Shown here piece by piece: positions 1 through 64,000 of a stretch of DNA of 64,000 nt. The position numbers and the translations under genes were made by a program. The stretch is from Verrucomicrobiaceae bacterium (GTDB lineage Bacteria; Verrucomicrobiota; Verrucomicrobiia; Verrucomicrobiales; Akkermansiaceae). The number at the start of each line of letters is the position of its first letter. The stretch's first letter is position 1. The notes beneath the pieces are model-generated. The model was given only the letters and a program-made list of their open reading frames with translations. It was not told the origin of the DNA and ran no database searches. The stretch spans positions 62,001 through 126,000 of the forward strand of contig JAIXWR010000034.1 of NCBI GenBank assembly GCA_027491155.1, in the 5' to 3' direction.

Positions 1-2
1 CA

Positions 3-92
3 GGCTACCAGATCCTCGCGCTTGCCACCGCCGGAGCAGCCCTCATCGCCTTCCGCGCCCGGGCACGAGCAATTCCACCGGCCGCCGCCTGA
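3..92 (+). CDS. C-terminal fragment of an unidentified gene, cut by the window edge
   Basis: An open frame enters from the left edge and stops at a TGA at 90-92. The 29 visible residues begin with a hydrophobic stretch (YQILALATAGAALIAF) and then become basic (RARARA), as at the end of a membrane protein. No family can be named from this. It lies 69 bp upstream of the sulfatase start on the same strand. The fragment is short, so the frame could be chance. Confidence 0.4.
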   Translation, partial: GYQILALATAGAALIAFRARARAIPPAAA

Positions 93-161
93 TCGAGCCG
101 CGGTGATGGAACGCAAGAAATGCCCGGCACCCGCGGTAACCGATCCCCTTCCTTCCTCACC

Positions 162-1580
162 ATGCGACGACTCCACGGCTTGTTCATTGCTCTGCTGGCC
201 GCGCTGACCGCACCGGCGGCGGTCGCGACCCATCCGCATGTCATCGTCATCCTCGTCGACGACATGGGCTACGGCGACCCCGGCTGCTACAATCCGGAGT
301 CGAAGATCCCGACGCCCCACATCGACCGCCTCGCCGCCCAAGGCATGCGCTTCACCGACGCCCATGCTCCCGGCCCGTTTTGCCACGCCTCGCGCTATGG
401 ACTGATGACCGGCCGCTATCCGTTCCGGACCGACCTCTCGAAATGGCCGACCCGGCCGCTGATCGACGAGGACCAGGTCACCCTGCCGTCCCTGTTAGAG
501 AAAGCCGGCTACGCCACCGCGATGGTCGGCAAGTGGCATCTCGGCTTCGCGGAAAACGGCTACGGGAATCCCCTCCCCGGCGGCCCCGTCGACCGGGGCT
601 TCGGCAGCTTTTTCGGGATCCGCGCCTCCACCGATATCCCGCCGTATTTCTACATCCGTGGCGACCGTGCCGTCACTCCGCCGAGCGTTCCCATCGCCGC
701 CGACCGCAGCGACGGCTGGTCGCCCATCCAGGGAGCCTTCCGGCGCGAAGGCACGATCGCCCCCGACCTCAACCTGAGCGACGTGCTGCCGCGCTTCACC
801 AACGAAGCGATCTCAGTGATCCGTTCGCGCGACGCGGCCAAGCCGCTGATGCTCTATCTGGCCTATCCCGCGCCCCACACGCCCTGGCTGCCCGCGCCGG
901 AGTTCCGCGGCAAGAGCGGCGCCGGCATGTATGGCGACTTTCTGATGATGGTCGACGATCAGATCGGCAAGGTGCTCGCCGCGCTGGAGTCCGCGAAGAT
1001 GCTGGATGACTCGCTGCTCGTCTTGACCTCCGACAACGGGCCCGTCTGGTATCCCGAAGACGTCCAGCGCCTCGGCCACGACTCGGCCGGAGGCCTGCGC
1101 GGGATGAAAGCCGACGCCTGGGAGGCCGGCCACCGCATGCCCTTCATCGTGCGTTGGCCTGCCGTCGCCAAGGCAGGCACGGTGAGCGATCACACGCTGA
1201 GCTTCACCGATCTGCTGGCGACCTGCTCGGAAGTCGTGAAGCAGGAACTCCCTGCCGGAGCCGGTCCCGACAGCTTCAGTTTCCTGCCCGTGCTCAAGGG
1301 GGGAACGATTCAACGGCCGCCCATCGTCATGGAATCCAGCAACGGCCTCAGAAGCATCCGCTCGGGACCGTGGAAGTGGATCGAGGGCCTCGGCTCCGGC
1401 GGATTCTCCAAGCCATCGAAGATCAAGGCGGGTCCGGGCGATCCCGCCGGCCAGCTTTATCATCTCGGCAACGACCGGGCGGAAACCACCAACCTCTTCT
1501 CCCGGCACCCCGGAATCGTCGCCCGCCTCCGTGCCGAAATGCGGAAAATCGTCGACTCGGGCAGCAGCAAGGGCCCGTGA
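162..1580 (+). CDS. Secreted sulfatase (alkaline-phosphatase-like superfamily)
   Basis: Predicted type I sulfatase of 472 residues that hydrolyses sulfate esters, probably on polysaccharides, in the periplasm or outside the cell. The start at 162 gives a clean signal peptide (MRRLHGLFIALLAALTAPAA); the upstream ATG at 120 would bury it. The N-terminal metal motif ILVDDMGYGD is at about residues 30-39, and SDNG and KWHLGF, typical of the family, follow. The cysteine to be converted to formylglycine is Cys74 in CHASR, so the usual C-x-P-x-R has Ala in place of Pro. Length is normal. The natural substrate cannot be read from the sequence, and no maturase gene is in the window. Confidence 0.9.
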   Translation: MRRLHGLFIALLAALTAPAAVATHPHVIVILVDDMGYGDPGCYNPESKIPTPHIDRLAAQGMRFTDAHAPGPFCHASRYGLMTGRYPFRTDLSKWPTRPLIDEDQVTLPSLLEKAGYATAMVGKWHLGFAENGYGNPLPGGPVDRGFGSFFGIRASTDIPPYFYIRGDRAVTPPSVPIAADRSDGWSPIQGAFRREGTIAPDLNLSDVLPRFTNEAISVIRSRDAAKPLMLYLAYPAPHTPWLPAPEFRGKSGAGMYGDFLMMVDDQIGKVLAALESAKMLDDSLLVLTSDNGPVWYPEDVQRLGHDSAGGLRGMKADAWEAGHRMPFIVRWPAVAKAGTVSDHTLSFTDLLATCSEVVKQELPAGAGPDSFSFLPVLKGGTIQRPPIVMESSNGLRSIRSGPWKWIEGLGSGGFSKPSKIKAGPGDPAGQLYHLGNDRAETTNLFSRHPGIVARLRAEMRKIVDSGSSKGP

Positions 1581-1992
1581 TCACCCGAAAGGAGAGAGGG
1601 TCGGGGCGGCCAGATTGCCGATGGCCATGCCGGTTTGCACTTCGTGATCCGATGATGGTCGTGACCACTCCCGCCGCGTTCGAACTGAGGGCCTGCGGCA
1701 AGGCTCTCATCTGGCCGCCCCTCGCTTGGGGTCAGGCGCAGTCCGCCGTGTGGCGATGCGGGAAGGGTCGGGACCACTCGAAAGGTGAGATGGTCGGGGC
1801 GGCCAGATTGCCGGTGGCCATGCCAGTTTGCGCTTCGCGATCGGTTGAAGGTCGTGACCACTCCCGCTGCGTTCGAACTGAGGGCCTGCGGCAAGGTTCT
1901 CATCTGGCCGCCCCTCGCTTGGGGTCGGGCGGGATCCGGGATCCGCTTCGTCGCAACACGGGAAAATTCGGACCACTCGAAAGGTGAGATGG
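1581..1992. repeat. Tandem repeats of about 200 bp derived from the tRNA-Pro 3' end
   Basis: The gap after the sulfatase holds two full units (1581-1772 and 1773-1971) and the start of a third at 1972 that runs into the intact tRNA-Pro gene. Each unit contains TCGGGGCGGCCAGATT, the acceptor stem and part of the T arm of that tRNA, at 1601, 1794 and 1993. The tRNA trailer (ACCACTCGAAAGGTGAGA) is identical in units 2 and 3. Within units 1 and 2 the block from GTTCGAACTGAGG to CGCTTGGGGTC is also nearly identical. No convincing gene is present in this stretch. Confidence 0.85.
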
Positions 1993-2066
1993 TCGGGGCG
2001 GCCAGATTCGAACTGACGACATCCTGCTCCCAAAGCAGGCGCTCTACCAGGCTGAGCTACGCCCCG
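1990..2066 (-). tRNA. trnP: tRNA-Pro(UGG)
   Basis: Reading the minus strand from 2066, the 5' acceptor CGGGGCG pairs with CGCCCCG at 2000-1994. The D arm (TAGCTCAGCCTGGTAGAGC), the anticodon stem CCTGC/GCAGG with loop TTTGGGA (anticodon TGG), and the T arm GTCAG-TTCGAAT-CTGGC are all intact. The discriminator A and an encoded CCA end at 1990. The C at position 1 is typical of bacterial tRNA-Pro. Confidence 0.97.
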
Positions 2067-2142
2067 TGACGGGCGGGACCATTGGCCCGGGCGACCGGAC
2101 TGGCAAGACGAAAGCCAGCCGCCGCCCGGCTTTCGGCCGACT

Positions 2143-2787
2143 TCAACAACGCAAGGTCCACCGCTCGTCCGCATAGCGCGACTCCATCATCCTGCGGATC
2201 GAGGCCGGATCGGGACTGAAATCCCTGGCGACCACCTTCTCGGCAAGCATCACCGCAAGCGACTCCGCCACCGGCGCCTGCGTCGCCACCGAGCCCTGGT
2301 GAAGCAGGCCGCTCAGGGACCGCCGCTGGCCCGCCCCGGCGATCTTCCGGCCGTCCGAGGCCAGGACGTCGAACTCCACCGGCTGCCGGAAACACTCGCC
2401 GCCCGCCGCCGCCGGCATGACGCCGGAAAGCACCGCAGCAGTCCCCGCATCGCGGAGCGCCGCCGCCAGCGCCGAGTGGATGATCCGGTAGCTCAGCCCT
2501 CCCCGGGCCTCGGCCAGCCCGAAACCGTTCGGGACGAAAAGCGTGTAGGTCCAGTCCGACCGGTGATCGACGATCCCGCCACCGGTCCAGCGCCTGACCC
2601 AGCGCACCCCCCACTGCGGAAGCTCCGCCGACTTCACGAAATACCCGAAACTCCCCCAACCCGGCTGCCAGCGGTAGCTCCGCAGCACCGGCGCGTCGCA
2701 AGTCTCCGCCAGCCACTCGTCAACCGCCATGTTCTCCGGGCCGTCGCGGGCGACGGGATCGATCCACAGGTCAAGGAGCGGCAGCAC
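2143..2787 (-). CDS. Lipoate-protein ligase / octanoyltransferase family protein
   Basis: Member of the biotin/lipoyl ligase fold (LplA/LipM-like), which transfers lipoyl or octanoyl groups to lysines of E2 and H proteins in the cytoplasm. Motifs seen: GPENMAVDEWL near the N terminus, RRWTGGGIVDH (substrate loop) and GRKIAGAGQ with the acyl-acceptor/catalytic lysine. About 214 residues, on the short side for LplA and lacking the C-terminal accessory domain. The open frame extends upstream to 2892, but that part is encoded by an intergenic repeat (ALGTSPLELH), so a GTG at 2787 is the preferred start. Divergent from the CbiX gene. Whether it uses free lipoate, octanoyl-ACP or another acyl donor is unknown. 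Confidence 0.75.
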   Translation of the reverse strand: MLPLLDLWIDPVARDGPENMAVDEWLAETCDAPVLRSYRWQPGWGSFGYFVKSAELPQWGVRWVRRWTGGGIVDHRSDWTYTLFVPNGFGLAEARGGLSYRIIHSALAAALRDAGTAAVLSGVMPAAAGGECFRQPVEFDVLASDGRKIAGAGQRRSLSGLLHQGSVATQAPVAESLAVMLAEKVVARDFSPDPASIRRMMESRYADERWTLRC

Positions 2788-2798
2788 GGGCAGACGAT

Positions 2799-2829
2799 GA
2801 AGTTCCAAGGGAGAAGTTCCAAGTGCCAA
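2799..2829 (+). repeat. Interspersed repeat, copy 1 (GAAGTTCCAAGTG type)
   Basis: Two imperfect direct copies of GAAGTTCCAAGTG, the second followed by CCAA. It sits in the divergent gap between the lipoate-ligase-like gene and the CbiX gene. The same motif pair recurs four times in the respiratory operon (35.0, 43.1, 45.3 and 45.9 kb). Confidence 0.8.
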
Positions 2830-2875
2830 CAAAAGGGAGGCTTGCGCGATCCGCGTTGCCGCGCACCTTCGGCGC

Positions 2876-3697
2876 ATGCCTTTCCCGCCCAAACCGCACG
2901 CCGCCCTGCTGATCGTCGGCCACGGTTCGACCGAAAACCCCGATTCCTCGACTCCCTACTTCGACCACGCCGACGAGATCCGGAAGCGCGGCCTGTTCGG
3001 CGAGGTGCACTGCTGCTTCTGGAAAGAGGAGCCCTCGATGCGCGAGGCGGCCTACATGATCGACGCGGAGGAAGTCTACGTGGTGCCGGACTTCATCAGC
3101 GAGGGCTACTTCACCCAGGACGTCATCCCGCGCGAACTCCACCTCGAAGGCCCGACCACCCGGCACGCGGGAAAGACCTGGCACTACACGCTGCCGGTCG
3201 GCGTCCATCCCTCGATGACCGGCCTGCTGCTGCGCCGCGCGAAGGAAGTCGCGCCCGATGCCGACCCGGCGCAGACCACCCTCTTCATCGTCGGCCACGG
3301 CACTGGCCTGAACCAGAACTCGACCAAGGCGATCAAGGACCAGGCGGAACAGATCAAGGCATCCGGCGCCGGCTACGCCGAGGTGCTCGACGCCTACATG
3401 GAGGAGCAGCCTTTCATCGCCGAGTGGGACAAGCTGTCGAGCACCCCGAACGTGGTGGTCGTTCCCTTCTTCATCGCGGACGGCCTCCACAGCTACCAGG
3501 ACATCCCGGTGCTGTTGGGAATCGAGACCGAACCCGGCGAGGCCGCCAGCCAGCGCGAGGTGTTCCGCCACAATCCCCACCACCTCCGGGAAAAGACCCT
3601 CTACTACTCCTCCGCCATCGGGACCGAAAGGCACATCGCCGACGTGATTCTCGACCAGGTGGCCGACTTCGACGCGAAATACCATGATCCTCGCTGA
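2876..3697 (+). CDS. CbiX-like sirohydrochlorin chelatase
   Basis: Cytoplasmic chelatase-like protein of 273 residues. Two tandem CbiX-type halves are visible, each opening with the strand and histidine motif IVGHGS (about residues 13-18) or IVGHGT (about residue 140). Family members insert Co2+ or Fe2+ into sirohydrochlorin for B12 or siroheme. The gene overlaps the next one by 14 bp, a Fe-S protein resembling the extra domain of Deinococcus DR2241, which is itself a CbiX fusion. The metal and tetrapyrrole used are not evident, and no other cobalamin or siroheme genes lie nearby. Confidence 0.8.
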   Translation: MPFPPKPHAALLIVGHGSTENPDSSTPYFDHADEIRKRGLFGEVHCCFWKEEPSMREAAYMIDAEEVYVVPDFISEGYFTQDVIPRELHLEGPTTRHAGKTWHYTLPVGVHPSMTGLLLRRAKEVAPDADPAQTTLFIVGHGTGLNQNSTKAIKDQAEQIKASGAGYAEVLDAYMEEQPFIAEWDKLSSTPNVVVVPFFIADGLHSYQDIPVLLGIETEPGEAASQREVFRHNPHHLREKTLYYSSAIGTERHIADVILDQVADFDAKYHDPR

Positions 3698-4343
3698 ACG
3701 ACTCTCCCAAGCCGTCGCCAACGGCATCCGCCGCATCGGCCAGGTCGCCATCCTTCCCGACACCGCGGGCGCCGCCTTCGCGCTCTGCCACATCGAGGAT
3801 GAAGCGGGTGATCTCTCCTTGTTAGAGTCCCACGACGAGCCCGCCGCGGCTCGCGCCATTTCCACCTGGGCGGACGACGGGCACTACCGTTTCACCAAGG
3901 GCGAGCTCACGCTCAAGCGCGGCTGGCTGCTGAGGCTGGCTTCCGCGGAAGATCTGCGCCAGGCGCTCGACCTGTTCTACCCCGCGAATGTCGGTCTTCA
4001 TTTCGCCGCCATCGATGGCCGGCTCGAAGTGGAGCACTTGCGCGACAAGCTGAACCGCCAGACCGGCATGTACCGCTTTGCCCGCAACCTGAGCGACGCC
4101 GGTGCCCAGGCGCTGGTCAAGGAAGTCTGCGGCCCGGGGAATTGCTGCGTGAAGAAGATCCTGTGGGGCCTCGACGAGACCACCCCGCTCGAAGACAGCG
4201 AGGCCAGCCGCTTCGACGGCGTCGTCGGCGACATCGACCGCTCGAAAGCCATCCCCCTCCGCTGCCGCGAAGCCTGCAACCACTTCGTCGCCGAAGCGCG
4301 CAAGGCGTCGAAGGCGGAGTTCGAGCGGAAAAGCGCAGGCTGA
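3684..4343 (+). CDS. DR2241-like Fe-S cluster protein, partner of CbiX
   Basis: Protein of 219 residues starting 14 bp inside the end of the CbiX gene, so the two are probably translationally coupled. The C-terminal half carries four cysteines in CGPGNCC and, some 50 residues later, CREAC, a pattern fit for a [4Fe-4S] cluster. The arrangement resembles the DR2241 stabilising and 4Fe-4S domains that follow CbiX in one chain in Deinococcus; here they are separate. The N-terminal part (about 1-120) has no motif I recognise. Proposed role: redox or structural partner of the chelatase. Confidence 0.65.
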   Translation: MILAERLSQAVANGIRRIGQVAILPDTAGAAFALCHIEDEAGDLSLLESHDEPAAARAISTWADDGHYRFTKGELTLKRGWLLRLASAEDLRQALDLFYPANVGLHFAAIDGRLEVEHLRDKLNRQTGMYRFARNLSDAGAQALVKEVCGPGNCCVKKILWGLDETTPLEDSEASRFDGVVGDIDRSKAIPLRCREACNHFVAEARKASKAEFERKSAG

Positions 4344-4369
4344 TCGACTGCACGACCAGCCGGACGTCG

Positions 4370-7300
4370 TCAGGGCAAATCCGCAATGTTCGCGGTCAAA
4401 CGGAACATCAACGATTTCGGGATCTGCCCGGTGAATTTCACCAGCAGCGTGATTTTCTCATGGTCGTTTCCGTTGGGAGTCGCGCTCTCCTCCAGAACCT
4501 CCAGCGTGACCTCGCCGGAAGTGCCATCGAACCAGGGACTGCCTCCCCCGAGATTCGCCTGCAGGATGTAATTGATGTCGGCGGCGTTGACCGGCCGGAT
4601 GTAGGTCAGCCGCAGGTTGCCGTCGCGCTTCGGGTTTCCGCCGGGGAGGATCTTGATTCCCTTCCCGCTATCGGCCACCCGCGGATCGCTGCCGAAGGCG
4701 TATTCCCCGGCGTTCGTGATCTGGTCGCCATCCGGATCCGCGTCGAGACCGCTGATCTGCGGATCGGCAAGTTCTCCGGCGCTGAAATAGCGCTGCCGCC
4801 AACCGCTGAAGAAATCGGGACGGTCGCTGAAGCGGGCGGTGACCGGTGCCGAGCTGCCGATCGTCAACAACAGCGGGTTGGCAGTGCTTGAAACCCTCCC
4901 ACTCCAGCGGATGAAGTGGTTCCCCGGAGCCGGGATCGCGGTCAAGGTGACGGCGGTTCCGCGGGGATAAAATTCCATCAGCGGGTCCACCGTCACGGTC
5001 CCCGGGCCTTCGATGCTCACGGGGAGTTCGAATCCTTCCGAAAAAGGTCCGATACCCCGGCTCAAGGTCGGCGAAGGGATTTGCCGCGAAACCACAGGGC
5101 CGGAGATCCCGCCGGCGGGAGCGGGCAGGTCGCCGAGGATCGTGGTCGCCGGGCCGTGGAGAAACAGCGGCGGGGTGGAAGTGGAAAAGGACACACCGCG
5201 GAGATCCAGGGTGGAGCCGTCCTCGGCAAAGATCACGCAGGCGGAGGATGATGCCGGGACCTGCCGGAGCATGGCTCCGGACTCGACATGCACCACCCGG
5301 GTGCCGGGCGGGATGCCGTTCAACACCGATCCGGCCTTGACCACGATCTGGGTTGGCGATGGGAACTGAGGCAGGCTGCCCATCCCCGTGAATTCGGTGA
5401 CCGTTCCGGCCATCGTGACCGTGGAGCCGGACGCCGCCTCGACCAGCATGAAGTGCTCACGCACCGGTTGGGGAACTTCGGGAAACGTCACATCGAGCTC
5501 CGTGTCGGAATTCGCGGCGAAGCTCGCGGCCGTGATGAAGGGTCGCCAGAAGAACAACACGGCGCTGGTGCCGGTGAATCCGGAACCGGTGAATCGCAGG
5601 GTTTCACCGACTGGCACGGCCGTTGGATTGACCGACGTGATCCTGACAGCCGTCGGCGGGACAACCGGCTCGAATACCGCGGTGACCAGCTTGCTGGCGT
5701 TCATGGTGACCTGCACCGGGTTGCCGGTCATTCCCGAGAGATCACCACCCCATTTGACGAATTGGTATCCGGGCAGAGGCACGGCGGTTAGTTCGACCTG
5801 TTGTCCGGGCGCATACGTTTCGGCTGCCGGAACCGGGGTGATGCCGCCCCGGGAACCCGCGTAAGTGGACAGCATGTGCTCATTGGCGAAGGTGGCCACG
5901 AAGTTCAGGTCCGAAATCCCCGTTGAGGTGGTGAAGACCGCATCGGGACTGCTTGCGGATCCCGACCAGCCTCCGAACACCGAGCCGGGGCCGGGGGTTG
6001 CGGTCAGCGTGAGGTTGCTGGAATGCCGCACGAATGGACCCGGAGGATCGACCGTGGCGCTCCCGCTCCCGACCACCGAAAGGTTCACGCGCACAGCCAG
6101 GGTGAAGGGACCGATGCCGCGGCTCAGAGCCAGCGACGGGACCAGACGCGGCACGTTGCCCGGCCCGCCGATGCCTCCCGAAGGGGCCGGCAGGCTGCCG
6201 AGAATGGTGGTTCCCGGGCCGTAGATGACGAGGGGCGGCGACGAGGTGGAAAACACCGTGCCCCTGAAGTCCAGGGTGGCCCCGTCTTCCGCAAGAATCG
6301 CGCAACCCGACATCGCGGGAGGGACCTGCTGCAGGACGGCACCGGATTCGACGTAGACCACGCGGGTCGAGACCGGGAACCCGCGGAGCACGGACCCCGC
6401 CTTGACCAGGAACTGGTTGCCGGCCGGTGCCGAAGCCACGCCGGTGACCTCGACGACTGCCCCGGCCAGGGTGACCGTCGATCCCGTCGTGGTTTCGATC
6501 AGCAGGAAGCGGTCCCGGATGTTCTGGGTGACGTTGGGAAAGGTCACCTTGAGCTCCGAGTCGGACACCGCGTTGAACTCCGCGCCATCAACGTAGGGCG
6601 GCCACAGGTAGCGGACGCCTGTGGTAGTGGTGAAGCCGGATCCTGCGAGGGTTGAAACTTCGCCGACCGGCACGGCGGGATGATCGACAGCGGCGACCAG
6701 CGGCCGGACCGGCGGCACCAGCGGCTCGAACACGGCGGTCACGGTCTTGTTGGAGTGCATCGCGACCGGCAACGGATTGGCCGTGGATCCCGCAAGGTCT
6801 CCGCCCCAGGCCACGAAGCGGAAACCCGGTTCGGGAGTCGCGGTGAGCTGAACCGATTGTCCGGGAACGTAGGCGTCCAGGTCCGGATCCGCCGAAATGG
6901 TGCCCCGTGACCCCGCGAACGTCTCCAGCGTGTATCCTTGGGCAAAGGTGGCGACGATGTTCCGGTCGCTGGTCCCGCTGGATCCGGTCATCACGGGATT
7001 GGTTCCCGTGAGCGATCCGGACCAGCCTTGGAACAAGGCGCCGGGACCCGGCGTGGCGGTGACGGTGAAATTGGTGCTGTGCCGGATGAACGGCCCCTCG
7101 GGCACCACCGAGGCGCTTCCATTTCCGACCACGGATAGATTGAGGCGCACTCCGAGGGTGAACGGACCCACGCCGCGGCGAAGGGCCAGCGACGGAACCT
7201 GGCGGGATGCCTGGACCACGGCAGGAAGGCTGCCCAGAATGGTGGTTCCCGGGCTGTAGAGGATCATGGGGGGATTCAAGGTGCTGAAAACGGTGCCCCG

Positions 7301-7813
7301 GAGATCGAGCGTCGCACCGTTTTCCGCAAAGATCACGAGGTTGGGTCCCGAACCCGGAGGATTCTGGAGCACGGCTCCTGACTCCACGTAGAGAAAGGTC
7401 ATGCTCGTGGGGTATCCTTGCAGAACGCATCCCGCCTTGGCGATGACCTGCGTCACCGGCGGGAAGCTTGTGGGAATCGTTCCAGTCCCCGTGAACTCGA
7501 GCGCCGTGCCCGCGAATGTCAGCGCCGAACCCGATGGCGCCTCCACGAGCACATGGTGATCGCGGATGTTCTGAACGAAACTCGGGAAGGTCACCTCGAG
7601 TTGGGTATCGGAAACCACGCCGAAGGCAGCCGCCGTCTGGGTGCGGTTCCAAATGAAGGTCACTCCGGACGTCCCCGTGAATCCGGTCCCGGTGAAGGTG
7701 AGCTTCTCACCCACCGGGACGGCGGTGCGGTTGACGCTGGATATCGTCGCGGCGAGGCCGGAAAAAGTGACGACGGCAGCAGAGAAAACGGCGAGCAAGG
7801 GAAGCCGGCACAT
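4370..7813 (-). CDS. Large secreted TIG/InlB-repeat protein
   Basis: About 1147 residues. The start at 7813 gives a signal peptide (MCRLPLLAVFSAAVVTFSGLAA); an upstream in-frame start at 7867 does not. Three tandem units of roughly 340 residues begin near residues 25, 371 and 722 with the motif NxTAVPVGExLxFTGxGF, an IPT/TIG-like beta-sandwich. Each of the first two units ends with divergent InlB-type repeats (FVAWGGDLAG, FVKWGGDLSG). The third is followed by FIRWSG and a C-terminal part with DADPDGDQITNAGEYAFGSD, a calcium-binding-like motif common in secreted verrucomicrobial proteins. Probably surface-exposed; the ligand is unknown. Convergent with the Fe-S protein gene, 26 bp away. Confidence 0.8.
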   Translation of the reverse strand: MCRLPLLAVFSAAVVTFSGLAATISSVNRTAVPVGEKLTFTGTGFTGTSGVTFIWNRTQTAAAFGVVSDTQLEVTFPSFVQNIRDHHVLVEAPSGSALTFAGTALEFTGTGTIPTSFPPVTQVIAKAGCVLQGYPTSMTFLYVESGAVLQNPPGSGPNLVIFAENGATLDLRGTVFSTLNPPMILYSPGTTILGSLPAVVQASRQVPSLALRRGVGPFTLGVRLNLSVVGNGSASVVPEGPFIRHSTNFTVTATPGPGALFQGWSGSLTGTNPVMTGSSGTSDRNIVATFAQGYTLETFAGSRGTISADPDLDAYVPGQSVQLTATPEPGFRFVAWGGDLAGSTANPLPVAMHSNKTVTAVFEPLVPPVRPLVAAVDHPAVPVGEVSTLAGSGFTTTTGVRYLWPPYVDGAEFNAVSDSELKVTFPNVTQNIRDRFLLIETTTGSTVTLAGAVVEVTGVASAPAGNQFLVKAGSVLRGFPVSTRVVYVESGAVLQQVPPAMSGCAILAEDGATLDFRGTVFSTSSPPLVIYGPGTTILGSLPAPSGGIGGPGNVPRLVPSLALSRGIGPFTLAVRVNLSVVGSGSATVDPPGPFVRHSSNLTLTATPGPGSVFGGWSGSASSPDAVFTTSTGISDLNFVATFANEHMLSTYAGSRGGITPVPAAETYAPGQQVELTAVPLPGYQFVKWGGDLSGMTGNPVQVTMNASKLVTAVFEPVVPPTAVRITSVNPTAVPVGETLRFTGSGFTGTSAVLFFWRPFITAASFAANSDTELDVTFPEVPQPVREHFMLVEAASGSTVTMAGTVTEFTGMGSLPQFPSPTQIVVKAGSVLNGIPPGTRVVHVESGAMLRQVPASSSACVIFAEDGSTLDLRGVSFSTSTPPLFLHGPATTILGDLPAPAGGISGPVVSRQIPSPTLSRGIGPFSEGFELPVSIEGPGTVTVDPLMEFYPRGTAVTLTAIPAPGNHFIRWSGRVSSTANPLLLTIGSSAPVTARFSDRPDFFSGWRQRYFSAGELADPQISGLDADPDGDQITNAGEYAFGSDPRVADSGKGIKILPGGNPKRDGNLRLTYIRPVNAADINYILQANLGGGSPWFDGTSGEVTLEVLEESATPNGNDHEKITLLVKFTGQIPKSLMFRLTANIADLP

Positions 7814-7998
7814 GAGCGGAGAAAATCGGGGGTGACGAAGACGAAACGGGTCAATCTCAACCCTCAAGGCCTTCCCATGGAGGGATTGGTATCCCAGCCG
7901 GGATGGGAAGTTAAGCGATTTCCTTGCTTTCCCGACAATCGCCGGCGCCTCTGGCGCGAGGGACCGCCCGCCCCCTCGAAGCAGGAATCAGCCGGAGG

Positions 7999-8015
7999 CC
8001 CCGGCATTGCCGGGG
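7999..8015. other. GC-rich inverted repeat in the gap before the PSD1 gene
   Basis: CCCCGGC-ATT-GCCGGGG forms a perfect 7-bp stem with a 3-nt loop in the 275-bp divergent gap (7814-8088). There is no T run after it, so it is not an obvious terminator. It may be a leader hairpin or a binding site. I see no clear promoter in this gap. Confidence 0.3.
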
Positions 8016-8088
8016 ATAGCGATGACACACGGAAATCCCCGGGAGACTTGCAACAATCTCTCCCGCCCCCTCGTTTGAATCCCGCTCC

Positions 8089-10509
8089 ATGGCACGGGTC
8101 TTTCTTCCAATCACCGGCATGCTGGCAGGCATGGCGGTCGCCGGTTCCGGTGGCGAGCTGCGCTTCAACCGGGAAATCCGGCCGATCCTTGCCGACCGTT
8201 GTTTCGCCTGCCACGGACCCGACGAGAAAACCCGCGAGGGCGACCTCCGGCTCGATGTCCGCGAGGAAGCGGTCGACCCCAAGCTCGGCGCGATCGTTCC
8301 CGGCAAGCCGGAGGAAAGCGAACTGATCGCCCGGATTTTCGAAACCGATCCGGACGAGATGATGCCTCCACCGAACCATCCGGTGCCCTTGAAGGATTCC
8401 GAAAAGGAGACCCTCAGGCAATGGATCGCCGAGGGCGCGAAGTACGAAGGCCACTGGGCGTTCACCCGCGCCGAACGTTCGGACGACCGGGGTCCGGCGG
8501 CCATCGACCGCTTCATCGACCGGCAGCTCCGCGCCGAAGGCATGGAGCGCGAACCGGAGGCCTCGCGGGAAACCCTGATCCGCCGGCTCAGCCTGGACCT
8601 CAACGGCATCCCGCCGACGGTCGGGGAAGTCGACGCCTTCCTCGCCGATGGCTCGCCCGATGCCTACGAGCGGCTGGTCGACCGCCTGCTCGCGTCGCCC
8701 CGCTACGGCGAGCGCATGGCGATGTGGTGGCTCGACGGCGCGCGCTACGCCGACTCGCACGGATTCCAAGCCGACTGGGAGCGCTACCAGTGGCCGTGGC
8801 GCGACTGGGTGATCAACGCCTTCAACCGCAACCAGCCCTTCGACCGGTTCACCATCGAGCAACTGGCCGGCGACCTGTTGCCGGGCGCCACGCAGGACCA
8901 GATCGTCGCCACCGGATTCGGCCGCAACCACCGGATCAATACCGAAGGCGGCGCGCTCGACGAGGAATGGCTGATCGAGAACGTGATGGACCGCGTGGAA
9001 ACCACCGGTTCCGTCTGGCTCGGCCTGACGCTCGGCTGCGCCCGCTGCCACGATCACAAATACGACCCGCTCTCGCAGCGCGAGTTCTACCAGCTCTTCT
9101 CGTTCTTCAACAACATCCCCGAACAGGGCAAAGGTCCCGGCCGGCAAGGGAACTTCGAACCGGTGCTCAAGCTCTCCTCGCCCGAACAGGAAGAGCAGCT
9201 CGCCAGTCTCGGCCGCCGCATCCAGGAAACCGAGAAGTTGCTCCTTCCCTGGCTCCCCAAAAACCAGCAAGGCCTCGTCAACACGGCCTTCGGGGACCGC
9301 GGCGGCAACGCCGACGCCAACCTCGTCAAAGCCATCAAGGCGATCAAGGAGCCCGCCGCCGCACCGCACAAGAAGACGGTGCTGGCCCTCCGCGACCAGC
9401 GAGCCCGTTTGGAGACGACCCTCCCGTCGGTGATGGTGATGAAGGAAATGCCGAAGCCGAGGAAGACCCACATCCTCGAGCGCGGCGACTATTTGAATCC
9501 CCGCGAGGAGGTCCATGCCGCATTGCCCGCCTTCCTTCCGCCCTTGCCTGCCGGGGAACCGATGAACCGCCTCGGCTTCGCCCGCTGGCTCGTCCACCGC
9601 GACCACCCGCTCACCGCCCGCGTCCAGGCCAACCGCCTTTGGGAACTGCTGTTCGGTGCCGGCCTCGTGGAGTCCAGCGAGAACCTCGGCGTGCAAGCCG
9701 ACTGGCCCAGCCACCCGGAACTGCTCGACTGGCTCGCGGTGGAATTCATGGAGAACGGCTGGGACGTGAAGGCGCTCGTGAAGACCATCGTCATGAGCTC
9801 GACCTACCGGCAGTCGAGCCGGGTGGACCCGCAAAAGCTGGCGAAGGATCCCAAGAACCGCCTGCTCGCCCGCGGCCCGCGTTTCCGCGTCCAGGCGGAG
9901 ACCGTCCGCGACCAGGCCCTGGCGATCGCCGGCTTGCTCAAGGAAAAGACCGGCGGCCCTTCCGTCCGCCCCTATCAGCCGGACGGCATCTGGAGCGAGG
10001 TCAACTTCTACGGGAACCTTCGTAATTACGCCCACGCCACCGACGGCAACCAATACCGCCGCAGCCTCTACACCATCTGGAAACGCACCGCGGCACCGCC
10101 GGGCATGACCTTGTTCGACATGCCGAGCCGCGAGATCTGCACCGTCCGACGCCCGCGCACCAACACCCCGCTGCAAGCGCTCGCCCTGATGAACGACGTG
10201 ACCTACGTCGAGGCCTCGCGGAAGTTCGCCGAGCGGATGATGGCCCATGGCAGCACCCCCGCCGAATGGCTGGCCTGGGGCTGGCGCCAGGCGACCGCCC
10301 GGAAAGCACAGCCAGCCGAACTCGATGTCCTGACCCGTGGCTACGAGCGCCGCCTCGCCCACTACCGCAGCGCTCCCGAAGCCGCGGCCAAGCTGCTCAA
10401 GACCGGCGAGTCCCCCGTTTCGAAAGACGCCGATCCCGCCTCGCTCGCGGCCCTCGCCGTGACCGCCAGCGTGATCCTCAACCTTGACGAAGTCATCACC
10501 CGCGAATGA
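8089..10509 (+). CDS. PSD1/DUF1549/DUF1553 cytochrome-like protein
   Basis: Secreted protein of 806 residues typical of the Planctomycetota-Verrucomicrobiota group. After a signal peptide (about 1-20) there is a Planctomycete cytochrome C domain with one c-type heme motif, CFACH at residues 38-42. It is followed by a DUF1549 region (about 140-345, with [19 protein letters not shown]) and a DUF1553 region (about 490-760, with [10 protein letters not shown] and [11 protein letters not shown]). It lacks the LamG/concanavalin-like domain that many relatives carry between them. The stop overlaps the DUF1501 start by 4 bp. These pairs are often found with sulfatases and are thought to act in polysaccharide degradation; no biochemical role is established here. 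Confidence 0.88.
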
Positions 10510-11942
10510 ACCCGACCGCACTCCAGGACGCGCTGAACCGCCGCACCTTCCTCAAGGGATCCGCCCACGGCTTCGGTCTCGCCGCCCTCGGTTCGCTGCT
10601 CGCCGGGGAGGCGCACGGCGGCACGCCCTTCCTCGAAAAACCGCACCACACGCCCAAGGCCAAGCGGGTCATCTACCTCTTCCAGTCCGGCGCGCCCTCG
10701 CAGATGGATCTCTTCGATCCGAAGCCGGGTCTAACAGCACGCCGCGGCGAGGAACTCCCCGCCTCGATCCGCATGGGCCAGCGGATCACCGGCATGACCT
10801 CCGGCCAGAAAACCCTGCCGGTCGCACCTTCCATCTTCCAGTTCGCCCAACATGGAAAAAGCGGCGCGTGGCTCAGCGAGCTCCTGCCCCACACCCGCAA
10901 GATCGTCGACGACCTCTGCATCGTGAAGTCGATGTTCACCGAGGCGATCAACCACGACCCCGCCGTCACCTTCCTCCAGACCGGTTCCCAGCTCGCCGGC
11001 CGGCCGAGCATCGGCTCCTGGCTTTCCTACGGCCTCGGCGCCATCAACAAGGACCTCCCGACCTACGTCGCCCTGACCTCGCGCGGCACCGGCCGCCCCG
11101 ACGACCAGCCGCTCTACGACCGCCTCTGGGGCTCCGGCTTCCTGCCGACCCAGCACTCCGGCGTGAAATTCCGCAACACCGGCGATCCCGTGCTTTTCCT
11201 CTCCGATCCCGCCGGCATCGACCGCGCCGGCCGCCGCGACATGCTCGACGACCTCGCCGCGCTCAACTCCCGCCGCCACGCGGTCGTCGGCGATCCCGAG
11301 AGCGAGGCCCGCATCGCCCAGTATGAGATGGCCTTCCGCATGCAAGCCAGCGTGCCCGAACTCACCGACATCTCCGGCGAACCGGAGTCGGTGCTGAAGC
11401 TCTACGGCCCCGAAGTGAAGCGCCCCGGCACCTACGCCGCCAACTGCCTGCTCGCCCGCCGGCTGGTCGAGCGCGACGTGCGCTTCATCCAGCTCTTCCA
11501 CCAGGGCTGGGACCACCACGGCGGACTGCCGAAGGCGCTCAAAGGCCAGTGCCGCGACACCGACGAACCCACCGCCGGCCTCTTGATCGATCTCAAGCAA
11601 CGCGGGCTGCTCGACGACACGCTCGTCGTCTGGGGCGGCGAATTCGGACGCACGATCTATTCGCAGGGCCGCCTCACCGAGACCGACTACGGCCGCGACC
11701 ACCACCCGCGCTGCTTCACCATGTGGATGGCCGGCGCCGGGATCAAGAAGGGCATCTCGATCGGCACGACCGACGACTACTGCTACAACATCCTCGAGGA
11801 TCCGGTCCACGTCCACGACCTCAACGCGACCATCCTCCACCTGCTGGGCATCGACCACGAGAAGCTGGTCTACAAGTTCCAGGGCCGCCAGTACCGCCTC
11901 ACCGACGTCCACGGCCGCCTGATCAAGAAGGCGCTCGCCTGA
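10506..11942 (+). CDS. DUF1501 protein with Tat signal
   Basis: Protein of 478 residues translationally coupled (ATGA overlap) to the PSD1 gene. The N terminus NRRTFLKG (Arg12-Arg13) followed by a hydrophobic stretch is a twin-arginine signal, so it is exported folded. The rest is a DUF1501 domain, distantly related to the alkaline phosphatase/sulfatase fold: motifs [26 protein letters not shown] and WGGEFGRT are visible. The constant pairing with DUF1549/DUF1553 proteins suggests a joint periplasmic complex. Substrate unknown. Confidence 0.88.
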
Positions 11943-12001
11943 GCGGGAGACCGCCTTCCCGCTTGCCACCCCGCCGCGCGCTTCACAAAGTCGCGCCGCC
12001 C

Positions 12002-13006
12002 ATGAGCGACGTCCATTCTTCCCCGCACCAGGTCTGCATCGCCGGCACCGGCAGCTACCTCCCGGAGAAAGTCCTCACCAATGCCGACCTCGAGAAGATC
12101 GTCGAGACCTCGGACGAATGGATCTTCACCCGCACCGGCATCCGCGAGCGCCGCATCGCCGCCGAGGGCGAGTTCACCTCCCACATGGCCGCCAAGGCCG
12201 GCGCGAAGGCCCTCGAACAGGCCGGCATCACCGCGGCCGACGTCGAGCTGATCATCGTCGCCACCATCACCCCGGACACCCTCACCCCCGCCACCGCCTG
12301 CTACGTCCAGCAGCAGCTCGGCACCTTCGGGGCGGTCGCCTTCGACATCTCCGCCGCCTGCTCCGGCTTCCTCTACGCGATGAAGATCGCGAAACGCCTG
12401 ATTTCCGACGGAGCGTTCAACAACGCCCTGATCATCGGCGCCGAGAAGCTCTCCTCCTTCATCAACTGGGAAGACCGCAACACCTGCGTGCTCTTCGGCG
12501 ACGGTGCCGGTGCCGCCGTCCTGCGCCGCGCCGCGCCGGAAGAGGGCTCCATCCTCGCCACCGAAATGGGCACCGACGGCGGCCTCTGCCACCTCATCCA
12601 GATCCCCGGCGGCGGATCGGCCCTGCCCATCACCGCGGAAAACGTCGGCCAGCACCTCGCCAGCCTAACGATGATGGGCAAGGAGGTCTTCAAGCATGCC
12701 GTGAACCGCATGAAGGAGTCCGCCGAAAAGGTCATCGAGCGCGCCGGACTCCAACCGGAGGACATCGCCCTCGTCGTCCCCCACCAGGCGAACCTCCGCA
12801 TCATCGACGCCATCGCCGACCGCCTTTCCGTCCCCACCGAGCGCGTCTTCGTCAACTTGCAGAAATACGGCAACACCTCCGCCGCCGCCGTGGCCATCGC
12901 GCTCGACGAGGCGAACCGCAGCGGCGCGATCAAACGCGGCGAGCACGTGGTGATGGTCGTCTTCGGCGCCGGCCTCACCTGGGCCGCCGCCGCGGTGCGA
13001 TGGTGA
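12002..13006 (+). CDS. fabH: 3-oxoacyl-ACP synthase III
   Basis: Beta-ketoacyl-ACP synthase III, which condenses acetyl-CoA (or a branched acyl-CoA) with malonyl-ACP to start fatty acid synthesis in the cytoplasm. The 334-residue length is normal. The catalytic triad is complete: Cys120 in SAACSGF, His261 in VPHQAN and Asn291 in YGNTSA. The N-terminal DEWIFTRTGIRERR is the usual substrate-entry segment. The start at 12002 was chosen because the longer open frame upstream lies inside the DUF1501 gene. No other fab genes are adjacent. Confidence 0.95.
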   Translation: MSDVHSSPHQVCIAGTGSYLPEKVLTNADLEKIVETSDEWIFTRTGIRERRIAAEGEFTSHMAAKAGAKALEQAGITAADVELIIVATITPDTLTPATACYVQQQLGTFGAVAFDISAACSGFLYAMKIAKRLISDGAFNNALIIGAEKLSSFINWEDRNTCVLFGDGAGAAVLRRAAPEEGSILATEMGTDGGLCHLIQIPGGGSALPITAENVGQHLASLTMMGKEVFKHAVNRMKESAEKVIERAGLQPEDIALVVPHQANLRIIDAIADRLSVPTERVFVNLQKYGNTSAAAVAIALDEANRSGAIKRGEHVVMVVFGAGLTWAAAAVRW

Positions 13007-13040
13007 CGGCGGAATCCAGAAGCAAGAACCGAAAGACAAG

Positions 13041-13069
13041 AGGAGCCGCCGTCGAAACTGCGGCCTCCT
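13041..13069 (+). terminator. Hairpin after fabH, possible terminator
   Basis: AGGAGCCGC and GCGGCCTCCT can pair with one bulged base around a 10-nt loop. The following sequence (GATCTTCC) has no real U tract, so this may be only an attenuating hairpin before the transporter gene. Confidence 0.3.
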
Positions 13070-13101
13070 GATCTTCCTGCTCGCGTCTCCCAGCTCATCC
13101 C

Positions 13102-14985
13102 ATGTCCTACCGCACCTCTCCCGCCGACCTCGAAGGACAACCTCCCGGCGTCCCGCACATCATCGCCAACGAGGCCGCCGAACGGTTCTCGTTCTACGGA
13201 ATGAAGGCCGTGCTCGCGGTGTTCATGGTGGAATACCTGCACCTGATGGACGCCCAGCAGGGCATCCCCATGAGCGAGGCCGCCGCCGCGGAGAAGGTGC
13301 ACCTCTTCAATACCGCGGTTTACGCGACACCCCTGATCGGGGCGCTCCTTGCCGACGTCTTCCTCGGGAAATACCGGACCATCATCGCCCTCTCGATCGT
13401 CTACTGCGCCGGCCACGCCGCCCTGGCCCTGATGGGAACGAACGGCCCTTCCGCGCTGTGGCTGTTCACCGGCCTCGCCTTGATCGCCCTCGGCTCCGGA
13501 GGGATCAAGCCCTGCGTCTCCGCCCACGTCGGCGACCAGTTCGGCGCGCGGAATTCCCACCTGCTGCCCAAGGTCTTCAACTGGTTCTATTTCTCGATCA
13601 ACATCGGCGCCTTCGTTTCGATGCTGCTCACCCCCTGGCTGCTCCAATGGTACGGCCCCCACTGGGCCTTCGGCGTTCCCGGGGTGCTGATGCTGCTGGC
13701 CACGCTCCTCTTCTGGATGGGCCGGCACCGCTTCATCCACGTGCCCGCGGGCGGCAAGCGCTTCGTGCGGGAATGCTTCAGCCGCCAGGGCATGAACGTG
13801 CTGCTGAAGCTCCTGCCGCTTTACCTGTTCGTCGCGATGTTCTGGGCGCTGTTCGACCAGACCAGCTCCACCTGGATCTTCCAGTCCCGCGACATGGACC
13901 TCCGCTTCCTCGGCATGGAGTGGCTGCCCTCGCAGATCCAGTCGCTGAACTCGGTCTTCGTCCTCACCTTCATCCCGCTCTTCTCCTACCTCGTCTATCC
14001 GATGATCGACCGCGTCTGGAACCTGACGCCGCTCCGCAAGGTCGGGCTCGGGCTTTTCATCATGGTCAGTTCGTTCGCGCTGGTGGCCTTGATCCAGTCG
14101 TGGATCGATGCCGGCGAGAAACCGTCGATCTCCTGGCAGATCCTCGCCTTCGCGCTGCTGACCGTCGCGGAAGTGATGGTTTCCATCGTCGCGCTGGAGT
14201 TCGCCTACACCCAGGCGCCCAAGACGATGAAATCGCTCCTGATGTGCTACTACCTCGGCGCGGTCGCCCTGGGAAATCTCCTCGTGGCGCAGGTCAACCA
14301 CTTCATCCAGATCCCGAGCGCCGCGGCCGAACAGTTCGAGGCCCAGGTGAAAACCCTCGAGCCCGACTGGCGGGAATCCCCCCGCACCGTGGTCCTGGCC
14401 GGATACGACGGGGTGACCGGCCGTGGGGACGACGACTTCATCCAGAAAGTCGAGGAGGGCCGCCCTACCACGCTGACCATCCCGGGACAGGCCGCCTACG
14501 AAAGCGCCGTGGCAACAATCGTGGAAGCCGCCCGCAAGAACAACGACCGGCTTCCTCCCGTATCGTCGGTGACCGGCCTCGGCAACGATCCCTGGGGCTC
14601 TCCCATCCGCTACGAGATCCTCAATTCCTCCGGCTTCCGGGTGATTAGCGACGGGCCCGACCGCAAGCCGCTCACGCGCTGGGACCAGGGGATCACGGTG
14701 GAGGTCGAGAAACCGCAAGCCGCGGCCGGGAAATCCTGGTTCGACCGTTTTCGCCCGGATGAACCCTGGCTCGATTCGCACAAGAAAGCCCTCGGCATCC
14801 AGCAAGACGCCGCACCCACCGCCGAGGACGGCACCCGCTACGAAAGCACCGCGTTTTCCGGCGGCCAGACCAAACTCCGGGGCGCGGCGTACTTCAACTT
14901 CTTCACCTGGCTGATGCTCGGCACCGCGGTGCTCTTCATCCCCTTCGCCCTGGTTTACCGGCCGAAGACCTACCTGCAAGACTAG
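13102..14985 (+). CDS. POT/PTR2-family peptide transporter with an extramembrane insert
   Basis: Proton-coupled oligopeptide symporter of the inner membrane, 627 residues against the usual 450-520. The family signature ERFSFYGMKAVL is at about residues 27-38, with FNWFYFSINIGAF and the later FAYTQAPKTMKS (about 366-377). After this last conserved helix pair there is a soluble stretch of roughly 190 residues (about 405-590) before a final membrane segment (YFNFFTWLMLGTAVLFIPFA). The insert contains GNDPWGSPIRYEI and a following S-D-G-P-D, like the C-terminal calcium-site region of type II secretion pseudopilin G. The last base overlaps the GTG start of the tatD gene. Confidence 0.85.
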   Translation: MSYRTSPADLEGQPPGVPHIIANEAAERFSFYGMKAVLAVFMVEYLHLMDAQQGIPMSEAAAAEKVHLFNTAVYATPLIGALLADVFLGKYRTIIALSIVYCAGHAALALMGTNGPSALWLFTGLALIALGSGGIKPCVSAHVGDQFGARNSHLLPKVFNWFYFSINIGAFVSMLLTPWLLQWYGPHWAFGVPGVLMLLATLLFWMGRHRFIHVPAGGKRFVRECFSRQGMNVLLKLLPLYLFVAMFWALFDQTSSTWIFQSRDMDLRFLGMEWLPSQIQSLNSVFVLTFIPLFSYLVYPMIDRVWNLTPLRKVGLGLFIMVSSFALVALIQSWIDAGEKPSISWQILAFALLTVAEVMVSIVALEFAYTQAPKTMKSLLMCYYLGAVALGNLLVAQVNHFIQIPSAAAEQFEAQVKTLEPDWRESPRTVVLAGYDGVTGRGDDDFIQKVEEGRPTTLTIPGQAAYESAVATIVEAARKNNDRLPPVSSVTGLGNDPWGSPIRYEILNSSGFRVISDGPDRKPLTRWDQGITVEVEKPQAAAGKSWFDRFRPDEPWLDSHKKALGIQQDAAPTAEDGTRYESTAFSGGQTKLRGAAYFNFFTWLMLGTAVLFIPFALVYRPKTYLQD

Positions 14986-15800
14986 TGCTCACCGATTCCC
15001 ACTGCCACCTCGCCAGCCACCGCTTCGACCCGGCCGAAGTCCCCGCGCTGGTGGACCGCGCGAAACAAGCCGGCGTGAACCGCATGGTCAGCCTGGTCAC
15101 CGGGCTCGACGACCTCGATGCCAACCTCGCCATCGCCGCCGCGCACCCCGAGGTCTCCGTCTGCATCGGCATCCATCCCTGCCACGTACACGAGGCGCCG
15201 GACGATGCGATCGAGCACCTCCGCCCCCACGCTGCCGACCCGCGCGTCTGCGGCATCGGCGAGACCGGACTCGATTACTACCACCCGGCGCCGGAAGGCT
15301 GGAGCGAATCCTCCTTCCGCCAGCGCCAGCGCGATTTTCTCGAAGCCCACTTCCGCCTCGCCGCGGAGTCAGGCTTGAACGTCGTCATCCACACCCGCGA
15401 CAGCACGGGCGATGCGTCGTTCCAGGACGCGCTGGCCATCTACCGCAAGCACGCCGCCGAAGTTCGCGCGGTCTTCCACTGCTTCATCGGGCCGCTGGCA
15501 AACGCCCGCGAGGTGATCGCACTCGGCGGACTTGTTTCGTTCGGCGGCGTCGCCACCTTCAAGAACGCCACCGACGTGCTCTCCACCGCCGCCGCGATGA
15601 GCGCCGGCACCTTCATGCTGGAGACCGACTCGCCCTACCTCGCGCCTGTTCCTTTCCGCGGCAAACGCAACGAACCCTCCTACGTCCGCCACGTCGCCGA
15701 GCACCTCGCCGCCGCGCGCGGCGAGTCCTTGCAAGACCTCGCGCAATCGACCGGCGAGACCGCTTCGCGCTTCTTCCGGTTTGCATCATGCCGCGGGTGA
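14985..15800 (+). CDS. tatD: TatD-family metal-dependent hydrolase
   Basis: TatD-type TIM-barrel hydrolase (DNase / 3'-exonuclease family), 271 residues. The metal-binding motif DSHCHL is at the N terminus, with IGIHPCH, GIGETGLDYY, VIHTRD, VFHCF and LETDSPYL following in the usual order. Translation starts at a GTG that shares one base with the transporter stop codon, so the two genes are probably coupled. The cellular role may be DNA repair or turnover; the exact substrate cannot be told from sequence. Confidence 0.92.
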   Translation: MLTDSHCHLASHRFDPAEVPALVDRAKQAGVNRMVSLVTGLDDLDANLAIAAAHPEVSVCIGIHPCHVHEAPDDAIEHLRPHAADPRVCGIGETGLDYYHPAPEGWSESSFRQRQRDFLEAHFRLAAESGLNVVIHTRDSTGDASFQDALAIYRKHAAEVRAVFHCFIGPLANAREVIALGGLVSFGGVATFKNATDVLSTAAAMSAGTFMLETDSPYLAPVPFRGKRNEPSYVRHVAEHLAAARGESLQDLAQSTGETASRFFRFASCRG

Positions 15801-15904
15801 TGGTCAGGATTTGAACAAACGACCGGAGCCGCCCCGTTACTCCGGCAACACGTCGGCGCTTTCCAAGCCGGTCACCGCTTGTTAATCCCATCCATACCGA
15901 ATCC

Positions 15905-16510
15905 ATGAGCCATTCCCATTATCTCGTCCTGGCCGCGGCCTGCCTCCTTCCCTCCTGCTCGCTCTTCAACAAGAACGAGGAGAACTACGACACCATCGAC
16001 GGCGCCGGCGACGCCGCCTACGACACCTCCAATCCCTACGGCGTCCCCGGCGACGCGGCGGCGGAATCCGTCCCCTACCAGCCGATCAACCCGCCGGCCG
16101 ACAACCCGACCTATTCGCAGGCCGCCTACGAAGACACCGGCACCACCCCGGCACCCGCCGAACCGGCAGCCGCACCGCCCGTCTCCGCCAGCACCTCGCA
16201 CACCGTCGTCCGCGGCGACACGCTCGGCGGCATCGCACGCCGCTACGGCGTGAGCACCTCGGCCATCAAGCAGGCCAACGGCATGACCAGCGACACGGTC
16301 GTGCTCGGCAGGAAGCTCGTGATCCCCGGAGCCTCCGGCCGCGCCGCCGCTCCCGCCGCTTCCTCCGGCGGCAAGACCCACGTCGTGGTGAAAGGCGACA
16401 CGCTCGACCGCATCAGCCGCAAATACGGCGTGAGCATCGATGCGATCAAGCAAGCCAACGGCATGAGCTCGGACACCGTGATCCTCGGCTCCAAGCTGCG
16501 CATCCCCTGA
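15905..16510 (+). CDS. Lipoprotein with two LysM domains
   Basis: Secreted lipoprotein of 201 residues: signal peptide with lipobox LLPSC (Cys18), an acidic and Pro/Ala-rich linker (about 25-97), then two LysM peptidoglycan-binding domains at about 98-140 and 157-201. Both show the HxVxxGDTLxxIxxxYGVS core, and the pair is nearly identical (IKQANGMTSDTV versus IKQANGMSSDTV), which points to a recent duplication. No enzymatic domain is present, so it is likely a wall-anchoring or scaffold protein. The next gene starts 13 bp downstream and is probably co-transcribed. Confidence 0.88.
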   Translation: MSHSHYLVLAAACLLPSCSLFNKNEENYDTIDGAGDAAYDTSNPYGVPGDAAAESVPYQPINPPADNPTYSQAAYEDTGTTPAPAEPAAAPPVSASTSHTVVRGDTLGGIARRYGVSTSAIKQANGMTSDTVVLGRKLVIPGASGRAAAPAASSGGKTHVVVKGDTLDRISRKYGVSIDAIKQANGMSSDTVILGSKLRIP

Positions 16511-16523
16511 ACCTTCCCGGACC

Positions 16524-17495
16524 ATGCCTTCCCTCCTCCGTTTCACGACATTCGCTTCCCTCCTGTGCGCGGCCTGCTGCGTCGCCCAGGAATTGAAACC
16601 GGAGGAGGACCCCTACGCCGGTCTCCCGCCCAAGCGCGCCGCGCTCGAGAGGATGCTCTCCGAACGCGGTGCGATCGCCGACTTCGAGGCCGCGGTCGAT
16701 GCCGCACGCAAGCTGGGCGTCGGCGAGCAGGCCATCCTCGAAGCCACCTTCCTCTACCACGTCGACCGCCGCGAGGACGACAAGCTCGCGGCGATGATGC
16801 CGGAGTTCCTCAAGCGGAAGGACAGCTTCAAGCTCGACGAATCCGAGATCTTCGCCGTCCGCGAGGACTGGCTCGCGGTGGTCGAGTACGTGCAGGCCAT
16901 CGCCGCCTTGAAGAAGGACGACCGCGATGGATTCAAGAAGCACATCACCGAGGCCTTCTGGCTCAGCCCGCGCCAGGGCAGCGCGTTCGCGCCGCACATC
17001 GACCGCCTCCGCCTCGACGAGTCGATGAGCAAGATCAAGGTCGACACCGCGGCCAAGCTTGCCCCGCTGTTCGGCGGCGATGCGGTGGAACTCGCCACGC
17101 TGCTCAAGGATCGCAAGGCGCTGCTGTTCCACTTCTGGTCGCCGTGGTCGCGCGAGTGCGAGGACAGCATGCCCGACTTCAAGGTGACCGCACTCGAACT
17201 GGAGAAGAACGGCATCGCCGTGGCATCGCTGGTCTTCGAGTCCACGCCCGATGCGCTGGCGGATTCCAAGCGCATTGCCGGCACTCTCGGCACTCCGCCG
17301 CCGGGCGCATGGCTGGTGGACCGCGAGAAGGATTCCTTCCACCGCCTGCTGCGCATCCAGAGTGTTCCATCGATGGTGCTCGTCTCTCCCGAGGGCCGCG
17401 TGATCTTCAACGGGCACCCGTCCGAAGACCACTTGTGGGAAGCGCTCGCGGGCATCGCGCCCGCCATCAAGCGGCCCGCCGTCGCGGAAGAGTGA
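16524..17495 (+). CDS. Thioredoxin-like protein lacking the CxxC motif
   Basis: Exported protein of 323 residues (signal peptide about 1-21). The middle (about 30-180) is helical and charged with no motif I recognise. The C-terminal part is a TlpA/thioredoxin-like fold: LLFHFWSPWSRECEDSMPDF begins near residue 198, then SVPSMVLVSPEGRVIFNG carries the cis-Pro. Where active thioredoxins have WCxxC, this has WSREC, so only one cysteine remains and dithiol oxidoreductase activity is unlikely. It may act as a chaperone or binding protein. It follows the LysM lipoprotein by 13 bp, which suggests an envelope role. Confidence 0.75.
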   Translation: MPSLLRFTTFASLLCAACCVAQELKPEEDPYAGLPPKRAALERMLSERGAIADFEAAVDAARKLGVGEQAILEATFLYHVDRREDDKLAAMMPEFLKRKDSFKLDESEIFAVREDWLAVVEYVQAIAALKKDDRDGFKKHITEAFWLSPRQGSAFAPHIDRLRLDESMSKIKVDTAAKLAPLFGGDAVELATLLKDRKALLFHFWSPWSRECEDSMPDFKVTALELEKNGIAVASLVFESTPDALADSKRIAGTLGTPPPGAWLVDREKDSFHRLLRIQSVPSMVLVSPEGRVIFNGHPSEDHLWEALAGIAPAIKRPAVAEE

Positions 17496-17506
17496 GACGC
17501 TCCAAT

Positions 17507-17522
17507 TACGACGTTCATCGTA
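17507..17522. promoter_or_regulatory. Palindrome TACGA-N6-TCGTA upstream of the BlaI-type gene
   Basis: Perfect 5-bp inverted repeat about 130 bp before the BlaI-H1 start. BlaI/MecI repressors bind dyads with TACA/TGTA arms, so this could be an autoregulatory operator; that is inference. It also lies just after the stop of the preceding gene. Confidence 0.35.
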
Positions 17523-17534
17523 GTTGAAATCGGG

Positions 17535-17554
17535 TTTCCGGACAGCTCCGGAAA
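17535..17554. promoter_or_regulatory. Inverted repeat TTTCCGGA-N4-TCCGGAAA
   Basis: Perfect 8-bp arms around CAGC, between the thioredoxin-like gene and the BlaI-H1 gene. With the following TTTCG it could be a weak terminator for the upstream operon; equally it could be an operator in the promoter region of the next gene. Confidence 0.4.
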
Positions 17555-17591
17555 TTTCGTTAATCGTACTCAAAAATCGCCTAGTTTGAAC

Positions 17592-17620
17592 TTGACGGAT
17601 TTCTGAACTACTAGCTTTAT
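17592..17620 (+). promoter_or_regulatory. Candidate sigma-70 promoter of the BlaI-H1 gene
   Basis: TTGACG (17592-17597) and CTTTAT (17615-17620) with a 17-bp spacer, placing a transcription start near 17627, about 23 nt before the start codon. The surrounding DNA is AT-richer than the rest of the window. Confidence 0.4.
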
Positions 17621-17649
17621 GGTGCCACGAACCCGGCGATCACAAGATC

Positions 17650-18417
17650 ATGGCACGAGTGACACACCCCTCCAATCTCGAACTGCAAGCACTGTCGGTA
17701 TTGTGGCACGAGGGACCATCTACGGTGACCACCGTACTTGAAAGCCTGCCGGACGGCAAGGACCGGGCCTACACCACGGTGTTGTCCGTCCTCCAGAGCC
17801 TCGAGCGCAAGAAGCTCGTGAAGCGGACGCGCGACGGACGCGCCCACGTTTACGAAGCGGCATTTTCCCAGGACGCCATCGTCCGTCGTGCCTCGCACGA
17901 CTTTCTCACGAACGCTTTCGGGGGTCGTCTCGGTGAGGCGATCCTCGCACTCCTCTCCGCCGGCACGTTAACGCCGGATGAGAAAACCAACATCGAACGC
18001 GAACTCAAACGACACAAAGCCATGGCTGCAAAGAAAACAGCAAAGAAGGCCGCGGCCAAGCCCGCGAAGAAAGCCGCCAAGAAAGCCCCGGCCAAGAAGG
18101 CCGCGGTGAAGAAGGCTGCTCCTGCCAAGAAAGCCCCCGCCAAGAAGGCCGCTGCAAAGCCGGCCAAGAAGGCGGCGAAGAAAGCCCCTGCCAAGAAGGC
18201 CGCCAAGAAAGCCGCCAAGTCGGCCAAGAAGGCTGCCAAGAAGGTAGCGAAGAAGACCGTCGCCAAGAAGGCTGCCAAGAAGGCCGCCCCGGCGAAGAAG
18301 GCCGCCCCTGCCAAGAAGGCTGCTCCTGCCAAGAAGGCCGCCAAGTCCGCCAAGAAGGCCGCTCCGGCCAAGAAGGCTGCCAAGAAGGCCGCCAAGAAGG
18401 CTGCGAAGAAGGCCTGA
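17650..18417 (+). CDS. BlaI/MecI-type repressor fused to a histone-H1-like Lys/Ala tail
   Basis: Protein of 255 residues with two parts in one uninterrupted frame. Residues 1 to about 123 are a full-length penicillinase-repressor domain: winged helix with [35 protein letters not shown] and the wing [10 protein letters not shown], then the dimerising helices ending in [13 protein letters not shown]. Residues 125-255 are almost only Lys, Ala and Pro in repeats of the [13 protein letters not shown] type, like the C terminus of histone H1 or bacterial Hc1/AlgP proteins. An ATG at 18022 sits exactly at the junction but has no ribosome-binding site in front, so a nested H1-like product is possible but unproven. 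No blaR1-type sensor protease is adjacent. Expected to bind a specific operator and also DNA in general. Confidence 0.88.
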
Positions 18418-18476
18418 TGTCGCATCCGCGCCGGCTTCCACAGGGAGTCCGGCGCGTTGAGTCGATTGCCTCAAAC

Positions 18477-18509
18477 GGCGGGGAGCTCCGGCTCCCCGCC
18501 CTTTTTTTC
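18477..18509 (+). terminator. Rho-independent terminator of the BlaI-H1 gene
   Basis: GGCGGGGAGC and GCTCCCCGCC form a perfect 10-bp GC-rich stem with loop TCCG, followed directly by CTTTTTTT. Confidence 0.93.
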
Positions 18510-18600
18510 GGACCTCCGAAAAAGTGCCCGGCGCCCGCAAAAAAGGCTTTGCAAGCCGCGGGCCGGAGCATCATTCTCCCGCCCCCGTCCGGGGGCAAAT

Positions 18601-18675
18601 GCGCGGTTAGCTCAGCGGTAGAGCACCACCTTGACACGGTGGGGGTCACTGGTTCGATCCCAGTATCGCGCACCA
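18601..18675 (+). tRNA. trnV: tRNA-Val(GAC)
   Basis: Acceptor GCGCGGT pairs with ATCGCGC (one G-T pair). D arm TAGCTCAGCGGTAGAGC, anticodon stem CCACC/GGTGG with loop TTGACAC (anticodon GAC) and T arm with GGTTCGATCC are intact. Discriminator A and an encoded CCA end the gene at 18675, 15 bp before the next coding start. Confidence 0.97.
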
Positions 18676-18690
18676 TCCTTTTCTTCTCCC

Positions 18691-19554
18691 GTGACTTCCG
18701 CGACCGACACTTCACCGGAGCGGCTTTCTTTCCTCCTGAGGCTGCTCGACGACGATTCGCCCCAGGTCCGCGCTTCGGTCGAATCCGCGCTCGATGCCTT
18801 CGGCGGCGACGTGAGCGAAGTGCTTCCGGAGATCGATGTGAGGCTCGACGAATCCGGCAAGGAACTTCTCTCGCTGCTGCTCCTGCCGGCGCGTCGCGAA
18901 CGGCTACGGCGCGAGTGGATCGTGCCGGCCGGCGGTGCCGCCGCGGTGCATGACGATTGGGACCAGTTCGAGGCACTGCTGCGCAGCTTGTCCGACTACT
19001 TGCACGACGGCATCACGATCCGCCAGCCGCTTGGCGACGCGCTCGACCTGCTCGCGGAGGAACTCGAAGGCGTCGCCGCCGAGCAAGGTCCCGCCGCCTT
19101 GAACCGCGAGCTATTCGAAAGCGGACGCTTCACCGCGGACCTCCAGGAGGAAGATGCACCGGAGAATTACGATCTTGCCCGCGTGCTCGCCGGGAATCCT
19201 TCGAACGCCATAGGCCTGGGTCTCATCTTTCTTCTCGTCGCGAGACGGCTGGAGATCGATGCCGACGGGATGAACCTGCCGCGGATGTTCCTCTGCCGTT
19301 ACCATGACGACGGCGAAGTGGTGATGACCGAGCCGCTCGCGCGCGGCCGCCGCGTCACGCCCGAGGACCTGGCACACCGGATCCGCCGCTATCCCCGCGA
19401 GGTGCGCGCCAACGCGGCAAGACCCGCATCGCCCGGCGAACTGCTGGTGCGCGTTGTCGAGGAACTCGCCACCGCCTGGTCGGTGCGGGGAGAGACCGAG
19501 GATGCCGAGCTGATGGAAGAGCTGCTTGCGACGCTGGTGAAGGCGCCGTTCTGA
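18691..19554 (+). CDS. SirB1-like / transglutaminase-like protein
   Basis: Cytoplasmic protein of 287 residues. The start is a GTG at 18691; the open frame continues upstream but runs through tRNA-Val. An N-terminal helical part (about 1-80, [20 protein letters not shown], resembling a HEAT-like repeat) precedes a SirB1/Transglut_core2 domain. Key segments are [39 protein letters not shown] and a C-terminal helical part. The family's catalytic Cys/His/Asp set is not evident, as in most SirB1 proteins, so an enzymatic role is doubtful. Function unknown. Confidence 0.65.
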
Positions 19555-19567
19555 AGCGCGACGCCGT

Positions 19568-22054
19568 TCAGCGTCCGCGCTGGCGGGATTGCTCCTGCCT
19601 TTCCTGCTGCTCGCGGGCCCGCTCTTCCTGTCGGCGCTGCTGCTCCTGTTCCCTTTGTTGGCGTTCCTGTTCCTGCTGGCGTGCACGCTCCTCCTGTTGC
19701 TGGCGTGCCTGTTCCTGCTGCCGCGCGCGCTCTTCCTGCTGTTGCCGTTCACGCTCTTCCGCCTGTCGGCGGGCCTCTTCCTGCTGCTGGCGCATCTGCT
19801 CCTGCCGCTGGGCCTGCTCTTCCTGCCGGCGCCGCGCAATCTCCTCCTGTTGCTGCCGTGCCTGCTCCTGCTGCTGTCGCTTCATTTCTTCCTGCTGCTG
19901 CCGGCGTTGGTTCTCCTCGGCTTCCCGGCGCGCGAGTTCCTGCCTTTGCCGGGCTTCATCGGCCTGACGGGCTCGCGCCGCTTCGAGTTCGCGCTGGCGT
20001 TGCGCCATCTCCTCGCGAGCCTGCTCGGCCTTCGCCCGCGCCGCTTCCTGCTGCTGGCGGAGCGCTTCCTGCATGCGGTTGTTCCGCTGGTTCTCCTCCG
20101 ACGCCTGTCGCTCTTCTTCCTGACGCTGCCGGAGTTGTTCCTGCTGCTGTCGCCTCTCTTCCATCGCCTGCCTCAGGCGACCTTGATCGGACTCCTGCCG
20201 TGCGGGTTCATCCTGGCCGGAGGGTGGCACCGGCTGCTGCCGAACGCCGCCCGGCCGCTGGTCTTCCACAACCGGCCCGCCTTGCACCGGCGGATCGTTA
20301 CGGGTCACGCCGGAGGAAGGACGGGGGCCGCGGCCATCCGGCTTATCAAGAACTCGCGGCTTCGTTTCCGGCTTTCCCGAAGTAGGATCAACCGGGTCGC
20401 CGCTCCCGCTCTGCCGTTCTTTTCTGGCAAGCTCCCGCTGGCGGAGTTCCTCGCGCATCGCCGCGATCCTTCCGGCATTGCCGTCTTTCCCCTGCTCTCC
20501 GGTCCCGGTCCCGGAGGGCGGAAGTCCGCCGGTCCGGCGCTCCCTCGCTTCGCGCAGTCGCTCCGCGGCCAGACGCTGCCGCTCGGCCAAGGACGGTTCG
20601 CGAGCGTGATCCGGTGCCGGCTGGTCCACCGTCTTGGATTGCACGGGCTGTCCTGCGGTCCCGCGGCGCGCCTCGTTCATCTGCCGCTGCTTCTCGAGAA
20701 GACTCCGCTGAGCTTCCGCCACTTTGCCGCGATTCCCTTCGAGCAGCGCTTTCCTTTCGACAGGATCGACGGGCTTTTTCGACTCTTCGATGCGCTTCGA
20801 TCGCATCTCGCGGAAGCGCTCGCTCCACTCCGGCTTGATGCCGCTCTCCGCGCGCACGACTTTCACATCATCCCATCGCCCCGCGACATTGGACGGCTTG
20901 AGCCGGTCGTTCCAACGCGTGTTGAGGTTGGGCGCGAAGACCTCGATCTGATGACCGCGGACCGTAGCATTGCGCCGGTTCAAGTCGCGGATCGCTTGGA
21001 AGCGGTCGGTCTCGATCCGGTAAACCGGCCACGCCTTCCCCACGTCCCTGCGCAGCCGTTGATAGGACGGACCGCCGGCAATCACACGGTTTCCATCGTA
21101 GCGGATGTTGGTGATGTTGTTCGTCTGGCCGAGGCAGAGCGGGTTTTCCTCGACCGGCAGGCAGTGGCGCCAGAGCGGTTCCGCCATGTGGCGGCGGTGA
21201 ACGAAATTGAAGCACAAGCTGCCGATGCCGAACTCGGCCTCGACGCTGCCGTCCCAGCCGCGGCCGCGGTGGCACAGGGTTTCAGGCGGCAGAGGTGCCC
21301 AGCCCACGTGGTCGCCGCCCTCGCGCCAGCAAACCCAGGAAGGCGCCCATTCATCGCCGGGAACCCAGACCCAGCCGCGACCGTGGAGCAGCGCCCAGCG
21401 ACCGTAGTGGAAACAGGCCCAGCCGAAGGGCTCGTCCGAAACCCAGTTCCATCCCAGGTTCGTGCAAACCCAGCGACCGCGGGTGTAGGGCCGCCAGGTC
21501 CGGTCCTGCACGACCACGGTCGGCTGGTAGACATAGCCGTAATCGGGAGTTTCGTACCAGGATCCGTAGGGCTGGAGGTCGTCGTAGAAGGTTCCGTAAT
21601 CCGCCACCGGTTCCTGCAACTCGGGCAAGGGCTCCGGCTCCCAGTCGTCGAGGACATCGCGCCCCGCCAGTTCCAGCTCCTGCTCGCTCAGGCTCATTTC
21701 CCGGGAGGCGAGCTCGTCTTCCCGTCCGGCGAGGTCACGCTCCCGCTCCTCAAGTTGCTGCCGCCGCTCTTCCAGCGAAAGACCGTCCGATTCGACTTCC
21801 CGCTCGCGCGCGGCGAGCCGGGCTTCGCGCTCGGCTTCCAGGGCCGCCTTTTCCTCTTCAAGCGCCAGCCGTTCCTCGCGCAGCCGCTGGCGTTCCAGTT
21901 CCATCCGCTCTTCCTCGATCAAGGCCCGCTCCGCCGCGATCTCCTCCGCACCTCCGCCAGAACCCGCGCCCGGCGGCACGGACCGCGACTTGTTGCATGA
22001 AGCGAAGACCAGGAATGCGGCGGAGGAAACCAGGAGGTATCGGGCGTTTTTCAT
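19568..22054 (-). CDS. DUF6600 lipoprotein with long charged coiled-coil tail
   Basis: Lipoprotein of 828 residues: signal peptide with lipobox VFASC (about residue 20), then an Arg/Glu-rich coiled coil (about 38-135). Next comes a Trp-rich DUF6600 region (about 145-330) with YDDLQPYGSWYETPDYG, RPYTRGRWVCTNLGWNWVS and GWVWVPGDEWAPSWVCWR. A linker follows, and the last 200 residues or so are almost only Gln, Arg and Glu (QQQEEARRQAEERERQQQEE and similar). The overall shape suggests an envelope-spanning or peptidoglycan-contacting protein. Function unknown. The opposite strand is also open for 803 codons but is Leu/Pro-rich shadow sequence. Confidence 0.8.
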   Translation of the reverse strand: MKNARYLLVSSAAFLVFASCNKSRSVPPGAGSGGGAEEIAAERALIEEERMELERQRLREERLALEEEKAALEAEREARLAAREREVESDGLSLEERRQQLEERERDLAGREDELASREMSLSEQELELAGRDVLDDWEPEPLPELQEPVADYGTFYDDLQPYGSWYETPDYGYVYQPTVVVQDRTWRPYTRGRWVCTNLGWNWVSDEPFGWACFHYGRWALLHGRGWVWVPGDEWAPSWVCWREGGDHVGWAPLPPETLCHRGRGWDGSVEAEFGIGSLCFNFVHRRHMAEPLWRHCLPVEENPLCLGQTNNITNIRYDGNRVIAGGPSYQRLRRDVGKAWPVYRIETDRFQAIRDLNRRNATVRGHQIEVFAPNLNTRWNDRLKPSNVAGRWDDVKVVRAESGIKPEWSERFREMRSKRIEESKKPVDPVERKALLEGNRGKVAEAQRSLLEKQRQMNEARRGTAGQPVQSKTVDQPAPDHAREPSLAERQRLAAERLREARERRTGGLPPSGTGTGEQGKDGNAGRIAAMREELRQRELARKERQSGSGDPVDPTSGKPETKPRVLDKPDGRGPRPSSGVTRNDPPVQGGPVVEDQRPGGVRQQPVPPSGQDEPARQESDQGRLRQAMEERRQQQEQLRQRQEEERQASEENQRNNRMQEALRQQQEAARAKAEQAREEMAQRQRELEAARARQADEARQRQELARREAEENQRRQQQEEMKRQQQEQARQQQEEIARRRQEEQAQRQEQMRQQQEEARRQAEERERQQQEERARQQEQARQQQEERARQQEQERQQREQEQQRRQEERAREQQERQEQSRQRGR

Positions 22055-22132
22055 CGGAAGACCGGATTGTCGGCGGCTTCGACCGGAGGATGCTGCGATC
22101 TATTCAATACCGCTGACGCTCCAACCGGAAAA

Positions 22133-22804
22133 TCACCCGCCCTCGCGCACGCCCAGCGTCGCCACCTCGTAATCCACCCGCGCCGGACCGCCCCGGCCGC
22201 CGGGAATCTCTTTCCTGACGATCCGGGTTCCCAGCAGCTCCTCCATCATCCGCAACTCCAGATGCACCGCACCGGGATAGGCGGCAAACACCGGATGCAA
22301 GGGATGATGGTACTCCTCGATCCGGAACCCGCGGTTCGGGTCGTATTTGCAGCGGCCGAAGCAACCCTCCTTCTCCCGCAGGGCGGACAGCATGGTCGCC
22401 CGCTCCACCAGCGACTTCGTCTTGGAAAGCTTCGGCCACCAGCGCTCGCGGAGCTGGCCGAAATACTGCATCAACAGCCGCTCCGGCGCGGTGTCGCCAA
22501 ACAGGCTGCGCGCGGCTTCCAACAACTCCAGCGACAACGACACCCCCGCTTGCGGGAAAAGCGCGTCGGCCTTCGGGGTGAGCCGGTACATGATCTCTGG
22601 CCGGCCGACTTCCTGCCGCGGCAAACGCCAGCGCTCGACGTAGCCGAGCTTCACCAGACGGTCGCAGTGGTCCTTCATTCCCATGTAGCTCCCCCCGAGC
22701 CGGCGGCACAGCTCGGGCACCGGCAGGCCACCCGACACCTTCAATTCGTCGAGGATCTTCACCCAGGCCTCTTTCACCAACTCGCGGAATCCCGGAAGGA
22801 ACAT
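22133..22804 (-). CDS. SufR-like winged-helix regulator without cluster cysteines
   Basis: Transcriptional regulator of about 223 residues. The N terminus is a winged helix (LPVPELCRRLGGSYMGMKDH, then RLVKLGYVERW and GRPEIMYRLTPKADALFP). The C-terminal domain resembles SufR-type regulators (EEYHHPLHPVFAAYPGAVHL, then ELLGTRIVRKE). The cysteines that bind the Fe-S cluster in SufR are replaced here (HHPLH and RVDYEV); only CFGRC upstream could bind metal. The preferred start is ATG 22804, with GGAG 8 nt upstream; the frame also allows a TTG start at 22906. Divergent from nahK, which it could control. Confidence 0.68.
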   Translation of the reverse strand: MFLPGFRELVKEAWVKILDELKVSGGLPVPELCRRLGGSYMGMKDHCDRLVKLGYVERWRLPRQEVGRPEIMYRLTPKADALFPQAGVSLSLELLEAARSLFGDTAPERLLMQYFGQLRERWWPKLSKTKSLVERATMLSALREKEGCFGRCKYDPNRGFRIEEYHHPLHPVFAAYPGAVHLELRMMEELLGTRIVRKEIPGGRGGPARVDYEVATLGVREGG

Positions 22805-22982
22805 GCCCGAAGCTCCGCGTTGGAAGGCCCGGGGATCAATGGAAAAACCCGCTGCGGAGCAAGCGGCGAAAAACCCGTCCCCTTCCCTCCGCTTCGCAAT
22901 ATCCAAGGAGCTTCTCGCATTTCCTCATGCTCCCGCGTCAATTTTTTCTGGAATACCAGCGCTTAGGTGCCTATCCAGCGGC

Positions 22983-24107
22983 ATGCACGATGTCAGACAG
23001 ATTTCCGCCCTCTTCGACATGAGGGCCGATTTCGTGGATGCCCAACCCTATGGTTCCGGGCACATCAACGACACCTACTGCGCGTGGTACGACCAGGCGG
23101 GCATCCGGATCCGCTACATCCACCAGCGGATCAACCATCAGGTTTTCAAGAATCCCGCCGCCTTGATGGAGAACATCCAGCGGGTCACCGCGCACTCGCT
23201 CGCAAGGCTGCTCGACCGCAACCATCCGGAAGCCCGCCGCCGCACCCTGACCGTGATCCCGGGGATCGATGGCAAGCCCTACGTGGTCGACCGCGACGGG
23301 AACTTCTGGCGGACCTATCCGTTCATCGAGCGGGCCCGCGGCTACGACGAAATCCGCACCAACCTCCAGGCCGAACAGGCGGCCAAAGCCTTCGGCGAGT
23401 TCCAGAAACTCGCGGCCAATCTCGGCGGCGAGCGGCTGCACGAGACCATCCCCGACTTCCACCACACGCCGCGGCGGCTGCAAGCCCTGCAGGAAGCGAT
23501 CGCCGCGGACATCGCCGGGCGGGCCCGCTCCTGCCAGCCGGAGATCGACTTCGCGCTGGCACGTGCCAGCGACTGCCGCCGGGTCACCGACCTCATCTCC
23601 GCCGGCGTCATTCCGGAGCGGGTCACCCACAACGACACCAAGCTCAACAACGTGCTGCTCGACGACGTGACCTCCGAGGGGGTCTGCGTGATCGATCTCG
23701 ACACGACAATGCCCGGCTCCGTGCTCTACGACTTCGGCGACATGGTCCGCACCGCCACCCCGACCACCCGCGAGGACGAGGTCGACCTTTCGCTGATCGG
23801 CATCCGGCTCGACCGCTTCGACGCGCTGGTCCGCGGCTACATGGAAAGCGCCGCATCCTTCCTCAACCGCGCCGAAATCGACCTGCTCGCCTTCTCCGGC
23901 AAGCTGCTCACGCTGGAGTGCGGCATCCGCTTCCTCACCGACTACCTGCAGGGCGACGTCTATTTCAAAACGAAGCGGCCGGGCCACAACATCGACCGCT
24001 GCCGCTCGCAGTTCGCCATGGTGAAAGCCATCGAGGAAAACCTCGATCGGATGGAAGAAATGGTGCAAGTCGCCGCCGGCAGCGGCCGGATCGTGGTCGC
24101 CGCCTGA
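22983..24107 (+). CDS. nahK: N-acetylhexosamine 1-kinase (NahK-type)
   Basis: Kinase of the aminoglycoside-phosphotransferase fold, 374 residues. NahK phosphorylates GlcNAc or GalNAc at C1 using ATP. The sequence resembles bifidobacterial NahK along its length: QPYGSGHINDTY (about 21-32), YPFIERARGY, HETIPDFHHTPRR, the catalytic loop THNDTKLNN (Asp218), the metal-binding VIDLDTTMPGS (Asp238), and TLECGIRFLTDYLQGD. The start at 22983 was chosen because upstream in-frame codons overlap the divergent regulator. The next gene, 23 bp away, is a UDP-sugar 4-epimerase; in bifidobacteria nahK and galE work together in lacto-N-biose salvage. Confidence 0.88.
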   Translation: MHDVRQISALFDMRADFVDAQPYGSGHINDTYCAWYDQAGIRIRYIHQRINHQVFKNPAALMENIQRVTAHSLARLLDRNHPEARRRTLTVIPGIDGKPYVVDRDGNFWRTYPFIERARGYDEIRTNLQAEQAAKAFGEFQKLAANLGGERLHETIPDFHHTPRRLQALQEAIAADIAGRARSCQPEIDFALARASDCRRVTDLISAGVIPERVTHNDTKLNNVLLDDVTSEGVCVIDLDTTMPGSVLYDFGDMVRTATPTTREDEVDLSLIGIRLDRFDALVRGYMESAASFLNRAEIDLLAFSGKLLTLECGIRFLTDYLQGDVYFKTKRPGHNIDRCRSQFAMVKAIEENLDRMEEMVQVAAGSGRIVVAA

Positions 24108-24130
24108 CCTCAATCCTCTTCTTCATCCCC

Positions 24131-25045
24131 GTGAAAATCCTCGTCACCGGAGGCTCCGGCTTCATCGGCTCCCACATCGTCGAGCACTACCAGGGCCGCG
24201 CGGAAGAGATCCGCGTGCTGGACAACCTCCGCACCGGCTACCGGCGCAACCTCGACGGCCTGGACCATGTTTTCATCGAAGCCTCCGTCACCGACCGCGA
24301 AGCCGTCGCGCAGGCGGTGGAGGGCGTCGATCTCGTCTTCCATCTCGCCGCGCTGGTCAGCGTGCCCGAATCGATGGCGAAGCCGGGCGAATGCGTGGAC
24401 ATCAACGTGCACGGCTTGCTGAACGTCCTCGAAGCCTCCGCCGCCGCCGGCGTGAAGAAGCTGGTGTTCGCTTCCTCCGCCGCGATCTACGGCGACAATC
24501 CCGCGGTGCCGAAGCTGGAATCGATGCTGCCCGAGCCGAAGAGCCCCTACGCGATCACCAAGCTGGACGGGGAATACTACCTCGATCTCTTCCTCCGCGA
24601 GCGCGGGCTGGAAACCGCCGCCATCCGCTTCTTCAACGTCTTCGGCCCGCGGCAGGATCCCAAGGGGGCCTACGCCGCCGCCGTGCCGATCTTCATCGAA
24701 AAGGCGCTGAAGGGCGAGGACATCACGGTCCACGGCGACGGCGGGCAAACGCGCGATTTCATCTACGTGAAGGACATCGTCGGCGCGCTGGCCTTTGCCG
24801 CGGAAACCCCGGGAGTGACCGGGGTGTTCAACGCGGGCTACGGCGGGCAGATGACCATCAACGACCTGGCGGGCAGGATCATCGCCTCTGCCGGCTCTTC
24901 CTCGAAGGTCGTGCACGGGCCCGAACGGGCCGGGGACGTGAAGCACTCCCGCTCGAGCGCCGACAAGCTCCTTGCGGCCGGTTGGCGGCCACGGCATTCC
25001 CTCGACGAGGCGCTGGCGACGACGCTGGAACATTTCCGGCGCTAG
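24131..25045 (+). CDS. galE: NAD-dependent UDP-sugar 4-epimerase (GalE-like)
   Basis: Extended short-chain dehydrogenase of 304 residues starting at GTG 24131. N-terminal Rossmann motif VTGGSGFIGSH, then the dinucleotide-contacting VFHLAALVSVPESM, the catalytic SSAAIYG serine/threonine site and SPYAITKLDGEYY (Tyr and Lys of YxxxK). NVFGPRQDPKGAYAAAVPIF resembles WbpP/UDP-GlcNAc 4-epimerases. Epimerises UDP-Glc(NAc) and UDP-Gal(NAc) in the cytoplasm. Co-directional with nahK, so it probably serves the same hexosamine pathway. The preference for N-acetylated sugars is inferred from context. Confidence 0.85.
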   Translation: MKILVTGGSGFIGSHIVEHYQGRAEEIRVLDNLRTGYRRNLDGLDHVFIEASVTDREAVAQAVEGVDLVFHLAALVSVPESMAKPGECVDINVHGLLNVLEASAAAGVKKLVFASSAAIYGDNPAVPKLESMLPEPKSPYAITKLDGEYYLDLFLRERGLETAAIRFFNVFGPRQDPKGAYAAAVPIFIEKALKGEDITVHGDGGQTRDFIYVKDIVGALAFAAETPGVTGVFNAGYGGQMTINDLAGRIIASAGSSSKVVHGPERAGDVKHSRSSADKLLAAGWRPRHSLDEALATTLEHFRR

Positions 25046-25156
25046 TGCAGGGCGGTGACGGCGCGGAGCCTCCCATTCGCGGCTTGCTTCAGGACCGGAT
25101 CCCCGCAAGCTTCGGAGGCCGTCTCTCAAGGCGGTATCATCCACAACCCCCACGCC

Positions 25157-26311
25157 ATGAAACACCCCCTGATCGCCGCGATCGGCCTCTGCAGCGCCGC
25201 CCTTCCGCTCCACGCGGAAATCCTGAAGTTCGACCTGTCCCCCGCCGGCAGCAGCCCGGCCACGGGCCTGAGTCCCGCGAACGAAGTGCCGCCCGCCGGC
25301 GGGACCGGCAGCGGCGGCGAAGCGCTCGCAGGCATCACCTTCGACACCGATAGCAATGTCCTGTCGCTTTCGGCCGCCTACGGCTCCTTTACGGGCTTCG
25401 CCAACCTGACCGGAGCCGCCACCGCGGCCCATCTTCACGGTCCCGCACTGGCGACCGAGAATGGTCCGGTCATCCACGATTTCTTCGCCACCGGGCAGCA
25501 TCTGTTCGCACCGTCGCCGCTGGCGGGCGGCGTGATTCTGGGTTCGGTGACTCTCAGCTCCGCTCAGGAGACCGACCTGATCGCCGGCAAGCTCTACCTC
25601 AACATCCACACCGCCGCCCATCCGGGAGGCGAACTCCGCGGCCAACTGGTCCAGGTGCTGAACTCTCCGCCCACCCTGGCATGCCCCGAAGCCACCGAAG
25701 TCGAATGCACTTCCCACGATGGCACTCCGGTCCAACTCGTGGTGGATGTGGCGGATGCCGATGGCGACGCGCTCAGCGTGGTCTGGACCGTCGATGGCGT
25801 GGCGTCGCCGGCCGTCACGGTTCCTTCCGGAGGGAATTCCACCGAAGCGTCGGTTCCCTTCAACGCGGTACTCGGGATGGGCGAGCACAGCGTGTCGGTG
25901 TCCGTGTCCGATGGCGAAGCGGCTCCCGTGACCTGCGAGTTCACCGTGACCGTGGTCGACACCACCGCTCCCGAGATCACCGGCGTGGTGCCCAATCCCG
26001 CTTCGCTGTGGCCGCCGAACCACAAGATGAAGACCGTGAAAGTCGCCGTGAACGCCGAGGACGCGTGTGGAGAAGTGACCACGCGGATCGTCAGCGTCAC
26101 CTCCAACGAGCCGGTCAACGGCACCGGCGACGGCGACACCGGGCCCGATTGGAACATCATCGACGATCACAAGGTGCAACTGCGCGCCGAACGCTCCGGG
26201 GGCGGCAACGGCCGCGTCTACACCATCACGGTGGAGGCGAAGGACGAAGCCGGCAACACCTCGACCTCCACCACCGAGGTCAAGGTGCCCCACTCCAAGG
26301 GCAGGAAGTAA
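25157..26311 (+). CDS. Secreted CHRD-domain protein
   Basis: Exported protein of 384 residues, signal peptide about 1-22. Residues about 23-165 form a CHRD domain (FTGFANLTGAATAAHLHGPA, and later LNIHTAAHPGGELRGQL, the hallmark of CHRD). Residues about 170-275 are a cadherin/PKD-like beta-sandwich (DVADADGDALSVVWTVDG), and the rest is HYR-like (DTTAPEITGVVPNPASLWPP, NHKMKTV). It ends with a basic tail. No catalytic residues recognised; likely extracellular binding. A terminator follows 19 bp downstream. Confidence 0.8.
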   Translation: MKHPLIAAIGLCSAALPLHAEILKFDLSPAGSSPATGLSPANEVPPAGGTGSGGEALAGITFDTDSNVLSLSAAYGSFTGFANLTGAATAAHLHGPALATENGPVIHDFFATGQHLFAPSPLAGGVILGSVTLSSAQETDLIAGKLYLNIHTAAHPGGELRGQLVQVLNSPPTLACPEATEVECTSHDGTPVQLVVDVADADGDALSVVWTVDGVASPAVTVPSGGNSTEASVPFNAVLGMGEHSVSVSVSDGEAAPVTCEFTVTVVDTTAPEITGVVPNPASLWPPNHKMKTVKVAVNAEDACGEVTTRIVSVTSNEPVNGTGDGDTGPDWNIIDDHKVQLRAERSGGGNGRVYTITVEAKDEAGNTSTSTTEVKVPHSKGRK

Positions 26312-26616
26312 GCCTGGCAGGATTCGACGGAACACCGGGCCCGCGAGGGTCCGGTGTTTTGCTTTGCAGGGAAGACGGCCGGTCGGGCTCGGCATCTCGG
26401 CCAAACCGCTTGCGGCCGGGGTGATCCGCAGCGTGGAGACCCACTGAAAACAACCCTCCCCTCCCAGAAAGAGCCGTTTCCACGATCTCTACACGCTGCG
26501 AACCACCCCGGCCGCCCGCGTTGCGGAGACAACGAAATCCACGCGGGACCGATGTCAATCGTCAACATCCGGCGGGACATACGGGTCTTTGCGGAGGCAC
26601 CCCGCCACCGGATTCC
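26312..26616. other. Gene-free 305-bp gap between CHRD gene and guaA
   Basis: Apart from the terminator at its left end I see no gene, RNA or repeat here. A short frame on the plus strand through this gap is antisense to the end of guaA and has no family features. Confidence 0.6.
26330..26366 (+). terminator. Terminator of the CHRD gene
   Basis: AACACCGG (26331-26338) pairs with CCGGTGTT (26351-26358) and is followed by TTGCTTT. Confidence 0.75.
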
Positions 26617-28140
26617 CTACTCCCACTCGATGCTCGCCGGCGGCTTGGTCGAGATGTCGTAGAGCACGCGGTTGATGCCCTTCACCTCGTTGAGGATCTT
26701 GTGGCTGGTCTCGCGCAGGATGTGGTAGGGCAGCTCGACCCAGTCGGCGGTCATCGCGTCTTCGGAAATCACCGCGCGCAGGCTGGTCGCCCACTCGTAG
26801 GAGCGCTCGTCGCCCTTGACCCCGACGGTTTTGACCGGAACGAGGGCGGCATACGACTGCCAGACCTTCTCGTACCAGCCGTGCTCCTTGAGCTTGCCGA
26901 TGAAGATCGCGTCGCACTCGCGGATGATGTGCAGCTTTTCCTCGGTGATGTCGCCGGGGCAGCGCACCGCCAGACCGGGGCCCGGGAAAGGATGGCGCCA
27001 CAGGATGTCGTGGGCGATCCCGAGCGACGCGCCGAGCGCGCGGACCTCGTCCTTGAACAGCTCGGCCAGCGGCTCGAGCACCTTGCCCTCGGCCTGGAGT
27101 TCGAGGATGCGGTCGACGCGGTTGTGGTGCGTCTTGATCTTGGAAGCCTTCGACTTCGCGTTCGACGCGCTTTCGATGACGTCCGGGTAGAGCGTCCCCT
27201 GGGCGAGCATTTCGGCATCGCCGACCGCGTCCCAAAAGGTGTCGATGAACAGCTCGCCGATGATCTTGCGCTTGGCTTCCGGATCGGCCACGCCCTTGAG
27301 CGCGTCGAGGAAGCGGGCGGAGGCGTCGATCGTCTCGATCGGCACGCCCATCCGGTGGAAATTGTTCTGCACTTCCTGCGTCTCGTTCTTCCGCATCAGG
27401 CCGTGGTCGACGTAGATCGCGCGGACCTTCACGCCGGCCTCGTTCAAAAGTACGGCGAGCACCGTACTATCGACCCCTCCGGAGACGCCGCAGACAACCT
27501 GGCGGTTGCCGACGGTCGTGCGGATCCCCTCGATGATCTCGCGCTTGAAGTCGTCGATCCGGAACGGGGCCAGTTCCCCCGCGGTGAGCAGGAAGTTGTG
27601 GAGGATGCGGTTGCCTTCGTGGCTGTGGGTGACTTCCGGATGGAACTGGATGCCGTAGAAGTTCTCGCCCCATTGCAGCGAGACCGGAGTCCCGTGCTGG
27701 TTGGCGGCGAGGACCTTCGCGCATTCCGGCAGCACTTCCACGGTGTCCGAGTGGCTCATCCACACCTGGGAAGCCGGGGAGACGCCTTCGTAGATCCCGG
27801 TGCACGAGGCGGGGTTCAGCGTGGCCGGCCCGTACTCGCGGCGGTTGCTCGCCTTGACGGTGCCGCCGAACTTGATGTTGAGGAGCTGCATCCCGTAGCA
27901 GACGCCGAGCACCGGCACGCCGAAGGCCTTCAGCGCCGCGAAGTCGAGGTCGGGCGCATCGGCTTCCGACGTGCTCTTCGGCCCGCCGGACAGGATGATG
28001 GCACCGGGCTTGCCGATGTCCGGAAAATCCTCGATCGCGTAGAGCTTGGCGAAATAGCCGAGCTCGCGAACGCGGCGGACAATGAGCTGGGTGTACTGCG
28101 AGCCGAAATCGAGGACGGCGACGTGTTGGATCTCCTGCAT
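26617..28140 (-). CDS. guaA: GMP synthase (glutamine-hydrolysing)
   Basis: Converts XMP to GMP with glutamine and ATP in the cytoplasm; 507 residues, the usual length. The N-terminal class I amidotransferase has nucleophile Cys81 in LGVCYGM and the His/Glu pair in FHPEVTHS. The PP-loop motif GVSGGVDSTV opens the synthetase domain, and the dimerisation domain ends in KPPASIEWE, the standard GuaA terminus. ATG at 28140 is preferred over a TTG two codons upstream. It follows guaB by 36 bp on the same strand. Confidence 0.97.
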   Translation of the reverse strand: MQEIQHVAVLDFGSQYTQLIVRRVRELGYFAKLYAIEDFPDIGKPGAIILSGGPKSTSEADAPDLDFAALKAFGVPVLGVCYGMQLLNIKFGGTVKASNRREYGPATLNPASCTGIYEGVSPASQVWMSHSDTVEVLPECAKVLAANQHGTPVSLQWGENFYGIQFHPEVTHSHEGNRILHNFLLTAGELAPFRIDDFKREIIEGIRTTVGNRQVVCGVSGGVDSTVLAVLLNEAGVKVRAIYVDHGLMRKNETQEVQNNFHRMGVPIETIDASARFLDALKGVADPEAKRKIIGELFIDTFWDAVGDAEMLAQGTLYPDVIESASNAKSKASKIKTHHNRVDRILELQAEGKVLEPLAELFKDEVRALGASLGIAHDILWRHPFPGPGLAVRCPGDITEEKLHIIRECDAIFIGKLKEHGWYEKVWQSYAALVPVKTVGVKGDERSYEWATSLRAVISEDAMTADWVELPYHILRETSHKILNEVKGINRVLYDISTKPPASIEWE

Positions 28141-28176
28141 GGCCAAAGGGAATTCGGAAAGGAACGGGGGAGCGGC

Positions 28177-29631
28177 TCAGTGGAGCGGCTGGTAGTTGGT
28201 CGGTTCTTCGGTGATGACCACGTCGTGGACGTGGCTTTCACGCAAGCCCCCGGCGGTGATCCGGGTGAAGCGGGCGCGCTTGCGGAGTTCCTCCAGGCTG
28301 TTGGCGCCGACATAGCCCATGCCCGAGCGGAGGCCGCCCATCAGCTGGAAGATCACGTCGGCCAGCGGGCCCTTGTAGGGGACCCGGCCCTCGACGCCTT
28401 CCGCCACCAGCTTGCCGGAGCTGTTCTGGCCGTAGCGGTCGCCGGAGCCCTTGCGCATCGCGCCGAGCGAGCCCATGCCGCGGTAGGTTTTGAAGCGGCG
28501 GCCCTGGTAATAGACGCTTTGGCCGGGACTCTCGCGGGTGCCGGCAAGCAGCGAGCCGAGCATCACCAGGTCGGCTCCGGCTGCGAGGGCCTTCACCACG
28601 TCACCGGAGTAACGGATCCCGCCGTCGGCGATGACTTTCACCCCGCGCTCGCGGCAGTAGCCGGCGACATTCTGGATCGCGGTGAACTGCGGCATCCCGA
28701 CGCCGGCGATCACCCGCGTGGTGCAAATCGAACCCGGACCGACGCCGACTTTCAGCGCGCTGGCACCGGCAGCCACCAGATCCTTCGCGCCCTGTTCGGT
28801 GACCACGTTGCCGGCCACGACGGGGACGCTGGAAAGCGAGCGCAGCTTGGAAATCACCTCCATCACCCGCGAGGTGTGGCCGGTCGCGGCATCGATGAAG
28901 AGCGCGTCGGCTCCCGCATCGATCATCGCCTGTCCGCGCTCGACGCAGTCGGGGCCGACGCCCACCGCGGCACCGCAGCGCAGCCGCCCGGAAGGATCCT
29001 TGGCGGCGTTGGTGAAGGTGATCCGCTTTTCGATGTCGGAGCCGGTGATCAGCCCGACCAGCTTGCCGTCCGCATCCACCAGCGGCAGCTTTTCGATCCG
29101 GTTCTGGTAAAGGATGCGTCGCGCCTCCTCGAGCTCGGTGTTCGCGGGAGCGGTGACCAGCTTGTCGCGACGGGTCATCACGTCCTCGACCTTCGCGTCG
29201 CTGCGGTCGAGGTAGCGCACGTCGCGCCCGGTGACCATGCCTTCCAGGCGGCCTTCGGCATCGATGACCGGGAAGCCCGAGAAGCCGTGCTCGTCCATGA
29301 TCGCGCGGATCTCGTCGATGCTCTGCTCCTTGCGCACGGTGAGGGGTTTCTGGATCACCGCGTTCTCGGACCGCTTGACCCGCGACACCATCGAGGCCTG
29401 CTCGGGGATCGGGCAGGCGCGGTGGATCACGCCCATCCCCCCTTCGCGGGCCAGCGCCACCGCCAGTTCGGGTTCGGAAACCGTGTCCATGGCCGCCGAA
29501 ACGACCGGAATGTTCAGCCGGATGTCGGCCGTCACGTACGTCGAAATGTCCGATTCCGTAGGGAGAATCTCGCTCAGCGCGGGAACGAGAAGCACGTCGT
29601 CGAACGACAATCCGAGGGAAATATCCGCCAT
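28177..29631 (-). CDS. guaB: IMP dehydrogenase
   Basis: Oxidises IMP to XMP with NAD+, the committed step of guanine nucleotide synthesis; 484 residues. The catalytic loop [15 protein letters not shown] (Cys at about 302), the flap arginine region and two CBS domains inserted at about 95-215 ([37 protein letters not shown]) are visible. The first gene of the guaB-guaA pair; the HAD phosphatase gene lies 64 bp upstream on the same strand. Confidence 0.97.
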
Positions 29632-29695
29632 GGGGGAGTCAAAAGAGGGCCACCCCCGGAATCAAGAGCGAATCCCCAAAACCTCGGGAATCCCT

Positions 29696-30313
29696 TTATT
29701 TGCGGGCGTAATTCAGTGGTACCGGGATCGAGACCACGGTCATCCCCGCGAGCTGTCCCGCCATCACCCCGGCCGGCGCGTCCTCGAGCACCAGGCAGCG
29801 CTCCGGCCTGACGCCGAGCAACTGGGCCGCCTTGAGGAAAATGTCCGGAGCCGGCTTGCCGTTCACCACGTCGTCGGCGGTCACGACCTCCTCGAAAAGG
29901 TCCGACACCCCGACCGCCTGCAGGGTTTTCTCGATGACCAGACGGGTGCCACCGGTCGCGATCGCCATCGGCAGCTTGCCCCGCAGGCTCTCGGCGAAGG
30001 CCGCCACCTCGTCGATCAACTCGAGCTGGCCGAGCTTCCTCAGGAAAGCCTCGCGCTTCGAGAACGCCACCTTCGCGGGATCGAGCTTCAGGCCGTACTC
30101 GTCGTTGATCTCGACCACGATGTCCTTGGTCGGACGGCCGCCCATGGCATAGAAGACATCCTCCTTGAAGATATTAGCTGCACCATGCAGCGACAGGGCC
30201 TCGCACCAGGCCTCGAAATGCAGCGGCATCGAGTGAACCAGGGTGCCGTCGCAGTCGAAAATCACCGCTTCGAAGCCGTCTGCCGTTAGATTGATGTCGC
30301 CGATAGTTGCCAT
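29696..30313 (-). CDS. HAD-family phosphatase / beta-phosphoglucomutase-like
   Basis: Haloacid dehalogenase superfamily enzyme of 205 residues. Motif I is FDCDGTLVHSMPLH (nucleophile Asp), motif II IATGG, motif III with the Lys in VNGKPAPDIF, and motif IV LVLEDAPAG. The cap and active-site pattern resembles beta-phosphoglucomutase and DOG-type sugar phosphatases. ATG 30313 is preferred to the longer frame that runs to 30364. It lies 60 bp downstream of UGP on the same strand, so an action on a hexose phosphate such as glucose 1-phosphate is plausible but not shown. Confidence 0.8.
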   Translation of the reverse strand: MATIGDINLTADGFEAVIFDCDGTLVHSMPLHFEAWCEALSLHGAANIFKEDVFYAMGGRPTKDIVVEINDEYGLKLDPAKVAFSKREAFLRKLGQLELIDEVAAFAESLRGKLPMAIATGGTRLVIEKTLQAVGVSDLFEEVVTADDVVNGKPAPDIFLKAAQLLGVRPERCLVLEDAPAGVMAGQLAGMTVVSIPVPLNYARK

Positions 30314-30373
30314 TTGCGCCGTCCGGGTAACAGCCCCCCTCCGAATGGCAAGGCCGCAAATCAAAAATGTCCG

Positions 30374-31825
30374 TCAAAGGGAGAAGTCCCCGTCGACATA
30401 TGTCCCCGGAGCCACGGTCCTGATCTCCCCGGGAGCCGCGGAGAACGACACCTTGCCCTGCAGGACGACGCCGTCCGCAAAGCGCAGCGGTCCGCGGATG
30501 CCGACCTCGTCGCAAGCGGCGAGCGAGGGCGTGCCGAGCGACTCGATGGCGTCCACCAGCTTGTAGGAGTCGTCGAGCTTGACCACCGGCGGCTGCCCGT
30601 GACGGATGTCGGCGAGTTCGACCCGTCCGTCCTCGCCGATGTGGTAGGCGTCGGAGCGCAGGGCGAACAGGTCGGCGGTGGACTTGACCGGCGCGAAGCG
30701 CGAGCGCGGCACCTCGATCGCCTGGGAACCTTCGAAGCACTCGATCGCCGCGCCCATCGCCACTTCGAGCTGGATCACCGCGGTGGAGTTCTTGTCGCGC
30801 GGATCCACCGTCTTGCGGTTGCGGATCATCGGCAGCGGCAGCACCCCGCCGCATCCGGCGAGCTTTTCCTTGAGCAGGTCGAGCCTCAGCCAGATCGAGT
30901 TGGTGTTGAAATAGCGGTGGCGGTCGATGTCCTGGAAGGCATCGAGGTCGGCGTCCGGGCACTGCGCCACCTCCCGCAGAAGGAGACGGCCGTCGCCGGA
31001 ACGGACCGCCAGATGGCCGCCCTTCCGGTCGGCCGGGGTGCGGCGGGTCACCTCCATCAGGAAAGGCGCGCCGGAATCGGCGAAATGCTTCAACAGACCG
31101 GGCTCGAGGACCGCCCCGAGGTTGTCCGAATTCGAAACGAACGCGTATTTCACGCCGGCTTCCAGCAGGCGGTCGAGCCACCCGCTGCCGACCAGCGCCG
31201 GATAGAGGTCGCCGTGACCGGGCGGGCACCATTCCAGCGAAGGATTCGCCGGCCATTCGACCGGGGCCAGCGTCGCTTCGTCGATCTTGGGCACCTGGTT
31301 CTGCATCAACTCCACCTCGGAGGCATCGGCAAAGCCGCCGTCGGCGTGCTTCTTGAGATAGTCGAGGGTATCGGCGCTGGTGCTGAAGCTGTTCATCAGC
31401 AGCAACCGCACGGGCGAAGCGCTCGTCTCGCGGAGGCTCTTCACCTGGCGGACGATCAGATCGAGGAAGTTCACCCCCGGCCGAACCTCGAGCACGCTCT
31501 TGACCTTCTGCAGGCCCATGCTGGTGCCGAGACCGCCGTTGAGCTTGATCACCACGGTCCGGGCGAGCAGGGCGGGATCGAAGTCCGCGGCTCCCGGCTC
31601 GAAAACCGCCAGGCCCTCCGCCGGGCGGATCGCTTCCTCGGGGATCAGACCGGTCTCCTCGCGGCACAGCGCCTCGTAGTTGTGACGGAAGGCACCGATG
31701 GCCGCTTCCATCACGCCGGCTTCACGCATCTTCCGCTCGAATGGCACGAAATCTCCTCGCTTCATGTCTGGGTAGGGGGCGGGCTTCGCCAGCGGCCTCG
31801 CGCCGCCGGCCACCCGGGCGGACAT
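30374..31825 (-). CDS. ugp: UTP-glucose-1-phosphate uridylyltransferase (UGP type)
   Basis: Forms UDP-glucose from UTP and glucose 1-phosphate. It belongs to the eukaryote-like UDPGP family, not the bacterial GalU family: VVIKLNGGLGTSMG is the nucleotide-binding loop, with QNQVPKID, WCPPGHGDLY, FVSNSDNLGA and a C-terminal left-handed beta-helix part. About 483 residues from the ATG at 31825; a second candidate ATG is at 31765. The open frame upstream of 31825 overlaps the rpoN promoter region. UDP-glucose also feeds the GalE substrate pool. Confidence 0.88.
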   Translation of the reverse strand: MSARVAGGARPLAKPAPYPDMKRGDFVPFERKMREAGVMEAAIGAFRHNYEALCREETGLIPEEAIRPAEGLAVFEPGAADFDPALLARTVVIKLNGGLGTSMGLQKVKSVLEVRPGVNFLDLIVRQVKSLRETSASPVRLLLMNSFSTSADTLDYLKKHADGGFADASEVELMQNQVPKIDEATLAPVEWPANPSLEWCPPGHGDLYPALVGSGWLDRLLEAGVKYAFVSNSDNLGAVLEPGLLKHFADSGAPFLMEVTRRTPADRKGGHLAVRSGDGRLLLREVAQCPDADLDAFQDIDRHRYFNTNSIWLRLDLLKEKLAGCGGVLPLPMIRNRKTVDPRDKNSTAVIQLEVAMGAAIECFEGSQAIEVPRSRFAPVKSTADLFALRSDAYHIGEDGRVELADIRHGQPPVVKLDDSYKLVDAIESLGTPSLAACDEVGIRGPLRFADGVVLQGKVSFSAAPGEIRTVAPGTYVDGDFSL

Positions 31826-31873
31826 CGCCTCCCACAGTTGGCGAGAGGCCGCAAGGAAAATAAAAAATCCCTG

Positions 31874-31889
31874 TGGCACGAAAAGTGCT
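31874..31889 (+). promoter_or_regulatory. Candidate sigma-54 promoter in front of rpoN
   Basis: TGGCACGAAAAGTGCT matches the sigma-54 consensus TGGCACG-N4-TTGCW with one mismatch. The invariant GG (31875-31876) and GC (31887-31888) are exactly 10 bp apart. A start would fall near 31900, about 50 nt before the rpoN ATG. This would make rpoN autoregulated. Confidence 0.55.
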
Positions 31890-31949
31890 GTAATTTCTGG
31901 TAGGCTCGGCTTAATTCCCGGCGTCCCCGCTACCCGAGGGATCCAACTC

Positions 31950-33353
31950 ATGGCCGATGCCTCGCTCCATCAATCCCTGGGCCAGCAACAATCGCTGGCC
32001 CCGCAGATGCGGCGCAGTTTGGAGATCCTGCAAGCCAACTCCATGGAGCTGCAGCAGCTGGTGCAGCAGGCTCTGGACATCAATCCGGTGCTGGAAGACA
32101 TCACGGAATCGATCTCCCTCGACGAGAACTCGCCGGATCCGGAGGAGGCCGATTCGCTGGAGCACCTCAACGAGACCGACGACGATTGGCGCGATCTCGA
32201 AATCATGGAGCGCCGCTCCAACCCGTGGAGCGCCGACGACGAGGAACGGCGGGAGCATCTCTACAACTCGATCGTCGCCCCGGAGACCCTGCAGCAGCAT
32301 CTCTCCCACCAGCTCGACTTTTCACTCGTCGATCCCGCCGTGCGCGACGCCGCCCGGCAGTTGCTCGGCAACCTCGATTCGCGCGGATTCCTCGACCTTC
32401 CCGCCCGCGAACTCGCCGCCCGGCTCGGGATTCCGAAGAAGACCATGGATGAAGCGGTGAAGCTCATCCAATCGTTCGATCCCCCGGGCATCGGTGCCGC
32501 CGGCATCCAGGAGTCCTTGCTCCTGCAGCTCGAACGGAATGGCGAAGGCAACAGCCTCGAATACCGGATTGTCCGGGATCATCTGGAGGAGCTCGCGAGG
32601 AAGCGCTACCCGCAGATCGCCCGGACGCTCGGCACCAGCGTCGAGCGGATCTCCGAAGCCGCCTCGCGGATCGGCCGGCTGACTCCGAATCCCGGCGGGG
32701 ATTTCGATCCGACCGGAAACCCCTACATCCAGCCCGACGTCGTGATCGAGCGGAGCGACGAGGGCTGGAAGGCGCGGCTGACCCACGAGTATCTGCCCAA
32801 GCTGAAGATCAGCGATTTCTACAAGGACCTGCTCGGCAAGACCAACAACGACCGCAAGGCGCGCCATTTCCTGCGCGAACAGATCCGGGAAGGACGCACC
32901 CTGATCCGGTCGTTGTCGCTCCGCCAGGAGACCATCCTTTCGATCGCGGAGAAGCTGATCGAGCACCAGCCCGCCTTCCTTGAGAAAGGTCCGCGCCACC
33001 TGCGGCCGCTGACGATGAACGAAATCGCCGACCAGATCGGCCTGCACGCGACCACCATCTCGCGGGCGGTCGCCGGCAAATACGTCCTCACCCCGCACGG
33101 CCTGATGGAGATGCGCGCCTTCTTCGCCGCCGGCTACCAGACGGCCGACGGCACGGAGGTCTCGAACGCCGGGGTGCGCGAGGCCATCCAGGACCTGGTG
33201 GCCAAGGAGGATCCCTCCAAGCCGCTCTCCGACGACGCGCTGGCCAAGCAGCTCAAGGTGCAGGGCATCCCGGTGGCCCGACGCACCGTCGCGAAGTACC
33301 GCGAACAGCTCGGCATCCTGCCCTCGCACCTCCGCAAGTCCTTCACGAGCTGA
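31950..33353 (+). CDS. rpoN: RNA polymerase sigma-54 factor
   Basis: Alternative sigma factor that needs enhancer-binding ATPases; 467 residues. The Gln- and Leu-rich region I is at the N terminus (LAPQMRRSLEILQANSMELQ), followed by the core-binding region, the helix-turn-helix region (MNEIADQIGLHATTISRAVA) and the RpoN box ARRTVAKYRE at about 442-451, which contacts the -24 element. It ends just after the box, as usual. Divergent from ugp, convergent with the DUF3820 gene 17 bp away. No enhancer-binding protein is in the window. Confidence 0.97.
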   Translation: MADASLHQSLGQQQSLAPQMRRSLEILQANSMELQQLVQQALDINPVLEDITESISLDENSPDPEEADSLEHLNETDDDWRDLEIMERRSNPWSADDEERREHLYNSIVAPETLQQHLSHQLDFSLVDPAVRDAARQLLGNLDSRGFLDLPARELAARLGIPKKTMDEAVKLIQSFDPPGIGAAGIQESLLLQLERNGEGNSLEYRIVRDHLEELARKRYPQIARTLGTSVERISEAASRIGRLTPNPGGDFDPTGNPYIQPDVVIERSDEGWKARLTHEYLPKLKISDFYKDLLGKTNNDRKARHFLREQIREGRTLIRSLSLRQETILSIAEKLIEHQPAFLEKGPRHLRPLTMNEIADQIGLHATTISRAVAGKYVLTPHGLMEMRAFFAAGYQTADGTEVSNAGVREAIQDLVAKEDPSKPLSDDALAKQLKVQGIPVARRTVAKYREQLGILPSHLRKSFTS

Positions 33354-33370
33354 CCCGGCACCGAAGGGTT

Positions 33371-33697
33371 TCACATGGGCCGCTCGTCCTCCGGGAACAT
33401 GACCTCCCGCGGTCGCTTCGGATGGAAACTCACCCGGCCGCCCAAGGCCTCGCGCAAGGGATCGAAGACCGTGTCCATGCCGACTTCCTTGATCTCGCAG
33501 ACGACGGCCATCAGCTCGCCCAGGCGGCCCTTGGGAAAGCCGCGCTCCTTGAACCAGAGAAGATACTCCACCGGCAGGTCGTGAAGCGGCATCCCGGACG
33601 GCGGCACCGCGGCCGGGCCATACTTGCCGAAAGGCATGCGCATCCGGCCGATCTCGGCGAGGAGGTTGCGGAAGTTCTCGCGCTCGATGTCGTTCAC
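33371..33697 (-). CDS. DUF3820 family protein
   Basis: Small cytoplasmic protein of about 108 residues. Its core MPFGKYGPAAVPPSGMPLHD and YLLWFKERGFPKGRLGELM match the DUF3820 family (annotated in some species as a putative quorum-regulated virulence factor). The GTG at 33697 is the likely start: the upstream in-frame extension runs through the terminator of the respiratory operon. Function unknown; in other bacteria the domain accompanies DNA-processing proteins. Confidence 0.72.
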   Translation of the reverse strand: MNDIERENFRNLLAEIGRMRMPFGKYGPAAVPPSGMPLHDLPVEYLLWFKERGFPKGRLGELMAVVCEIKEVGMDTVFDPLREALGGRVSFHPKRPREVMFPEDERPM

Positions 33698-33757
33698 GGG
33701 CGGCAGGATAGGCCGGAAGCAATTGAATGGCTCCCTGAAAGCGTCCCGCGCGGGCAC

Positions 33758-33789
33758 AAAAAAGCGGGAAGCCCGACGGACTTCCCGCA
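33758..33789 (-). terminator. Terminator of the respiratory operon
   Basis: On the minus strand GCGGGAAG (33788-33781) pairs with CTTCCCGC (33771-33764) around a 9-nt loop, followed by TTTTTT. It lies 18 bp after the ctaC stop codon and marks the end of the 16-gene operon. Confidence 0.93.
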
Positions 33790-33806
33790 TGGAAAGGAGT
33801 TGCCGT

Positions 33807-34592
33807 TCAGCGGCTGGCGGTCACGGCCTTCGGCTGGCGCGACTTGAGGGCGCTGTCGGACTCGCCGTCGGCCCACGCGCGGTAGGCCTCGTCGGTCACG
33901 ACTTCCATCTGGCCGAGCATGTTGCCGTGGCCTTCCCCGCAGAGCTGGCCGCAGACGACGGAAGTTTCGAGCGTCTTGTTCGGCGTGAACCACATCGGGA
34001 ATTCCTTGCCCGGGATGGCGTCCTGCTGGATGCGCATCGGAACGATGGAGTAGTTGTGGATCACGTCGTTGGAACCAATGTTCAAGATGGCCGGACGGCC
34101 CTTTGCGATCTTGAGGATCGAGGTGGTGAAATCGTCCTGGGCATTGGGATCGTTGAAGCCGCTCGCCGCGTCACTGTTGCTGGTGCGGACCAGCGGATCG
34201 ATGCGGCCGAACTTCCCGTCCTTGCCGGGGTAGTGGTAGGTCCAGCCGAACTGCCAGCCAATGACCCGAACGCGGACGGGATCGAGCTTCTGAACCTTCT
34301 CCCAAGTGTCGGTGCGCTCCTTCCAGAGCGGGATCGCGAAGCCAAGCAAAAGCACGGCCTCGATGATCACCACGGCAATCTCGAGGTGACTGGAAAGGTG
34401 ATTGCGGACCCCATGATAGGAGGCCTTCGGGTTTGCCGAGGCGCGGAAGCGAATCAGGCAGTAGAGGAAGAACAGGGTCCACCCCACGAAGAGCGCGATC
34501 ATGAACCAGTGGACCACGTCGATGAGGTGGTCGACCCGGCCGCCGTGGGCGGAGAAGTTTTCGGGGATGCCGAGGAGTTTCGAGGGACTCAT
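33807..34592 (-). CDS. ctaC: Cytochrome c oxidase subunit II (CuA)
   Basis: CuA-bearing subunit of the caa3/aa3-type oxidase, which takes electrons from cytochrome c in the periplasm. 261 residues with two N-terminal transmembrane segments (about 24-48 and 70-90) and a cupredoxin domain. All CuA side-chain ligands are present: His179, Cys214, Cys218, His222 and Met225 (VCGQLCGEGHGNM). Between the cysteines Gln replaces the common Glu, which contributes only a backbone carbonyl. There is no C-terminal heme c domain, so it is not a classical caa3 fusion. Last gene of the operon. Confidence 0.92.
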   Translation of the reverse strand: MSPSKLLGIPENFSAHGGRVDHLIDVVHWFMIALFVGWTLFFLYCLIRFRASANPKASYHGVRNHLSSHLEIAVVIIEAVLLLGFAIPLWKERTDTWEKVQKLDPVRVRVIGWQFGWTYHYPGKDGKFGRIDPLVRTSNSDAASGFNDPNAQDDFTTSILKIAKGRPAILNIGSNDVIHNYSIVPMRIQQDAIPGKEFPMWFTPNKTLETSVVCGQLCGEGHGNMLGQMEVVTDEAYRAWADGESDSALKSRQPKAVTASR

Positions 34593-34610
34593 GGAAGAAA
34601 GGTGGAGGCG

Positions 34611-34823
34611 TTATCGGACGGGAGCGTTGGCGACCGGTTCATCGCGGAACTCGGGTTCAAGCGCGGCGTTGCTGCGGCGGACCAGACGGATCATGAAGAA
34701 CGCCACGCCGCCGAGCATCGGGAGAATCATCGCGAGCAGCGCGAAGATCGACCAGCCGATGGCGTTGGTGTGATCGGCGAAATTGCGGGCGCAGGTGAGG
34801 CAGGCAAGGAAGGAGTCGTTCAT
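34611..34823 (-). CDS. Small membrane protein with N-terminal CxxC
   Basis: 70 residues with LACLTC at about 6-11, then one or two transmembrane segments (GWSIFALLAMILPMLGGVAFFM) and a short hydrophilic tail. It starts 12 bp after the next upstream gene and ends 18 bp before ctaC. The CxxC could bind a metal or help copper delivery to CuA; that is inference. No family recognised. Confidence 0.65.
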   Translation of the reverse strand: MNDSFLACLTCARNFADHTNAIGWSIFALLAMILPMLGGVAFFMIRLVRRSNAALEPEFRDEPVANAPVR

Positions 34824-34835
34824 GGCAGGAAGTTG

Positions 34836-35036
34836 TCAGAGGACGATGTTGCGGACCTTCTTGTAGAAATAGACGCCGTAGACGGGCATTCCCAGCAACC
34901 CCGCCACGCTGACCACGCCGAGTGCCGTGACCGTCGCCGTGCGGTCCGCCGCGAGCACGAAGGCCCACAGGGAGAGGAACGCGAACAGCAGGGTGCTCAC
35001 GGTCACGAAAACGATGTGGAAAGCGCGGAGCGACAT
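34836..35036 (-). CDS. Small membrane protein in oxidase operon
   Basis: 66 residues with two predicted transmembrane segments (VFVTVSTLLFAFLSLWAFVL, then VTALGVVSVAGLLGMPVYGV) and a basic C terminus. The frame is open upstream to 35183, but that part is encoded by the GAAGTTCCAAGTG repeats, so ATG 35036 is chosen. Possibly an accessory or assembly subunit of the oxidase; not recognised. Confidence 0.65.
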   Translation of the reverse strand: MSLRAFHIVFVTVSTLLFAFLSLWAFVLAADRTATVTALGVVSVAGLLGMPVYGVYFYKKVRNIVL

Positions 35037-35044
35037 GGTGGTGG

Positions 35045-35075
35045 GAAGTTCCAAGTGAGAAGTTCCAAGTAGCAA
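35045..35075 (+). repeat. Interspersed repeat, copy 2 (GAAGTTCCAAGTG type)
   Basis: Two copies of GAAGTTCCAAGT(G) separated by one base, followed by AGCAA. It lies in the 133-bp gap between ctaF and the 66-residue gene, the largest gap in the operon. A degenerate, inverted relative is at 35130-35163 (TGGCACTTGGCAC...GGAACTTC) in the same gap. Confidence 0.8.
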
Positions 35076-35169
35076 TGAAGGCAGGATCAGCCGGCAGACA
35101 AGGCGAGGTTCAGGATTCTTCGGTTCTTTTTGGCACTTGGCACTTTTTTCCTGCTGGAACTTCAGGCCA

Positions 35170-35538
35170 TCACCAGCGGGCATCCTTTTCGGACCCGGGG
35201 ACGCCGTCGCCGAAGCCGTTGTAGTGGATCGGATCCCATTTCGCGAGGGCGATCAGGGCGACCAGGAAAAACGCGGCGAGGATGCCGAAGCCGAAGAGCC
35301 AGTAGATCATCCGCTTCTCGTGGTTGAGATGCATGAAGATCGCCGCGACCAGGGTCGCCTTGACCGAGGCGATGAGGAGACCCAGGACCATGTCGGCCGT
35401 GTCAAAGCCGTGCTCGCCGAAGTCCAGCCATGGAATGGTGGCGACCATCACGGTGATGACGGTGCCGGCGAACAAGACCGCCCCGATCAACTTGTAGAGG
35501 CGGAGCGATTTCTGGATTGCTTCGGGAGAATCGGCCAT
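35170..35538 (-). CDS. ctaF: Cytochrome c oxidase subunit IV
   Basis: 122 residues, three transmembrane segments: IGAVLFAGTVITVMVATIPW, LLIASVKATLVAAIFMHLNH and WLFGFGILAAFFLVALIAL. VKATLVAAIFMHL is the typical core of bacterial COX4/caa3 subunit IV. Accessory inner-membrane subunit of the CtaCDE oxidase. It follows ctaE by 39 bp. Confidence 0.88.
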   Translation of the reverse strand: MADSPEAIQKSLRLYKLIGAVLFAGTVITVMVATIPWLDFGEHGFDTADMVLGLLIASVKATLVAAIFMHLNHEKRMIYWLFGFGILAAFFLVALIALAKWDPIHYNGFGDGVPGSEKDARW

Positions 35539-35577
35539 GACTTGAAGTGCAGGAAAGAGAAGAACGGGAAGAGATCC

Positions 35578-37248
35578 TTACATCAGGTAGAGGATCGGGA
35601 AGAGGAAGATCCAGACGAGGTCGACGAAGTGCCAGAAAAGGCCACCGACTTCCACCCGGTTGGCGAGCCACTCGGGGTTGCTGAGATACATCCGCTTGCC
35701 GCAGAAAAGGTAATAGGCCAGCACCAGCGCGCCGCCGACCACGTGGAGACCGTGGAGACCGGTCATCGTGAAGTAGATCGCGTAGTAGGTGTTCCAGGCG
35801 GGCGCGAACTTCGAGGCGAACTGGACCTGCTCGCGGGGCACGGTGAGGTGCGGGAAAGCACCGAAATGCTTGCCGTCCGGGTGAGGGACCTTTTCACGCA
35901 CCTTGTAATCGGGGCCGAAGAACTCTTCCTTGAAGTTCTCCTTGGCCTTGGGCATCGCATACTTGCCAGGGGTGATCTTGACGTCCTCGATCTTGGTCAC
36001 CGAGTAATAGGCCAGCTCCTGCCAACCGATGCGGTACTTGTCTTTCGCCGTCGGCTCCTTGCCCTTGGCCGCAAGCTCCTTGGTGAGCTGGGCCAGAGCG
36101 ACCTGCTGCTTTTCCCAGATCTTCTTCAGCTCCGGGCTCTCCTTGAGCAACCAGGAGTTCTCGATCGCGACCTTGGGGTCGATTCCCTTTCTCTCCGCCT
36201 CCATCACGAGATGGCGGAAGTCGATGGCATCGACGTAGTGGAAGACCATCGGGCTATCCACCAGCTTGCCCTTGAGGTTGGTGCCATCGCGCAGGTCGGC
36301 GGAGGCGGCGGCTTCCTTCACGTCGCGCGGCTTGAAGGAAAAGACCGTCGGAGGCTCGACCTTGAAGATGACCGAGGGTTGTTCCGGCATCAGCTGGCCG
36401 GCGATCGCCGCGGTGTCCACGGCCACCTGGTCGGCGATTTCCCAGTCGCGCTTGCCGGGGTTGGCCGCGTGGGCCTTCTCCCATTGCTCGCGCAGGTTGT
36501 CGGTGCGGACGGCCCCGTTGTTCTCGCGGGCGGCGAGATGGGCTTCCTTGACCGAATCGAGCAGCTCGACCGTCAGCGGGCTGCCGGCCTTGAAGCTGAC
36601 CGTCTTTTCCGGGGAAGTCTTCAGTTCGAGATCGGCTGCCAGCGTGATCGAGGCCTTCTGATCCGCCGCCCGGGCCATGATCGATTCGACCCAGGGCTTG
36701 TGGTGGCGGAGGGTGCTGAAGGAGAATTCGGCGGCCTCGAAATTGACCAGGTTCTCCTCGATCTTCCGGCCCTTGGCGTCCTTGGCGAGCTGGTCCTCGG
36801 TCGGCTGCTTGCCGTGCTCGACCTTCACGCCGTCCTTCACCTTGTAGCCGAGGTGGCCTTCGACGACCGTGTAGTCCTTCAGGCGGACGGCCTGGTGGTG
36901 GAACTTCACGTTGTACTCGATGCCCTTGAGCACCATGAAAACCAAGGAGCAGAACACGGTGATCGCCATGTAGATCTGGAACTTGCCCCACTGGCGCATC
37001 TTCAGCGACGCCCAGGCGAACACCACCGTGACCGAGGAGAAGATCAGCACGAAGGTGTTGATCAGGCCGGGCAGCACCGGGAGCGTCCGCTCCGGCCACG
37101 GGTAGTCGGCACCCAGGCGGAGGAAGATGTAGGCGGAGAAGAAACCTCCGAAGAGCATGACTTCCGACGCAAGGAACAACCAGATGGCGATCTTCGAGTT
37201 GAAGAGGCCCGTGTCCTTGCGCGGGGTGACGATGTAAGGAATTTCCAT
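35578..37248 (-). CDS. ctaE: Cytochrome c oxidase subunit III with a large insert
   Basis: Subunit III of the heme-copper oxidase, 556 residues against about 200 normally. The N-terminal part is standard: WLFLASEVMLFGGFFSAYIF, then two more membrane segments and the conserved Glu111 in KGIEY. The C-terminal part is also standard (YFTMTGLHGLHVVGG, then WHFVDLVWIFLFPILYL). Between them, about residues 115-478, lies a hydrophilic, charged segment of roughly 350 residues with no motif I recognise. The frame is intact and codon use looks like the neighbours, so it is not a frameshift or read-through. It would form a big soluble domain on one side of the membrane. Confidence 0.9.
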   Translation of the reverse strand: MEIPYIVTPRKDTGLFNSKIAIWLFLASEVMLFGGFFSAYIFLRLGADYPWPERTLPVLPGLINTFVLIFSSVTVVFAWASLKMRQWGKFQIYMAITVFCSLVFMVLKGIEYNVKFHHQAVRLKDYTVVEGHLGYKVKDGVKVEHGKQPTEDQLAKDAKGRKIEENLVNFEAAEFSFSTLRHHKPWVESIMARAADQKASITLAADLELKTSPEKTVSFKAGSPLTVELLDSVKEAHLAARENNGAVRTDNLREQWEKAHAANPGKRDWEIADQVAVDTAAIAGQLMPEQPSVIFKVEPPTVFSFKPRDVKEAAASADLRDGTNLKGKLVDSPMVFHYVDAIDFRHLVMEAERKGIDPKVAIENSWLLKESPELKKIWEKQQVALAQLTKELAAKGKEPTAKDKYRIGWQELAYYSVTKIEDVKITPGKYAMPKAKENFKEEFFGPDYKVREKVPHPDGKHFGAFPHLTVPREQVQFASKFAPAWNTYYAIYFTMTGLHGLHVVGGALVLAYYLFCGKRMYLSNPEWLANRVEVGGLFWHFVDLVWIFLFPILYLM

Positions 37249-37288
37249 GGGGAAAAGATCGGGGATCCGGCTTCAGGCGGGCTGGAGC

Positions 37289-39178
37289 TCAGTGGGCGGA
37301 AGGGGTGGCGGGCTTTTCGGCGGGCGCATCGGCACCGCGCTTCGGTTCCTCCCACTGCGGCAGGTAGTCCTCCTCGCAATCGGGGCGGCTGTATTCGTAG
37401 GGACCGCGGTAAACGGCGGGTTCCGTGAGGAAGTTGCCGTGGCCGGGAGGCGTCGGGGTGGCCCACTCGAGCGTGGTGGCGTGGTAGGGGTTGTCGCTCT
37501 CCACCTTGCGTCCGGTCTTCCAGGAAATGAAGAGGTTGATCACGAAGGGGATCTGCGCGAGCGCCATGGCCCAGGCGGCCCAGGACATGATGATGTTGAG
37601 GTCGATGTGCTCGGCCACCGAGTTGCCGAAGACGTTGACGCTGTCCTTCGCCTTGGCGAGGTAGGCGTCGCCGCCGTTGTACCAGCGGCGGTGGAAGCCG
37701 GCCATGCCCTGGGTGAGCATCGGGAAGAAGATCAGGTTCATGCACACCAGGCTGGGCCAGAAGTGCAGGTGGGACAGGAAGCCGCTCATGTGGCGGCCGG
37801 TGATCTTCGGATACCAGTGGTAGACGCCGGCGAAGAGGCCGAAGAGGATGCCGGGAGCCACCACGTAGTGGAAGTGGCCGATCACGTAGTAGGTGTCATG
37901 GAGGTGGAGGTCCACCAGGTTGAAGGCGAGCGGCAGGCCGGTGAGGCCGCCGATGCCGAACATCGGCAGGAAGGCGCAGGCCCAGACCATCGCCGGGGTG
38001 AAGCGGATCGAACCGCCCCACAACGAGATGATCATCGAGGTGATCAGGATCACCGACGGGATCGAGATCAGCACCGTGGTGGTCTGGAAGAAGGTCGAGA
38101 CGACCGGACCCATGCCGGTGAGATACATGTGGTGGGCCCACACGATGAAGGACAGGAAGCCGAGGACGAGCACGCCGTAAACCATCGACTTGTAGCCCCA
38201 GAGCGGGCGGCGGGTGTTGACCGGGATGATCTCGGCGACGCAGGCGATGGCGGGGAGCAGGAGCACGTAAACCTCCGGGTGGCCGAGGAACCAGAACAGG
38301 TGCTGGAACAGCAGCGGCGAGCCGCCGCCGGACAGGTCGGCCAGGCCTTCCTTCGCGGTGTAGAGGCCGGAAGGCATGAAGAAGGACGAGTGGCTGACGC
38401 GGTCCATCAGCTGCATGATGCCGGCGGCTTCCAGCGGCGGGAAGGCGAGCAGGAGGAGGAAGCCGGTGACGAGCATCGCCCAGACGAAGAAGGGCATGCG
38501 CATCCAGGTCATGCCGCGGGCTCGAAGGTTGATGATGGTGGTGATGAAGTTCACCGAGCCGAGCAGCGAGGAGGAGATCAGCAGCACGAGGCCGATCAGC
38601 CACTGGGTCTGGCCGGCGAGCCACTGGTTGACGATCTGGCCGTCGGCGAAGCCCGCGAGCGGCGAGTAGTTCGTCCAGCCTGACTTGGCGGCGCCGGACT
38701 CCATGAAGAACGAGGCGCACATCACCAGGCCGCCGGCGAGATACATCCAGTAGCTGGCCATGTTGAGGCGCGGGAAGGCCATGTCGACCGCGCCGATCTG
38801 GAGCGGGGTGATGTAGTTGCCGAAGGCCCCGAAGCCGAGAGGCACGATGCCGAGGAAGACCATGATGGTGCCGTGCATGGCTCCGAACATGTTGTAGGTC
38901 TCCCCGGTGACCTTGCCGTCGGCCAGCCAGCGGGCCTTCCAGTTGTCGCTGAAGAGCCAGGCCATCCATTCGGGCAGCGGCTGGTGCGGGTAGGCGATGC
39001 TCCAGCGCATCACCATCATCAGGTAGAAGCCGAAGGCGAGGAAGACCATCGCCGTCAGGCCGTACTGGATGCCGATCATCTTGTGATCGGTCGAGAACAC
39101 GTACTTCCGGAGGAAGCCGGGGTCGTGGTGATGGTCGTCGTGACCGTGATGGTCCGCAGTGGCAGCGTGTGAGCTCAT
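37289..39178 (-). CDS. ctaD: Cytochrome c oxidase subunit I (heme-copper, A type)
   Basis: Catalytic subunit that reduces oxygen to water and pumps protons; 629 residues, about 12 transmembrane segments. All metal ligands are present: His in FGAMHGTIM (low-spin heme), GHPEVY (CuB His and cross-linked Tyr), WAHHMY (two CuB His) and VIGHFHYVV (both hemes). The first 20 residues are rich in His and Asp (ADHHGHDDHHHD), a possible copper-binding extension. It is the only subunit I in the window with a full catalytic centre. Confidence 0.95.
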   Translation of the reverse strand: MSSHAATADHHGHDDHHHDPGFLRKYVFSTDHKMIGIQYGLTAMVFLAFGFYLMMVMRWSIAYPHQPLPEWMAWLFSDNWKARWLADGKVTGETYNMFGAMHGTIMVFLGIVPLGFGAFGNYITPLQIGAVDMAFPRLNMASYWMYLAGGLVMCASFFMESGAAKSGWTNYSPLAGFADGQIVNQWLAGQTQWLIGLVLLISSSLLGSVNFITTIINLRARGMTWMRMPFFVWAMLVTGFLLLLAFPPLEAAGIMQLMDRVSHSSFFMPSGLYTAKEGLADLSGGGSPLLFQHLFWFLGHPEVYVLLLPAIACVAEIIPVNTRRPLWGYKSMVYGVLVLGFLSFIVWAHHMYLTGMGPVVSTFFQTTTVLISIPSVILITSMIISLWGGSIRFTPAMVWACAFLPMFGIGGLTGLPLAFNLVDLHLHDTYYVIGHFHYVVAPGILFGLFAGVYHWYPKITGRHMSGFLSHLHFWPSLVCMNLIFFPMLTQGMAGFHRRWYNGGDAYLAKAKDSVNVFGNSVAEHIDLNIIMSWAAWAMALAQIPFVINLFISWKTGRKVESDNPYHATTLEWATPTPPGHGNFLTEPAVYRGPYEYSRPDCEEDYLPQWEEPKRGADAPAEKPATPSAH

Positions 39179-39202
39179 GCTAGAAAATGGTTGGTGCCGA
39201 AC

Positions 39203-39961
39203 TTACTTGGCTTCCGCCGGTTCAAGGGTGATGGGGTCGAGCATCGTCTTGGGATCGAGGGCGTCGCCCGGAAGGTTCTTCGTGTGATCGGCCGCCAGCT
39301 CCTCGCCGGTGACCGCCGTGCCGACTTTTGGCCGGGCATTGGAGATTTCAAGGCCTGCGGCACCCATCTGTTTGGTGACCACGTCGCCGGTCTTGTTGCC
39401 GAAGGAATTGCGGATGTAGGTCATCAGGGCCCCGAGGTCCTCGCCCTTCATGCCGGCGCCCTGGGCGGGCATCACGCCGTAGGTCTTGCCGGTGGAAGCC
39501 GGGCCGCTGAGGCCGTTGAGGATGACCATCGCAAGCCGCTCCGTCTCGCCGGTGACCCAGGCGGACCCGGCGAGCGAGGGGTAGGCGTTGCCGTCTCCCT
39601 TGCCGTCGGGACCGTGGCAGCCGCTGCACTTGCTGTAGAGCTTGGCACCCTTGGCCATGTAGGCGGCGAGGGCGTCCTTCGGCGGCGGGCCGCCGGCCTC
39701 GTCATCGGCCGGGATCACCCGGACGTAGCCGTCCTTCACGGTGTCCTTGTAGGAGAAAAGCGTGCCGGCGTTGCCGAGCGCCCAGCCGGCGGAGAGCAGC
39801 GGGATGGCGCAGAGCACCATCACGGTGAGGGAGACCGGTTCGGCACCGTTCTCCTTGATCTTGTTCTCGCGGGCGGCGGCGGCGGCCCCGCGGACGACGC
39901 GGTCGTGGGCTTCGGTGACATTCACCGATTCCTCGAGGTCGGGCTTGGAAGGATCGATCAT
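39203..39961 (-). CDS. Membrane-anchored monoheme cytochrome c (second copy)
   Basis: 252 residues: cytoplasmic N terminus (about 1-43), one transmembrane helix (about 44-62), then a periplasmic class I cytochrome c domain with CSGCH at 112-116 and a distal Met in GVMPAQGAGM. The segment LAGSAWVTG...TYIRNSFGNK closely matches the cytochrome encoded before ccoN, so the two are paralogues. It holds the position of CcoP after ccoO but has one heme, not two. Likely an electron shuttle between the complex III part and the oxidase. Confidence 0.85.
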   Translation of the reverse strand: MIDPSKPDLEESVNVTEAHDRVVRGAAAAARENKIKENGAEPVSLTVMVLCAIPLLSAGWALGNAGTLFSYKDTVKDGYVRVIPADDEAGGPPPKDALAAYMAKGAKLYSKCSGCHGPDGKGDGNAYPSLAGSAWVTGETERLAMVILNGLSGPASTGKTYGVMPAQGAGMKGEDLGALMTYIRNSFGNKTGDVVTKQMGAAGLEISNARPKVGTAVTGEELAADHTKNLPGDALDPKTMLDPITLEPAEAK

Positions 39962-39980
39962 CGGAAAGGTGGGATTCGGT

Positions 39981-40727
39981 TCAGCCCTGGGGTGCGGCGG
40001 CGGCGGCGGCGGCAGGTGCTGGCTCGGCCGGCTTGGCCGGGGCGGGGTTCATCGAGGCGGGAAGAGCGTCGTCGCGCTTCATGGCCAGCAGGTAGTCGAC
40101 GAGCGCTTCGGCTTCGGCGCTCGGCACGACGCAAGTTCCTTCGGGAGCCTCGACGGGCAAGGCCTCGGTCGGGCATTGGCCGGTGATTTTTTTCTCCTCG
40201 AAGAGGAAGCGGTAGGAGGGGCAAGTCGAGGTCGGGCGCTCGGGATTGCCGCGGGGATTGTAGAGGTGGAGATAGAGCCAGGTCTCGGGGCTGGCACCGC
40301 TTTCCTTGGTGTAGAGGGCTTCGACGCGGCGCCCGATGTTCGAAAGGTCCGGGCCCAGGCGGTTCACGCCGATCTGCGCGAACTTCTCGGCCTGATAGTC
40401 GAAGACGTTCGACTCGCGGCGGGTGTCGCCGCGGGCCTCGTCGGCCTTCAAGCCGGCCCAGTCGGGGCGGCCGAGGTCGTTGCCGGCGTAGGTCGGGCGG
40501 ATGAGCTGGGTGTGGCAGAGGTAGCAGCCGTTGGCGGCATACACCTGCGCGCCGTTGGCCACGCGGCCGGTGGTCTTCGGGTGGTAGATGCCCGTCTTGC
40601 CGTCGGCGATTTCATCGAAAGCCACCGGGGCCACCGAGCGCATCGAGAAGAACGGGTAGATCACCAGGGCCGTCCACGGGAGGAGGAAGGCGAAGGTGAG
40701 TCCGAAGGCGAATTGGCGGAAGGACAT
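39981..40727 (-). CDS. ccoO: CcoO-like monoheme subunit
   Basis: Homologue of cbb3 oxidase subunit II, 248 residues: one N-terminal membrane helix (about 7-27) and a cytochrome domain with CYLCH at 68-72 in the CcoO-typical context GCYLCHTQLIRP. In known CcoO the heme Met ligand sits in a motif of the type S-x-MPAYP; here the position reads STCPSY (Cys169). A segment with two further cysteines (GQCPTEA and EGTCVV) follows. Ends with a Pro/Ala-rich tail. It follows the CcoN-like gene by 47 bp. Confidence 0.85.
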   Translation of the reverse strand: MSFRQFAFGLTFAFLLPWTALVIYPFFSMRSVAPVAFDEIADGKTGIYHPKTTGRVANGAQVYAANGCYLCHTQLIRPTYAGNDLGRPDWAGLKADEARGDTRRESNVFDYQAEKFAQIGVNRLGPDLSNIGRRVEALYTKESGASPETWLYLHLYNPRGNPERPTSTCPSYRFLFEEKKITGQCPTEALPVEAPEGTCVVPSAEAEALVDYLLAMKRDDALPASMNPAPAKPAEPAPAAAAAAAPQG

Positions 40728-40774
40728 GGGAGAAGGGAAATTGGGAGATTCGAAATCGGGAAATCAGGAACCCC

Positions 40775-42289
40775 TTAGTGCGAGTGGGCGGGCGCGGAAC
40801 CGGGGCCGGCATTGTCGATGTCGCCCTCGGGACCGTGGGTGGCATCGTGGAGGTCGTCGTGGTGCGCGTGGCCCAGAAGGGTCGGATGCGAGCTGCGGCG
40901 GCCGAGGCGGAGCCACATCAGGGCGAGGTGGAGGAAGAAGAAGACGTTCGAAAGCAGCAGGAAGCACCACGAAAGCGTGGAAGCCACGGCGTAGGGATAG
41001 GCGTATTCCATCGCATTCTCCCAGGGCTGCTTGTAGTCCTCCTGGGCCTGGCCTTGCATGATCCCGCCGAAAACGGCGACCAGCGCCACGGTGAGGAGGC
41101 CGTAGACCGAGAGGAAGAAGTGGATCTTGATCAGGCGGCTGGAGAGCCACTCGCGGCGGGTGATCCGAGGCACCACGAAGTAGATCATGCCGAAGGCGAT
41201 GAAGCTGAACACGCCGTAGAGGGCGAGGATGTCGAAGCCGTAGCCGGAGAGGCTGAACTGGCTGAGGGGCAGGATGGCCGGGACGTTCAGGAAGGTGGCG
41301 GCGAAGCCGAGGACGAGCAGGCCGATCACGCCGGCGACGGTGAAGCGCAGCGAGGGGCTGTTGACCACGGTGTCCCAGGCGCTGGCGGCGGTCTTGAGCA
41401 GGTTGACGCTGACCGCGATGGCCGGGATGGCGATCAGGATGGTGGCGGCGGCCCCGAGGTAGGGCAGGAAGGCGGGGATCGGCGCACCGGCGAGCTTTTG
41501 CATGCCGGCCCAGGGGGCGATGACGGCGAGGGACCAGAAGCCGAGAAGCGACAGGGTGTAGCTGTAGACCGGGCGGCCGGTGACCTTCGGGATCAGGTAG
41601 TAGGCGGCGGCGAGGGCGGTCGGGATGAAGAACAGGAAGACAAGCGCGGAGCGATACCAGGCATTGACCGCGGCGGCCATCAGCGGGCTGCCGGAGAAGC
41701 CGTGGATGAGGAAATGCGCGGTGACGAAGACCCAGGGGAACCAGATCAGGGCGGCCAGGTTGTACCACTGGGAAATGAACACGTGGCCTTCCGGGCGGAC
41801 CTTGAACTGGATCATCGACCAGATGGCGATGGCGGCGTAGGAAACCAGCATGGGCACCCAGGCGAAGCTCGGGAACTCCATCCACGGGATGCCGGTGCCC
41901 TTGCCGGCGAGGATGCCGAACAGGCCGATGGAAACGGCGAGGTTCCAGACGTGGCCGGCGGTCAGGATCAGGCCGGCGGCGCGGCATTCCTGGCGCGACA
42001 GGCGGGCCATCAGCCAGACCAGCATGCCGAAAGCGGCCTGGCAGCCCCAGCCGTAGATCAGCGCGCTCATGTGGGCCGGCTGGACGCGGCCGTAGGTCAG
42101 CCACGACACGCCGTCGAGGAAGCCCGGGCTATGGACCTTGGCGGAGGAGATGATGCCGAGCAGGATGGCCACGGCGAGCCAGGCGGCGCCGCTGGTGAAG
42201 AAGAACATCACCGGATGGCGCAGCGAGCGGTCGATCTCCGCGCGGCGTGCCGCATCGGCCGCCGGGTTGGTGGTGGAAGCTTGGGACAT
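40775..42289 (-). CDS. ccoN: CcoN-like heme-copper oxidase subunit I without catalytic ligands
   Basis: Homologue of cbb3 oxidase subunit I, 504 residues, about 12 transmembrane segments. Fold and spacing match CcoN, including YYLIPKVTGRPVYSY. The TM2 heme ligand His73 (QPAHMSA) is kept. The CuB site is gone: the canonical WYGHN is WYRSA (211-215) and the HH pair after WAG is MQ (263-264). The canonical H-x-H of TM10 is replaced by GFDILALYG (351-359). There is no histidine at all between residues 197 and 389. The C-terminal tail is His-rich (GHAHHDDLHDATHG). The protein cannot bind CuB or heme b3 in the known way, so it is not an oxygen reductase. It may carry heme b or quinone, or be structural. 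Confidence 0.85.
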   Translation of the reverse strand: MSQASTTNPAADAARRAEIDRSLRHPVMFFFTSGAAWLAVAILLGIISSAKVHSPGFLDGVSWLTYGRVQPAHMSALIYGWGCQAAFGMLVWLMARLSRQECRAAGLILTAGHVWNLAVSIGLFGILAGKGTGIPWMEFPSFAWVPMLVSYAAIAIWSMIQFKVRPEGHVFISQWYNLAALIWFPWVFVTAHFLIHGFSGSPLMAAAVNAWYRSALVFLFFIPTALAAAYYLIPKVTGRPVYSYTLSLLGFWSLAVIAPWAGMQKLAGAPIPAFLPYLGAAATILIAIPAIAVSVNLLKTAASAWDTVVNSPSLRFTVAGVIGLLVLGFAATFLNVPAILPLSQFSLSGYGFDILALYGVFSFIAFGMIYFVVPRITRREWLSSRLIKIHFFLSVYGLLTVALVAVFGGIMQGQAQEDYKQPWENAMEYAYPYAVASTLSWCFLLLSNVFFFLHLALMWLRLGRRSSHPTLLGHAHHDDLHDATHGPEGDIDNAGPGSAPAHSH

Positions 42290-42319
42290 GGGAAAGCGGG
42301 TGCCTTGGGACGTGGAGGT

Positions 42320-43123
42320 TCAGGGCTTGATCAGGTCGGCCTCTTTGAGCATCGGCTTGCCGACTTCGGAGCGCAGCATCTTGACCTGTTCCGGCAGCAC
42401 GGCGGAGGCCTTGTTGCCGAAGCTGTTGCGGATGTAGGTGAGGACCGCCGCGATCTGCTCGTCGGTCTGGTGGGCCAGCGCGGCCATCGGCGCAGGCGGC
42501 GTGTAGGTCGCGCCCTTGAGCTGGATCGGACCTTCGAGGCCGCGGAGCTGGATGCGGATGAGATTGGAAACCGGGCCGGTGACCCATTCGGAGCCGGCGA
42601 GGGTCGGGCCGATCGGGCCGCCTTCGCCGGTCGGGCCGTGGCAGACGAAGCAGGTGCCGCCGCCCATGAACTGGGCCTTGCCGGCTTCGAGTAGGGCGGG
42701 ATCGATCGGGGCGTCGGCGGCGGGCGTGAGGGCGTCGACCGCGGCGACATCGACCTTCGGCTCGTTGGCGGCGGCAAGCTGGCGATCGGAACCCGGCACG
42801 ATCTGCTCGGGCTTGGCCACGGCAACCGGCTTCTCGGCAAGCAGGCCTTGCCCGACCAGCGGGAACACGTCGTGCGGCGGAACCTGGACGACCTTGCCCT
42901 TCTCCACTTCCTTGTAGGCGAAGGCGGCCTTCTGCGCGGCTTCCACCGCGGCGCGCGTCTCGTAGCGCTTGGCCGCCGCGGCCTCCTCAAGCGGGTTCGG
43001 CCGGTCGCCGGAACCGCTGAAAAGCTTGATCGCGAGCAGGATCACGCCGAACAGCATGAACACGCCGAGCGCCCACCAGAAGGCGGTGAAGCGGACGAAG
43101 GGATTGTCGCTGGATGAGGACAT
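42320..43123 (-). CDS. Membrane-anchored monoheme cytochrome c (first copy)
   Basis: 267 residues: one transmembrane helix (about 13-34), a long Ala/Glu-rich linker (about 45-140), and a C-terminal cytochrome c domain with CFVCH at 158-162 and a distal Met in TPPAPMAAL. Paralogous to the cytochrome gene downstream of ccoO (shared LAGSxWVTG and TYIRNSFGNK). Located between actF and the ccoN-like gene, it is a good candidate for linking complex III to the downstream modules. Confidence 0.85.
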   Translation of the reverse strand: MSSSSDNPFVRFTAFWWALGVFMLFGVILLAIKLFSGSGDRPNPLEEAAAAKRYETRAAVEAAQKAAFAYKEVEKGKVVQVPPHDVFPLVGQGLLAEKPVAVAKPEQIVPGSDRQLAAANEPKVDVAAVDALTPAADAPIDPALLEAGKAQFMGGGTCFVCHGPTGEGGPIGPTLAGSEWVTGPVSNLIRIQLRGLEGPIQLKGATYTPPAPMAALAHQTDEQIAAVLTYIRNSFGNKASAVLPEQVKMLRSEVGKPMLKEADLIKP

Positions 43124-43130
43124 CAGAGGG

Positions 43131-43161
43131 AAAGTTCCAAGTGTGAAGTTCCAAGTGCCAA
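43131..43161 (+). repeat. Interspersed repeat, copy 3 (GAAGTTCCAAGTG type)
   Basis: AAAGTTCCAAGTG and GAAGTTCCAAGTGCCAA in tandem, filling most of the 43-bp gap between actF and the first monoheme cytochrome gene. Confidence 0.82.
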
Positions 43162-43166
43162 CCGGA

Positions 43167-44552
43167 TCAGTTCGAGACGTTGGCGGATTCGAGGATGCGG
43201 GGGTCGCGGTGCGGATAGACGGCGGTCTGGGTCAGCGCGCGGAGGTAGAAGAAGACGAAACCGGAGCCGATGGCGATGAAGGCGAAGATGTCGAACCAGA
43301 AGGCGCCCGGGACCGAGGTGGTCACGTCCTTGAAGACAGAGAGTTCCTTCATCCAGTCGGCGGTCGGGAAGTTCGCCATGCGGTAGAGCGAGACGGAGCG
43401 CTCCGGGATGGTGATGATGTAGTGGTCGAGCACGTGCATCGCCAGGGTGTAGCCGGCCATGATGCTGAGCAGCTTCGGGTTCTTCTTGAGCCAGGCCTGG
43501 AGCAGGATGACGAAGGGGATGACGAAGTGGCCGAAGACCAGGGCGATGCTGCCGGTGTTCCAGCCGCCGGTGTTGCGGATGAGGTACCACGAGGTTTCCT
43601 CGGTGATGTTCGCATACCAGATCAGGAAGAACTGGGAGAAGGCGATGTAGGCCCAGAAGATGGTGAAGGCGAGCAGCAGCTTGCCCATGATGTGGAAGTG
43701 CTCGGGACCGGTCACCTTCTTCAAGTAGCCGCCCTTCTGGAGCAGCGTGCAGGTGATGATGATCACCGCCATCGAGTTGAGCGCGGCACCGGCGAAGAGG
43801 TAGACGCCCCACATGGTGGAGAACCAATCGTACTTCATCCCTTGCAGCAGGTCGATGCCGGCGAAGGTGATGGTGATCGCGAAGATGATCAGCGTGTAGG
43901 TCGAGTGGAAGCGGGCCTTGAAAAGGTTCTTCGTGCCGGGGTTCGGATCGGTGTCCTGGTCCACGGAGAACTTGCGCAGGGCGCGGATCACGAGACCGAG
44001 GCCGATGAAGTAGAAGGCGAAGCGGACATACCAGGCGAACAGGTTCATGTACCAGAGCTTGTTCACCAGCAGCGCCTCGTGCTTGGACTCGAGCGCCGCC
44101 TTCATCGAATCGCTGCCGTAGAAGCCGGCCATGAAGCCGTCGAAGTAGCCGCCGCCCGCGGCGCGGTGAATGTTCATCCACTCGAACAGGTATTTCTGCA
44201 CCGCCGGGCAAGCGAAGGGGATCGCGAAGAGGGCCATCCAAGGGAAGACCGATCCGAGGTTTTCCATCACGCGGCGGACCGAGGTCCCCCACCCCGAGTT
44301 GGAGACGTTGTGGAGGAGGGTCCAGAAGCAGCCGCCGACCGCGAGGGTGAAGAAGAAGAAGAACGCGAAGAGCCAGGAGTAGGCGAACTGCGCGGTGATC
44401 TTGCCCGGGGCGAGGAACAGGAAGTAGGCGCTGACCAGGCCGGTCAATGCGGCCGTGCCGCCGGCGATGCGCTTGGCGGACTCGACCTTGGAATTGACGA
44501 GGCGCTCGCCGTCGACCGGGATGTCGGCTGAGGTTACGAAGTGGTGTGCCAT
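43167..44552 (-). CDS. actF: Alternative complex III subunit F (quinol:cytochrome c oxidoreductase)
   Basis: Integral membrane subunit of alternative complex III, 461 residues with about ten transmembrane segments; a smaller relative of ActC (NrfD/PsrC fold). Segments such as FFFFTLAVGGCFWTLLHN, SVFPWMALFAIPF and ITFAGIDLLQGM are recognisable. In the complex ActC and ActF form the paired membrane modules thought to bind quinone and move protons. It follows actE by 21 bp. Confidence 0.88.
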   Translation of the reverse strand: MAHHFVTSADIPVDGERLVNSKVESAKRIAGGTAALTGLVSAYFLFLAPGKITAQFAYSWLFAFFFFFTLAVGGCFWTLLHNVSNSGWGTSVRRVMENLGSVFPWMALFAIPFACPAVQKYLFEWMNIHRAAGGGYFDGFMAGFYGSDSMKAALESKHEALLVNKLWYMNLFAWYVRFAFYFIGLGLVIRALRKFSVDQDTDPNPGTKNLFKARFHSTYTLIIFAITITFAGIDLLQGMKYDWFSTMWGVYLFAGAALNSMAVIIITCTLLQKGGYLKKVTGPEHFHIMGKLLLAFTIFWAYIAFSQFFLIWYANITEETSWYLIRNTGGWNTGSIALVFGHFVIPFVILLQAWLKKNPKLLSIMAGYTLAMHVLDHYIITIPERSVSLYRMANFPTADWMKELSVFKDVTTSVPGAFWFDIFAFIAIGSGFVFFYLRALTQTAVYPHRDPRILESANVSN

Positions 44553-44573
44553 TTCGGTGGGGAAAGCGGGAGA

Positions 44574-45263
44574 TTACTGGGCCGGGTTGGCGATGCCCTT
44601 GTCGAAAGCTTCCTTGACGGCGTCGTAAGGAGCCTTGCGGGCGGTTTGGAGGGCGCGGACGTAGGCGACGACGGCCCAGCGGTCGCGCAGGGCGATGTTG
44701 TGCTTGTAGCCGCCCATGTTCCCCTTGCCGTAGGAGATGGTGTGGAAGAGGCGGCCGTCGGGATAGGCGGCGGGGAACCAGTTCTCCTGGGTCAGGTTGG
44801 CGATGCCGGGCACACCGTAGTTGCTGGTGACGCCGAGGCCGTCGCCGGAGATGCCGTGGCAGATGGCGCAGTGGATGCCGTAGACTTCCTCGCCGCGCTT
44901 GAGGAAGGCGGTCACGTTGCCCGCCTCAAGCTTGAGTTCCTCGGGCATGCCGTTGCCGAAGTAACCGTCGATGCCGCCGGTGGCGTAATAGCCGGTGCCG
45001 CCGCCGAACTCCGGATCGTGGATGCCGCCGAGGTCGGGATTGCCGGTCGAGCTGAAGCCGAGCGGCTGGGTGCCGGCGACCGGAAGCCGCGAGCCCTGGC
45101 CGTCGGCGAAGAAGCCGGAGGGCTTCTGGGCCTTCAGCACGTCCTGCTCGTCCATGTCGGGGAACAGTCGGATCGGGGTGTTCGGGGATTTCGCGCCCCG
45201 CGTCGGCATGAGGCCGATGAAGAGGACCGCGATGACCGCGTAGGCGAGGAAGAAGTATTTCAC
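44574..45263 (-). CDS. actE: Alternative complex III subunit E, monoheme cytochrome c
   Basis: 229 residues with an N-terminal signal or anchor (about 1-20) and a C-terminal cytochrome c domain: CAICH at 132-136, distal Met probably in KGNMGGYK. The preceding acidic and Gly-rich part (about 30-120) resembles ActE proteins. Starts with GTG (45263). It accepts electrons from ActA/ActB and passes them to soluble or membrane cytochromes. Confidence 0.9.
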   Translation of the reverse strand: MKYFFLAYAVIAVLFIGLMPTRGAKSPNTPIRLFPDMDEQDVLKAQKPSGFFADGQGSRLPVAGTQPLGFSSTGNPDLGGIHDPEFGGGTGYYATGGIDGYFGNGMPEELKLEAGNVTAFLKRGEEVYGIHCAICHGISGDGLGVTSNYGVPGIANLTQENWFPAAYPDGRLFHTISYGKGNMGGYKHNIALRDRWAVVAYVRALQTARKAPYDAVKEAFDKGIANPAQ

Positions 45264-45270
45264 GGATCTG

Positions 45271-45305
45271 AAACTTGGAACTTGGACCTTTTCACTTGGA
45301 ACTTC
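45271..45305 (-). repeat. Interspersed repeat, copy 4 (inverted)
   Basis: The same motif pair in the opposite orientation to the other copies: on the minus strand GAAGTTCCAAGTG followed by a partial copy (GTCCAAGTTCCAAG). It fills the gap between actD and actE. Confidence 0.75.
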
Positions 45306-45315
45306 GGGTTGCCCG

Positions 45316-45870
45316 TCAGTCCTCTTCTTCGACGAGTTCGATGCTCTTGCCGCCGATGTCCTCGAGGAACTTGCGGGTGCCTTCGGCGCTGAATTTCGGG
45401 TCGCGGGCCTCGACGGCGATGAAGAAGGCGTCGTCGGTGGCGCGGTGGAACTGGCGGCTCGCGAACAGCGGGTGGTTGAGGCGCGGCAGCTTCATCAGGG
45501 CAAGCAGGCCGAACAAGGTCGCGAAACCGGAAAACAGGATCGTCAGCTCGAACATGATCGGGAAGAAGGCCGGCACGGTGAAGATGTTCACCGGCTTGGC
45601 CTGGACTACGGTCGGGTAGATCTCGACCTGCGTCACGTAGGCGAGCCCGAAGCCGGTGGCGGTGCCGAGCATGCCGCCGAAGAAGACGAACCAGGGGAGG
45701 ATCGAGCGCTTCATGCCCATCGCGGCGTCCAGCCCGTGGACGGGATAGGGCGAGTGGCAGTCCCACTTGCGGAAGCCGGCATCGCGCACCTTTTCGGCCG
45801 CCTTGTAGAGGGCGGAGGCGCTGGAGAATTCGGCGAGGTAGCCGTAGACGCGTTTGCGGGTAGTACTCAC
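45316..45870 (-). CDS. actD: Alternative complex III subunit D (DUF3341)
   Basis: Peripheral/membrane subunit of 184 residues: cytoplasmic N-terminal ferredoxin-like domain (about 1-60, KRVYGYLAEFSSASALYKAA), two transmembrane helices (about 64-90 and 105-130) and a C-terminal cytoplasmic part. This is the DUF3341 layout of ActD. GTG at 45870 is the preferred start; the upstream in-frame extension is translated repeat sequence. Confidence 0.88.
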   Translation of the reverse strand: MSTTRKRVYGYLAEFSSASALYKAAEKVRDAGFRKWDCHSPYPVHGLDAAMGMKRSILPWFVFFGGMLGTATGFGLAYVTQVEIYPTVVQAKPVNIFTVPAFFPIMFELTILFSGFATLFGLLALMKLPRLNHPLFASRQFHRATDDAFFIAVEARDPKFSAEGTRKFLEDIGGKSIELVEEED

Positions 45871-45874
45871 TGTT

Positions 45875-45906
45875 GAAGTTCCAAGTGAAGAAGTTCCAAG
45901 TGCCAA
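45875..45906 (+). repeat. Interspersed repeat, copy 5 (GAAGTTCCAAGTG type)
   Basis: GAAGTTCCAAGTG and GAAGTTCCAAGTGCCAA separated by two bases, the most regular copy. It fills the gap between actC and actD. Confidence 0.85.
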
Positions 45907-45916
45907 GGAAGACGAA

Positions 45917-47413
<1,497 letters not shown>

Positions 47414-47466
47414 GGAATTGGGAAAGGAAGGAGAGGCTGGTCGCTAGGGGCGGGGCACCGGGAGCA

Positions 47467-50400
47467 TCAGTGCATGTGGATGGTCGCTTTGCCGATCCAC
47501 TGGTGATCGGGCATTTTCTCGTTCGGGTTCTTCACCCGGGCGAGGTAGCTGGTGCGCGGCGCGGTCCCGATGTAGTTGAGGAGGTCGTAGTTCCGCTCGA
47601 TGCCCTTGGCGCGCATCATGGCGGACTTGTCGCCGTCGAGCTTGTTGCCGAAGGAGATCGCACCGGCCGGGCAGGCTTCCTGGCAGGCGACCTTCACCGA
47701 ATCGACCGGGATGCGGAGCGTGGCGGTGGTCACCGCGGAATCCGGCGAGGCCTTGCCGGCGAGCAGGGCTTCCTGCTTCTGGCCGCGCTTCTGGCGGATC
47801 TTGGCGTCCTTGAGGCGCTGCACGCAGTAGGTGCACTTTTCCATCACGCCGCGCATGCGGACGGTGACGTTCGGGTTGCGCTGGAGGTGCGGCGCCTCGC
47901 CGACCTGCTTCTCGCCGAAGGGACCCTTGTAAAGGTTGTGGGCGACCAGCGGGTTGCGCTTGTTGTAGTCGAAGAAGTTGAAGCGGCGGGCCTTGTAGGG
48001 GCAGTTGTTCGCGCAGTAGCGGGTGCCGATGCAGCGGTTGTAGGCCATCGCGTTGAGGCCGTCCTCGGTGTGGACGGTCGCGTTGACCGGGCAGACCGTC
48101 TCGCAGGGCGCGCTCTCGCACTGGACGCAGGCGACCGGCTGGGGAACCAGCGCGGGGTTGCCGGGGTCGAAATCGTTGCCCTTGTCGACCGCGTAGTAGC
48201 GGTCCATGCGGATCCAGTGCATCTCGCGGCCCTTGGCGAGCTGCTGCTTGCCGACGATCGGGATGTTGTTTTCCGACTGGCAGGCGACGAGGCAGGCGTT
48301 GCAGCCCATGCAGGACGACAGGTCGATGGTCATCGCCCACTGGTGCAGCGGGTCGCTGAGCAGCGGCTTGCCGGCGCGGTCCTGCTGCTTGTAGAGCGAG
48401 ATGTTCGGCGGGGCGTGGCCGTCGTTGCCCTGCAGCTTCACGTTGTGGAGCTGCTCGGCGAAGTCGCCCTTGTGGTCGCCGGAGTCGATGGTGGAGATCT
48501 CGCGGGCCAGCGCGCGGCCGTACATCGCGTGGTGTTCCTGGACCACGGCGATCGGGTAGCGCTTGCTCGTCTTCTCAACCGTCGCGCCGGTGGCGAAATA
48601 AGCGGTGGCGGCGGTGCGGACGGGGTAGGCGTTGAAGCCCGAGTTCACGCCGACCTGGCCGACGTGGCTGGCGGGCGCGCTGCCGGCGGCATTGCGGTTG
48701 AACTTGTCCTCGCCGTCGAAGCCCTGGCCGTAGCCGAGCGGGATGACGATGGTGTTTTCGGCCTGGCCGAAGGAGATCATCACGGGAATCTCGATCTCGG
48801 TGCCGTTCACCTTGACCTTGATCATCGGGGCGGTGCGGTGCTCGCCTTCACCGTCGGGGCCGGTCGCGCCGTTCCAGGTTTCGAGGGCCACGATCTCGTC
48901 GTAGATGCCCATGTCCTTCGCGGTCTGCGGCGCGATGAGCGCGGCATTGTCCCAGGACTGCTTGGTGATCGGATCGGGAGCTTCCTGGAGCCAGCCGTTG
49001 TCGATCCAGCGGCCGTCGTAGACCGAGGCGTCGGTGGCGAAGACCACGTCGAAGGTCTTGTCCGGGGAAGCGGGCAAGGCGGCGACGGCGGTGTCGGGCA
49101 CCTTGACCTCGGCAACCTCGTAGGTGGAGCCGGCGTGGAAGCCTTCGCGGAGCAGCTTGCGCCAAGGCTCGCTGCCCTTGCCGCCGATCGCTTCGAAGGT
49201 TTTCTTCACCGCGTCGTGGGCGGGCGAGGGCGTGCCGCCCTCCCCTTCCCCGGTGACCAGCTTGCCGTCATCGGTGAGCAGGGCGGAAAGGAGTTCCAGC
49301 TCGCTGACGCACTCGCCGTAGAGCGGCAGGATCATCGGCTGGACGACGGTGTAAACGCCGTTGGCCGAGCGGGCGTCGGACCAGCTTTCGAGGTAGTGGC
49401 TGGCGGGAACGTGCCAGGTGGAAGCGTGGGCGGTGGCATCGCTGCGGCCGCCGAGGTGGATCACGGTCTTGGCCTTGGCGAGCGCCTCGCCGAACTTCAG
49501 GTCGGCGGGGGCGTCGAGGACCGGGTTGGCCGGCGTGAGCAGGACGAGGGTTTCGACCGTGCCGTTCTCGAGGTCGGTCTTGAGGGAAACCAGATCGCCG
49601 AGGCCCTGGGCATCGGTGCGGACGTAGTGGAGCGGCTTGTCCTTGCCGACATTGCCGAGCTTTTCGTTGATAGCGGCGACGAGCACGTGGAAGGGCTGCG
49701 GCAGGCGGCTTCCGGCAAGCACCAAGGACTTGCCCTTGGAAGCAACCAGATCGTCGACCATGGCGGTCACCCACTTCAACGTCTTGTCGGCGGGGTTGAT
49801 GGGAACGGTCGGAACCGCAATCTGCAACCGCTGGGCGATCAGGGCGGTGATTTCAAGCAACTGGCCCGGCCGCACCCGCAGGCGGTGGTCGGCCATGCCG
49901 CCGGTCATCGAGAAGGCGCTCTCGATCGAGTAGAGGCGGTTCATCCCCGCGGCGTCCGGCTTGGCGGAGTAGGTCTTCCCTTCCGGCTTGCGGCGGTCGA
50001 AGAAGGGGGTCACCGGGCCTTGCGGGTCGAGCGAGGCGAAGTCGCAGTCGATCGACAGGATGCGGTCGGCCTTCGAGAAATCGGCCACGGCGCGGACGCC
50101 GTCGCCGAGAACCTTGGAGGCGCTGCCTTCGAGGGCCTCGTAGGCGTAGAACTTCGCGGCGGAGAACTTGGCGGTCAGTTCCTTGACCAGGCGGGCGCGG
50201 GTCGGGGAGACGTCGTGGCCGAACACGAAGCCGATCTTGGCGGACTTGTCGGCGGCGAGGCCGGCGATGACGGCTTCGAAGTCGGCGCGGGGCGCTGGCT
50301 GGCCCTGCTTGAGGACCTTGCGCGAGCGGGACGGGGAGTAAAGGTCGAGGACCGAAGCCTGCGCGAAGGCATCGGTGCCGGCGGCGTCCGGATGCAGGGA

Positions 50401-50793
50401 GTTGGCGGTGACCTTGGTCGGCCGGCCTTCGAAAGTGGTGACGACCAGCGGGGTGGCGCCGGCGGCGCGGGGCATGCTGGAGGCGTAGTAGGTCGCCTTG
50501 CCCGGGATGACCCACTCGGGGGCCTTGTTGTAGGGGACGATGTAGCTTTCCGGGCGGCGGCAGGCGGCCATGCCGAAGCCGGCGAGGGCGGTCGAGGCGC
50601 CCATCAGCTTGAGGAACGAACGGCGCGAGGTCTCGGCGTCTCCCTCGTTGGCCATTTCAGCGACTCCCTGCGGGAACTCGCGCTCCATCCAGGTGCGGAA
50701 AGCGGGGGTGTCCTCGAGTTGGCCGAGGCCGCGCCAGGACACGGTGGTCTCGTCGGCGGGGACTTCGGGGTGTTGCCAGATGCGTTTGCTCAT
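47467..50793 (-). CDS. actB: Alternative complex III subunit B (molybdopterin-like plus Fe-S)
   Basis: Large periplasmic subunit, 1108 residues. The N terminus has a Tat-type motif (SRRSFLKLMG). Residues to about 750 are a molybdopterin-oxidoreductase-like fold that in this family carries no molybdenum cofactor. From about residue 820 there is a ferredoxin-like HybA/PsrB domain with cysteine sets CMGCNACLVAC, CVQCESAPCETVC, CIGTRYCANNCPY and CTYC...CQEACPAG, fit for three [4Fe-4S] and one [3Fe-4S] cluster. It passes electrons from quinol to the hemes of ActA and ActE. Full-length and intact. Confidence 0.94.
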   Translation of the reverse strand: MSKRIWQHPEVPADETTVSWRGLGQLEDTPAFRTWMEREFPQGVAEMANEGDAETSRRSFLKLMGASTALAGFGMAACRRPESYIVPYNKAPEWVIPGKATYYASSMPRAAGATPLVVTTFEGRPTKVTANSLHPDAAGTDAFAQASVLDLYSPSRSRKVLKQGQPAPRADFEAVIAGLAADKSAKIGFVFGHDVSPTRARLVKELTAKFSAAKFYAYEALEGSASKVLGDGVRAVADFSKADRILSIDCDFASLDPQGPVTPFFDRRKPEGKTYSAKPDAAGMNRLYSIESAFSMTGGMADHRLRVRPGQLLEITALIAQRLQIAVPTVPINPADKTLKWVTAMVDDLVASKGKSLVLAGSRLPQPFHVLVAAINEKLGNVGKDKPLHYVRTDAQGLGDLVSLKTDLENGTVETLVLLTPANPVLDAPADLKFGEALAKAKTVIHLGGRSDATAHASTWHVPASHYLESWSDARSANGVYTVVQPMILPLYGECVSELELLSALLTDDGKLVTGEGEGGTPSPAHDAVKKTFEAIGGKGSEPWRKLLREGFHAGSTYEVAEVKVPDTAVAALPASPDKTFDVVFATDASVYDGRWIDNGWLQEAPDPITKQSWDNAALIAPQTAKDMGIYDEIVALETWNGATGPDGEGEHRTAPMIKVKVNGTEIEIPVMISFGQAENTIVIPLGYGQGFDGEDKFNRNAAGSAPASHVGQVGVNSGFNAYPVRTAATAYFATGATVEKTSKRYPIAVVQEHHAMYGRALAREISTIDSGDHKGDFAEQLHNVKLQGNDGHAPPNISLYKQQDRAGKPLLSDPLHQWAMTIDLSSCMGCNACLVACQSENNIPIVGKQQLAKGREMHWIRMDRYYAVDKGNDFDPGNPALVPQPVACVQCESAPCETVCPVNATVHTEDGLNAMAYNRCIGTRYCANNCPYKARRFNFFDYNKRNPLVAHNLYKGPFGEKQVGEAPHLQRNPNVTVRMRGVMEKCTYCVQRLKDAKIRQKRGQKQEALLAGKASPDSAVTTATLRIPVDSVKVACQEACPAGAISFGNKLDGDKSAMMRAKGIERNYDLLNYIGTAPRTSYLARVKNPNEKMPDHQWIGKATIHMH

Positions 50794-50835
50794 GGGCGAT
50801 GGGGCGGGCGGGAAATCAGGAAAAGCGGGCGGAAA

Positions 50836-51537
50836 TCAGTGGTGGCAGGTGGCGCAGCTGGCCTTCGGGGCGATCTGCCAGTGCTCCTTGAGCTTGAGGC
50901 CGAGGTCCTCGGTCGTCTTGATGCCGGCGTCCTTGGTGTATTTGGTCACGTCGGCGTCGCTGTAGTTCAGGTTGTAGACTTCCTCGAGCGGGCGGAGGTG
51001 CTTCTCCGGCGCGTTGTGGCACTCGAGGCACCAGCCCATCGAGAGGCTGTGCTGCTGGTAAACTACTTCCATCTGGTCGACGCGGCCGTGGCAGCTCTGG
51101 CAGGAAATCCCGCGGTTCAAGTGGGCCGAGTGGTCGAACTTCACGTAGTCCGGGGTCTTGTGGATGCGGACCCACTCGATCGGCTTGCCGAAGTCCGGGT
51201 GCTTGAGCAGCGGGTCCATCCGGTCGCGCAGCGGCTGGAGCTTCGGGCTGTCCTTCTGGACGTGCTGGTGGCAGTTCCAGCAGGTGTTGTTGCTCGGGAC
51301 GTTCGAGTGGCCGGCGACATCCACGAAGGAGTGGCAGTAGCGGCAGTCGAGGCCGAGCTGGTCGACGTGGATCTTGTGCGAAAACGGGATCGGCTGGGAC
51401 GGCATGTAGCCGGCCGCGAGGGTCTTCGGCGTCGCGTAATAACTGAAGGCGAGCACGGCGCCACCGGCCACCGCGCCTGCACAAATGGCGATCTTCAGAG
51501 GGAGGAAATTGGTCCAGCGCGGGAAGAAATTGGCCAT
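50836..51537 (-). CDS. actA: Alternative complex III subunit A, pentaheme cytochrome c
   Basis: First gene of the respiratory operon. 233 residues with one N-terminal membrane helix (about 12-33) and five c-type heme motifs: CRYCH 65-69, CWNCH 86-90, CQSCH 146-150, CLECH 170-174 and CATCH 228-232. Five hemes and this spacing are those of ActA. ATG 51537 is chosen; the open frame runs on upstream without meaning. A CRP/FNR-type palindrome lies about 45-60 bp in front. Confidence 0.94.
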   Translation of the reverse strand: MANFFPRWTNFLPLKIAICAGAVAGGAVLAFSYYATPKTLAAGYMPSQPIPFSHKIHVDQLGLDCRYCHSFVDVAGHSNVPSNNTCWNCHQHVQKDSPKLQPLRDRMDPLLKHPDFGKPIEWVRIHKTPDYVKFDHSAHLNRGISCQSCHGRVDQMEVVYQQHSLSMGWCLECHNAPEKHLRPLEEVYNLNYSDADVTKYTKDAGIKTTEDLGLKLKEHWQIAPKASCATCHH

Positions 51538-51578
51538 GACGGTAATGCGTCGGGATGCTCGGCGGCGAGAATTTGGGC

Positions 51579-51600
51579 GCTTGTGAAATTTTTCACAAGC
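51579..51600. promoter_or_regulatory. CRP/FNR-type operator upstream of the act operon
   Basis: A perfect palindrome with 9-bp arms (GCTTGTGAA and TTCACAAGC) around 4 bases. Its core is TGTGA-N6-TCACA, the classic CRP consensus. The centre is about 53 bp before the actA ATG. It lacks a T run on the minus strand, so it is not a terminator for the gene upstream. The regulator itself is not in the window. Confidence 0.6.
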
Positions 51601-51765
51601 TCTTTTGCAGCACCGGGAGAAGGTTGTTCCGGCGCGGCCGCCGAGTTTGCAAACCACCCCTCCGCTGGCAACCGGAAAAACCGGAGCTTTCCCGAATTTT
51701 CCCAACTTTCCCTTGCTCCGCCGGATTCCTCGATGAGCTTGTCCGGTTTTTGGCGGCAAGGGCGC

Positions 51766-52083
51766 TCACTCGGGCCCTGCGGGGCTTTTCCAGTTCAGCC
51801 CTTGCTCGTCGCGCCAGCGCCGGAACGCGGCGAACTGCTCCTTCTTCGGCAGATCCTTGCGCGCGGGATCTTCCTCGAGAAAGCGCTCGAACCACTTGCC
51901 GCTTTCGCCCGCCGCTTCCTTCGGTGACGCCACACCCCGGCCATCGGGGCTCGACGGCGCGGGGTTGGAGCGGGCCAGCCGCGAAACCCGGCCGGACAGG
52001 CGGGACAGCGCGACGAGGACCAGCAGTTGCAGGACCACGAGAACGCCCAGAAGACCGGGAATCAGCTGCGGATTCTCAAGCAT
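51766..52083 (-). CDS. Small single-span membrane protein, unknown
   Basis: 105 residues: one N-terminal transmembrane helix (IPGLLGVLVVLQLLVLVALS, about 8-27), then a hydrophilic part with KWFERFLEEDPARKDLPKKE and RRWRDEQGLNW. No family recognised. It lies 12 bp after the protease gene and 228 bp before actA on the same strand, but the operator in between suggests act has its own promoter. Confidence 0.6.
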   Translation of the reverse strand: MLENPQLIPGLLGVLVVLQLLVLVALSRLSGRVSRLARSNPAPSSPDGRGVASPKEAAGESGKWFERFLEEDPARKDLPKKEQFAAFRRWRDEQGLNWKSPAGPE

Positions 52084-52095
52084 GGCGGACGAGGG

Positions 52096-54438
52096 TCAGG
52101 GAGCCAGGCTCGCGCTCAGGACATAGGCGCCCTTCTCGTTCGGATCGTAGGTGGTGGCGCGGACCAGATAACGCCGGCCGGGGCTCGCCACGAAGCTCGC
52201 GCGGGCATTGTCGCGACCGCCCGGCGGACCGCCGACGTCGCCTTCGGTGACGACGCTCAGGTCCGAGGCATCCAGCACGATCAGATAGGCGTCGAATTTC
52301 GACGAGGAAAGGGTGAGCACCACTTCTTCGCCCGCGGCCACCGGCGCCAGCAGATGGTCGCGCTTGAAGGTGAGGTAGCGGTCGTCGACCTCGCTGGAAA
52401 CCGACAGTTTCCCGATCGCGTTGCCGCCGACCGCGAGCGGGGCCAGGCCGGTCTTTGCCGATGGAACCGCGATCCTCGAACTCAAGACGTAGCTGCCGAG
52501 GTCCCGCGGCTCGCTGGAGCTGGCGCGCAGCAGGTAGGACTTGCCCGGCACGGGGATGAAGCGCAGCCCCGCGTCGTTGGACTTGCCGGAGAAGTTGTCG
52601 TTGCCGGTGATCAGGCGGCCGTTCTCGGCATCGATCAGCGAGATGAAGTCGTCGATTCCCTTGGTCGCGCTGCCCTTGGACCTCATCTGGATTTCAAGCA
52701 CCGAGCCCGCGGGAACGGTGCCGGGAGCGATCAGATAGTCGTCCTTGTGGAAAGACCCGCCCGGCTCGAAGAAGGGATCGAAGGGATCGGCCGAGGCCAG
52801 GGTCCCGGCGACCGGTTGCACCGTGGAAAGCGCGGGCAAGCCGGAGAGCGCGCCGGGGCTCCAGACGTTCAGCTCGTAGGTGCCCGTGTCACCGGCATCC
52901 GTGGTGGTCACCCACAGGTGGTAAAGCCCGCCGGCCTCGGGGGTGAATTCAAAGCGCTCGTCGGTGCCCAGCACGCCGCCGCCCTGGTCCGCATCGACCT
53001 CGGTCACGCTGCCGCCGCCGTCCACCCGCTGGAAGCGGAGCCTGCTCCCGAACTCGGAGGAACGCAGCGAAACGACCAGCGGCCCCGAACCCTCGGGGAT
53101 GGAAAGCTCGTAGGCCTTGGTCCGGCGGCCCGAAACCAGCAGGTCCGCGCTGTCCAGCCGGCCGGTCGCCCCGCCCGGCACCGTCAGCGGGCGCGGCCCC
53201 AAGGCCAACGCGCCCGAATAAGTCGCCCGGACCCGGAAGACCCCGGTGTTCTCGCTGGCCGGAAGGCGTTGTCCCGCCCGGACCAGCCCGTTGCCGAGAC
53301 TTTCATCGGCCAGCAAGGTGCCGCCGACCGCGGTCCAGGGGCCCGCCTCGCTGGACGCCCGTTCCAGCACGTAGGTCGCCTCCCCCGCGTCGGCCGGACG
53401 CACGTAGCGGAGGTCGAGGTGAAACGCATCCACTTCCTTCTCCACCACCCCGTCCGGCAGCGCCCACTCCTCGAAGTTTGTCCGGCCGTTCCCGTCCGGG
53501 TCGCGGGCTTCCCCCACCCGGTCGTTGGCCAGCTCCCAGCGCGCGTAGTTCGGCCGGATGTGGCCGGTGATGAAATCCCGGTAGTTCCCCGCCCGGGTGT
53601 AGATCCCGTAAACGCCCGGCAGGGCGCAGCCGGCCCCGAAGCTGACCACGCCCGCCTGCATCCAGCCCGGTGCCAGCGGCGAGGGCACCAGCAGGGGCCC
53701 GCCGCTGTCCCCGCTGCACGAATCCTTGCCGCCCGCTTCCAGGCCGGCCGGCAGCATGTTCTCGGTGAGCGTGCCCGCATAGGCCTCGCTTGCGTTCGCC
53801 AGCGCCAGATCGACGATCGGCACCTCGACTTCCTGCAAGCGGTTCGGGAAATCCCGGTTGCCGTTGGTCATGTCGCCCCAGCCGGTGACCGTCGCGATCA
53901 CCCCGGGCAGCGCCAGCGCGGGATCGTCCAGCACCGGCAGCACGGTGCCCGGAGCCTCCTCGGCCAACCGCAGCAGGGCGTAGTCCGCGTCGCTGGTGAA
54001 GTCGTTGTAATCCGGTGCGATGATGATTTCCGCCACCGCGATCCGCCGGCCGGCGCCGGGGTTGGCGAGGTCGGTCGCGCCGACCAGCACCTCGATGTCT
54101 TCCGCCCGGCTGCCGAGGACGCAGTGCGCGGCGGTCAGCACCCAGCGCGGATGGATCAGCGAGGCCCCGCAGAAAAAGCCGTCGTAGTTGTCGGGCTCCG
54201 CCGCATCGATCAGGCCGACCATCCAGGGATACTCGCCGTTGCCCGCCGGCCGGCCGCCGATGATGCGGGGCATCGGCCGGAAATCGTCGTTCGCCGGTGC
54301 TTCCACCGCCTTCGCCCGGTAGCGCCGGGTCTCCATCGCCGACGGATGCCGGCTTTCGGTGATGCCCTGCTTGTCGCCAAAGGAAGGCGCGGCGGAGAGG
54401 ACGAGGACAGCAAAGGCGGAAAAAACGCGGCGGATCAT
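52096..54438 (-). CDS. Secreted trypsin-like serine protease with PPC-like domains
   Basis: 780 residues. Signal peptide (about 1-21), propeptide, then an S1 chymotrypsin-fold protease starting at IIGG (59-62), which implies cleavage after Arg58. The catalytic triad is complete: His105 (LTAAHC), Asp152 (SDADYALL) and Ser245 (CSGDSGGP). Asp239, six residues before the serine, predicts trypsin-like cleavage after Lys/Arg. Residues about 295-780 hold three or four beta-sandwich regions of the pre-peptidase C-terminal type (YHLWVTTTDAGDTGTYELNV, YLLRASSSEPRDLGSYVL). Probably extracellular. Confidence 0.9.
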   Translation of the reverse strand: MIRRVFSAFAVLVLSAAPSFGDKQGITESRHPSAMETRRYRAKAVEAPANDDFRPMPRIIGGRPAGNGEYPWMVGLIDAAEPDNYDGFFCGASLIHPRWVLTAAHCVLGSRAEDIEVLVGATDLANPGAGRRIAVAEIIIAPDYNDFTSDADYALLRLAEEAPGTVLPVLDDPALALPGVIATVTGWGDMTNGNRDFPNRLQEVEVPIVDLALANASEAYAGTLTENMLPAGLEAGGKDSCSGDSGGPLLVPSPLAPGWMQAGVVSFGAGCALPGVYGIYTRAGNYRDFITGHIRPNYARWELANDRVGEARDPDGNGRTNFEEWALPDGVVEKEVDAFHLDLRYVRPADAGEATYVLERASSEAGPWTAVGGTLLADESLGNGLVRAGQRLPASENTGVFRVRATYSGALALGPRPLTVPGGATGRLDSADLLVSGRRTKAYELSIPEGSGPLVVSLRSSEFGSRLRFQRVDGGGSVTEVDADQGGGVLGTDERFEFTPEAGGLYHLWVTTTDAGDTGTYELNVWSPGALSGLPALSTVQPVAGTLASADPFDPFFEPGGSFHKDDYLIAPGTVPAGSVLEIQMRSKGSATKGIDDFISLIDAENGRLITGNDNFSGKSNDAGLRFIPVPGKSYLLRASSSEPRDLGSYVLSSRIAVPSAKTGLAPLAVGGNAIGKLSVSSEVDDRYLTFKRDHLLAPVAAGEEVVLTLSSSKFDAYLIVLDASDLSVVTEGDVGGPPGGRDNARASFVASPGRRYLVRATTYDPNEKGAYVLSASLAP

Positions 54439-54480
54439 CGCGGGCAGGATCGCCGATCTCCCCGAAAGGTCGAGCGCCCT

Positions 54481-55020
54481 TTACTTTTCCGGCCTGCCAT
54501 CCCGCAAGGCCGCCACGGCGACGATGAGGATCCCCCCGAGTTCCAGCACCCAGTTCATCCGGACTCCCGCGACCCCGCTCTTCAGAAAAACGTCCACGTG
54601 ATGGAACGAGATCGCACGGACCACGATGAAGGTCAGCAGCAGGAACATGCCTGTTGCCAGCAGCTTGTGGCCGGCCAGGAAAGCCCGGAAGCGCCAGAGA
54701 AACCAGGCACCGGACAAGCCGGCACCCGCCAGCACGGCGATCACGAAAACCTTCTGCACCTTCCGCCGGTCCTCGTACCAGCCGCCGTAACGCGCGAACT
54801 CGCGGCCGATGTCGGTGAAGAGCGACTGCAGGTCGAACTGCTTGTTGAGGCACAGCAGCACCATCCCGACCGCCACCGCCAGCCAGACCCGCTGCCGGCC
54901 CGCCGACCACGCGCGCCACGCCAGCAGCGCCGCCACGGCATAGGCCACCACCGTGAACCAGCCCATGAAAGTCGGGTCGCCGATCTCGGGCCGCCATTTG
55001 ATCTTGAGAAGCAGGTCCAT
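54481..55020 (-). CDS. Integral membrane protein, unknown
   Basis: 179 residues with about five transmembrane segments (including WFTVVAYAVAALLAW, RVWLAVAVGMVLLCLNK and LLATGMFLLLTFIVVRAISF). A hydrophilic loop in the middle reads GREFARYGGWYEDRRKVQ. FHHVD after the fourth helix could bind a metal. No family recognised. Separate from the protease gene by 42 bp, same strand. Confidence 0.65.
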   Translation of the reverse strand: MDLLLKIKWRPEIGDPTFMGWFTVVAYAVAALLAWRAWSAGRQRVWLAVAVGMVLLCLNKQFDLQSLFTDIGREFARYGGWYEDRRKVQKVFVIAVLAGAGLSGAWFLWRFRAFLAGHKLLATGMFLLLTFIVVRAISFHHVDVFLKSGVAGVRMNWVLELGGILIVAVAALRDGRPEK

Positions 55021-55183
55021 GGGAGGGGGGATTGACTTTTGCCGTCGCGAGAAGGTCGGGCGCAGGCTGCATAGCGGATCCGCGGGGACGACGCCATCCC
55101 GAAAGCCCGGCCGCTTCCGTTAGAGGAAGACCCCTCCCCTTGGATTGACGGCCCGGAACTGCTGCGGTAGGCCTTCTGCCCTC

Positions 55184-56059
55184 ATGAACCGCCTGATCCA
55201 GCTTCTGCCGCTCGTCATCCTCGGGCTCCTGACCGCCCGCGCCTCCGCGCAGATCGACGTGAAGCTGCAGATGGCGCGCAAGACCTACGTCGCGGGGGAA
55301 TCGGTGCCGGTCACCATCAGCATCACCAACAATTCCGGCCAGGACCTCGTGTTCCAGGGGAACAACCGCCTCGGCTGGATCGACTTCACGGTGACGTCGA
55401 ACCGCGGCGTGCCGATGACCCCGCTCGGCAAACCGACCTTCGGCGCGGTGAAGATCCCGCTCGGCCAGACCATGTCGCGCAGCATCGACCTCGCCCAGAT
55501 GTTCCCGCTCCAGAGCATGGGGAACTACTCCGTTTACGGCGTCGTCCGCCTGCCCGGCCAGACCACCGACGGCTTCATCTCCAACCGCCTGCTCTTCAAC
55601 ATCAACACCGCCCGGCCCTACTGGTCGCAGAAAGTCGGGGTGCCGGGCAAGTCGGGCCAGTCCCGCGAATACCGCGTGCTGAACTTCACCGGCGGCCAGA
55701 AAACCACCCTCTACGCGCAAGTGGTCGACAGCCGCACCGGCAACCCGCTCCAGACCCATTCGCTGGGCGAGGTGCTGATGTTCCGCAAGCCGTCGGTCGC
55801 CCTGGACAACCGCCAGGTGATGCACGTCCTCTACCTGATCGGCCCCACCGTCTGGGCACACGCCCGGATCGGTCCGGACGGCGCTCTTCTCGGGCGCGAA
55901 CTCCACAAGCGCGGGGCCGGCCCGGACCCGATCCTCGTCACCCTCTCCAGCGGCATCGTCCAGGTTGGCAACAGCATCCCTTACGATCCCAAGGCCGAAG
56001 CCGAAGCCCGCAGCCGCGTCCGCAAGGCATCCGACCGCCCCGCTTTCATTTTCCAATGA
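55184..56059 (+). CDS. Secreted protein with N-terminal beta-sandwich, unknown
   Basis: 291 residues, signal peptide about 1-23 (cleavage near ASAQ). The first domain (about 25-135) has the BsuPI/arrestin-like pattern of an intracellular-proteinase-inhibitor fold: KTYVAGESVPVTISITNNSG followed by GNYSVYGVVRLPG. The remainder (about 150-275) has MHVLYLIGPTVWAHARIG. The C terminus is basic. No catalytic motif seen. Followed by the amidase gene 84 bp downstream. Confidence 0.65.
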   Translation: MNRLIQLLPLVILGLLTARASAQIDVKLQMARKTYVAGESVPVTISITNNSGQDLVFQGNNRLGWIDFTVTSNRGVPMTPLGKPTFGAVKIPLGQTMSRSIDLAQMFPLQSMGNYSVYGVVRLPGQTTDGFISNRLLFNINTARPYWSQKVGVPGKSGQSREYRVLNFTGGQKTTLYAQVVDSRTGNPLQTHSLGEVLMFRKPSVALDNRQVMHVLYLIGPTVWAHARIGPDGALLGRELHKRGAGPDPILVTLSSGIVQVGNSIPYDPKAEAEARSRVRKASDRPAFIFQ

Positions 56060-56077
56060 AACCCGGGCAATTTCCCC

Positions 56078-56106
56078 TTTACATCGCAGATAGCGATACC
56101 TAAAAA
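56078..56106 (+). promoter_or_regulatory. Candidate sigma-70 promoter of the amidase gene
   Basis: TTTACA (56078-56083) and TAAAAA (56101-56106) with a 17-bp spacer in a markedly AT-rich stretch, 38 bp before the amidase start. Confidence 0.5.
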
Positions 56107-56143
56107 ATCTATATTGTTTTGTTTCCTTAACAATTTCTTCTCC

Positions 56144-56749
56144 ATGAGAAAGTTCTTCCGCTCCCTGCTTCCCGCGCTCGCCCTGCTGCTGGCCGGCACT
56201 CCGGTGCAGGCCAAATACTTCCGCACGGTGATCATCGATCCCGGCCACGGCGGCCACGACAAGGGCGGCCAGTGGGGCCTCGTCTACGAAAAGCACCTCG
56301 CGCTCGACACCTCCGTCCGCCTGGAAAACGAGCTCAAGAAGCGCGGCTTCCGCACGGTGATGACCCGCCGCAGCGATTACTTCATTTCCCTGCCCGAGCG
56401 CGTCCGGATCGCCAGCCGCTACTCCGACGCGATCTTCGTCAGCGTCCACTACAACTACACCTGGAAGCAGCACGTCTCCGGCTTGGAGACCTTCTACCAT
56501 TCCCGCCAGAGCCACGCGCTGGCGTCCTACGTGCACTCCGGCATGCTTTCGAAAGTCCGCGTCGTGAACCGCGGGGTGAAATTCGCGCGCTTCTACGTGA
56601 TCCGCAACACCACATGCCCGTCGATCCTGGTCGAGGGCGGTTTCGTCAGCAATGCCAACGAACGCAGCCGGATGAAGTCCGCGTGGTTCCGACAGGCTCT
56701 GGCCGAGGGCATCGCGGACGGCATCGTGCGCTACCGCCGCGGCGGCTGA
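56144..56749 (+). CDS. N-acetylmuramoyl-L-alanine amidase (Amidase_3)
   Basis: Zinc-dependent peptidoglycan amidase of 201 residues that cleaves the bond between MurNAc and the stem peptide. Signal peptide about 1-24, then VIIDPGHGGHDKGGQ with the first zinc His, EKHLALDTSVRL (zinc Glu), SVHYNYT (zinc His) and the catalytic Glu near SILVEGGFVSNANE. ATG 56144 is preferred; the longer frame from 56114 has a poorer signal peptide. A minimal enzyme without AMIN or SPOR targeting domains. Confidence 0.92.
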   Translation: MRKFFRSLLPALALLLAGTPVQAKYFRTVIIDPGHGGHDKGGQWGLVYEKHLALDTSVRLENELKKRGFRTVMTRRSDYFISLPERVRIASRYSDAIFVSVHYNYTWKQHVSGLETFYHSRQSHALASYVHSGMLSKVRVVNRGVKFARFYVIRNTTCPSILVEGGFVSNANERSRMKSAWFRQALAEGIADGIVRYRRGG

Positions 56750-56798
56750 GCCAAGCCGCGGCTTGCCGAATCTCACCCGGCGACCCTAGGCTGCCGGC

Positions 56799-58274
56799 AT
56801 GTCCTTCATCACCGCCGAGGCCATGCGGTCGCTGGAAGCTTCGGCTTTTCGCCGGGGAGTCGCCGCGGAGTCGCTGATGGACCGTGCCGGCGAAGGCATC
56901 GCGCGCCGCCTGCTGGCCGAGTTCCCCAAGCCGGGCCTCGCCGTCGGCTACATCGGCAAGGGCAACAATGGCGGCGACGCCCTGGCCGCGCTCCGTCACC
57001 TCCGGGCCGCCGGCTGGAGCATCGTCCTGCGCGGCGCCTACCCGGAAATCGACTGGGGCGTGCTGCCCCGCCGCAAGCTGCGCGAACTGGGGATCGCCCC
57101 CTCGGACCAGCGGCCCGACCCTGCCGGCCACCCCGGTCCCTGCCTGCTGCTCGACGGGCTGCTCGGGATCGGTGCCTCGGGCCCGCTTCGCCCTCCCCTC
57201 GCCGCGCTCGCCGCCGAGATGGCGGAGCTCCGGAACACGCGGGGCGCGGTGGTGGCGGCCATGGACCTGCCCTCCGGCATGGACGCCGACCGCGGCGACG
57301 GCGATGCGGTGACGGCCGACCTCACCTTCACCGTCGGCGCGCCGAAAGCCGGCCTGGCCACCGCGGCGGGCATCTCCCGGGCAGGGCGGCTTTTTCTGGT
57401 CCCGCTCGACGAACTGCCCTTGCCCGGGGAAGGCCCGCTGCAGCTCTTCTCCCCCGAAGCTTTTCCCGGCCTGCTGGCACCCCGGCCGCACGACTTTCAC
57501 AAGGGCCAGGCGGGGCGGCTGGGCCTGCTCGCCGGCTCGCCCGGCATGGGCGGGGCCGCGGTCCTCGCCGCCACCGCGGCCCTGCACGCCGGGGCCGGGC
57601 TCGTGACGCTTCACGTCGAGCGCGATTTCCTGCCCTCGCTCGCCGCCGCCGTGCCGCCGGAAATCATGGTGCGCGCTTCGGACGATCCGGTCGCGGATGC
57701 CTTCGACGCCGGGCACCAAGCCCTCGTGATCGGCCCCGGCACCGGCCATGCCTCGGTGGCGTGGCAACAGCGGCTCCTCGAGCGGCTGGCCGGCGCACCG
57801 ACGCCCGCACTGATCGACGCCGATGCCCTCAACCTGCTCGCCGCCGCCGGCCGGCTCGACCTCCTGCGGCCGCATCATGTCGCCACCCCGCACCCCGGCG
57901 AATTCCGCCGGCTCGCCCCGGACCTCGCCGACCTCGACCGGCTCCCGGCCGCGACCGCCTTTGTCGCCCGCCACCCCTGCACCCTCCTGCTGAAAGGAGC
58001 GCGGACCCTGGTGGCCGCCGCGGGCGAAAGCACCCGCTTCAATCCGACCGGCCACGCCGGGATGGCCTCGGGCGGCCAGGGCGATGTCCTCGCCGGAGTC
58101 GGCGGCGCGCTGCTGGCGGCGGGACTGCGGCCCCTCGATGCCGCCTCGCTGGCGGCCTGGCTTTGCGGCCGGGCGGCCGAACTCGCGCTCGCCGAAGGGC
58201 CATTCACGCCGGCCGGCGCAACCCTCCGGCATCTCGGCGCGGCCGTCCGCGATTGGCAGGAATGCCGCCGTTGA
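56799..58274 (+). CDS. nnr: Bifunctional NAD(P)H-hydrate epimerase/dehydratase
   Basis: Repairs hydrated NADH and NADPH. 491 residues in two domains: the N-terminal YjeF_N epimerase (about 1-215, with GKGNNGGDALAALRHL and the catalytic-region motif LLDGLLGIGASGP) and the C-terminal ribokinase-like ADP/ATP-dependent dehydratase (about 220-490, with PHDFHKGQAGRLGLLAGS and NPTGHAGMASGGQGDVLAG). Length and order are typical of YjeF/Nnr. Convergent with the PIN-TRAM gene, 15 bp away. Confidence 0.95.
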   Translation: MSFITAEAMRSLEASAFRRGVAAESLMDRAGEGIARRLLAEFPKPGLAVGYIGKGNNGGDALAALRHLRAAGWSIVLRGAYPEIDWGVLPRRKLRELGIAPSDQRPDPAGHPGPCLLLDGLLGIGASGPLRPPLAALAAEMAELRNTRGAVVAAMDLPSGMDADRGDGDAVTADLTFTVGAPKAGLATAAGISRAGRLFLVPLDELPLPGEGPLQLFSPEAFPGLLAPRPHDFHKGQAGRLGLLAGSPGMGGAAVLAATAALHAGAGLVTLHVERDFLPSLAAAVPPEIMVRASDDPVADAFDAGHQALVIGPGTGHASVAWQQRLLERLAGAPTPALIDADALNLLAAAGRLDLLRPHHVATPHPGEFRRLAPDLADLDRLPAATAFVARHPCTLLLKGARTLVAAAGESTRFNPTGHAGMASGGQGDVLAGVGGALLAAGLRPLDAASLAAWLCGRAAELALAEGPFTPAGATLRHLGAAVRDWQECRR

Positions 58275-58289
58275 GGACCCCGCTCCGCT

Positions 58290-59366
58290 TCAAGCCAGCT
58301 CCGCAAAGACCATGGTCCCGCCGCTGGTCTGCAAGGTGCTGATCACCACCACGTCCTGGGTCGTGCCGATCTTTGCCGCCGCATGGTTCACCACGATCAT
58401 CGTGCCGTCCGGCAGGTAACCCACGCCCTGGTGATCGTCCTTGCCGCCGCGCACCAGCGCCAGGCGGACCTTTTCGCCGACCGCCACCGTCGGCCTCAGC
58501 GCGTCGAGCAGTTCGTCGAGGTTCAGCACGTCGATCCCGCGGAGCTTGGCCACGTTGCAAAGGTTCTCGTCGTTGGTCAGCAGGCGCGCCCCGAGCAACT
58601 GCGCCACTTGCAGCAGCCGGCCGTTCAAGGTCTCGTCGCCCGAAATCCCGGCGGTGTCCTCGATGCTCATCTGCAAGTCCTTGGCCGACCGCATGGCTTC
58701 CAGCGAGGCCAGCCCGCGCTCCGCCCGCTGGCGCTTGGCGGGGGTCGGGGAGCCGGCCAGCACCTGGATTTCATCGAGCACGAAGCGCGGCACCACCAGC
58801 CGCCCGCTGAGGAAGCCGGAGCGGACGACGCCCGCCACCCGGCCGTCCATCACCGCCTCGGCGTCGAGCACCACCGGCTGACCGGTGCTGCTGTCCTGGC
58901 GGAAACGGACGTAGGGCAGGATGAAGGCGAAATCATCCCGGCTGCTGCGCAGCGCCAGCACCGCGCCGAGGAAGCCGAAACTCGCGTAGAGGATGATCTG
59001 CACCGTGAAGGTGAAGGTGGTGACCAGCGCTTCCGCCCCGACCACCTCGCGGCCGTCGGTCGAGGTCAGGCGGTCGCGCACCGCCAGAGAAACCAGGGTC
59101 GAAATGTCCACCCGGCTCAGCAGCCAGGCACAGAACACGCCGACCAGCAGCCCGAAGGTGGCGGTCGAAAACCCGCGCAGGCTGAAGCCCTTGATCAGCG
59201 ACTCGATCCAAATGAAGAAGCCGCCGACCACCAGGCCGCCGACCAGACCCGCGGTCAGCGAGATCTCCACCGGCGTTCCTTTCGTGCTCATCGCGATCGC
59301 CACCCCGGCAGCCTCGCAGACCAGCAGATAGATCAGGCGGACGACGTTGACGGATGCGGGGGCCAT
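58290..59366 (-). CDS. PIN-TRAM membrane protein (YacL-like)
   Basis: 358 residues: four transmembrane segments at the N terminus (about 8-150), a PIN nuclease-like domain (about 175-285; DGRVAGVVRSGF, PRFVLDEIQVLA, LTNDENLCNVAKLRGI) and a C-terminal TRAM RNA-binding domain (about 290-345; GEKVRLALVRGGKDDHQGVG, DGTMIVV). The Asp/Glu positions expected of PIN ribonucleases appear present. This is the YacL layout; its substrates are unknown. Confidence 0.88.
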   Translation of the reverse strand: MAPASVNVVRLIYLLVCEAAGVAIAMSTKGTPVEISLTAGLVGGLVVGGFFIWIESLIKGFSLRGFSTATFGLLVGVFCAWLLSRVDISTLVSLAVRDRLTSTDGREVVGAEALVTTFTFTVQIILYASFGFLGAVLALRSSRDDFAFILPYVRFRQDSSTGQPVVLDAEAVMDGRVAGVVRSGFLSGRLVVPRFVLDEIQVLAGSPTPAKRQRAERGLASLEAMRSAKDLQMSIEDTAGISGDETLNGRLLQVAQLLGARLLTNDENLCNVAKLRGIDVLNLDELLDALRPTVAVGEKVRLALVRGGKDDHQGVGYLPDGTMIVVNHAAAKIGTTQDVVVISTLQTSGGTMVFAELA

Positions 59367-59446
59367 GAGTGAAGCAGAGCATCCGGCATTCCCGCCGCCG
59401 CGGCAAGCCCAAGGGCGGGGCCGGCCGGGCCCGCTTCACCGGCCCG

Positions 59447-59483
59447 AAAAAAGCCCCGCCTCCGGGACGCGGAGGCAGGGCTG
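59447..59483 (-). terminator. Terminator of the RRM protein gene
   Basis: On the minus strand AGCCC-T-GCCTCC and GGAGGC-G-GGGCT pair with one mismatch around a short GC loop, followed by TTTTTT. It lies 32 bp after the RRM gene stop. Confidence 0.88.
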
Positions 59484-59514
59484 GTAAATTCTCGCCGGGA
59501 AGCGGACGACGGGA

Positions 59515-59994
59515 TCAATCCCAATCGCCACCGCCGCCCTTGCCGCCGTAGCCGCCTTTGCCGCCACGGCGATCCCCGCCGTAGCCGCCGCCGCCACCAC
59601 CACGGCGATCCCCGCCGTAGCCGCCGCCACCACGGCGATCCCCGCCGTAGCCGCCGCCACCGCCGCCACGACGCTCACCGCCGTAGCCGCCGCCACCACC
59701 TCCGCGGCGTTCACCGCCGAAGCCGCCGCCGCCGAAACCGCCCGGCTTCTTCTCGCGGGGCTCGGCCGGATTCACCCGCAAGGGGCGACCGCCCAGCTCC
59801 TGCCCGTCCACGGCTTCGGCCGCTTCCTTGACACGGGAGGAGTCCGCCAGGGTCACAAAGCAGAACCCGCGCGGACGACCGGTCTCGCGGTCCGTGACGA
59901 TTTTCACTTTCTCCACCGGTCCGAAGGCGGCGAAGAGCTCGGCCACCTCTTCTTCGGTGGCACTGAAGGGCAGGTTGCCCACGTAGATGTCCAT
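59515..59994 (-). CDS. RRM-type RNA-binding protein with glycine-rich tail
   Basis: 159 residues: a single RNA recognition motif (about 1-75) with RNP2 IYVGNL (3-8) and RNP1 RGFCFVTL (42-49), then a tail of Gly/Arg/Tyr repeats of the form GGERRGGGGGGYGG and GGDRRGGGGGYGG (about 85-155), ending in Asp-Trp-Asp. This is the layout of cold-inducible cyanobacterial Rbp and plant GRP proteins. The long leader (about 90 nt from the likely start site) is consistent with cold-shock control. Predicted RNA chaperone. Confidence 0.92.
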   Translation of the reverse strand: MDIYVGNLPFSATEEEVAELFAAFGPVEKVKIVTDRETGRPRGFCFVTLADSSRVKEAAEAVDGQELGGRPLRVNPAEPREKKPGGFGGGGFGGERRGGGGGGYGGERRGGGGGGYGGDRRGGGGYGGDRRGGGGGGYGGDRRGGKGGYGGKGGGGDWD

Positions 59995-60094
59995 TGTCTG
60001 TAGTCGCTACGCCAATTTTCAAATCCACTTCGTCAGCCGATGGCGCAGAGACCGAAAGAAGCGTGCCCGGGAAATTGCGCCGGACGTTTTCCCC

Positions 60095-60121
60095 GCTATA
60101 CGGTCCGCCGATCTACGGCAA
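60095..60121 (-). promoter_or_regulatory. Candidate promoter of the RRM gene
   Basis: On the minus strand TTGCCG (60121-60116) and TATAGC (60100-60095), spacer 15 bp, shorter than ideal. It would give a leader of about 90-95 nt. Confidence 0.35.
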
Positions 60122-60127
60122 GTCCAT

Positions 60128-60142
60128 AAATCACCGTGATTT
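60128..60142. promoter_or_regulatory. Palindrome AAATCAC-C-GTGATTT
   Basis: A perfect inverted repeat of 7-bp arms around one base, just upstream of the candidate RRM promoter and 29 bp after the end of the NlpC/P60 gene. The central base is unpaired, so it reads as a protein-binding dyad and not a stable hairpin. Confidence 0.4.
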
Positions 60143-60171
60143 GGGACGGCTCCGGGCTGCCGGCAACTGAC

Positions 60172-60687
60172 TCAGAGACCCGCCGGATGGCGCATCACGT
60201 GACCATGCCCGGGACGGGTCCGGGTGTGCCAGCGCGGACCGCCGCGGTCGGCACCCCAGCCGGTGTCGAGACGCAGTCCGGCCACGGTCATGAAGACGTG
60301 CCCGCTGCGGACATAAACGGTGATCCAGTCCCCCTCGCCCTTGTTGCCGTAGCTGAAATAGCCGCTGCTCGGCATCGAGCCCTTGAGCAAGCCCGCTTCG
60401 CGCAGGACGTAGGAAACCGTGCCGGAACAATCGTAGCCGCTGTCATTGTGCCGGGCGTGGCCGCCGCCCCACTTGTAGGGCTTGCTCTGCAAACGGTTGC
60501 CCGCGGCAATCGCCCGCTTGACCGCCAGCGGGGCGCGCTTCGGTGCATAGGCAAGGCCGTCTTTCAGCATCGCCGTGCGGCCGCTCTCGAAGCGGTAAGC
60601 CACCGGATGCTTGGCCTTCACTTGGTTCGAGCAGGAGCTCAGCACCACCGCCAGAACCGCCGGGATCAGGAGCAAAATCGATTTCAC
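60172..60687 (-). CDS. NlpC/P60-type lipoprotein peptidase
   Basis: 171 residues, lipoprotein signal with lipobox LSSC (Cys19). The catalytic part shows YKWGGGHARHNDSGYDCSGT with nucleophile Cys87, then SGHVFMTVAGLRLDTG with His130, as in NlpC/P60 cell-wall peptidases. The C terminus is rich in His and Gly (RPGHGHVMRHPAG). It likely cleaves stem peptides of peptidoglycan. It starts 21 bp after the ATPase gene, so it may belong to that operon. Confidence 0.82.
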   Translation of the reverse strand: MKSILLLIPAVLAVVLSSCSNQVKAKHPVAYRFESGRTAMLKDGLAYAPKRAPLAVKRAIAAGNRLQSKPYKWGGGHARHNDSGYDCSGTVSYVLREAGLLKGSMPSSGYFSYGNKGEGDWITVYVRSGHVFMTVAGLRLDTGWGADRGGPRWHTRTRPGHGHVMRHPAGL

Positions 60688-60708
60688 GGCGCGGACCTTA
60701 TGGATTTC

Positions 60709-61296
60709 CTAAATTTTTTCAAAAGATTTCTTCCCCGCCGCCACCTCGTCGTAACAGCCGAGCCACAGCTCGCGGAGATTCCCGCCGCACCGGTCCCAGC
60801 GGAGCGCGATCCCCGGCAGGAAATGCTCCGTCCACTCCGGTGCGGCTCGTTCCAGCAGGATGGCGGCCTGCCGGGGATCGCTGCGCAGGCGCCCCAGCTC
60901 CGGCCAGCCGCCCGCCCGATGCCGGGCCACCAGCACCGCCCTCGCAGCGCGGGCCCCGCGGCGGAGTTCGCGGCGACCCGCCCAACCGAGCCGGTCCTCG
61001 CCATCGACGAACAGCACCTTCCCCGCGCATCCCGCCAGCAGCGCCCGATCCGCCGCATCCAGTTGGCGGTGCCGGTCGTTGAAAAACAGGCGCAGCGGCG
61101 GCTCGTCCAGCCGCGCCGCCCAGGCATCGAGCAGGCTGGTCTTGCCGCTCCCGCAATGCCCCGTCACCGCGGCCCGCAGCCCGATCTCTCGCCATCGGGC
61201 GTCGAGCGCCTCCCAGGTCGTGCCCGCCAGCGCCGGATCGAAACCCAGCAGCTTCCGCAAGCGGCCCGGCGCGAAGGGATTCCCGCGCGCCGTCAT
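60709..61296 (-). CDS. P-loop ATPase, last gene of a coupled trio
   Basis: 195 residues. Walker A GHCGSGKT at 46-53 and a Walker B-like KVLFVDGE at 93-100. The N terminus NPFAPGRLRKLLGFDP is typical of small AAA-like or signal-recognition-type NTPases in uncharacterised operons. ATG 61296 overlaps the stop of the preceding gene by 4 bp (ATGA). A much longer frame upstream (to 61644) is antisense-free but only a shadow of the neighbour. No sensor or arginine finger recognised. Function unknown. Confidence 0.75.
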   Translation of the reverse strand: MTARGNPFAPGRLRKLLGFDPALAGTTWEALDARWREIGLRAAVTGHCGSGKTSLLDAWAARLDEPPLRLFFNDRHRQLDAADRALLAGCAGKVLFVDGEDRLGWAGRRELRRGARAARAVLVARHRAGGWPELGRLRSDPRQAAILLERAAPEWTEHFLPGIALRWDRCGGNLRELWLGCYDEVAAGKKSFEKI

Positions 61297-61709
61297 TTCG
61301 ATTTCGGGGCGAAGCGTTTCAGCCACGTCGGCACGACCCCGCCGCTGCGCGGGTCCGCGACCTCGCCCAGACTGCGCGGCACGCCGTCCGGGGCCACGAC
61401 CAGCTCCTCCAGGGCCAGGCCACCCACCCGCTTCGCCACCACTTCCAAGCCCCACGACAGGCTGATCAGCTTGCCATCGAAGCTCCACGGCTCGCCCGGC
61501 AGTTCGAAGGAAAACTCCCGCTCCCCGCCGGCCGCGTCGCCCAGCGGCAGCACCGCCACGGTCCTCGCCTCCTCGGTCCCGCGCCCCCGCGTGAACCAGC
61601 ACAGCCGCAGCTCCAGCCCCTCCGGCGGCGCGTCCAGCCGCCACTCGACCCGGCCTTCCACCGTGCCGAAAGGGCGCAGGTTCTTTTCGCGGACTTGCAG
61701 CGTGATCAT
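61293..61709 (-). CDS. Small beta-rich protein, middle gene of the trio
   Basis: 138 residues, no signal peptide, no membrane segment. The pattern of alternating strands (LRPFGTVEGRVEWRLDAPPE, REFSFELPGEPWSFDGKLIS) suggests a beta-sandwich similar to the arrestin-like C-terminal part of the DUF3592 protein encoded next to it. It is linked by ATGA overlaps to both neighbours. No family named. Confidence 0.6.
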   Translation of the reverse strand: MITLQVREKNLRPFGTVEGRVEWRLDAPPEGLELRLCWFTRGRGTEEARTVAVLPLGDAAGGEREFSFELPGEPWSFDGKLISLSWGLEVVAKRVGGLALEELVVAPDGVPRSLGEVADPRSGGVVPTWLKRFAPKSK

Positions 61710-63445
61710 GTCGATTCCTCGCGGTTCGGGGTGGCGACGGCGATCTCCCGCTCGTCCTTCAAGTCCGGCAACCCGGGCACCGTGGCGCGGAGGCACAGCA
61801 GCCAGCGGATCCGGTTGTGCTCGCCGTGGAAACTCGGCACCGCGTCCGCCGGGATCGCCAGCTCGGCCCGGCCTTGATCCATCGCCTGCGGGACCGTGGT
61901 TTCGAACAACACCTTCTCGTGGAATACCGACTTCGCCGTGCTGCTGCTGCTTCCTTGGGAAAAGGTCGCCTCCTCGCGGCCGACCAGCAGCAGCGTGAAA
62001 TCCCGCGGCTGCCCCCGACCGCCGGCCCGCCGCCAATGCACCGGCACCGAACGCCCGGGCACAAGGCGCCCTTCACCGAGTTTCATTTCGTAACGCGGCG
62101 AGAACAGGGCCACGAAGCAGTAGAGCGCGCCACAGGCGAGCCCGATGCCGATCACCACGAACGGGATCATGAACAGCCCCAGCCCGCCGCCGAAAATCCG
62201 GCCCATCCCCGAGCCGTCGGACAGCCCCGACCAGGCATCCCGCACGCCGAACGAGATGATGCCGTTCCAGAACAGGGCGAAGATCGTGAGGAAAATGAAC
62301 GCCGCCCAGCGCGAGCCGCCGACCTTGATCCATTCGCCGCCCACCGCCGGCGCAGGTTGGCCGGGCACCCGCGCCGCCGCCGCACGCCTGGCCAGCGGGC
62401 GCGACACGGAATTCCCCTCGCGGCGCTTCTTGAAATACCACCACAGCCCGCCGAAACCGATCGACATGAACGGCAGCGGGAACAGGAAGAACAGCCCCCA
62501 CCAGCCCGGATTCCGCTGCACCACCGCGCGCCACGGTTCCTCCGGATCGACGAACACCGTCAAGGCCGACCCGGGCGGATAGCCGCGGACCACCTCCCGC
62601 TTGCCCGCGGAGCCGGACGAACTGCCGCCGATCAGATCGTAGCGGTTCGAGCGATACTCGCGGCCGTCGAAGTTGTAGCGGTAGAAAAGATCCACCGCAT
62701 ACGTGGAGCCATCGTCGCCGTCCTTCTCGACCACGCGCGACCAGATCACCGTGGCCGGCGTTTCCTGCCAGCCGCGCATCGACACCCACTCGATCGCCTT
62801 CGGCAGCATCAGCCCGCCGAACATCCCGAGCCCGGCCAGGCCGAACATCACGAAAAGCACCACGACCACGCAGCCCGAGGCTCCGTCTCCGCCCTTCTCC
62901 GATCGCGGCGTCCGCGTCTGCTTGCCGGAAAACCCGCCGAAAACCATCGCCAGCCCGATCAGCACGAAAAACCCGCCGAACAGGGCGAAGATCCCGCCGA
63001 ACACGACCTGGCCCATGCCGCTTCCCAACAGCGAGGCATCGGCCGGATCCGCGGGATTCACCCGGCATTCCGCCGCCACGCCCTGGATCCGCTCCAGCGG
63101 ACCCTCGGGCCCCTGCCCCAACTCCTCGCGGATCTCCGCGAGATCTTCGTAATCGTCCACTCCCTTCTTCTCCGGCCACAAGCGGGTGCCCGTGTATTCC
63201 CGGCCGTCGACCACGTAGCGGAAGACCAGATCCGGCTGGAACGGCGGCTTGCTCCCTTGGTCGGCTCGGATCTCGAAGCGGTCGATCAGGCAAGGCACGC
63301 GGTCCCGCTTCCACGTCGAGAATTCCTTCCCGACCGAACTCAACCCGACCCCGACGAAGATCGAGCTGAAGGCGGTCCACACGATCCCGAACAGCACCAG
63401 GCTCCACGAGCGCCGGCCGCTTGCATCGGTAATCTTCAGGGACAC
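61706..63445 (-). CDS. DUF3592 membrane protein
   Basis: 579 residues. Two DUF3592-type extracytoplasmic domains, at about 40-135 (YVVDGREYTGTRLWP) and 205-300 (YNFDGREYRSNRYDL, VFVDPEEPWRAVVQ), each followed by membrane helices (FGGIFALFGGFFVLIGLAMV, then GLFFLFPLPFMSIGFGGLWW, later two more). A soluble arrestin-like domain at about 455-575 ends in RIRWLLCLRATVPGLPDLKD. First gene of the trio; the downstream gene begins inside its stop codon. Function unknown. Confidence 0.78.
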   Translation of the reverse strand: MSLKITDASGRRSWSLVLFGIVWTAFSSIFVGVGLSSVGKEFSTWKRDRVPCLIDRFEIRADQGSKPPFQPDLVFRYVVDGREYTGTRLWPEKKGVDDYEDLAEIREELGQGPEGPLERIQGVAAECRVNPADPADASLLGSGMGQVVFGGIFALFGGFFVLIGLAMVFGGFSGKQTRTPRSEKGGDGASGCVVVVLFVMFGLAGLGMFGGLMLPKAIEWVSMRGWQETPATVIWSRVVEKDGDDGSTYAVDLFYRYNFDGREYRSNRYDLIGGSSSGSAGKREVVRGYPPGSALTVFVDPEEPWRAVVQRNPGWWGLFFLFPLPFMSIGFGGLWWYFKKRREGNSVSRPLARRAAAARVPGQPAPAVGGEWIKVGGSRWAAFIFLTIFALFWNGIISFGVRDAWSGLSDGSGMGRIFGGGLGLFMIPFVVIGIGLACGALYCFVALFSPRYEMKLGEGRLVPGRSVPVHWRRAGGRGQPRDFTLLLVGREEATFSQGSSSSTAKSVFHEKVLFETTVPQAMDQGRAELAIPADAVPSFHGEHNRIRWLLCLRATVPGLPDLKDEREIAVATPNREEST

Positions 63446-63488
63446 GCGCGGTCTCTAGCAGATCCGGCCGCGCCGATCCCCTCCAAAA

Positions 63489-64000
63489 TCAGCCCGCGCT
63501 TTCCAGCCACGCCACCACCTTCGCCAGCGCCCGGCCGCGGTGGCTCAGCGCGTTCTTCACCTCCGCCCCCAGCTCCGCGAAACTCTTCTCATGCCCCTCC
63601 GGCGCGAACAGCGGATCGTAGCCGAAGCCGCCCGCCCCGTAAGGCGCCTCCAGGATCCGGCCCTCCACCGTCCCGCTGAAATCCGCCAGCACCTCGCCAC
63701 CCTCCGCCAGCACCATCGTGCAGCGGAAACGCGCCGCGCGATCCTGCTTCCCCGCCATTTCCGCCAGCAGCCGCGAGTTGTTCTTCGGGTGGTTCCCCTC
63801 CTCGCCGCCATAGCTGCTCGACCACACGCCCGGCGCGCCGCCCAGCGCATCGACCTCCAGCCCGGAGTCGTCCGAAAGCACCTTCCCCGCCACCTCGCGG
63901 CTGATCGCCACCGCCTTCAAGGTCGCGTTCTCCAGGAAGGTCGTGCCCGTCTCCTCGACCGCCGGCAGGCCCGGGAAATCGTTCGCGTCGCGCACCTCGA
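63489..64000 (-). CDS. rdgB: Non-canonical purine NTP pyrophosphatase, cut by the window edge
   Basis: Hydrolyses XTP, ITP and dITP to keep them out of nucleic acids. The C-terminal 170 residues are visible: FLENATLKAVAISRE, VLSDDSGLEVDALGGAPGVW, GGFGYDPLF and ALSHRGRAL, all hallmarks of RdgB/HAM1. The N terminus lies beyond 64000 on the right. 43 bp separate it from the start of the DUF3592 gene downstream on the same strand. Confidence 0.95.
   Translation of the reverse strand, partial: EVRDANDFPGLPAVEETGTTFLENATLKAVAISREVAGKVLSDDSGLEVDALGGAPGVWSSSYGGEEGNHPKNNSRLLAEMAGKQDRAARFRCTMVLAEGGEVLADFSGTVEGRILEAPYGAGGFGYDPLFAPEGHEKSFAELGAEVKNALSHRGRALAKVVAWLESAG

Follow-up and report, generated by a model that had tools for sequence, protein, structure and literature searches.

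The window analyzed here, a stretch of 64,000 nucleotides from a genome of the Verrucomicrobiaceae, encodes on its minus strand an operon in which the genes occur in the order actA-B-C-D-E-F, cytochrome c, ccoN-like, ccoO-like, cytochrome c, coxA, coxC, coxD-like, a small ORF, and coxB. The named genes and the cytochromes are as follows.

50836..51759, minus strand: ActA, with five CxxCH motifs and the sixth heme motif absent
47467..50793, minus strand: ActB, iron-sulfur subunit
45917..47413, minus strand: ActC, NrfD-like quinol subunit
45316..45906, minus strand: ActD
44574..45263, minus strand: ActE, mono-heme cytochrome c, named by its place
43167..44552, minus strand: ActF (match to 6f0k_F, 9.6e-47)
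42320..43123, minus strand: mono-heme cytochrome c encoded ahead of the CcoN-like gene, its C-terminal domain closest in PDB to the c domain found in fusions of copper nitrite reductase
40775..42289, minus strand: CcoN-like subunit of 504 aa with a CcoN fold, dead in that the binuclear centre is absent
39981..40727, minus strand: CcoO-like mono-heme subunit (FixO) that retains CxxCH and has Cys169 instead of the axial Met
39203..39961, minus strand: mono-heme cytochrome c that matches CcoP weakly and retains both CxxCH and the axial Met, the proposed electron exit
37289..39178, minus strand: CoxA, subunit I of an A-type oxidase (top NCBIfam model CtaD_CoxA, 543 bits against a cut-off of 671)
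35578..37248, minus strand: CoxC, labelled from place and sequence
35170..35538, minus strand: CoxD-like small subunit, labelled from place
33807..34592, minus strand: CoxB, with the CuA motif and the heme c motif absent

Because the best profile for CoxA is that of an A-type subunit I, the operon has an oxidase gene besides the ccoN-like one, and we presume CoxA (37289–39178) to be its active oxidase. A 168-aa ORF (45260–45766, minus strand) considered as ActD was rejected as lying in the wrong frame; it overlaps the true actD (45316–45906) in another frame, has a dS far below its dN, and illustrates that ORF length is misleading in DNA of 65% GC.

Ligand positions of the CcoN-like protein

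The ccoN-like ORF has an ATG start and an intact reading frame. Its kinship with cbb3 subunit I, which the initial annotation had drawn by eye, is borne out by a Pfam COX1 match over residues 27–439 (E value 6.8e-45) and by five PDB sequence matches (E value of 0.001 or less), all of them to cbb3 subunit I. Structure modelling, suggested in the same annotation, gave an AlphaFold model (mean pLDDT 84.7, pTM 0.87) whose seven top Foldseek matches are cbb3 CcoN chains and which superposes on 3mk7 with TM scores of 0.82/0.88–0.89 and an rmsd of 2.3, so that the CcoN fold is retained. As a reference for ligand positions we used a canonical CcoN-CcoO fusion (L002, G000:C14), which is the genome's third COX1 protein, and the following positions were identified by alignment.

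42071..42073, minus strand: His73, the sole ligand histidine retained (position of the TM2 low-spin heme ligand)
41648..41650, minus strand: Ser214 at the first CuB His position (WWYGHN to AWYRSA, aligned with L002)
41516..41518, minus strand: Ala258 at the cross-link Tyr position
41495..41500, minus strand: Gln264-Lys265 at the CuB His-His pair (GPHHL to GMQKL, aligned with L002)
41228..41236, minus strand: Phe352-Asp-Ile354 at the H-x-H of both b hemes (GHVHS to GFDIL, aligned with L002)

One of the six ligand histidines, H73, is kept. The initial annotation had reported the change from WYGHN to WYRSA, the loss of the TM10 H-x-H, the absence of histidine between residues 197 and 389, and H73 as the only remaining ligand, and all four readings hold; its placement of MQ at the HH pair is one residue off, as M263 aligns with the Pro of GPHHL. 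The cross-link Tyr, which we take to be Tyr251 of P. stutzeri CcoN, precedes the HH pair, with six residues from it to the first H.

The window protein scores 115 bits against the NCBIfam ccoN equivalog model, which has a cut-off of 583 bits, and the canonical CcoN of the same genome scores 627 bits. We dropped a score below this cut-off as a mark of a dead protein because three intact relatives linked to act genes also fall short (217, 253, and 235 bits). An assignment as an NO reductase was likewise rejected: NorB, a distant fold relative, needs its His ligands and an H-x-(Arom)-x-E motif, and the window protein reads WYRSALVFL at that position. Compared with the cbb3 oxidase CcoN (3mk7, 8smr, 6xkw), the window protein shares the fold, the length, the COX1 Pfam domain, and a CcoO-like partner, but it is without five of the six histidines and the Tyr, whereas intact sister proteins in ACIII operons bear all ligands. 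By the features tested, it is a homologue of CcoN in descent and fold and not a C-type oxidase, and the most fitting classification is that of an ACIII-linked CcoN variant without catalytic function.

Relatives in Verrucomicrobiota and their loss history

A first set, drawn from the best 80 of 103 confirmed loci in records of Verrucomicrobia (or of a member group) plus relatives, gave 103 distinct window-type sequences; some match, canonical CcoN included, was present in 36 of the 38 relatives' genomes. The gene order recurs across the loci of this set, in which the ligand positions other than that of H73 are mostly lost. We then searched 387 Verrucomicrobiota genomes, sampled evenly across a larger group, with the family profile, which matched in 123 of them; matches above 200 bits of the ACIII-linked CcoN type were found in 92. 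An act gene lies upstream in 91 of these 92 genomes; the remaining locus, L205, stops at the contig end. The copy is dead in 64 of the 92 genomes and intact, that is, with the Tyr and the histidines, in 28, one of the latter being a fragment without the TM2 region.

Ligands were counted in a filtered alignment of 186 rows, in which loci with the gene order of the window are termed window-order. Intact rows have six of six ligand histidines without exception (27/27). Among the 104 window-order dead rows, 87 keep one histidine, 12 keep two, 2 keep three, and 3 keep none, and the 42 other dead rows keep one (22 rows), two (3 rows), or none (17 rows). The three CuB histidines never occur together in a dead row, and the histidine of the high-spin heme persists in a single dead row (L174). 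Tyr occupies the cross-link position throughout the 40 intact rows, of which 12 belong to the outgroup, and in none of the dead rows. Since relatives that are 93% to 32% identical show a like loss, the missing ligands are not the result of chance or bad sequence. We rejected a misalignment that conceals ligands elsewhere in the protein, the outcome that the initial annotation had named as contrary to its reading, because the core of the window protein aligns with L002 with few gaps and core histidine counts are low (median of 6 in window-order dead, 5 in other dead, and 14 in intact proteins). One copy of family f8 (L154) has six histidines in the entire protein.

Synteny was counted for those dead loci that have 4.5 kb or more of downstream sequence (n = 117). 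Genes of the act cluster lie upstream in 112 of these (73 of 78 window-order loci and 39 of 39 others) and in 24 of 24 intact loci. A coxA gene lies downstream in 70 of the 117 dead loci, namely 64/78 window-order and 6/39 others, and in 1/24 intact loci. We therefore rejected as a simple rule that CcoN dies once aa3 joins the operon, which fits the window-order loci but not the others, and the loci are not independent of one another. Both dead and intact states are present in family f9. Other intact CcoN-like proteins (L168 and L156–L166) are encoded beside a weakly CcoO-like gene, without a strong act match nearby; in the tree described next, L157, L164, and L168 fall between the act-linked clade and canonical CcoN.

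The seven diagnostic columns were left out of the alignment for a maximum-likelihood tree, in which all 71 act-linked rows group in a single clade (100/100) separate from canonical CcoN. Parsimony on this careful tree requires three losses to account for the dead rows, and a quick tree gave two; a single origin of the dead rows occurs in 0 of 200 bootstrap trees, well-supported branches alone force just one loss, and an AU test rejects one dead clade at a borderline level (p = 0.032). The dead rows L219 and L174 have an intact relative, from family f7, as their neighbour in the tree (support 85–86/98–99, unstarred). More than one loss of CcoN function appears likely from these trees, though not proved, because the branches are long.

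In pairwise NG86 comparisons with four relatives, the ccoN-like gene has dN/dS values of 0.126, 0.134, 0.104, and 0.210, which indicate that it is under purifying selection. Values for actA, B, C, E, and F, coxA, B, C, and D, the cytochromes, and ccoO range from 0.05 to 0.40, a range that leaves out the small ORF (0.30–0.67), the wrong-frame actD ORF, and the cycP2 gene of L004, where the contig ends before the gene. The central claim of the initial annotation, that the oxygen-reducing centre has been lost and the gene maintained within its operon, is upheld by the alignments, by the 64 dead copies in 92 genomes, by a dN/dS of 0.10–0.21, and by synteny.

Partner cytochromes and possible roles

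Of the 117 dead loci, 114 have a CcoO-like gene adjoining that for CcoN (78/78 window-order and 36/39 others, leaving three non-window-order loci without one), as do 24/24 intact loci. Its CxxCH motif is present in every ORF detected, 134/134 dead-linked and 26/26 intact-linked, and the neighbour in the window (39981–40727) has both the FixO profile and the motif. A second model, that of this neighbour (mean pLDDT 76), has five matches with an E value below 0.001, all to CcoO chains, with TM scores of 0.41–0.57 and an rmsd of 10–11 Å, and weakly backs its kinship with CcoO. One further position of this subunit was identified by alignment.

40221..40223, minus strand: Cys169 of the CcoO-like gene, in place of the canonical S-x-M-P-x-Y Met

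This Met, the axial heme ligand of CcoO, is found in 28 of 28 distinct intact sequences, and 89 of the 134 distinct dead ones no longer have it. Window-order sequences (n = 92) have Cys in 80 cases, Met in 11, and Ser in one, and other dead sequences (n = 42) have Met in 34 and another residue or a gap in 8. We predict from this that the window-order CcoO-like subunit carries a His/Cys heme c. Cys ligation probably lowers the potential of the heme, which would make it unlikely that the CcoO heme lies on the main electron path. In the downstream cytochrome, the axial Met is retained at all 161 loci and CxxCH at 160 of them; the window's copy has one heme motif, whereas CcoP has two. The upstream cytochrome has its axial Met in all 48 aligned heme-bearing copies, and 14 of its 96 dead-linked ORFs are without CxxCH.

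ACIII-aa3 and ACIII-caa3 supercomplexes of F. johnsoniae and R. marinus likewise have actABCDEF and A-type cox genes in one operon, and the window differs from them by the CcoN-CcoO-cytochrome cassette between act and cox. The link in R. marinus is the c domain of caa3, which we take to sit on subunit II, and the link in F. johnsoniae is a mobile sixth heme of ActA. The heme c motif of CoxB is absent in 65 of 65 dead-linked loci and in the one intact-linked locus, and ActA has five CxxCH motifs in 67 of 87 loci, four in 14, three in 6, and six in none. On these counts, neither of these two kinds of link, which are described in PMC8552683, is seen.

We think it somewhat likelier to be right than wrong that the window protein is a retired cbb3 subunit I which no longer catalyses and has been retained as a transmembrane subunit or scaffold of the ACIII respiratory unit. 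The ancestral ACIII operon would have borne a working C-type oxidase (ccoN-ccoO-cyc), and in several lineages, including that of the window, O2 reduction would have been handed over to an A-type oxidase. CcoN would have lost CuB, heme b3 and, in the window, most of the low-spin heme site, and would have been retained as a frame that anchors mono-heme cytochromes c beside ACIII, in physical assembly with ACIII and aa3. Electrons would flow from menaquinol through ActB/ActA and ActE to the partner cytochrome or cytochromes c (39203–39961, perhaps also 42320–43123) and on to CuA of CoxB and CoxA. Most simply, dead CcoN would hold in place the cytochromes c that ferry them from ActE towards CuA. 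In a cbb3 oxidase, electrons pass from CcoP to CcoO, heme b, and b3/CuB. With heme b gone, as we infer, the CcoO heme would be without an acceptor and its ligand free to change, whereas that of the outward cytochrome would not be; the changed Met of CcoO and the kept Met of the cytochrome are in line with a CcoO heme left without an acceptor and a cytochrome that took over as the exit. Among the roles listed in the initial annotation, a scaffold combined with electron transfer fits best, with the amendment that the transfer would run through the neighbouring c-type subunits and not through CcoN; the sequence analysis turned up nothing in favour of a quinone module or a proton channel.

Several observations count against parts of this proposal. 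Coupling to aa3 is often not apparent from the operon, as 33 of 39 non-window-order dead loci have no coxA downstream; such genomes have other COX1-family genes elsewhere. Three of these 39 loci also have no CcoO-like gene adjoining CcoN. The Cys that replaces the CcoO Met is itself conserved (80/92), more than relaxation predicts, and a purely structural role leaves the retention of H73 unexplained; a five-coordinate or religated heme b may be present. ACIII and aa3 could instead be linked by soluble cytochromes. For the fuller history, in which a whole oxidase was absorbed into ACIII, stripped more than once, and now serves as an adaptor to the A-type oxidase, with the CcoO heme religated by Cys in the lineage of the window, our confidence falls a little short of an even chance.

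Retention of H73 in 100 of the 103 window-type members would be accounted for if the protein bound one b-type heme, with H73 and a new partner as ligands, and acted as a small membrane redox relay or sensor. Three dead copies (L116, L144, and L145) have lost the binuclear centre and retain both low-spin heme ligands, and they may represent a heme b-only intermediate stage. We nevertheless regard a heme b relay as unlikely, because 101 of the 103 window-type members have I, V, L, or M where the partner ligand would be and the TM2 His is also gone in many other dead members (among the 186 rows, replaced by A in 16, Q in 13, F in 7, S in 3, E and L in one each, and R in L180). Less probable again is a pure assembly or structural factor for the cytochromes c or aa3 without a part in electron routing. 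The data that favour the scaffold favour it too, and the usual sixth ligand of the CcoO heme is lost in many dead lineages, but the near-invariant CxxCH and Met of the downstream cytochrome point to a working heme. A new catalytic, quinone-binding, or proton-translocating role in the emptied cavity is very improbable. W441 (101/104) and N448 (102/104) are newly conserved in the group of the window; however, several Gly or Ala positions, as judged from the sequence alignment, have become bulky there (G to W at 441 in 101/104, G to F, L, or Y at 218 in 100/104, and A to F at 450 in 82/104), and the 14 positions kept in the intact and both dead sets comprise three W, three G, three P, two L, and one each of D, N, and F. 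Finally, that the gene is a pseudogene on its way out is scarcely credible: the lost ligands and the fast branches of some dead lineages would fit this reading, but the dN/dS values, open frames, and synteny across the family contradict it.

ACIII-linked loci published as cbb3 oxidases

Loci of the same type have appeared in print as oxidases (relevant sections of PMC8498564, PMC6688271, and PMC11102522). The review PMC8498564, citing Refojo 2010, places a C-type oxidase beside ACIII only in verrucomicrobial methanotrophs and Opitutaceae, the pertinent passage of PMC6688271 ties the high O2 affinity of Methylacidiphilum to an ACIII-adjacent cbb3 oxidase, and cbb3-type enzymes are listed among the oxidases in parts of PMC10205796 and PMC11102522. 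Four genomes of family f8 have two to four matches each to PF02461 (pmoA), two other genomes having none, and we take these four to be Methylacidiphilaceae, methanotrophs for which "cbb3" is in print. Their act-linked copies (L152–L155) are dead, with S, E, S, H, F, V at the six ligand positions in L153–L155 and A, D, A, H, Q, T in L152, and each is followed by coxA, coxC, and coxB; in L154 the actC matches are split over two separate ORFs. Each genome has one family profile match, compared with two in the genome of the window (canonical CcoN included), and none has a ccoN above the NCBIfam cut-off, which intact act-linked relatives also miss. The 472–534 aa COX1 proteins of these genomes have H-x-Arom-x-E and HH-x-Arom-Arom, motifs of NO reductases (for H-x-Arom-x-E, see the motif as given in PMC3084760), and no working C-type oxidase was found in any of the four. 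In a table of PMC13274419, three genes directly after actABCDEF of Verruconatronum alginivorum are labelled "caa3 (2)"; by their position, these might be a CcoN-CcoO-cytochrome cassette.

An earlier report of a ligand-less CcoN in ACIII operons was not found in our search of the open-access literature. The heme-copper oxidase survey PMC3084760 discarded sequences without the six histidines, and a dead but conserved branch would escape such a survey. Genome papers that rely on annotation, in turn, count this branch as a high-affinity oxidase, and published counts of working oxidases appear to include some dead copies. If the protein is indeed an adaptor, it would provide a testable answer to how electrons pass from ACIII to aa3 when both known links are absent.
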